IMG/VR virus record: IMGVR_UViG_3300048032_000289
Location: 1 to 24,570 of that record
Origin: a virus
Strand: one strand, 5' to 3'
Length of the DNA stretch: 24,570 bases
Made by a program: the position numbers and the translations under genes. Position 1 is the stretch's first letter. Each line of letters starts with the position of its first letter. Shown piece by piece: positions 1-24,570 of the stretch. The notes beneath the pieces were generated by a model. That model worked only from the letters and a program-made list of their open reading frames with translations. It was not told the DNA's origin and did not search any database.

Positions 1-792
1 TACATTGCCACGCAGTTTAAACCCATGGTCGCAAAAGTGTTTTATGAAATGACTTCTGCGAAAAGAGTTCTTGATACATCAATGGGTTGGGGAGATAGAC
101 TTGCTGGTTTCTTTGGGTCTAATGCAACACATTATATTGGATGTGATCCAAATCCAAATACTTTTGCAATCTATAAAATACAGGCAGAAGAATATTCTAA
201 ATTGATTGGTAATAAGTATACCATCACAGAGAAAGAAGATTATTTTGCATTGTATGGTGATAAAAAATCATGTGTATTTTATCGTAGTGGTGCAGAGAAT
301 TTACCATGGGATGAAATAACAGATATTGATTGTGCATTTACATCACCACCATATTTTTCTACAGAAAGATATAATGAAGGTGGTGAACATTCCGAAGATC
401 AATCTTGGTCTAAGTTTAATGAATACAATGCATGGAGAGATGAATTTTACTTACCAGTTTCTACAAATTCATATAATTCATTACGTGAAGGTGGACATAT
501 GATGGTTAATATCATGGATCCGAAAATCAAAGGTAAAAGATATTATTCTGGTGATGAATTGGTCGACGAATTAAAAGATTCGTTTTTAGGACAAATTGGT
601 ATGCGAATCATGCAACGTCCACAGGGTAAAGCTGTCTTTTCTGATGAAAATGGTGACTTTGACAAAGAAAAAATGAATAATTTTATGAATAAACTTTACA
701 TGGAAAATGTGTGGACTTTTCGTAAGGGAAACAATGACTTAGACCTGTTTAGACACAAGAGAGTTGTAAGTTTGGATAGTTTCTTTTCATAA
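1..792 (+). CDS. DNA methyltransferase (N4-cytosine/N6-adenine type), 5' end missing
   Basis: Predicted SAM-dependent DNA methyltransferase that would modify phage or host DNA. The reading frame is open from base 1, with eight codons before the first ATG at 25 and no ribosome binding site there, so the gene most likely starts left of the window. Visible motifs, numbered from that ATG, are a SAM-binding motif I (LDTSMGWGDRLAGF, residues 16-29), an acidic DPNPNT segment (41-46) and the catalytic motif IV TSPPYF (106-111). The (S/T)PP(Y/F) form is commonest in N4-cytosine enzymes, but N6-adenine enzymes cannot be excluded. The target sequence cannot be read. The protein ends in SLDSFFS, almost the same as the end of the DNA polymerase in this window (TLDSFFN), which suggests clamp binding. 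The family call is firm; the specificity is unknown. Confidence 0.8.
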   Translation, partial: YIATQFKPMVAKVFYEMTSAKRVLDTSMGWGDRLAGFFGSNATHYIGCDPNPNTFAIYKIQAEEYSKLIGNKYTITEKEDYFALYGDKKSCVFYRSGAENLPWDEITDIDCAFTSPPYFSTERYNEGGEHSEDQSWSKFNEYNAWRDEFYLPVSTNSYNSLREGGHMMVNIMDPKIKGKRYYSGDELVDELKDSFLGQIGMRIMQRPQGKAVFSDENGDFDKEKMNNFMNKLYMENVWTFRKGNNDLDLFRHKRVVSLDSFFS

Positions 793-796
793 TTGC

Positions 797-825
797 TTGA
801 CATTACCATCGTAATACTGTATTCT
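797..825 (+). promoter_or_regulatory. sigma70-like promoter upstream of the VWA gene
   Basis: TTGACA at 797-802, a 17-bp spacer and TATTCT (4/6 to TATAAT) at 820-825. It lies in the 63-base gap between the methyltransferase and the VWA gene. The core GCTTGACATT is repeated exactly at 3103 and 9735. The call is by consensus only. Confidence 0.6.
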
Positions 826-855
826 TCTAGTATAAGTTGATTCGAAGGAGTAAAA

Positions 856-3090
856 ATGTCTAAGGTATTCCATACAAAAGAGTCAAAGTCTCTTCTCGCA
901 AAACTCATGTCCGAAGAAAATATTACGGTTCGTCATGAGAAAATCGAGACTGCATACTTTGATGTCAAAAATCGTGTACTCGCATTGCCTATCTGGCAAG
1001 ATATGAGTAATGATCTATACGACCTTTTGGTTGGTCACGAGGTAGGACACGCTCTATACACTCCAGAAGAAGGTTTGTTGGAGGCAGTTGCTCGTTCAAA
1101 TCAATCATTTGTTAATGTTATTGAGGATGCTCGTATTGAAAAACTCATGAAACGTAAGTTTGCTGGGTTGCGTACCTCTTTCATCAAAGGATATCAAGAT
1201 TTAGAAGAACGTAATTTCTTTGAGATGAATGGTGTTTCTCCCGATAAAGTTGCCTTTATTGACCGTATCAACTATTTCTTTAAAACTGTAACTGCAAACC
1301 AACTACTCGCTCGGGATTGGTTTTCTGACGAAGAAATGGTTTGGGTAGACCGCATTTCTGCCGCAGAAACATTTCAAGAAGTTGATGATATTGCTGCAGA
1401 TTTGTTTGCATATCTAAAAGAGAAACAAGAAAATCAACAGGAACAAGAACAGGAACAGCAGAGTCAATCTTCATCTGATGGTGAACAAGATAACAATTCT
1501 GAACAGTCTATGCCTTCACAAGGTAGTGAAGATCAACAGAATGATACTGACGGTTCTGGTGATGCAGATAGTGATGATGCATCAGAAGAAGATGGAGAAG
1601 ATGAAACTAGTAACAAAAAAACTGAATCTAAAGAAGATACTGATGAATCTGAGGAAGAAGAAAAAAGTGAAAAGTCTGGTCAAAAAGAAGTAGACGAAAA
1701 GCTTCAATCACAAAGTGAACAAGATGGTTCTATACTAGGTGGTAAAGAAGGTGGTACTGGTGGTACTGCGATTGATGAACTCAAATCAAATACTGATGAT
1801 GCAATGTCTCGTAATTCGCAAAACCTAGTTGATAGAAATGCTCGTGAAATTACTTATGTCAATAAAGTTAACAATGATGTTTTCAATCGCCATGTTAACG
1901 ATTGGACAGTTGTTGTTGGTGAATTGGAATCTCAAATAGGTACAGTATCTGATATGATGCCGGATTTCAACTCTGATAACAAAAATGCAATTTCTTACTT
2001 AGTAAAAGAATTTGAAATGAAGAAGTCTGCTGATGCTCATGCTCGGTCTATGACTGCAAACTCTGGACAAATTAATGCGAGTAAATTGTGGAGTTATCAG
2101 ATTAATGAAGATATCTTTAAAAAGAAAACAGTTTTACCTGATGGTAAAAATCATGGTATGATTATGTTTGTTGATTGGTCGGGTTCTATGCATGGTAGTC
2201 TTTATTCTACAGTGCGCCAGACTGTGACACTTGCAATGTTTTGTCGCCGTGTTGGTATTCCGTTTGAAGTTTATGGTTTTAATGATAATGGACGCAATGG
2301 TAACACAGACCAAATTGATAATAACAATGTTGGGGATATTATTATTGATAAAAGTTTAAATCTTCGTAATTATATTTCACATCGTATGAATGCTAATCAA
2401 TTCAAAACTGCCTGTAACTTGATTTTGAATGTTGCACACAAAATTGATAACGACTACTGGAGTCAGACGTTTGTAAAAGATGGATTGTCTGGAACTCCTT
2501 TGAATGCCGCACTATGGTGTGCAGACGAAATCATCTATCGTTTTCGCCGTGAAAATGGTTTGCAAAAAGTAAACCTAGTTGTACTTACTGATGGTGAAAA
2601 TGGTGGTTGGGATCAATATGTACAAGACTACGGTAGTGCAAAACATGTAACATCATTCATGACATATCGCCGTACTAAAGTTGTTATGACCGATAAACAA
2701 ACCAATAAAGTTTTCACAAATAATGACGAAGATAGTACAAATTTCATTCTGCGTTTCCTACGTGAAAAACATAACATTAACGCAATTGGGTTTTATCTTG
2801 TTGGTTCTCGCCGTAGTGACGCTCGAAATGCAGTACAAAACTATGTTGCAAAAAATTACAATGATGTAACACCATTGGTTCGTCAACTTCGGAAGGATAA
2901 TTTTCTTGTTAGTAAATCTACTGGTTATAATGAATATTATATTGTTAACGCAGTTGATGCAAAATCAACTGAACTTGAAGTTAATTCAGATATGACAAAA
3001 GGTCGGATTGCAAAAGCATTCGCCGCCCATAGTTCATCAAAGAAATCTAATCGCCAACTTTTGAATAAATTTGTCGATTTAGTTAAATAA
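856..3090 (+). CDS. CobT-like protein with HExxH zincin motif and VWA domain
   Basis: 744-residue partner of the downstream AAA+ ATPase. The N-terminal part carries HEVGH (61-65), a complete zincin HExxH motif, followed by NVIEDARIEKL (87-97), whose glutamate could be the third zinc ligand. A long Gln/Glu/Ser/Asp-rich linker (about 190-290) follows. The C-terminal part is a von Willebrand A domain with the metal-site motif DWSGS (440-444) and TDGENGG (578-584). CobT of aerobic cobaltochelatase has the same general plan (N-terminal domain, acidic linker, VWA), and similar marine phage genes are often labelled cobT or peptidase. The intact HExxH favours a metalloprotease or a AAA/VWA remodelling machine over cobalt chelation, but the substrate is unknown. 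Start is ATG 856, eight bases after a strong AAGGAG. It has its own promoter. Confidence 0.8.
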   Translation: MSKVFHTKESKSLLAKLMSEENITVRHEKIETAYFDVKNRVLALPIWQDMSNDLYDLLVGHEVGHALYTPEEGLLEAVARSNQSFVNVIEDARIEKLMKRKFAGLRTSFIKGYQDLEERNFFEMNGVSPDKVAFIDRINYFFKTVTANQLLARDWFSDEEMVWVDRISAAETFQEVDDIAADLFAYLKEKQENQQEQEQEQQSQSSSDGEQDNNSEQSMPSQGSEDQQNDTDGSGDADSDDASEEDGEDETSNKKTESKEDTDESEEEEKSEKSGQKEVDEKLQSQSEQDGSILGGKEGGTGGTAIDELKSNTDDAMSRNSQNLVDRNAREITYVNKVNNDVFNRHVNDWTVVVGELESQIGTVSDMMPDFNSDNKNAISYLVKEFEMKKSADAHARSMTANSGQINASKLWSYQINEDIFKKKTVLPDGKNHGMIMFVDWSGSMHGSLYSTVRQTVTLAMFCRRVGIPFEVYGFNDNGRNGNTDQIDNNNVGDIIIDKSLNLRNYISHRMNANQFKTACNLILNVAHKIDNDYWSQTFVKDGLSGTPLNAALWCADEIIYRFRRENGLQKVNLVVLTDGENGGWDQYVQDYGSAKHVTSFMTYRRTKVVMTDKQTNKVFTNNDEDSTNFILRFLREKHNINAIGFYLVGSRRSDARNAVQNYVAKNYNDVTPLVRQLRKDNFLVSKSTGYNEYYIVNAVDAKSTELEVNSDMTKGRIAKAFAAHSSSKKSNRQLLNKFVDLVK

Positions 3091-3104
3091 TTCGCCTAAA
3101 ACGC

Positions 3105-3133
3105 TTGACATTGCCATGTAAATATGGTTCAAT
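3105..3133 (+). promoter_or_regulatory. sigma70-like promoter upstream of the CobS-like ATPase
   Basis: TTGACA at 3105-3110, a 17-bp spacer and TTCAAT (4/6) at 3128-3133. It shares GCTTGACATTNCCAT with the promoter at 797. It lies in the 92-base gap before the ATPase start at 3183, so the ATPase can be expressed separately from the VWA protein. Confidence 0.55.
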
Positions 3134-3182
3134 AGTAAAGTAAGAAGTGAATGATTCTGTGAAACCCTGTAAAGGATATATT

Positions 3183-4331
3183 ATGAAAAACTTAGAAGCC
3201 CGTAAGCAGTTCTGTGAACTTGCAATGGATACTTATGGTACTGATACTTTGTCACGTACTCAAATCAACAATCTCGCTAAGGTACATCAGTTGCCCGACC
3301 CTGCATGGTTGAAGTCTGATAAGTATCGTGTTGCTCGCGGTAAATATCAGATGCCTTCTGATGAAACAACTAACATATCAGCCCCAGTGACAACTGCGCC
3401 TTCTAACAATGTAGTTAACATGCAAGTTGATTTGTCTTATACTGAAAACTTGGTTCCTGCAAAAGACCCCAGTTTTGTAAAGTTTGGTAATTTTGAAGAT
3501 CTCAAAACTATCATTTCATCTAACATGTTTTATCCAGTTTTTATTACTGGTTTGTCTGGTAACGGCAAAACATTCGGTACGCAACAAGCTTGTGCTCAGT
3601 TGAAACGTGAATGTATTGTAGTACCTATTACTGTTGAAACTGATGAGTCGGACCTTCTAGGTGACAAAACTCTGATTGATGGTAATGTTTCTTTTGTGCC
3701 TGGACCTGTTATCCGCGCAATGGAACGTGGTGCAGTTTTGGTATTGGATGAAGTCGATCTTGCATCCAACAAAATTATGTGTTTGCAATCGATTGTTGAT
3801 GGTAAAGGTGTTTACCTCAAGAAAGATAATCGGTTTGTTGAACCTGCGCCTGGATTTACTATTGTCGCAACTGCAAATACAAAAGGTAAAGGTTCTGACG
3901 ATGGACGTTTTGTAGGTACTAACGTTATGAACGAAGCGTTTCTGGAACGTTTCAAGATTACTTTCGAACAAGAATATCCTAATCAAACTGTCGAGAAAAA
4001 AATCTTGACTAAAGTATTGGATACTTTCGGAATGGAAGATGATTCATTCATTATGAACCTGACCGTATGGGCACAAACTATTCGGAAAACTTTCGAAGAT
4101 GGTGGTATTGATGATGTTATCTCTACTCGCCGTTTGGTTCATATCATTGAAACATATGCGATTTTTAAAGACCGTGTAAAGTCAATTGAATTGTGTACTA
4201 ATCGTTTTGATGATGATACAAAATCATCTTTCGTAGACCTTTATCAGAAAATTTCTGATGATGGTGTATCAACAGAAGAAGTTACTGGTGTTGACCTAGA
4301 CAAAGCCGATGGTGAAGAAATCCCATTTTAA
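3183..4331 (+). CDS. cobS: MoxR/CobS-type AAA+ ATPase
   Basis: 382-residue AAA+ ATPase, the expected motor for the VWA protein just upstream (compare CobS-CobT and MoxR-VWA pairs). Motifs in order are Walker A GLSGNGKT, Walker B VLVLDEVD, the sensor-1 segment IVATANT, an arginine-finger-like LERF and the sensor-2-like STRRL. The N-terminal 100 residues are family-specific and precede a Thr/Pro-rich linker. The start chosen is ATG 3183, preceded by AAAGGA at 3170-3175; an in-frame GTG at 3147 has no good ribosome binding site. T4-like cyanophages carry such genes under the name cobS. Cobalamin synthesis is not shown by anything in this window, since no chelatase large subunit (CobN) is present, so the symbol denotes family resemblance only. 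Confidence 0.82.
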   Translation: MKNLEARKQFCELAMDTYGTDTLSRTQINNLAKVHQLPDPAWLKSDKYRVARGKYQMPSDETTNISAPVTTAPSNNVVNMQVDLSYTENLVPAKDPSFVKFGNFEDLKTIISSNMFYPVFITGLSGNGKTFGTQQACAQLKRECIVVPITVETDESDLLGDKTLIDGNVSFVPGPVIRAMERGAVLVLDEVDLASNKIMCLQSIVDGKGVYLKKDNRFVEPAPGFTIVATANTKGKGSDDGRFVGTNVMNEAFLERFKITFEQEYPNQTVEKKILTKVLDTFGMEDDSFIMNLTVWAQTIRKTFEDGGIDDVISTRRLVHIIETYAIFKDRVKSIELCTNRFDDDTKSSFVDLYQKISDDGVSTEEVTGVDLDKADGEEIPF

Positions 4332-4341
4332 GGAGTAAGAA

Positions 4342-4638
4342 TTGATAGACTACAAATTTAATGAAGATGTGCTGCTGGATGAAATCCGGCAGTATATCGA
4401 TAACACTTATAAAGGCCACTATTCAAAAACCACTTACCAATCGACCGAAGTTATTATGGGTCGAGGCCATGGTGAGGGTTTTTGTATGGGCAATATTGAC
4501 AAGTATTCTAATCGTTATGGAAAAAAAGGTGATGAAGATGATTGGAGAAAAGACTTGATTAAAATAGTTCACTATGGTATACTAGCACTATACAATCACG
4601 ATATAACTTATGGAGACAATGAAAATGAAAATCAGTGA
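4342..4638 (+). CDS. DUF3310-like small phage protein, TTG start
   Basis: 98-residue protein. The segment GFCMGNIDKYSNRYGKKG, followed by a W-x-KDLIKIVHYGILALYNHD helix, resembles the core of the DUF3310 phage family (G-N-x-x-KY-x-x-R-x-GKKG, then a conserved DL-K-hYhL helix). The biochemical role of that family is unclear. The start is TTG at 4342, supported by a strong AAGGAG at 4330-4335 six bases upstream; no ATG precedes the conserved region. Its 3' end overlaps the sliding-clamp start by 14 bases and contains a candidate promoter for the clamp operon. The family assignment rests on motif recall only. Confidence 0.65.
   Translation: MIDYKFNEDVLLDEIRQYIDNTYKGHYSKTTYQSTEVIMGRGHGEGFCMGNIDKYSNRYGKKGDEDDWRKDLIKIVHYGILALYNHDITYGDNENENQ
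4555..4583 (+). promoter_or_regulatory. possible sigma70-like promoter for the clamp operon, inside the preceding gene
   Basis: TTGATT (4/6) at 4555-4560, a 17-bp spacer and TATACT (5/6) at 4578-4583, with TGG directly before the -10 (the extended -10 form TGn). It lies inside the 3' end of the DUF3310-like gene, 42 bases before the gp45 ATG. The -35 is weaker than at the intergenic promoters. Confidence 0.42.
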
Positions 4639-5320
4639 ATCGACCCAACTAGTTTTGCGAAATTTCGCAAACATCAATCAATCGCTTTTGTTAAAGCCAG
4701 GAAACAGAATTAGTACAATGTCTGTTATGAGAAACATTCTTGCATCGGCAGATGTAGAAGAAACGTTTCCAGTAGAGTTTGGTATTTACGATTTACCTAG
4801 ATTCTTGGGTAACTTGTCTATATATCCAGAGTTGGAATTTAATGATAAGTATGTACTTATGTCAAACGGATCAAAAACATATAAATTTATGGCATCAGAT
4901 CCATCTATCATTGTACATCCAACAACAACATTTGCGATGGATGATTCAGAACATAATGCACCAGATGCAAAAGAGGCCCCAGAGTATGATATTGATGTCA
5001 CTCTTACTGGACCTGCTTTGTCAACTATTGCAAAAGTTGCGTCAATAAACTCTTTACCAGATTATGCATTGATGACCGAGGATGGTGTAATTAACTTTGT
5101 TGCTCTGGATAAAAAATCTGATACATCTGATCTTGCGAAAGAACCTGTTGGTAAATCTGATGCAGATTTTAAAATGTTTTTCCGCGCTGAAAACTTGAAA
5201 CTTGTAGAGGGTGATTACAATGTACGTGTATCACGCCATAAGATTTCTACTTTCCGCCATCAAACAAAGGCCCTGCAATATTGGGTAACTCTTGAACAGG
5301 ATTCGGAGTACAATGGGTAA
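4625..5320 (+). CDS. 45: DNA polymerase sliding clamp gp45
   Basis: 231-residue processivity clamp; T4 gp45 is 228. As a trimeric ring it tethers the replicase and, in T4, also activates late transcription. The N-terminus MKISESTQLVLRNFANIN matches the T4 pattern (MKLSKDTTALLKNFATIN), and the IYDLPRFLGNLS segment matches the T4 IYDLNGFLGILS segment. The start chosen is ATG 4625: GGAG at 4612-4615 is nine bases upstream, whereas the in-frame ATGs at 4610 and 4619 overlap that site or lie too close to it. Its stop overlaps the gp44 start as TAATG, which suggests coupled translation of clamp and loader. Confidence 0.92.
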   Translation: MKISESTQLVLRNFANINQSLLLKPGNRISTMSVMRNILASADVEETFPVEFGIYDLPRFLGNLSIYPELEFNDKYVLMSNGSKTYKFMASDPSIIVHPTTTFAMDDSEHNAPDAKEAPEYDIDVTLTGPALSTIAKVASINSLPDYALMTEDGVINFVALDKKSDTSDLAKEPVGKSDADFKMFFRAENLKLVEGDYNVRVSRHKISTFRHQTKALQYWVTLEQDSEYNG

Positions 5321-6258
5321 TGAAAGAACAATTCCTATGGGTCGAGAAATATCGGCCACAATCTATTGATGATTGTATTCTGCCAGAAGAATTAAAAGAT
5401 ACATTCAAAGAGTTTGTGGATAATAAAGACTTGCCTAACCTGTTATTGACAGGTGGGCCCGGCGTAGGTAAAACTACAGTTGCAAAGGCTCTGTGTCTAG
5501 AAATGGGCATGGATCATCTTCTAATAAATGGTTCGGAGGAGGGTGGTATTGATACCCTCCGAAATACTATTAGAAATTACGCATCCACTGTGAGTTTTTC
5601 GAGTCAGGGTAAAGTTGTGATTCTAGATGAGGCGGATTATCTTAATCCACAGTCTACACAGCCTGCATTGCGTGGTTTCATTGAAGAATTTGCAGGCAAC
5701 TGTAGATTTATTTTGACTTGTAATTTCAAAAACCGCATAATCGAACCGTTGCACTCACGATGTTCTGTAATTGAATTTAAAATAAAAAAATCTGATAAAC
5801 CCAGACTTGCTGCAAGTTTTGGTAAAAGGGTTTGTGGTATTTTGGATGATGAGAACATTAAATACCAAAAAAGTGTAGTTGGTCAGGTAATGATGAAATA
5901 CTTTCCTGATTGGAGAAGGGTATTAAACGAACTACAACGTTATTCTGTTGGTGGTACAATTGATTCTGGTATTTTTGAAAATCTTGGTGAGATATCTTTA
6001 GACAGTCTGGCAAATTCACTCAAAAATAGAGACTTTACTGAAATGCGTAAATGGGTTGCAGAAAACTCTGACAACGACCCAAATCAACTTTTTAGAAAGA
6101 TTTATGATGGCATGTATGACTACCTTGAACCAAATTCGATTCCAGATGCAGTACTTATTATTGCACAATATCAATATCAATCTGGATTTGTTGCAAATAC
6201 TGATATTAATCTTGTTGCATGTCTTACAGAGATGATGGTTAGTTGTCAGTGGAAATAA
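5320..6258 (+). CDS. 44: sliding clamp loader large subunit gp44
   Basis: 312-residue AAA+ clamp-loader ATPase; T4 gp44 is 319. With gp62 it opens gp45 and places it on primer-template junctions. Seen are the N-terminal LWVEKYRP motif (6-13), Walker A GGPGVGKT (45-52), Walker B VVILDEAD (99-106), sensor-1 LTCNF (132-136) and the arginine-finger SRC motif (146-148). The order 45-44-(insert)-62-regA matches T4 apart from one extra gene. The start is ATG 5320, one base inside the gp45 stop. A strong inverted repeat at 5532-5563 lies within the coding sequence. Confidence 0.94.
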   Translation: MKEQFLWVEKYRPQSIDDCILPEELKDTFKEFVDNKDLPNLLLTGGPGVGKTTVAKALCLEMGMDHLLINGSEEGGIDTLRNTIRNYASTVSFSSQGKVVILDEADYLNPQSTQPALRGFIEEFAGNCRFILTCNFKNRIIEPLHSRCSVIEFKIKKSDKPRLAASFGKRVCGILDDENIKYQKSVVGQVMMKYFPDWRRVLNELQRYSVGGTIDSGIFENLGEISLDSLANSLKNRDFTEMRKWVAENSDNDPNQLFRKIYDGMYDYLEPNSIPDAVLIIAQYQYQSGFVANTDINLVACLTEMMVSCQWK

Positions 6259-6261
6259 CAA

Positions 6262-6726
6262 ATGTCAAAAAAACATTTCAAAAAACTTCTTAAAAATGTA
6301 GATTTTTCTGCAAACTATGGCGCAGCCGGAGGGAGAACTTTTACTCTACTGCGCGATGCTGGATACACTGAAAACCAAATTTCTAATAAATTTAATGGTC
6401 ACGATAATAGTATCAGCTGGGAAGATTTGAGAGATATTTTTGAATTTCAAAATAGATTGTGTTATTATCTTTCTTGGAAAATAGATTTAGATGAATTGTA
6501 TGTACCATATTCTCCCTTTGCCCCTTCGGTAGATAGAATTGATAATTCTAAAGGATATGATTTAGATAATATTGTTATATGTACTAGATTTGCAAACTTG
6601 GGAATGAGTGCATACAACCATCCTAATTTCAGAGAAAGATTGCAGTATGAAATGGATAATAGAGAAAACATATTTGTTGAAAGATACAAAAAGCAACCAA
6701 AGTTTGGATTGGACAATTTTTTATGA
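6262..6726 (+). CDS. HNH-like endonuclease domain protein between gp44 and gp62
   Basis: 154-residue protein with the segment PSVDRIDNSKGYDLDNIVIC (about 89-108), characteristic of a class of phage HNH nucleases (S-x-DRID-x-x-KGY-x-x-x-N-I). It is preceded by FQNRLCYYLSWKID, the position where these proteins usually have QNGxCxxTG. The first-histidine position is taken by Asp-Arg, as in that subclass, and the usual downstream CN pair is replaced by AN, so catalytic competence is uncertain. It splits the 44-62 pair that is contiguous in T4 and overlaps the gp62 start as ATGA. Its C-terminus, GLDNFL, resembles the gp43 C-terminal LDSFFN. The ribosome binding site is weak (GTGGA), so coupling from gp44 is likely. 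It could be a homing-type or a replication-associated nuclease. Confidence 0.62.
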   Translation: MSKKHFKKLLKNVDFSANYGAAGGRTFTLLRDAGYTENQISNKFNGHDNSISWEDLRDIFEFQNRLCYYLSWKIDLDELYVPYSPFAPSVDRIDNSKGYDLDNIVICTRFANLGMSAYNHPNFRERLQYEMDNRENIFVERYKKQPKFGLDNFL

Positions 6727-7109
6727 GTTATGATTTATTTAAAGACTATATCCCAGCAATATCAAACACTAAATTAGATTTAATGAATAGTGGTGATGAA
6801 CTGTGGGAAAAAAATTATCCAGCATTTATGGTAAATAAAACATTTTCACATTTTCAAGATACAATTTTATATGCACAGGAGATGAATCGACGCCCCCACC
6901 TAGACAATAAGCTTCAGTTTGACTATTTACTAAATACAATTAGACCGATGAAAAGATTTTCAAGATGGCCTAAAAAGATTGCTCATGATGATTTAGAATA
7001 TGTTAAAGAATATTATGGGTATAATGATGTAAGAGCTGAAGAGGCTCTTAGTTTACTTAATGATGAACAAATAAAAATAATAAAACAAAAGTTGAACAAA
7101 GGTGGATAG
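6723..7109 (+). CDS. 62: clamp loader small subunit gp62
   Basis: 128-residue protein, shorter than T4 gp62 (187). Recognisable features are the N-terminal DYIPAISNTKLDLM, then YPAFMVNKTFSHFQDTILYA, a NRRPHLDNKLQFDYLLNTIR segment and KRFSRWPK, the usual conserved blocks of marine T4-like gp62. It forms the non-ATPase subunit of the gp44/62 clamp loader. The start ATG 6723 overlaps the preceding stop (ATGA). It is followed two bases later by regA. Position and motifs agree, so the call is confident despite the short length. Confidence 0.87.
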   Translation: MSYDLFKDYIPAISNTKLDLMNSGDELWEKNYPAFMVNKTFSHFQDTILYAQEMNRRPHLDNKLQFDYLLNTIRPMKRFSRWPKKIAHDDLEYVKEYYGYNDVRAEEALSLLNDEQIKIIKQKLNKGG

Positions 7110-7111
7110 TT

Positions 7112-7507
7112 ATGGGGAATACAGATGTAGAAAGTCTGGTTGAGGTACGCCTCTCAGACCAAGAGGATTTCTTAAAAATTAGAGAAACATTAACACGAAT
7201 TGGTGTTGCCTCTAGAAAAGATCGAAAACTATATCAGTCATGCCATATTTTACATAAACAAGGAAAGTATTACATTGTACACTTCAAAGAATTGTTTAAG
7301 TTGGATGGGAAAGATTCAGATTTTTCCGAAAACGACAGGGCAAGAAGAAATACTATCGTAAACTTACTTAAAGAGTGGGCATTAATTGATGTAGTAAGAG
7401 AAGATGATTACGAGGCTGCACCATTGTCTCAGATAAAAATTTTATCACACAAAGAAAAAGATGGTTGGGAATTAGTTCCTAAGTATAATATTGGAAGAAA
7501 ACGTTAA
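7112..7507 (+). CDS. regA: RegA translational repressor
   Basis: 131-residue homologue of T4 RegA (122 residues), an RNA-binding protein that represses translation of early phage mRNAs by covering their start regions. Conserved blocks are EDFLKIRETLTRIGVAS, LYQSCHILHKQGKYYIVHFKE and the C-terminal WELVPKYNIG, each very close to the T4 protein. It sits directly after gp62, as in T4. The ATG at 7112 follows AAGGTGG at 7098-7104. Its targets here are probably start regions of the replication genes, by analogy with T4; I could not identify a specific operator. Confidence 0.94.
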   Translation: MGNTDVESLVEVRLSDQEDFLKIRETLTRIGVASRKDRKLYQSCHILHKQGKYYIVHFKELFKLDGKDSDFSENDRARRNTIVNLLKEWALIDVVREDDYEAAPLSQIKILSHKEKDGWELVPKYNIGRKR

Positions 7508-7514
7508 ATAATTT

Positions 7515-8039
7515 ATGGAATTTGTTATGGAAAATTTGAATGTTGGTTGCTATAAAGTAACCGAAAACGCACACTTACCAGAATATGGAACTGAACAGGC
7601 TGCATGTTTCGACTTGAAGGCAAGTTTACAAGATGTAGAAACTGTATCTGTCTTTGGTTATTCAAATTCAAAATCAAAAAGAACTGTAAAGAATAATAGT
7701 GTAACACTATATTCTAATGAAAGAGTATTAGTTCCTACTGGAATAATTTTTGACTTGAATTTTGGACAATCTCTTAGAATTCATCCAAGATCTGGACTTG
7801 CATGGAAAACTGGTATAACTTTATTAAATTGCGAAGGTGTGGTCGATGCAGATTATGTTGACCCTACTTTTGTGATGTTATACAACATCTCTGATGTACA
7901 ATTTAAAATTACTGATGGTGATAGAATTGCACAGGCAGAAATTATTACTGCAAGTCCTAGAATGAATTTCGATGTTATATCGGAAAAACCTGTTATTAAA
8001 ACTGACCGTAAAGGCGGTTTTGGTTCAACAGGAGTATAA
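7515..8039 (+). CDS. dut: dUTPase (trimeric type)
   Basis: 174-residue deoxyuridine triphosphatase hydrolysing dUTP to dUMP and pyrophosphate, keeping uracil out of phage DNA and feeding dTMP synthesis. The family motifs appear in order: CFDLKAS (motif 1), HPRSGLAWKTG (2), NCEGVVDADYVDP (3, with Asp where Gly is usual after YV), GDRIAQAEI (4) and the C-terminal GGFGSTGV (5). About 20 extra residues containing SNSKSKRTVK lie between motifs 1 and 2. The start is uncertain: ATG 7515 has little Shine-Dalgarno support, while ATG 7527 has GGA seven bases upstream. It ends the clamp-loader/regA operon and is followed by the 106-base gap with a late promoter motif. Confidence 0.92.
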   Translation: MEFVMENLNVGCYKVTENAHLPEYGTEQAACFDLKASLQDVETVSVFGYSNSKSKRTVKNNSVTLYSNERVLVPTGIIFDLNFGQSLRIHPRSGLAWKTGITLLNCEGVVDADYVDPTFVMLYNISDVQFKITDGDRIAQAEIITASPRMNFDVISEKPVIKTDRKGGFGSTGV

Positions 8040-8076
8040 TTTTTTTTGTTTTTATTAATAAAAGTGAAAAAAGTTT

Positions 8077-8084
8077 TATAAATA
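8077..8084 (+). promoter_or_regulatory. T4-type late promoter (TATAAATA) upstream of hsp20
   Basis: Exact T4 late promoter consensus TATAAATA in the gap between dUTPase and hsp20, 61 bases before the hsp20 ATG. The expected transcript start is about base 8090, at the foot of the stem-loop described next. No convincing -35 lies upstream, as expected for a gp55-dependent promoter. Confidence 0.65.
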
Positions 8085-8086
8085 AT

Positions 8087-8113
8087 ATTGGAGTTGCCGA
8101 TAGGGGCTCCAAT
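8087..8113 (+). terminator. stem-loop ATTGGAG...CTCCAAT before hsp20 (terminator or leader hairpin)
   Basis: Perfect 7-bp inverted repeat (8087-8093 with 8107-8113) enclosing a 13-base loop and followed by TTTT at 8113-8116. It could be a weak intrinsic terminator for the replication operon. It could also be a leader structure of hsp20 mRNA, though a transcript starting near 8090 would keep only part of the left arm. The short U-run makes efficient termination doubtful. Confidence 0.5.
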
Positions 8114-8145
8114 TTTAACCTTGCTAAATATAATAGGAGGAAAAT

Positions 8146-8604
8146 ATGGTTAGGTTTACAACAGGACAATTAGATCCATTTCTACGTAGTAGTATCGGGT
8201 TCGATCATTTATTTAGAGAATTGGATAGGGATGCGACAAGAACGCAACAATCCTATCCACCATACAATATTATTAAAGAAACAGATGAAAAATACCGCAT
8301 TGAGGTGGCTGTTTCGGGATTCTCTGAGAATGAATTGAATGTCGAAGTAAAAGAAAACACTTTGACAGTTAGTGGAGTTAAAGAAAAGGAAACTGAAATC
8401 GAATATCTACATAAAGGTATTGGTGGAAGAAACTTTGAAAGAACTTTTACACTGGCAACCGACCTCGTAGTAAAAAGTGCCGATATTCAAAACGGCATTC
8501 TTGTAATTGGAATGGAATTATTAATTCCAGAACACAAGAAACCAAGAACCATCAAAATCAATGGTGAAGAATCTACTTCAGAACCAGAGTTATTGGTTGA
8601 ATAA
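8146..8604 (+). CDS. hsp20: Hsp20/alpha-crystallin small heat shock protein
   Basis: 152-residue small heat shock protein, an ATP-independent holdase chaperone. The N-terminal region (FDHLFRELDR) and the alpha-crystallin domain opening YPPYNIIKETDEKYRIEVAVSG resemble bacterial IbpA. The domain continues through ENTLTVSG, NFERTFTLA and NGILVIGM, ending in a basic KKPRTIKIN tail. Hsp20 genes are common in T4-like marine phages, where they are thought to assist virion protein folding. Start ATG 8146 has a strong AGGAGG at 8135-8140. A late promoter motif and a stem-loop lie upstream; another late motif overlaps its stop codon. Confidence 0.93.
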   Translation: MVRFTTGQLDPFLRSSIGFDHLFRELDRDATRTQQSYPPYNIIKETDEKYRIEVAVSGFSENELNVEVKENTLTVSGVKEKETEIEYLHKGIGGRNFERTFTLATDLVVKSADIQNGILVIGMELLIPEHKKPRTIKINGEESTSEPELLVE

Positions 8605-8607
8605 ATA
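8600..8607 (+). promoter_or_regulatory. candidate late promoter AATAAATA overlapping the hsp20 stop
   Basis: AATAAATA fits the relaxed NATAAATA late promoter reported for T4-like cyanophages. The expected transcript start, near 8613, is immediately before the GC-rich hairpin at 8614. An AT-rich match overlapping a stop codon can arise by chance, so support is moderate. Confidence 0.4.
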
Positions 8608-8613
8608 TTATAA

Positions 8614-8633
8614 GGTGGGGGGAAACCCCCACC
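8614..8633 (+). other. GC-rich hairpin with GAAA tetraloop downstream of hsp20
   Basis: Perfect 8-bp stem (GGTGGGGG at 8614-8621 with CCCCCACC at 8626-8633) closing a GAAA tetraloop at 8622-8625, in an otherwise AT-rich gap. No U-run follows (AAACAACATG), so it is not a standard intrinsic terminator on either strand. It may protect mRNA ends, mark a processing point, or form the 5' leader of the next transcript. Confidence 0.75.
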
Positions 8634-8657
8634 AAACAACATGTAAAGGTGATAGTA

Positions 8658-8837
8658 ATGGAAACGCACGATCAAATTATTGCTGTAATTGAGCAATACA
8701 AACTAGAAAATCAAAAATTCGCAAGTGGTAATAAAAGTGCTGGCATTCGTGCCAGAAAATCACTTATGGAACTTAATAAATTGACTAAAGTTCGCCGAGC
8801 TGAAATCCAAGAAGAAAAGGAATGGATTGTCAAATGA
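8658..8837 (+). CDS. Hc1-like (histone H1-like) small basic protein
   Basis: 59-residue protein. The core SGNKSAGIRARKSLMELNKL, then a KVRRAEIQ block, has the GNK-x-A-x-x-R-x-R spacing of the conserved domain of bacterial Hc1/histone H1-like proteins (chlamydial HctA has GNKAAAQRVR), but the long Lys/Ala-rich tail of HctA is absent. DNA binding or condensation is a plausible role but unproven. The start chosen is ATG 8658, eight bases after AAGG at 8646-8649; the in-frame GTG at 8649 overlaps that site. The stop overlaps the next start (ATGA). Upstream lies the GAAA hairpin. Confidence 0.65.
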   Translation: METHDQIIAVIEQYKLENQKFASGNKSAGIRARKSLMELNKLTKVRRAEIQEEKEWIVK

Positions 8838-9145
8838 GCGATAAAATTCTTTATCGCACCAAGAGAGGTAAATCTGGAAAGATTGGAGATTTAGAATTTC
8901 GTCCAGCACTTCCCAATGACCAACTCATGGGCGCGATTATGAATAATAAAGTACTTATGTCAAATGGAAATCCACAAGTAATTATGCAAAAAGTTATAGA
9001 TATGGAGTGGAGATGGTTTGAACGTAGGATTATTAAATTTTGTGGAAACACAGAAGAATCTCATGCATTACAACATGCATTGAGAGAACACATTAAAAAA
9101 GAAAAAAAATGGATCGCAAAAGGAGCAAAAGCAGATGCAATTTAA
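8834..9145 (+). CDS. conserved phage protein of unknown function
   Basis: 103-residue protein I do not recognise by function. It is basic, with a predicted helical C-terminal half (VIDMEWRWFERRIIKFCGN, then an ALQHALREHIKKEKKWIAKG helix) and no membrane segment or signal peptide. The start chosen is ATG 8834, overlapping the previous stop and preceded by AAGGA at 8817-8821; an earlier ATG at 8822 directly abuts that AAGGA. It overlaps the next gene by 11 bases. It belongs to a cluster of four small overlapping genes between hsp20 and the DNA polymerase. Confidence 0.65.
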   Translation: MSDKILYRTKRGKSGKIGDLEFRPALPNDQLMGAIMNNKVLMSNGNPQVIMQKVIDMEWRWFERRIIKFCGNTEESHALQHALREHIKKEKKWIAKGAKADAI

Positions 9146-9392
9146 TTATGTTACAAGCCCATTTATGAGGGCATTAATTCGAAAATATGAATTTGAAAGA
9201 GATGAAGCAATCGCAAATCTACATGCATTTTTCGAAAATGGTGTAGGTGTGGGAGATCATGCAAATATTGTTTCAAGTATGGATGAGCAAGTATCTAAGT
9301 TAGAAGCTGCAGAGGGTAAACTAAAATCATTGATTACACATTTTGCAGCACAACCATCTGCGCCTGTCGAAGAACCATCAAATGAGTCTTAA
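9135..9392 (+). CDS. small helical phage protein of unknown function
   Basis: 85-residue protein, mostly helical and acidic. An N-terminal segment (FMRALIRKYEFERDEAIANLHAFF) is followed by a likely coiled-coil stretch (MDEQVSKLEAAEGKLKSLI) and a short Pro/Ala/Glu-rich tail. I cannot assign a function. Start ATG 9135 has AAGGAG at 9119-9124, about ten bases upstream. It overlaps both neighbours by 11 bases, so the four-gene cluster is probably translated as a coupled unit. Confidence 0.65.
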   Translation: MQFNYVTSPFMRALIRKYEFERDEAIANLHAFFENGVGVGDHANIVSSMDEQVSKLEAAEGKLKSLITHFAAQPSAPVEEPSNES

Positions 9393-9732
9393 ATCTGTAA
9401 AACTTGTACGTTTAATATCTGGCGAAGAACTTTTGGGCGAAGTTACCGTACTTGATAGTGGTAATGTTAAACTCAAAAATTCTTGTCAGGTTGCAACATC
9501 ATATGCAGATCCTACATCTGCTACAGCAAGAATAGGCCTCGCACCATTTTTACCGTATACAAACGCAAAAGATGGTGTAGAGGTACAACAGAATTATATT
9601 GGATTTATTACAGAACCTGTTACAGAACTTTTAAATGAGTATAGTAAAGTATTTGGTAGTGGATTAGTATTACCAGATAATGCATTGAAGGCTGCAACTT
9701 CTACATCAAATCATGGATTTGTGAAGGCATAA
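9382..9732 (+). CDS. possible Sm-like fold phage protein
   Basis: 116-residue protein. The N-terminal half (VKLVRLISGEELLGEVTVLD, then NVKLKNSCQVA) resembles the Sm1 pattern, with a glycine-acidic turn followed by strand-GEV-strand and an LKN turn. A structure of an Sm-like protein of putative cyanophage origin is known, and such proteins look like this. If so, it may form a ring and bind RNA. The start is taken at ATG 9382 because residues before it would only duplicate the coding sequence of the upstream gene in another frame. No strong ribosome binding site is seen, so coupled translation is likely. It is the last gene before the polymerase promoter. The fold call is inference. Confidence 0.58.
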   Translation: MSLKSVKLVRLISGEELLGEVTVLDSGNVKLKNSCQVATSYADPTSATARIGLAPFLPYTNAKDGVEVQQNYIGFITEPVTELLNEYSKVFGSGLVLPDNALKAATSTSNHGFVKA

Positions 9733-9736
9733 TAGC

Positions 9737-9765
9737 TTGACATTTTGTATCATTAATGGTACTAT
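9737..9765 (+). promoter_or_regulatory. sigma70-like promoter upstream of DNA polymerase
   Basis: TTGACA at 9737-9742, a 17-bp spacer and TACTAT (4/6) at 9760-9765. It is the third copy of GCTTGACATT in the window and lies in the 70-base gap before gp43. The predicted leader is about 30 bases. Confidence 0.62.
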
Positions 9766-9802
9766 AACAACTAATACGATTTAATAATGACTGTGGTGGT
9801 AA

Positions 9803-12340
9803 ATGCGTTTTTATACAAATGTACAATGTGTCGGTAATAAAATATTCCTCAGAGAATACGACAATGGAAAGCGTAGGGAAGTAAAACTAGATTACTCTCC
9901 TACTCTTTTTGTATCTGGTGGTAGTGGTAAATCCAAATATAAAACTTTGCATGGAGAAAGTGTTGAGCCTATTAGACATGGTTCAATACGTGATGCAAGA
10001 GAATTTATCAAAAAGTATGACGATATAGAAAATATGAAAATCTATGGTCATACACAATTCATCTATCCATTTATTGGTGATGAGTATCCAAGTGAAATTC
10101 AGTATGATGAATCAAAGATAAACATTTGCAATATCGATATCGAAGTTGAGTGCGAAAATGGTTTTCCAGAACCAACTCTTGCAAACGAAATTGTTAACGC
10201 AATCACAATGAAAATGAAAGATCAATATATTGTTCTTGGATTGGGTGATTGGGAAAACAAAAGTCCAGAAACACAACATCTTAAAATTAAATACTATAAG
10301 TTTACTGATGAACTTGCACTCTTGCGTAGTTTTTTGGAAATTTGGACACATGCAAAAATCGATATTGTTACTGGTTGGAATGTGAACCAGTTTGATATGA
10401 CGTATCTTGTCAATCGTATTGGTAAAACTCTTGGTGATGATGAAGTCAAAAGATTGTCCACATGGGGGATTGTCAGGAAAATAGAAAAGAATATTCGTGG
10501 TCAGATGCAGACACAAGTACAGATCAGTGGATTATCTATTATTGATTATCTTGATTTGTACAAAAAGTTTACATATGTAACTAGAGAAACGTATCGATTA
10601 GATCATATTGCATATGTCGAGTTGGGTCGGAAAAAACTTGACCACTCTGAATTTGCAAATATGCATTTATTCTATAAACAAGATTATCAAAAGTTTATTG
10701 ATTATAACATTATCGACGTTGAGTTGGTCGATAAACTTGAAGATAAACTTAAACTAATGGAATTACTTATTACCATTGCATATCAGTCTAAAGTAAATTA
10801 TGACGAAGTATTCTCACCTATTAAGGTGTGGGATTCCATTGCATTTCATGAATTGCGTAGAAGTAAAACTGTAATTCCGCCTCGTAATAATAATACTAAA
10901 TCGGAAGCTTATGAGGGTGCATATGTAAAAGACCCAACTGTTGGTAAACATGAATGGGTTATGTCATTTGATTTAAACAGTTTGTATCCACACTTAATTA
11001 TGCAGTATAATATTTCACCAGAAACATTGTATGACAAAGAAAGAGTCAACACATCTGTTGAGAAACTATTGAATCAAGAAACGGATTTATCTAGTTTGCA
11101 GCGCAGTAATATGACTGTGTGTCCAAGTGGGGTTCTTTTCAATAAAGATAAACGTGGGTTTCTGCCCAAGTTGATGCAAAGTATGTATGATGATCGTACT
11201 ACATATAAGAAGTTGATGTTAAAGACCAAACAAGATAAGATTGATGGTAAGGGCGACCCTGTTGAATTGGACAAGAAGATTGCTCAGTTAAACAACAAAC
11301 AAATGGCCGCAAAGATTTTGTTAAACTCTGCTTATGGTGCTTTGGGAAATCAGTACTTTAGATACTTTGATATCAGACAGGCAGAATCTATCACTTTGTC
11401 TGGACAACTTTCAATTCGATGGATCGAAGAGAAAGTAAATATATACATGAATAAAATTTTAAAAAACGATGAGGATAAAAATTATGTCATTGCAAGCGAT
11501 ACGGATTCAATTTACGTTGCTCTTGGTGACTTGGTTGACAAGTTTGTTAAAATCAAGGAAGGTGAGTCAAAATCAGAAGAAACACGAAGGAAAGTTGACT
11601 TTCTTGATAAGGTTGCCCAAGAGAAGTTTGAACCATATATCGATAAGTGTTATCAAGATCTTGCTACGTATGTAAATGCATACGACCAGAAGATGCAGAT
11701 GGCCAGAGAGGTTATTGCCGATAGTGGTATCTGGACTGCAAAGAAAAGATACATTCTCAATGTTTGGGATAACGAAGGTGTTAGATATAAATCACCAGAA
11801 CTTAAAATCATGGGTTTGGAGGCAGTTCGTTCATCAACACCAGAATCTTGTAGAAATATGATTAAGAAATCACTTGAACTTATTCTGCGTAGTAACAACG
11901 ATAGTTTGATTGAATTTATTGAACAGTTTAGACAAGATTTCAAAACATATGAAGTTGATGATGTTGCATTTCCTAGAAGTGTAAATGGACTTACTAAATA
12001 TCATGACCCCGTTCTCACATACAAAAAAGGTACACCAATTCATGTAAAGGGTGTATTATTCTACAACCAACTAGTCAAAAAACATAAACTAGAAATGCAG
12101 TATCCGCCTATAAAAGACGGTGAAAAAATTAAGTTTTGTTATCTAAAAGAACCAAACCCATTGCAAAATAATACTATTGCAATTGCGGCCGGTACATTAC
12201 CCAAAGAATTTGAGTTGGATAAGTTTCTTGATTATGATACACAATTCGAAAAGGCATATCTCGAACCAATTAAAACTATTGCGGAAACAATTGGTTGGGA
12301 AATAGAAAAGAAAATAACATTAGACAGTTTTTTTAATTAG
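9803..12340 (+). CDS. 43: family B DNA polymerase gp43
   Basis: 845-residue replicative DNA polymerase with 3'-5' exonuclease; T4 gp43 is 898. Exonuclease motifs are NIDIEVE (Exo I, D112/E114), TGWNVNQFD (Exo II, D198) and YNIIDVELV (Exo III, D305). Polymerase motifs are SFDLNSLYP (A, D390), KILLNSAYGALGN (B, from K504) and ASDTDSIYV (C, D566/D568). All catalytic residues are present and the gene is intact, with no intron or split. The C-terminal TLDSFFN is in the position where RB69/T4 polymerases bind the sliding clamp. Start ATG 9803 has GGTGG at 9796-9800 upstream. It heads an operon with uvsX. Confidence 0.97.
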   Translation: MRFYTNVQCVGNKIFLREYDNGKRREVKLDYSPTLFVSGGSGKSKYKTLHGESVEPIRHGSIRDAREFIKKYDDIENMKIYGHTQFIYPFIGDEYPSEIQYDESKINICNIDIEVECENGFPEPTLANEIVNAITMKMKDQYIVLGLGDWENKSPETQHLKIKYYKFTDELALLRSFLEIWTHAKIDIVTGWNVNQFDMTYLVNRIGKTLGDDEVKRLSTWGIVRKIEKNIRGQMQTQVQISGLSIIDYLDLYKKFTYVTRETYRLDHIAYVELGRKKLDHSEFANMHLFYKQDYQKFIDYNIIDVELVDKLEDKLKLMELLITIAYQSKVNYDEVFSPIKVWDSIAFHELRRSKTVIPPRNNNTKSEAYEGAYVKDPTVGKHEWVMSFDLNSLYPHLIMQYNISPETLYDKERVNTSVEKLLNQETDLSSLQRSNMTVCPSGVLFNKDKRGFLPKLMQSMYDDRTTYKKLMLKTKQDKIDGKGDPVELDKKIAQLNNKQMAAKILLNSAYGALGNQYFRYFDIRQAESITLSGQLSIRWIEEKVNIYMNKILKNDEDKNYVIASDTDSIYVALGDLVDKFVKIKEGESKSEETRRKVDFLDKVAQEKFEPYIDKCYQDLATYVNAYDQKMQMAREVIADSGIWTAKKRYILNVWDNEGVRYKSPELKIMGLEAVRSSTPESCRNMIKKSLELILRSNNDSLIEFIEQFRQDFKTYEVDDVAFPRSVNGLTKYHDPVLTYKKGTPIHVKGVLFYNQLVKKHKLEMQYPPIKDGEKIKFCYLKEPNPLQNNTIAIAAGTLPKEFELDKFLDYDTQFEKAYLEPIKTIAETIGWEIEKKITLDSFFN

Positions 12341-12349
12341 GAGAATATG

Positions 12350-13381
12350 ATGAGTCTTATGAATAAAATTAGAAAGAACACTACCTTCAAGGATGGGAGA
12401 GTTGATGTTTTATCAGAGTCAAAGTTTCTGAATCAAAAAGACATGACCTCAACAAGTATCCCTGCAGTAAATATTGCATTGTCTGGATCGCCAGATGGTG
12501 GATTCACTTCAGGACTTACTATGATTGCCGGGCCAAGTAAACACTTTAAGACTGCATTTGGTCTTTTGATGATGAAATCTTATTTGGATAAAAATCCAGA
12601 TGGCGTTGCATTGTTTTATGATTCGGAGTTTGGTACGCCGCAGGCATATTTCGATACTTTCCAAATCGATACTAGTAGAGTTATTCATGTGCCTGTTACA
12701 AACCTAGAAGAATTAAAATTTGATATTATGTCACAACTATCAGACATTGAAGTTGGCGATAAGTTGTTTATCGTAATAGATTCTGTAGGAAATCTTGCAT
12801 CGAAGAAAGAAGTTGACGATGCGGAATCTGGTAAGTCTGCAGCAGACATGACACGAGCAAAACAATTCAAGTCTTTGTTTAGAATGGTAACACCACATCT
12901 ATCAATGAAAGATATCCCTATGGTTGCGATTAACCATACATACGACTCACAGGGTATGTTCCCCACTAAAGTCGTTTCTGGGGGTACTGGCATGTACTAC
13001 AGTGCAGATACTATATGGATCATTGGTAGACAACAAGAAAAAACTGGTACAGAAATCTCTGGATATAACTTTATCATCAATGTAGAAAAATCTCGATATG
13101 TACGAGAAAAATCTAAAATTCCTGTGTCGGTAAGACATGAAGGTGGTATGGATACTTGGAGTGGTCTACTTGATATGGCATTAGATGCTGGGTGTATAAG
13201 TCAATCTGGTGCGTGGTATCAATTAGTTGATTTGGAATCTGGAGAAGTACAGGATAAAAAATATCGATCCAAAGAATTTACTGGAAAAGAGTTTTGGACA
13301 CCTATTTTAGAAAGTAATCATTTTAAGAAATATTTGAAAGAAAGATATGTAGTAGGTAATAGTGCGATTATGGAGGAATAA
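12350..13381 (+). CDS. uvsX: RecA-like recombinase UvsX
   Basis: 343-residue strand-exchange protein for recombination-dependent replication and repair; T4 UvsX is about 390. Walker A is GPSKHFKT (61-68), a T4-like form of the P-loop, and Walker B is LFIVIDSVG (139-147). The FYDSEFG segment after the first strand and the DNA-binding-loop region (TKVVSGGTGMYYSAD) also fit. It starts directly after gp43. ATG 12350 is preferred because AGGAG at 12339-12343 lies six bases upstream; the adjacent ATG at 12347 is only three bases from it. The gene order polymerase-uvsX-helicase is T4-like. Confidence 0.94.
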   Translation: MSLMNKIRKNTTFKDGRVDVLSESKFLNQKDMTSTSIPAVNIALSGSPDGGFTSGLTMIAGPSKHFKTAFGLLMMKSYLDKNPDGVALFYDSEFGTPQAYFDTFQIDTSRVIHVPVTNLEELKFDIMSQLSDIEVGDKLFIVIDSVGNLASKKEVDDAESGKSAADMTRAKQFKSLFRMVTPHLSMKDIPMVAINHTYDSQGMFPTKVVSGGTGMYYSADTIWIIGRQQEKTGTEISGYNFIINVEKSRYVREKSKIPVSVRHEGGMDTWSGLLDMALDAGCISQSGAWYQLVDLESGEVQDKKYRSKEFTGKEFWTPILESNHFKKYLKERYVVGNSAIMEE

Positions 13382-13705
13382 ATGGCACTATTTGCATCGA
13401 AGTATGTATATAAGCAAAGACTAGATATTTGTAAAGGGTGCGATCAATTTCAAAAGATGGCACTACTTTGCAAATCGTGTGGTTGTTTTATGCCTGCCAA
13501 GGCAAAGATTGCGAATATAAGGTGTCCAGAAGATAAGTGGGTAGAAGTTTATGGTACTGAAGAAAAAGAACCAGAGACAGTAACCCTCTTAAAATCTGTA
13601 CAAACAGAAACATATCAAGAAAAAACAAGTAGACTTATGAATACTGCAAAAAATCTTAGGATAGAGGCAGATAAATTAGAGAAAGAGGCGAAAGGAATAT
13701 TATGA
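13382..13705 (+). CDS. small zinc-cluster protein between uvsX and helicase
   Basis: 107-residue protein. The N-terminal half has six cysteines arranged C17-x2-C20-x9-C30-x2-C33-x-C35-x12-C48, a probable zinc-binding module with a CPEDKW end. The C-terminal half (about 75-105) is a charged helix likely to form a coiled coil. I do not know its function. Its place between uvsX and gp41 suggests a replication or recombination accessory, for instance a nucleic-acid-binding adaptor, but that is inference. The ATG follows the uvsX stop directly and has GGAGG upstream at 13372-13376. It overlaps the next gene by four bases. Confidence 0.7.
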   Translation: MALFASKYVYKQRLDICKGCDQFQKMALLCKSCGCFMPAKAKIANIRCPEDKWVEVYGTEEKEPETVTLLKSVQTETYQEKTSRLMNTAKNLRIEADKLEKEAKGIL

Positions 13706-14013
13706 CCGACACTGTTACTGAACAAACTTTTACCATGATGCAAACCGAAAATGAAGAAGATGGGTATGCAATCAAAATTAATGAAGGCCAATTTCTTAAT
13801 GTGATTTATACAATTGGTTCTGTAAAGATCCATGAAGAAGGTGATGAGGCAAGATTAGAGTTTGATTTTACTCCAATAAAGGGTAACATTATGTGGCCAG
13901 TAGAAAAGTTATATGAAAACGAAAAATTACAAGAACTTGCTGGACAAATCCTAAAATATATGTTAGAAGTATCAGTCAATGATGCACTTAACAATGTAAA
14001 CACGCAGGCCTAA
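13702..14013 (+). CDS. acidic phage protein of unknown function upstream of gp41
   Basis: 103-residue acidic protein without recognised motif. A predicted beta-rich centre (INEGQFLNVIYTIGSVKIHE, then ARLEFDFTPI) is followed by a C-terminal helix (QELAGQILKYMLEVSVNDAL). The start ATG 13702 overlaps the zinc protein stop (ATGA) and has AAAGGA at 13690-13695. It abuts gp41 with no gap. In T4 a small gene (40) also lies between uvsX and 41, but I see no sequence reason to equate them. Confidence 0.65.
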   Translation: MTDTVTEQTFTMMQTENEEDGYAIKINEGQFLNVIYTIGSVKIHEEGDEARLEFDFTPIKGNIMWPVEKLYENEKLQELAGQILKYMLEVSVNDALNNVNTQA

Positions 14014-15393
14014 ATGGAAATTACAGAACTTATAATTTTAAAGAATTTGATTCACAATGATGAGTATTGTCGCAAGGCAATGCCTTTCATACAGAATGAG
14101 TATTTCGTAGATGAAAAAAACAAGGTTATATTTAATGCAATATATGACCATGTAGACAAATATAATACTGCACCATCTACAACAACTTTGACTGTAACAC
14201 TAGATGAAATGCAAGTCAGTGATATGGTACATAAAGAGTGTACTGAAACTATTTCTGTTATGAACCAATTAGAAGATGTTAGTTCTGATTGGTTGGTAGA
14301 TACAACAGAGAAATGGTGCAAAGACCGAGCGTTATATCTTGCTATCATGGAATCAATTCAAATTATTGATGGAAATGACAAGACACAAGATAAAGGTTCA
14401 TTACCTAAAATTTTATCTGATGCACTTGCAGTTTCTTTTGATAATAATATCGGACACGATTTTATAGAAGATTTTGAATCTAGATTTGAATTCTATCAAA
14501 GAGTGGAAGAAAGAATTCCTTTTCATTTGGATATGTTGAACAAAATCACCAAAGGTGGTTTGGTTAACAAATCTCTTAATATTGCACTTGCTGGTACTGG
14601 TGTCGGTAAATCTTTGTTTATGTGTGATGTCGCAGCAAACCATTTGATGATGGGTAAGAATGTTTTGTATATTACTTTGGAGATGTCCGAAGAAAAAATT
14701 GCAGAACGTATTGATGCAAACCTTTTAAATGTACCTATATCTCAAGTTGAGAGTATGCCGAAAGACTTGTTTGAAAAAAAGATTGAAAAATTAAGACAAA
14801 AAACAACTGGAAAACTTATTGTAAAAGAGTATCCAACTGCTTCTGCAAATGCAAATCATTTCAGACATTTAATACAAGAACTTGCACTCAAAAAGAATTT
14901 TGTGCCAGATATTATATACATTGATTATCTCAACATATGTACGTCATCTCGCATTAAACAGGGTGGTAGTGTTAATTCATACACATATATTAAATCTATT
15001 GCAGAAGAAATACGTGGACTTGCAGTAGAGAATAATTTGCCTATCGTTAGTGCAACACAAACTACACGTAGTGGATATACCAACTCTGATGTTGGACTAG
15101 AAGATACGTCAGAGTCATTCGGTTTGCCTGCAACTGCAGATTTGATGTTTGCTTTAATTAGTACAGAAGAATTACAGGAATTAGATCAGATACTTGTAAA
15201 ACAGTTGAAAAATCGATATAATGATCCAAATGTAAATAAAAGATTTGTAGTTGGTATCGATAGACCTAAAATGAGACTATACGATGCAGAAGATGCAGCC
15301 CAAGATGAATTGATTACAGAACAACAAGATAGTACATTTAAATCAAACTTTGGACAAAGAAAGAAATTAGGAAGTGTAGAGATAAAAATATGA
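14014..15393 (+). CDS. 41: replicative DNA helicase gp41 (DnaB family)
   Basis: 459-residue hexameric helicase with primase-interacting N-terminus; T4 gp41 is 475. The N-terminal domain begins ITELIILKNLIHNDEYCRK. The RecA-like core has Walker A GTGVGKS (194-200), the LYITLEMSEE segment typical of DnaB proteins, Walker B IIYIDYLNI (from about 304), a VSATQTTRSG sensor segment and a C-terminal FVVGIDRPKMRLY. ATG 14014 directly follows the preceding stop with only a weak ribosome binding site, so translational coupling is probable. Its end overlaps the oxygenase start by four bases (ATGA). Primase (gp61) and loader (gp59) are not in this window. Confidence 0.95.
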   Translation: MEITELIILKNLIHNDEYCRKAMPFIQNEYFVDEKNKVIFNAIYDHVDKYNTAPSTTTLTVTLDEMQVSDMVHKECTETISVMNQLEDVSSDWLVDTTEKWCKDRALYLAIMESIQIIDGNDKTQDKGSLPKILSDALAVSFDNNIGHDFIEDFESRFEFYQRVEERIPFHLDMLNKITKGGLVNKSLNIALAGTGVGKSLFMCDVAANHLMMGKNVLYITLEMSEEKIAERIDANLLNVPISQVESMPKDLFEKKIEKLRQKTTGKLIVKEYPTASANANHFRHLIQELALKKNFVPDIIYIDYLNICTSSRIKQGGSVNSYTYIKSIAEEIRGLAVENNLPIVSATQTTRSGYTNSDVGLEDTSESFGLPATADLMFALISTEELQELDQILVKQLKNRYNDPNVNKRFVVGIDRPKMRLYDAEDAAQDELITEQQDSTFKSNFGQRKKLGSVEIKI

Positions 15394-16031
15394 GTGAAGA
15401 ATTTACAGAAGAACAGACAGTTTTAGAAACTGAAGATACATTCGAAATGGTACAACCAAGTGGTGCAAAGTCATTTATTTGTATGTATGATAATGCATTA
15501 GAAGATGATATGTGCGACAAGTTGGTTGAACTTTTTGATAAATCAGAAGAATATCATAAAGTAACAGAAACTGAAGGGTTTCGTAAGTTTACTGAATTAA
15601 ATATATTCAATAGTGAACTTTTGGAAAAAGAACCAGAGTTTAATAGACTCGGATTTAGAATGTTGGAAAAGGTGCAAGAATATACCGAATCATATCGTAG
15701 ATTTTGGAATATTGAACATTTTCCAACCCAGGCATCTAATGAAGAAATTAGAATGAAAAAGTACACTGCAAATGCGGAGACAGAAGAACATTTTGGTTAT
15801 CATTCTGATGTTGGAGATTATGCCTCCGCAAAGAGATTTTTGGTAGTTATGTTTTACCTTAATGACGTTGAAGAAGGTGGCCAGACTATTTTTCCAGAAT
15901 ATCAACTTGCCGCAAAACCAACAAAGGGTAGTCTTATGGTGTTTCCACCATTCTGGACTCATCCTCATCTTGCAGAAGCACCTAAAAGTAACGACAAATA
16001 TATCATTAGTACGTATTTGCACTATCTATAG
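15390..16031 (+). CDS. 2-oxoglutarate/Fe(II)-dependent oxygenase (prolyl 4-hydroxylase-like)
   Basis: 213-residue oxygenase that would couple 2-oxoglutarate decarboxylation to hydroxylation of a protein or nucleic-acid substrate. The Fe(II) triad is visible as H138-x-D140 in YHSDVGDY and H193 in WTHPHLAEAP, with K203 (NDKYIISTYL) as the 2-oxoglutarate carboxylate ligand. The EGGQTIFPE strand and KGSLMVFPPFW segment fit the prolyl 4-hydroxylase branch. Such genes are frequent in marine T4-like phages, with substrates unknown. It is the last gene of the polymerase-helicase operon, translationally coupled to gp41 through ATGA. The first 25 residues are an acidic extension. Confidence 0.88.
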   Translation: MSEEFTEEQTVLETEDTFEMVQPSGAKSFICMYDNALEDDMCDKLVELFDKSEEYHKVTETEGFRKFTELNIFNSELLEKEPEFNRLGFRMLEKVQEYTESYRRFWNIEHFPTQASNEEIRMKKYTANAETEEHFGYHSDVGDYASAKRFLVVMFYLNDVEEGGQTIFPEYQLAAKPTKGSLMVFPPFWTHPHLAEAPKSNDKYIISTYLHYL

Positions 16032-16044
16032 TATACTTTTTTAC

Positions 16045-16073
16045 TTGACAATCCTTGCCTAATAGTTTTTAAT
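16045..16073 (+). promoter_or_regulatory. sigma70-like promoter before the 16107 gene
   Basis: TTGACA at 16045-16050, a 17-bp spacer and TTTAAT (5/6) at 16068-16073. Its -35 overlaps the left arm of an inverted repeat and its -10 overlaps a late promoter motif, so this 75-base gap carries two promoter types. Confidence 0.55.
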
Positions 16074-16100
16074 AAATATGAACTAACAGAGCAAGGATTG
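16049..16100 (+). repeat. 10-bp inverted repeat covering the next ribosome binding site
   Basis: CAATCCTTGC at 16049-16058 is perfectly complementary to GCAAGGATTG at 16091-16100, with 32 bases between. The right arm contains the AAGGA ribosome binding site (16093-16097) of the gene starting at 16107. Read-through mRNA can hide this site; mRNA started inside the loop cannot. Confidence 0.72.
16071..16078 (+). promoter_or_regulatory. late promoter AATAAATA inside the inverted-repeat loop
   Basis: AATAAATA fits NATAAATA. The expected transcript start is about 16084, downstream of the left arm of the inverted repeat. The gap from element to start codon (28 bases) matches those at 17518 (25 bases) and 23312 (24 bases). 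Confidence 0.55.
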
Positions 16101-16106
16101 ATTCTA

Positions 16107-17510
16107 ATGGCATATAATCTAAGATTAAATGACGCAAAAGACACTAAACTAGTTCCCGCAACACGCCCTAGGCGAAAAGATATAGTTGGAATACAACAGT
16201 ATATCAACGAAACATATAGAAGTCCAATTATCTTAGATCCTAAAGGTAATTATACTACTATTAAAATTCCTAGAAGTGTTTCTAAGAATATCACTATCCC
16301 AAATCTCAAACGTGCATTAACAAAAGCTGGTTGTAACATCAGTCAATTAAATATTACATTTGGTGATGGTTCTGGTAAAACCAAAGGTGGCATGGATGCA
16401 TCTGAAACCAAGTTTCAAGAAAATGCCACACTAGAGTTTTGCAAACAAATGATTGAAAAAAATAAAAAACCTACATTTAATACAATTAAAAATATCTACA
16501 AAAAAGTGGATGATGATTGGATGGAAAGTTTTGAGGCAACCGCTCAGGCATTAAAAGACTATGTGAAACGAGGTGGATATGAATATAGTAGAGATACAGG
16601 AGTCATGCCAGTAATTGAAAAACTCGCATCACAATATTGTGGAGTTACTAAAAAAGATGCTTGGAACCCAATGGATATTGTTATTATTCGTAGTTCTAAG
16701 AAATTTAAAATTATGAAGGAGTTGAATGAAGTGAGAAAATTTAATGATAAAGATGCCGCACTAGATTACTTAAATTCTAAAATGAGATATTATGCCCATG
16801 ATAAAGATTTGTTGGGAATCTCTTTAAAGAAAGTAAACCCTAAGAAAAGAATTAAAACTGAATGGAGTGACCCTAAAATAATCAGACAACAAGAATCTCC
16901 AAACATCAAAATTATTCAGAGTGGGATAAATTTTGATTGGACACTTCAAAGTAATGGAGAATTCAAAACTGGAGAACTTTCCTTTCAATTGGATATTAAT
17001 GGAAACTTAGTTACGATGCAGAAAAGATCCTTTTCTGGTGGAGTGCGAGAGAAAAACCAAATAGACATGACTGCAAAGGGTGCATCTGCAAAATTGGGTA
17101 AAGTATCTGGACCTCTTGCTGTAGACCCTTTCTTAAAACTATACTCTATGTCACGGTTTGATATGAAAAATATGCCAAGAATGGGATCATTCACTCAAAA
17201 TGAAATTGATTATTGGGTACACTTATATAAAAAGGTTTACTTGAAGAAAATTGATAGACAGAATATCAATTTTGGACCTGCAAAAAATCCGACTATATTT
17301 AAAAACACTTTAACAGCCGCAATTGAATTGGAACAAGATATCGCAAGAACTGCATCACAACTAAGTTCGAAATTACAGTCTCTTTATTTCTTAAATTTGT
17401 TGGTCCAAATTGACGAAAAGGGTGGTATTAAAGATTTCTTTGAAGTGATGTATTATGGTGCAAAAAAACAATATGAAAGTGCCGGTGTGTTTTTGAAAAT
17501 ATCCGATTAA
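16107..17510 (+). CDS. phage protein of unknown function, possible PD-(D/E)XK-like nuclease fold
   Basis: 467-residue soluble protein not recognised with certainty. The middle contains WNPMDIVII (186-194; D190) and LLGISLKKV (235-243; S239, K241), spaced as in the D...(E/S)xK core of PD-(D/E)XK nucleases, with a preceding helix containing E110 as a possible further acidic residue. A catalytic role is therefore possible but unproven. The region 285-360 is predicted beta-rich and the C-terminus helical. The start chosen is ATG 16107, nine bases after AAGGA; a TTG three codons earlier lies within the same inverted-repeat arm. Both a sigma70-like and a late promoter precede it, and the ribosome binding site can be sequestered. 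Confidence 0.6.
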   Translation: MAYNLRLNDAKDTKLVPATRPRRKDIVGIQQYINETYRSPIILDPKGNYTTIKIPRSVSKNITIPNLKRALTKAGCNISQLNITFGDGSGKTKGGMDASETKFQENATLEFCKQMIEKNKKPTFNTIKNIYKKVDDDWMESFEATAQALKDYVKRGGYEYSRDTGVMPVIEKLASQYCGVTKKDAWNPMDIVIIRSSKKFKIMKELNEVRKFNDKDAALDYLNSKMRYYAHDKDLLGISLKKVNPKKRIKTEWSDPKIIRQQESPNIKIIQSGINFDWTLQSNGEFKTGELSFQLDINGNLVTMQKRSFSGGVREKNQIDMTAKGASAKLGKVSGPLAVDPFLKLYSMSRFDMKNMPRMGSFTQNEIDYWVHLYKKVYLKKIDRQNINFGPAKNPTIFKNTLTAAIELEQDIARTASQLSSKLQSLYFLNLLVQIDEKGGIKDFFEVMYYGAKKQYESAGVFLKISD

Positions 17511-17517
17511 AAAAATA

Positions 17518-17525
17518 CATAAATA
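17518..17525 (+). promoter_or_regulatory. late promoter CATAAATA before the ligase-like gene
   Basis: CATAAATA in the 40-base gap fits NATAAATA and stands 25 bases before ATG 17551. No TTGACA-type -35 is paired with it. It probably drives the accessory operon from 17551 to 23342. Confidence 0.58.
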
Positions 17526-17550
17526 ATAGTTTAACAACAGGAAAAGTAGG

Positions 17551-18804
17551 ATGATGGAATCCTTTAATGAATTTTTGACAGAAGATAAGGGTGGTAAGAA
17601 CCTGCATCTCGAACATATTGAAGATGAAATCATCAATTATGGAATTAGTGGTGGTAGGGCTTCAATAAATTTCTTACGTTCGTTGAGAGATATGTTATCT
17701 GGTTCTTCTACCAAACAAGTTAATATGACTGTTAAGTGGGATGGTGCTCCAGCAATCTTTGCTGGAGTTGACCCATCTGATGGAAAATTCTTTGTTGCAA
17801 AGAAAGGAGTATTTAATATAACTCCAAAACTTTACAAAACTAAAGAGGAAATAGATAATGATCTCTCAGGCAACCTTAATTCAAAATTTAAAGTCGCGTT
17901 GGAAGAACTTTCGAAATTGGGTATCACTAATGTTTTACAAGGTGATCTTATGTATACCGATGATGTAGAAACTAAAACTATAGATGGGATTAATTACTAC
18001 ACATTTCAACCGAATACAATTGTATATGCAGTACCAGTAGCTTCTGAATTGGGCAAAACCATCAAAAAGTCAAAATTGGGAATTGTTTGGCATACTACAT
18101 ATACAGGTAATGAGTTACAGGGTATGACTGCATCCTTTGGTGCTGATATTAGTAAGTTAAGAAAACCATCTACTGTGTGGATGGACGATGCTACATACAA
18201 AGATGTTTCTGGAAGTGCAAAATTTACTAAAAAAGAAACTTCTGAAATTACTAAAATACTATCATCTACTGGAAAAAGGTTTCAAAAAATTAAAACCTCA
18301 GATTTTAATAAATTTCAAAAGATGCAAATAGATGTAATGAAGGGAACATTATCTGGCGCATCATTTAAAACATATTTAAACTCTTTTATTAGAAAAGGTG
18401 AGTCATTTGACTCGACGAAGGCAAAAAGATTTGACTATCCTATGTACGTAAAGAAATATTTTGATGAAAAAATTATAGTCAAATTGAAAACTGAAAAGTC
18501 TCGAACTGCTAAGGCAGAATTGAGAGACCAATTAGTTAAAGATTTAATAAAGTATAATTCTATGATAATTCAACTAATAGAATTTATGTCTGGAATTGTA
18601 AACGCAAAAATGATTATTGTCAAAAAACTTGACAAAGTACAACAATTAACAAAAACTTTCATTCGTACATCGAATGGATATAAAGTAACAAATGCAGAAG
18701 GTTACGTTGCTATTGATAATAATGGTAAATCTGCAGTAAAATTAGTGGATAGATTAGAATTCAGTTATAATAATTTCACAGCAGCTAAGGCATGGGATAA
18801 ATAA
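17551..18804 (+). CDS. ligase-like covalent nucleotidyltransferase with capsid-targeting-like N-terminus
   Basis: 417-residue protein. VKWDGAPAIF (61-70) has the KxDG motif I of DNA/RNA ligases and capping enzymes, with K62 as candidate for the nucleotidyl-lysine. Further matches are VLQGDLMYT (128-136, motif III-like), EGYVAI (383-388), identical in its first five residues to motif IV of T4 RNA ligase 1 (EGYVAV), and AVKLVDRLE (395-403, motif V-like). About 245 residues separate motifs III and IV, far more than usual, so a large insertion is implied. A ligase or related adenylyltransferase is likely; the substrate is unknown. Residues 2-11 (MESFNEFLTE) resemble the T4 capsid-targeting sequence. 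The start is ATG 17551 (AGGA at 17539-17542); ATG 17554 is an alternative. A late promoter lies upstream. Confidence 0.72.
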   Translation: MMESFNEFLTEDKGGKNLHLEHIEDEIINYGISGGRASINFLRSLRDMLSGSSTKQVNMTVKWDGAPAIFAGVDPSDGKFFVAKKGVFNITPKLYKTKEEIDNDLSGNLNSKFKVALEELSKLGITNVLQGDLMYTDDVETKTIDGINYYTFQPNTIVYAVPVASELGKTIKKSKLGIVWHTTYTGNELQGMTASFGADISKLRKPSTVWMDDATYKDVSGSAKFTKKETSEITKILSSTGKRFQKIKTSDFNKFQKMQIDVMKGTLSGASFKTYLNSFIRKGESFDSTKAKRFDYPMYVKKYFDEKIIVKLKTEKSRTAKAELRDQLVKDLIKYNSMIIQLIEFMSGIVNAKMIIVKKLDKVQQLTKTFIRTSNGYKVTNAEGYVAIDNNGKSAVKLVDRLEFSYNNFTAAKAWDK

Positions 18805-19161
18805 ATGTTTACATATAGAGCAACAATATTAAGATGGGTTGACGGTGATACCGTTGATGTGGATATTGATCTAGGTTTTGGGGTATGGTTACGAAAACAA
18901 CGTGTAAGGTTGTTTGGAATTAACACTCCAGAAAGTCGTACTAGAGATTTGGAAGAAAAGGAGCGTGGACTTGCTGCAAAAGAATTTGCAAAAAGTTGTG
19001 CGCCAGTTGGTACATCAGTTACTATTCAAACTACTAAGGGTAAAGAGACAGGAAAATACGGTCGTATCCTTGGTACTATAATGGTAAATGAAGATCAATC
19101 AGTAAATCAAATGTTAATTGAAAACGGACATGCAGTAGAGTACTTTGGAGGAAAAAGATGA
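18805..19161 (+). CDS. SNase-like (thermonuclease family) nuclease
   Basis: 118-residue staphylococcal-nuclease-like protein, a Ca-dependent phosphodiesterase family acting on DNA and RNA. Motifs are WVDGDTVDVDIDLG (metal-binding aspartates), VRLFGINTPES (catalytic Arg and first acidic turn), AKEFAK (catalytic-region Glu) and GKYGRILGTI (second Arg), all in the usual order and spacing. No signal peptide is visible, so it would act in the cytoplasm or inside the virion. The ATG directly follows the ligase-like stop, and the four-base ATGA overlap with the next gene keeps it inside the accessory operon. It lacks the capsid-targeting-like peptide of its neighbours. Confidence 0.88.
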   Translation: MFTYRATILRWVDGDTVDVDIDLGFGVWLRKQRVRLFGINTPESRTRDLEEKERGLAAKEFAKSCAPVGTSVTIQTTKGKETGKYGRILGTIMVNEDQSVNQMLIENGHAVEYFGGKR

Positions 19162-19469
19162 CTAATCATATAAATGCATGGCAAAAGATGATTGAAAATC
19201 TAAATGACAGATTTGACCCATCTTCTGACATAGAAGAAGATTTTGTACAACCTTTAGTTGAAGATCATGAGGCAGATATGGCACTCACTGAGTTAAAATC
19301 TATTTCTGATAAGGCATTACAACTGGCAGAAGAAATTGAAAAGAAGAAAAATGCAATGGGTGGTGAATTAGAACTTGCAGCATGGTGTCAATCCAAAATC
19401 ACCAAATGCAATGATTATATGAACAGTGTATATGATTACATGATGTATTCTGGTGATGAGAATAGTTAA
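19158..19469 (+). CDS. small helical phage protein of unknown function
   Basis: 103-residue acidic, helical protein. The C-terminal part (ALQLAEEIEKKKNAMGGELE, then AAWCQSKITKCNDYMNSVYD) resembles a short module recurring in marine T4-like phage proteins (L-x-x-W-x-QSKI-x-x-x-x-DY-x-x-x-V-x-DY), whose role I do not know. No enzymatic motif is seen. ATG 19158 overlaps the nuclease stop and has GGAGG at 19147-19151. Its stop overlaps the next start as TAATG, so it is translated in a chain with the flanking genes. Confidence 0.65.
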   Translation: MTNHINAWQKMIENLNDRFDPSSDIEEDFVQPLVEDHEADMALTELKSISDKALQLAEEIEKKKNAMGGELELAAWCQSKITKCNDYMNSVYDYMMYSGDENS

Positions 19470-19762
19470 TGAAATCTTTTGGTTATTTCATATCTGAGGG
19501 TGTTAAACTCAAACTCATTCGTGGCAAAGACATGGATGTTTTGAAGATGTGGAATAAGGGTGATAAAAAGTGGGTTGAACTTAGGGGTAAGAGTGGATTT
19601 GAAACGAAGTATGATCCAAAAGACCCACTGCATAAGGCAATCACCGCACTTGGAAAGTCTGCAAGTATATCAGACTTTATGAATGGTGATGAAGTAAGTA
19701 TTAATCCAAAACATGCAGATGGTAAAAAAGCACTAAAGATGATTAAAGGACTGATGAAGTGA
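19469..19762 (+). CDS. small basic protein with capsid-targeting-like N-terminus
   Basis: 97-residue basic protein starting MKSFGYFISE, which matches the T4 internal-protein capsid-targeting pattern (MKTYQEFIAE) in spacing and ends in the IxE cleavage form. Cleavage after E10 would leave an 87-residue product beginning GVKLKLIRGK. The rest, with WNKGDKKWVELRGKSGF and a C-terminal helix (GKKALKMIKGLM), has no recognised enzyme motif. High lysine content would suit a DNA-associated internal head protein. It overlaps both neighbours by a few bases (TAATG and GTGA). Confidence 0.68.
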   Translation: MKSFGYFISEGVKLKLIRGKDMDVLKMWNKGDKKWVELRGKSGFETKYDPKDPLHKAITALGKSASISDFMNGDEVSINPKHADGKKALKMIKGLMK

Positions 19763-20364
19763 AAAGTTTTAATACATTTTTAGTTGAGGCCTCAGGTAAA
19801 GGACTAACAATCTTTGACATAGATGAAACTATGTTTATAACTAAGGCAGAAGTAAAGGTTGTTAAAGATGGAAAAGTTGTTAAAAAATTAAACAATCAGG
19901 AATTTAATACATATAAGAAAAAATCTGGAGAAGTGTTTGATTTTGGGGAGTTTAAAAGTGCAGAAGTGTTTAATAAAACTTCAACACCGATTGCCAGAAT
20001 GATTAATAAAGTAAAGGTAATACTGAAAAATGCAACTAAGGCTGGTTCAAAGGTTATTATTGTAACGGCAAGACCAGATTTTGATGACAAAAAATTATTT
20101 CTTGATACATTTAAAAATCAAGGGATTGATATAGATAAAATTTTTGTGGAACGCGCTGGAAATTTAGGTTCTGGTCCTGCTGCGGATAATAAGAAAGTTA
20201 TTTTTAAAAAGTACTTAGATACAAAAATATATAAAAGAATTAGACTGTTTGATGATGCAAATTCAAACTTAAAAATGTTTCTAAGTTTACAAAAAGAATA
20301 TCCAGAAGTATCTTTTGAGGCATTTCTGGCAAAACATAATGGATCAGTTAAGAGGGTAAGATGA
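19759..20364 (+). CDS. HAD-superfamily phosphatase with capsid-targeting-like N-terminus, GTG start
   Basis: 201-residue HAD-family protein. Motif I is FDIDETMF (nucleophile and acid/base aspartates D20 and D22), motif II VIIVTARPD (Thr), a lysine region around NKKVIFKKYL, and motif IV RLFDDANSN (acidic pair). The arrangement resembles the 3'-phosphatase domain of T4 Pnkp (FDVDGTL ... VVSGR ... DDR), but the substrate cannot be read from sequence and a 5'-nucleotidase is an alternative. Residues 1-10 (MKSFNTFLVE) fit the capsid-targeting pattern with LxE at the end. The start is GTG 19759, eight bases after AAAGGA; it overlaps the previous stop as GTGA and the conserved N-terminus begins exactly there. 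Confidence 0.8.
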   Translation: MKSFNTFLVEASGKGLTIFDIDETMFITKAEVKVVKDGKVVKKLNNQEFNTYKKKSGEVFDFGEFKSAEVFNKTSTPIARMINKVKVILKNATKAGSKVIIVTARPDFDDKKLFLDTFKNQGIDIDKIFVERAGNLGSGPAADNKKVIFKKYLDTKIYKRIRLFDDANSNLKMFLSLQKEYPEVSFEAFLAKHNGSVKRVR

Positions 20365-20708
20365 AAAGTTTTAACAGAGTAGAAGAAATTGACCAGATTT
20401 GCGAAGAATGCAATCTATATGAAGATTTAGAATTGATTGAATCTGAATATCAAGGTAAAAAAGTTACATTAAATAAACCTAGTAGATCCCAAGATGGAAA
20501 GAAAAAGTTTTATGTGTATGTAAAGAATGAAAAGGGTAATGTTGTTAAAGTTGGATTTGGTGACCCTAATATGGAAATCAAAAGAGATGATCCTGCAAGG
20601 AGAAAATCTTTCAGAGCAAGACATAACTGCGACAATCCTGGCCCTAAATGGAAAGCTAGATATTGGAGTTGTTATCAATGGCGTGGTGGAGCAAAAGTAA
20701 AGGACTAA
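20361..20708 (+). CDS. conserved marine-phage module protein (two-Cys, basic), unknown function
   Basis: 115-residue protein. The core (YQGKKVTLNKPSR, KKFYVYVKNEKGNVVKVGFG, DPNMEIKRDDPARRKSFRAR, HNCDNPGPKWKARYWSCYQW) is a strongly conserved module of marine T4-like phages, found alone or as a domain of larger proteins; I do not know its function. The strict HNCDNPGPKWKARYWSC block suggests a structured basic or metal-binding site. It starts MKSFN like its neighbours but then diverges (RVEEIDQI), so the capsid-targeting peptide is degenerate or absent; ELIESE at 24-29 is a possible protease site. It overlaps the HAD gene (ATGA), and its last 31 bases overlap the chosen start of the next gene. 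Confidence 0.75.
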   Translation: MKSFNRVEEIDQICEECNLYEDLELIESEYQGKKVTLNKPSRSQDGKKKFYVYVKNEKGNVVKVGFGDPNMEIKRDDPARRKSFRARHNCDNPGPKWKARYWSCYQWRGGAKVKD

Positions 20709-21145
20709 ATAGTAGTATGACAAACGAATACAAATATGAAGATGTAGATTTTGGATTTACTGCAGTAGATGAAGATGAATTACGTAGTCTCTCTGGTGGT
20801 GATGAATCTGTAGAAAAAGTAACACAAGTCGCAGAGGCGACTAGTGCAGAACTACGTGGACTTGACGGCAAACTCTCAGAATTAATTGAAATGCAAAGAG
20901 ATGTTATGTCTGAATTAATTGCATCTAAAAGTTTGTATGAAGAAAAGAGTAGTGGACTTGATATTTCTAAGGAAGTATTAGAAGATAAGTTATTAAAGTT
21001 GGAAAGACTTATTATGCCATTATTGCAAAACCTATTAAAGAATAAAGATAAAGAATATATTTTCTGGCCGAATAGAGAACCTATCATCAAAGCGCAAATG
21101 GAAAAAGTCTTAGAAATTACGAGGGATAACGATGGCGAAGGATAA
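20678..21145 (+). CDS. coiled-coil phage protein of unknown function
   Basis: 155-residue acidic protein. After an acidic N-terminus (YKYEDVDFGFTAVDEDE), a coiled-coil region (about 40-105) leads to a conserved-looking end: LERLIMPLLQNLLKNKDKEY, then IFWPNRE and a terminal helix. Many marine phage proteins share this L-P-LL-x-NL-x-K-x-x-KEYI-x-WPNR ending; its role is unknown. Two starts are possible. ATG 20678 has GGAG nine bases upstream, but its first 13 residues are read over the conserved end of the previous gene. ATG 20717 has AAGGA twelve bases upstream. I prefer 20678 slightly. It overlaps the next gene by 14 bases. Confidence 0.7.
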   Translation: MAWWSKSKGLNSSMTNEYKYEDVDFGFTAVDEDELRSLSGGDESVEKVTQVAEATSAELRGLDGKLSELIEMQRDVMSELIASKSLYEEKSSGLDISKEVLEDKLLKLERLIMPLLQNLLKNKDKEYIFWPNREPIIKAQMEKVLEITRDNDGEG

Positions 21146-23342
21146 AATTGTTTTTACGTTTGGTAGATTTAATCCTCCAACTACTGGACACGAAAAGTTA
21201 ATTGAAAAGGTTGCTGCAGTCGCTAAAAAAGAGGCCGCAGATTTTATGGTCTTTCCAAGTCATTCTCAAAATCCAAAAAAAGATCCTCTTGATTTTAAGA
21301 CCAAAGTCAGATTTATGAAAAAGATGTTTCCAAAATATTCAAGAAATATCATTTCAAATAATAAAGCAAAAACTGCAATTAATGTTGCAACAATTTTATA
21401 TGAAATGGGATATAAAGAATGTGCAATGGTTGTCGGTGGAGATAGAGTTACAGAGTTTAAAACTTTATTAAACAAGTATAATGGTGTTGAAGGCAGACAC
21501 GGACTTTATGATTTTAAGGGTGGTATTAAGATATATTCCGCAGGGGAAAGAGACCCAGATGCAGAAGGTGTTACTGGTATGTCTGCATCTAAGATGAGAG
21601 CTGCTGCAGCTGCAGATGATTATGATAGTTTTAAAAACGGTTTACCATCAAAGTTTGAAAGGACTGATGGTAAAAAATTATACACTGCGATCAGAAAGGC
21701 AATGAAAGTTGAAAATACCGAATTTGGATTGTGGTTGGGTGATGCAGAATTATTCTCAGAATTTATGAATTCTGGTTTCATTGATACTATAGGAGAGTCA
21801 TCTAATGATGAGGTCTTTGATATGATTTATGAAAAGGTATCTCAAAAACAAGTTGGAGATTTAGAGAAGTTTGCAGATAAATTACTTGCAAAATTTAACA
21901 TTGATGTTACATTTACGAAACACTTTGCAGATAGAATGAATGATTCTAGAAACTCTCCAGATATTAAAATTGCAGAGTTGCAAAAATTATTTAAAAAGAT
22001 ACAAAAAAATAAAGGTAAGAATATCTTATCAAATCCTGATATAGAGGCTGTACTAAAAGATATCTCAACTGACTTAAATTTGCCTGTAGTTATCAACTAC
22101 AATAATGGTGAATTTGAATTGGTTACAAAAACTATTATGAGAAAGAAAAATTTTAGTACTTCTAGTAAAGTTATGAAATATGAAGAAAACGAAATGAAAG
22201 ATTTTTCTAGTTTTATATCAGAAAGAAAAACTGCCCAAGACCCAGATGTAAAAGACAAAGAAGGCACTCAACCTAAAAAGTATTATGCAAAAGATGCTGA
22301 TGGTGATGATATGTCTAAGGGTACGAAAGAAAAGCGTGCAGCACATTTCAAGAAACAGGCAGACAAACCAGATGGTGATGATAAGTCATATAAACCAGCG
22401 CCAGGTGATGCAAATGCAAAAACTAAACCATCTAAACATACGAAAAAATATAAAGATATGTTTGGTGAGCAGATTGACGGACTAAGAAAAAAGGCAGATA
22501 AGTCTGGTATGCCATACAGTATACTTAAAAAGGTATATGATAGAGGTATGGCTGCATGGAAATCTGGACATAGGCCAGGCACTACTCCACAACAATGGGC
22601 ATTTGCAAGAGTCAATTCTTTTGTTACGAAATCATCTGGTACATGGGGTGGTGCAGATAAAGATCTTGCTGCAAAAGTAAAAAAAGAAAGTGTTGAAGAA
22701 GATAGAGATTATAAAAAAGAACGTGAAAACTATCATGGCACTCCAGAACAGATGGAAAAAAATCGTGCCAGAAAACGTGCAAGATATGCAATGGAAAAGG
22801 CCGGTAAAGCAAAACGTGGTGATGGTAAAGATGTACATCACAAAGACAATAATCCATTAAACAATGATCCAAAAAATCTATCATTAGTAACTCAACACTA
22901 TAATAGAAAAGAACCTAGAATGAGAGAAGAACTTTCGCTAGATAAAATAGATGAAATTACTAGTAAAAGACGAATGCAACTGATAAACAAAATCAAAAAA
23001 TCTGGTGTTGTCAAAAAAGGTTCTATGTCAAAAGATACCAAAGATAAAAAAGAAAATAATGGCCCATGCTGGCCTGGCTATAAACAAGTCGGTATGAAAA
23101 TGAAAAATGGAAAAGAAGTACCAAATTGTGTACCAGAGGAAACAGTGCATGAATCATTGTCTGGTGCAGAAAATCCACCAAAATTACCAAAGGCCGGTGG
23201 TGGAGAGTTTGGTACTAAAACTTTAAGAGACACTTATTTGAAAGATACTCCTTTTATGGAATTAGTTATGACGCCGAATGAATTAAAAAATTATCGCAAT
23301 ATAATTGATATTATAAATATAGAGAAAACCAAGGGAAATTGA
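21132..23342 (+). CDS. multidomain fusion: TTGH nucleotidyltransferase, RNase/toxin-like region, phage modules, HNH
   Basis: 736-residue fusion protein. Residues 1-190 form a cytidylyltransferase-like domain: FGRFNPPTTGHEKL with TTGH (17-20) for the family HxGH, VVGGDRV, and GMSASKMR (149-156) for the usual S-S-T-x-x-R. Residues 255-342 (FTKHFADRMNDSRN ... KTIMRKKNF) look like a small compact domain recalling BrnT/RelE-type folds, uncertain. Residue 355 starts MKDFSSFISE, a capsid-targeting-like peptide in the middle. Then follow a KYYAKDADGDD ... KPAPGD module (about 383-446), a SGMPYSILKKVYDRGMAAWK ... QWAFARVNSF module (458-520), an HNH-like segment (DVHHKDNNPLNNDPKNL, 567-583) and a CWPGYKQVGMK ... 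VPNCVPE motif (646-669). The ATG has GAGGG upstream. Confidence 0.75.
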   Translation: MAKDKIVFTFGRFNPPTTGHEKLIEKVAAVAKKEAADFMVFPSHSQNPKKDPLDFKTKVRFMKKMFPKYSRNIISNNKAKTAINVATILYEMGYKECAMVVGGDRVTEFKTLLNKYNGVEGRHGLYDFKGGIKIYSAGERDPDAEGVTGMSASKMRAAAAADDYDSFKNGLPSKFERTDGKKLYTAIRKAMKVENTEFGLWLGDAELFSEFMNSGFIDTIGESSNDEVFDMIYEKVSQKQVGDLEKFADKLLAKFNIDVTFTKHFADRMNDSRNSPDIKIAELQKLFKKIQKNKGKNILSNPDIEAVLKDISTDLNLPVVINYNNGEFELVTKTIMRKKNFSTSSKVMKYEENEMKDFSSFISERKTAQDPDVKDKEGTQPKKYYAKDADGDDMSKGTKEKRAAHFKKQADKPDGDDKSYKPAPGDANAKTKPSKHTKKYKDMFGEQIDGLRKKADKSGMPYSILKKVYDRGMAAWKSGHRPGTTPQQWAFARVNSFVTKSSGTWGGADKDLAAKVKKESVEEDRDYKKERENYHGTPEQMEKNRARKRARYAMEKAGKAKRGDGKDVHHKDNNPLNNDPKNLSLVTQHYNRKEPRMREELSLDKIDEITSKRRMQLINKIKKSGVVKKGSMSKDTKDKKENNGPCWPGYKQVGMKMKNGKEVPNCVPEETVHESLSGAENPPKLPKAGGGEFGTKTLRDTYLKDTPFMELVMTPNELKNYRNIIDIINIEKTKGN
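23312..23319 (+). promoter_or_regulatory. T4-type late promoter (TATAAATA) for the last gene
   Basis: Exact TATAAATA inside the 3' end of the fusion gene, 24 bases before ATG 23344. The expected start near 23325 leaves a short leader containing AAGGGA at 23331-23336. The same spacing is seen at 16071 and 17518. Confidence 0.58.
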
Positions 23343-23343
23343 A

Positions 23344-24570
23344 ATGACCAATAATATTTTCACACAAAAGAAAGAAGTTCTTGACCTAATCCAAAATATT
23401 ATGGAGAATTCAGATACGGCCGAGATTCTAGAAGAAAAGTATAAACTGTATCACAAAGATTTTTCTAGTGCTATGAAACATGCATACGATACTGTTAAGA
23501 AAATGGGATACGAAGTAGACCCAGAGAGTATTAATGATAAAGTTGCATTTGGACCTAGAAAACCTTCAAGTGGTAAAACAAATAGTTATAGATTAGATTT
23601 ACTCAAAAAAGGTAAACCCCAGAAAAAGGGTGTGCAAATTCAAGTTTACAACATGGATAATAAAAGTTATGAATTGAATATGTACCTTGAAGAAGTTGAA
23701 CTTGCAGAGGCTACTGGTGGTTTAAAGATGTTAGGTGCCGCCGATGAATTAGAAAAGTATGCCAAAAAATATGGTGGTATGGACAAAAAAGATTTTCTTA
23801 AAGTTGCAAAACTGATGAGAAAAGGTATGTCTGATAAAGTTGTCGGAATGACTAATAACTTAGATACTGAACCTAGAGAAAAAATTGTTGATGTTGTTGC
23901 AAATCACATTGGTGTTAAATCTACAGAAAAAATGTTTGGTGTAAAATTCTTACATAGAAAAGAATCTGTTGAAAATAAAGAAGTTTCTGAAAACAAAAGT
24001 CTCATCAAAGACTATGAAAAGTATATGTCGCAAAGTGGTAAGAAATCCCACAATGCATTTGATTACTTAATGTCTATGCCAAAGTATAAGCGTATGTCAA
24101 AAGACCAGATGACAAAAATCATCGGTGATGCGAAACGCAAAGGCATCTTCAAAGAAGAAGGTGAACTTGATGAAAACAAAAAGGCTGCATTGCAAAAGAA
24201 ACTCGCAAAAACCGCACAGTCATCCAAATCAGGAAAAGATAAAGTAACTCTGAAAAAGGCTCCTTGGGATAAAAAGGAAGAACTTTCACCAAAACAAAAG
24301 AAAATTGACGCAAATAATAATGGTAAAGTTGACGGGGAGGATCTTGCCAAGTTAAGATCTAAAAAAGAAGAAGTACTTTCTCAAATTAAAAACCTTATTT
24401 TAGACGAAGGTAGAAAACAAGTTCTTGCACATGGTGGTAAAGGACAATATAAAGTAGTTAGTACTGATGGTGCTGTTGATGTTGTTTTCAAAGGTAAAGT
24501 AGTAGGTAAAGGTGACTATGATAGAGGTGCAGATTCTTTCTTTATCAGTATGAAGGGTCAAAAAGGACAA
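23344..24570 (+). CDS. phage accessory protein with EF-hand/dockerin-like loop, 3' end missing
   Basis: At least 409 residues, open to the right edge of the window, so the C-terminus is missing. The ATG at 23344 lies seven bases after AAGGGA and follows the fusion gene stop by one base. The protein is lysine- and glutamate-rich and probably modular: an N-terminal helical part, a beta segment (QIQVYNMDNKSYELNMYLEE), a central helical part (GGLKMLGAADELEKYAKKYG), and a region FDYLMSMPKYKRMSKDQMTK. Near residue 323 comes DANNNGKVDGED, which fits the Ca-binding loop D-x-N-x-N-G-x-V-D-x-x-D of EF-hands and dockerins. Several LxE sites could be cut by a prohead protease. I cannot name a function. 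A late promoter lies just upstream. Confidence 0.72.
   Translation, partial: MTNNIFTQKKEVLDLIQNIMENSDTAEILEEKYKLYHKDFSSAMKHAYDTVKKMGYEVDPESINDKVAFGPRKPSSGKTNSYRLDLLKKGKPQKKGVQIQVYNMDNKSYELNMYLEEVELAEATGGLKMLGAADELEKYAKKYGGMDKKDFLKVAKLMRKGMSDKVVGMTNNLDTEPREKIVDVVANHIGVKSTEKMFGVKFLHRKESVENKEVSENKSLIKDYEKYMSQSGKKSHNAFDYLMSMPKYKRMSKDQMTKIIGDAKRKGIFKEEGELDENKKAALQKKLAKTAQSSKSGKDKVTLKKAPWDKKEELSPKQKKIDANNNGKVDGEDLAKLRSKKEEVLSQIKNLILDEGRKQVLAHGGKGQYKVVSTDGAVDVVFKGKVVGKGDYDRGADSFFISMKGQKGQ

Follow-up and report, generated by a model that had tools for sequence, protein, structure and literature searches.

Mullaney and Black are said to have described, in 1996, the capsid targeting sequence of the internal proteins IPI, IPII and IPIII of phage T4. 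The T4 genes ipII and ipIII, annotated as encoding internal virion proteins, both start with MKTYQEFIAEA, and in the whole T4 genome the motif considered here was found in these two and in one other ORF. According to the available part of one source (PMC9026906), packaging of IPIII needs no more than its first 10 residues, with residues 4 and 7 governing targeting and residues 8 and 10 processing, and the targeting sequence binds the prohead core. The available parts of two further sources describe T4 Ip1-3 as inhibitors of type IV restriction enzymes (PMC12373910), and Alt and other packaged ADP-ribosyltransferases as head-packaged enzymes that are injected with the DNA (PMC9503650). In the cyanomyoviruses S-CREM2, S-SCSM1, S-SZBM1 and S-SM1, a similarly tagged cytidylyltransferase/NMNAT and other enzymes were detected by MS in purified virions; the available portions of these papers do not mention a targeting sequence, and their authors left the true carriage of the enzymes open (PMC10665884, PMC9602691, PMC9146016, PMC3037559). 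The T4 decapeptide used as a literature search term gave no matches, and cyanophage and capsid targeting searched together returned only the Black review.

Here we analyze a locus of a marine virus of bacteria (IMG/VR record IMGVR_UViG_3300048032_000289, positions 1-24,570; this whole 24,570-nt stretch is called the window), in which several proteins share a decapeptide. We consider it very likely that this peptide is a T4-type capsid-targeting tag, broadly used by T4-like phages to pre-load enzymes.

A shared decapeptide in the enzyme-gene cluster

Features of the cluster are collected in Table 1. A preliminary description of this DNA had reported four tag peptides and, for the gene at 20361, a start MKSFN without the remainder of the tag; all were found in their places. 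A six-frame search of the window, covering stop-to-stop stretches of at least 40 aa, with the strict pattern [KRE]x[FY]xx[FY][ILV]xE gave four matches, each immediately after an ATG or GTG. In the 31 CDS of the window (8036 aa; the start of the DUF6267 protein was set at 17554), the exact motif M[KE]xFxxF[IL]xE occurred four times, three of them N-terminal. No N-terminal exact match appeared across 20,000 whole-protein shuffles; when residues 2-30 were shuffled, the mean was 0.0001 and 0 of 20,000 runs reached three or more. The shuffles and the start-codon position of all four matches rule out a chance origin of the tags. The preliminary description had spoken of a cluster of enzymes carrying the peptide; this holds for three N-termini and one internal site, but not for the whole cluster (17551-23342), 4 of its 8 genes, including the nuclease, being devoid of the full tag.

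Table 1. Positions of the tags, genes and promoter-like element in the window
Feature	Position	Strand	Remarks
T4-late-promoter-like CATAAATA, 5′ of tagged cluster	17518-17525	+	ends 25 nt before first ATG
DUF6267 protein (PF19782, phrog_455)	17551-18804	+	ligase-like motifs KWDGAPA, QGDLM, EGYVA, KLVDR
Tag MESFNEFLTE of DUF6267 protein	17554-17583	+	from second Met of 17551 ORF
Staphylococcal-nuclease-like protein (PF00565)	18805-19161	+	untagged, start MFTYRAT
103-aa protein	19158-19469	+	untagged
97-aa protein	19469-19762	+	tagged
Tag MKSFGYFISE of 97-aa protein	19469-19498	+	
HAD phosphatase-like protein	19759-20364	+	DIDET motif; weak phrog_415, PF03767 matches
Tag MKSFNTFLVE of HAD phosphatase-like protein	19759-19788	+	GTG start
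phrog_7595 protein	20361-20708	+	degenerate tag (MKSFN...)
142-aa protein	20717-21145	+	untagged
Cytidylyltransferase + DUF5824 + HNH fusion protein	21132-23342	+	N-terminus MAKDKIVFTFG, untagged
Internal tag MKDFSSFISE	22194-22223	+	between cytidylyltransferase part and DUF5824/HNH part

In the DUF6267 protein the tag Glu is invariant in all 20 aligned homologues, and a cut is predicted after E10 (E11 from the first Met). The 97-aa protein gave no match at E ≤ 0.01 in Pfam and PHROG searches; its homologue L014:12397-12741 (39% identity) has its own tag, MKTFVQFITE. A candidate cut site of the protein at 20361, if any, would perhaps lie near ELIE/SEYQGKK, and an L372 ORF reading MKSFREFIEESEYQGKKV, whose relation to this protein was judged by eye, has the full tag. 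Across 164 aligned columns the module 3′ of the internal tag shares 45% identity with a protein that stands alone in L155 and starts with a tag of its own, MKSFRYFLKE.

A late promoter had been proposed at the head of the cluster. The proposal holds in part: the element in Table 1 does precede it, and the six ATAAATA copies of the window all lie on the coding strand, four being wholly or partly intergenic (intergenic DNA makes up 488 nt of 24,570). ATAAATA also occurs at -35/-40 of the DUF6267 gene in L014-L017. However, the motif is rarer in the window than expected (6 observed vs. 13.1) and precedes the DUF6267 gene in only 5 of 33 loci, and the promoter was thus rejected as strong evidence.

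Comparison with T4 and distribution among relatives

The decapeptide of the window has aromatic residues at positions 4 and 7, a hydrophobic residue at 8 and Glu10, the columns mapped in T4 IPIII as given in the available part of PMC9026906. Like the leader of the T4 internal proteins it is 10 residues long, with K2 and often Ala at 11 (M-K-S/T-F-x-x-F-I/L-x-E here vs. MKTYQEFIAEA in T4), and stands at the N-terminus of otherwise unrelated proteins. This agreement of columns, together with the presence of tagged relatives in the available virion proteomes, bears out the earlier suggestion of a T4-type capsid-targeting sequence with a putative prohead-protease site, a reading well supported at the level of comparison. 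Unlike the T4 internal proteins, for which the accessible source reports restriction inhibition, the tagged proteins of the window are enzyme-like (ligase-like, phosphatase-like), the tag of relatives is found on kinases, a CCA-adding enzyme, SAM hydrolase and NMNAT, and in the window it also lies inside a fusion protein. T4 Alt, a packaged and injected enzyme in the part of the source available, embodies the same idea, yet its N-terminus (MELITELFDE) differs from the tag motif.

The tag also resembles the maturation site of capsid proteins: GSFLTE/A in T4 gp23, which we take to be cut after Glu65, GSFLAE/A in S-SCSM1 and AFLSE/A in Melnitz, the latter two presumably cut by analogy with gp23. 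The annotations of HTVC008M, Melnitz, S-CREM2, S-SZBM1 and S-SCSM1 include a prohead protease. The corresponding family PF03420 was detected in 5 of 14 IMG/VR records, many of which are fragments; this set includes L085, L086 and L105, which are outside the N-terminal tag list, and L085 is among the five positives. Two tagged records longer than 100 kb (L108, L128) gave no PF03420 match, and the window contains no head genes. Co-occurrence with the protease was accordingly dropped as an argument.

Among the matches listed, the fetched loci hold 201 tagged N-termini, which fall into 74 sequence clusters when compared by blastp beyond residue 11 (E<1e-3, single linkage). In 80 tagged proteins scanned, at least 25 Pfam families were recognized, some by overlapping or weak matches. 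Common descent, with the tagged genes being paralogues or sharing one N-terminal domain and the motif being no signal at all, is scarcely plausible: it would fit the residue-level similarity of the tags and a single-linkage cluster that chains 83 tagged proteins among the matches listed, but the number of cargo clusters, the drop in conservation beyond residue 11 and the different families matched by the cargos of the window speak against it. The tag is modular. In other phages it is carried by many unrelated proteins, including cytidylyltransferase/NMNAT, SAM hydrolase, APH-like kinase, adenylate kinase, another P-loop protein, CCA tRNA nucleotidyltransferase, HD hydrolase and Acb1. The tagged cytidylyltransferase of S-SM1, S-SZBM1 and S-SCSM1 is located between genes 41 and 61; anti-toxin genes and a single tagged orphan, 61.1, occupy this interval in T4.

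Three collection scans were compared. In the loci they fetched, at least 124 distinct ORF N-termini fit the motif, vs. 17 (complete scan) for a control with the second Phe shifted by one codon, 10 of which retain an aromatic residue (F, Y or W) at position 7. A control with Glu at position 9 gave at least 74; its first eight residues are those of the tag, and it is thus not a clean negative control. Among the matches listed, 29 of these 74 have E10 as well and 45 do not, so Glu10 is not strictly kept. ORFs of the fetched loci chosen by residues 1-7 alone, outside the three scan patterns, number 71: of these, 49 have I, L or V at position 8 and 39 have E at position 10, and the commonest residue at 11 is A (19). 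In the DUF6267 loci inspected by eye (35 of the 59 fetched), the full tag was seen in only 13, the remainder having a short start that ends in [L/I/M/F]xE. No N-terminal strict match was found in HTVC008M or in Melnitz, whose single match lies deep within a gene, and this rules out universality of the tag; Melnitz gp15 starts with a looser form, MQGFKTFLSEA.

Tagged proteins in published virion proteomes

The counts below refer to the available parts of the published proteomes. In S-CREM2 all three carriers of the exact motif (SAM hydrolase, APH kinase and cytidylyltransferase) and all four carriers of a slightly wider form are virion proteins, vs. none of the 166 non-virion proteins with either form; a looser pattern, searched for in residues 1-30, is present in 7 of 52 virion and 3 of 166 non-virion proteins. 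The sole exact match of S-SCSM1, NMNAT, is labelled a virion protein, as is the S-SM1 cytidylyltransferase (MKKFSAFLNE), and the virion cytidylyltransferase of S-SZBM1 has a tag one residue shorter (MRFRQFIIEA). Pooling three cyanophage proteomes places 4 of 5 exact-tagged proteins in virions vs. 123 of 713 others (p=0.004); for the wider form, the virion lists contain 5 of 8 proteins. On the other hand, the small tagged proteins of S-SZBM1 genes 191 and 192 are absent among its 30 virion proteins, and small, tagged S-SCSM1_30 has no virion label. The tag is therefore an imperfect predictor. The preliminary description had named the peptide on clearly non-packaged enzymes as an observation that would refute its proposal. 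The strict form yielded no such case among the non-virion proteins of S-CREM2, but these three small proteins of S-SCSM1 and S-SZBM1 were not detected in virions.

Could the peptide be a handle for another structure or process (replication complex, membrane, chaperone), with the virion matches reflecting carry-over of abundant cytoplasmic proteins? Such carry-over of non-structural proteins was named by the S-CREM2 authors in the accessible portion of their paper (PMC10665884), the S-SCSM1 list labels the untagged cytoplasmic repressor RegA as a virion protein, and the three undetected small proteins fit as well. We nevertheless judge this improbable: the virion lists are enriched in tagged proteins, the conserved columns equal the T4 determinants mapped in the available source, and the tagged T4 ipII and ipIII products are annotated internal virion proteins.

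Putative cargo and its delivery

For the capsid-targeting tag, we propose that during head assembly aromatic residues 4 and 7 would tether its carrier to the prohead core. Cutting after Glu10 ([ILV]xE) by the prohead protease would follow, and the mature protein would remain alongside the DNA inside the head, to be ejected into the next host. For the window phage we infer packaging, cutting, injection and the activities of the cargo, and it probably injects ready-made enzymes together with its DNA. Its cargo would comprise the ligase-like DUF6267 protein, the HAD phosphatase-like protein, the 97-aa protein and probably the DUF5824 part of the fusion. These proteins probably take part in repairing RNA or nucleotides and in counter-defence, within the first minutes after infection.

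Packaging without delivery, the tag recruiting proteins to the prohead core for head assembly (scaffold, size control) and the proteins being removed or inert, is a little more improbable still than carry-over. The T4 sequence does bind the core in the available source, and the L014 relative of the 20361 protein matches a "minor head protein and DNA pilot" PHROG (E=3.7e-6). Against this, many cargos lack an evident assembly role (cytidylyltransferase, SAM hydrolase, Acb1, CCA-adding enzyme), and some enzyme or anti-defence cargos are found in mature virions in the available lists.

The cargo had been described as a nucleic-acid-processing kit. In the DUF6267 protein, K62-W-D64-G65, E383-G384 and K397-L-V-D-R are invariant in 20 sequences; the KxDG nucleophile and downstream motifs presumably belong to the ligase/covalent nucleotidyltransferase superfamily, which makes a ligase-type nucleotidyltransferase probable. 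The predicted structure (mean pLDDT 73) has a weak C-terminus and gave no Foldseek match in PDB at E ≤ 0.001, and a PDB profile search found no ligase up to E=10. As neither structure prediction nor the two PDB comparisons supported a ligase fold, the assignment is kept at motif level. DUF6267 was not found by name in the literature search. The HAD protein weakly matches phrog_415, a polynucleotide-kinase PHROG (E=1.9e-7), and PF03767 (Acid_phosphat_B, E=1.8e-5, below the family cut-off), with no HAD relatives among PDB sequences at E ≤ 1. Motifs and weak domain matches are the basis of such a kit, and the only clear stand-alone nuclease of the cluster, the SNase-like protein at 18805, is untagged. 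If DUF6267 is a ligase, the two proteins would recall the T4 tRNA repair pair Pnkp (PseT)/RnlA; T4 PseT, RnlA and RnlB are, unlike the window proteins, untagged.

Relative to the known T4 mechanism, the new element would be a capsid-targeting tag on enzymes, a variant of known packaging. With some hesitation, we lean towards a broader reading: T4-like phages, marine ones above all, may have a general cargo system in which any protein gaining the tag is loaded, trimmed and injected, the window phage and its relatives delivering an RNA-repair and signal-clearing kit that defeats defences. This kit (ligase-like protein, phosphatase or kinase, CCA-adding enzyme, HD hydrolase, Acb1, SAM hydrolase) would overcome tRNA-cutting, CBASS and restriction defences ahead of any phage gene expression. 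If this is right, a ten-residue rule, directly testable with existing phage-host pairs, would predict head-pre-loaded phage proteins from genomes alone, would account for the cytidylyltransferases, kinases and SAM hydrolases in cyanophage virions, and would yield a list of injected first-response effectors of abundant marine viruses.

Tagged genes of the window

The preliminary description had reported four peptides sharing the pattern M[KE]xFxxF[IL]xE (the exact motif) in this 24,570-base virus record of a T4-like phage, and all four were recovered with exactly the residues and positions it reported. Six-frame searches with the strict pattern [KRE]x[FY]xx[FY][ILV]xE gave four matches, every one immediately after a start codon, and the exact motif stands at three N-termini among the 31 CDS of the window. 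Whole-protein shuffling produced zero matches in 20,000 runs, and three matches were never reached in 20,000 runs in which residues 2–30 were shuffled. As the motif was first spotted in the same window, the tests on other phages carry the weight.

The tags lie in a cluster of eight plus-strand genes at 17551-23342. Annotated relatives of the region include Methylophilales phage Melnitz and Pelagibacter phage HTVC008M, both with Kyanoviridae as family entry. HTVC008M (gp125, gp127, gp130) shares with the window the succession primase-helicase, DUF6267, cytidylyltransferase, interspersed with other genes. A relative of the phrog_7595 protein (locus L014, 15968-16288) also matches the large family phrog_220 (E=3.7e-6), annotated 'minor head protein and DNA pilot'.

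Genes of the window cluster and tagged features of other phages
Feature	Source	Coordinates	Strand	Tag
1, DUF6267 (PF19782) protein	window		+	N-terminal
2, SNase-like nuclease (PF00565)	window		+	none
3, 103-aa protein	window		+	none
4, 97-aa protein	window		+	N-terminal
5, HAD phosphatase-like protein	window		+	N-terminal
6, phrog_7595 protein	window	20361-20708	+	first residues only
7, 142-aa protein	window		+	none
8, cytidylyltransferase + DUF5824 + HNH fusion	window		+	internal
Run of tagged genes, including HD_4 hydrolase and CCA tRNA nucleotidyltransferase	L014	11429-16291		tagged
Gene 61.1, annotated hypothetical, 54 aa	T4, NC_000866 (L399)	18966-19130	minus	exact match, starts MKTFKEFIKEDMVAGDSGGN

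All 20 aligned homologues of the DUF6267 protein keep the Glu at the predicted cut, with the preceding residues variable or absent from the aligned part. The full tag was present in 13 of the 35 loci checked by eye (35 of 59 loci), the remainder having short starts, e.g., MKKFLEEQ or LMENKAGKN. KWDGAPA, EGYVA, and KLVDR of this protein resemble nucleotidyltransferase/ligase motifs. In its AlphaFold model (mean pLDDT 73) the tag falls within a low-confidence stretch (residues 1–15); at E ≤ 0.001 the model matched no PDB structure, and no ligase turned up when PDB sequences were searched with a profile.

Beyond the internal ATG (22194), the fusion protein shares 45% identity with a stand-alone protein of locus L155, which starts MKSFRYFLKESKKYYKG. 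Given this stand-alone tagged relative, the internal tag looks like a former N-terminus retained after gene fusion, and it may act as an internal start or internal cleavage site. No tag occurs at the corresponding place in other fusion relatives (HTVC008M, L039, L043, L045, L050, and L309). The cytidylyltransferase end of the window fusion is untagged; the same enzyme is tagged in many relatives.

Modularity and conserved positions of the tag

We scanned IMG/VR with three patterns, counted jointly over all loci from L079 on. MK[ST]FxxF[I/L/M]xE was found at no fewer than 124 distinct N-termini of ORFs ≥60 aa, some of them from loci brought in by the other two patterns (10 duplicates removed); among the matches listed, a further 16 lacked such an ORF, 6 lay within longer ORFs, and 6 were at contig ends. 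With the second Phe shifted by one codon, the complete scan, after removal of 30 duplicates, yielded 17 N-termini plus 33 matches lacking an ORF and 5 within longer ones. By our own count, an aromatic residue (F, Y, or W) occupies position 7 in 10 of these 17, which makes them resemble tags. Shifting the Glu to position 9 gave at least 74 N-termini, 29 of those listed also having E10, while 23 of the matches listed were without an ORF, 3 inside one, and 2 at contig ends (19 duplicates). These counts indicate that the signal lies mostly in the first eight residues, Glu10 being common and not absolute.

In a further set of 71 ORFs (loci L008 onward) starting M[KR][STDNER][FY]xx[FY], with no constraint on positions 8–12 and without ORFs fitting any of the three scan patterns, position 8 was I, L, or V in 49 and position 10 was E in 39 and D in six; this set takes in T4 ipI, ipII, and ipIII, one window-gene copy, and two proteins from among the cyanophages S-CREM2, S-SCSM1, S-SZBM1, and S-SM1, and is not wholly independent. 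Ala was commonest at position 11, beyond which conservation fades. MKTYQEFIAEA begins both T4 ipII and ipIII. According to a review (PMC9026906), residues 1–10 of IPIII are enough for packaging (section 2.6), targeting is governed by residues 4 and 7 and processing by 8 and 10, and an Asp10 variant keeps targeting and loses the cut.

A slightly broader pattern picked out 201 tagged N-termini from 159 loci, not counting copies of the window or loci almost identical to it; single linkage grouped them into 74 clusters, the largest of 83. A Pfam scan of 80 proteins (74 representatives and 6 more) detected at least 25 families, including some overlapping or weak matches. Tagged proteins identified singly were an adenylate kinase (L104), an AAA_33 P-loop protein (L324), a cytidylyltransferase (L098), an HD_4 hydrolase and a CCA/poly(A) nucleotidyltransferase (both L014), and Acb1 (L384); four of ten examined one by one had no Pfam match. 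The stretch of L014 that runs from DUF6267 to the cytidylyltransferase includes seven genes with near-identical tags on mostly different proteins (MKTFYQYIEEA, MKTFVQFITE, MKTFYQYIEEA, MKTFYQYLTE, MKTFYQYTSE, MKSFLSHLNE, MKTFKEFREYLEE); by eye, two of these proteins (323 and 317 aa) seem related.

The homologue of Acb1 (anti-CBASS, PF23474; L384:7670-8173) starts with MKSFKIFIEE, which suggests that an anti-CBASS enzyme may be injected along with the DNA. Tagged proteins with a YHGT stretch (L102:10529-11047, L113:3736-4149) have the look of ADP-ribosyltransferases; the Pfam scan gave no match for them.

Tagged proteins in virions of cyanophages

For S-CREM2, Table 3 of PMC10665884 gives 52 proteins detected in CsCl-purified virions. 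Scanning 218 of its 219 CDS (gp32 omitted), we found the exact motif in three proteins, a SAM hydrolase, an APH-like kinase, and a cytidylyltransferase, all three of them in that list. The T4-like form occurred in four proteins, all in virions, and in none of 166 others (p=0.003); a looser form, allowed anywhere in residues 1–30, was found in 7 of 52 virion proteins vs. 3 of 166 others (p=0.002). Two further matches in the raw ORF scan, at internal ATGs of annotated genes, were left uncounted. The listed virion protein gp136 starts MQTFSMFFSE. The virion protein gp12 (L070 7704-10313), annotated as a Cas9-like nuclease, has a tag-like LRFASFMAEA from residue 17, and its gene adjoins two tagged virion genes (13 and 14).

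The sole exact match in S-SCSM1, an NMNAT, is labeled a virion protein (PMC9602691), a label that one 106-aa tagged protein lacks. The virion cytidylyltransferase of S-SZBM1, with its start MRFRQFIIEA, lacks one residue of the pattern and was left out of the tagged count; genes 191 and 192 of this phage encode small tagged proteins that are absent from its 30 virion proteins (PMC9146016). For S-SM1 the comparison was limited to the virion cytidylyltransferase, which starts MKKFSAFLNE (PMC3037559). Taking S-CREM2, S-SCSM1, and S-SZBM1 together (52, 45, and 30 virion proteins as published), virions contained 4 of the 5 exact-tagged proteins and 123 of the 713 remaining ones (p=0.004); with the wider form, the figures were 5 of 8 vs. 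122 of 710 (p=0.006).

A frequent small tagged family (S-VNISGDFNGNLYINS...) of about 105 aa includes S-SZBM1_191 (L068 37312-37629), S-SCSM1_30 (L395 44215-44535), and several IMG/VR loci; it was not among the proteins detected in the S-SZBM1 and S-SCSM1 virion proteomes.

T4 gene 61.1, timing and proposed cargo role

In the whole T4 genome (ORFs ≥45 codons) the tag patterns match ipII, ipIII, and gene 61.1 only. The last sits between genes 41 and 61, an interval carrying a tagged cytidylyltransferase in S-SM1, S-SZBM1 (one residue short), and S-SCSM1. The exact tag and the shared interval suggest that 61.1 may be a further T4 internal protein.

Late-promoter-like sites are rarer than expected over the window and all on the coding strand, with 4 of 6 falling in the intergenic 2%. 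For CATAAATA, 25 nt separate its end from the first start codon of the cluster. Late expression of the cluster would fit this arrangement.

In the proposed scheme, the tag would attach to the prohead core via residues 4 and 7, the prohead protease would cleave after [ILV]xE, and the cargo would remain amid the DNA and exit together with it. For T4 IPIII, targeting and cleavage are established steps (PMC9026906), and tagged enzymes are reported in virions of relatives (PMC10665884, PMC9602691, PMC3037559); for the window phage we infer targeting, cleavage, retention, and ejection alike. The targeting sequence was already known, and the review suggests that it may serve T4-like phages for taking up a variety of proteins (PMC9026906). 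Within the openly searchable literature, we found no paper linking this sequence to enzymes of cyanophage or other marine virions.

Judging from protein families, the cargo would act in RNA repair, nucleotide and signal metabolism, and counter-defence: the window contributes one ligase-like and one phosphatase-like protein, the relatives kinases, a CCA-adding enzyme, an HD hydrolase, Acb1, and a SAM hydrolase. In T4 itself PseT, RnlA, and RnlB carry no tag; a phage that pre-loads such enzymes would thus depart from the T4 pattern.
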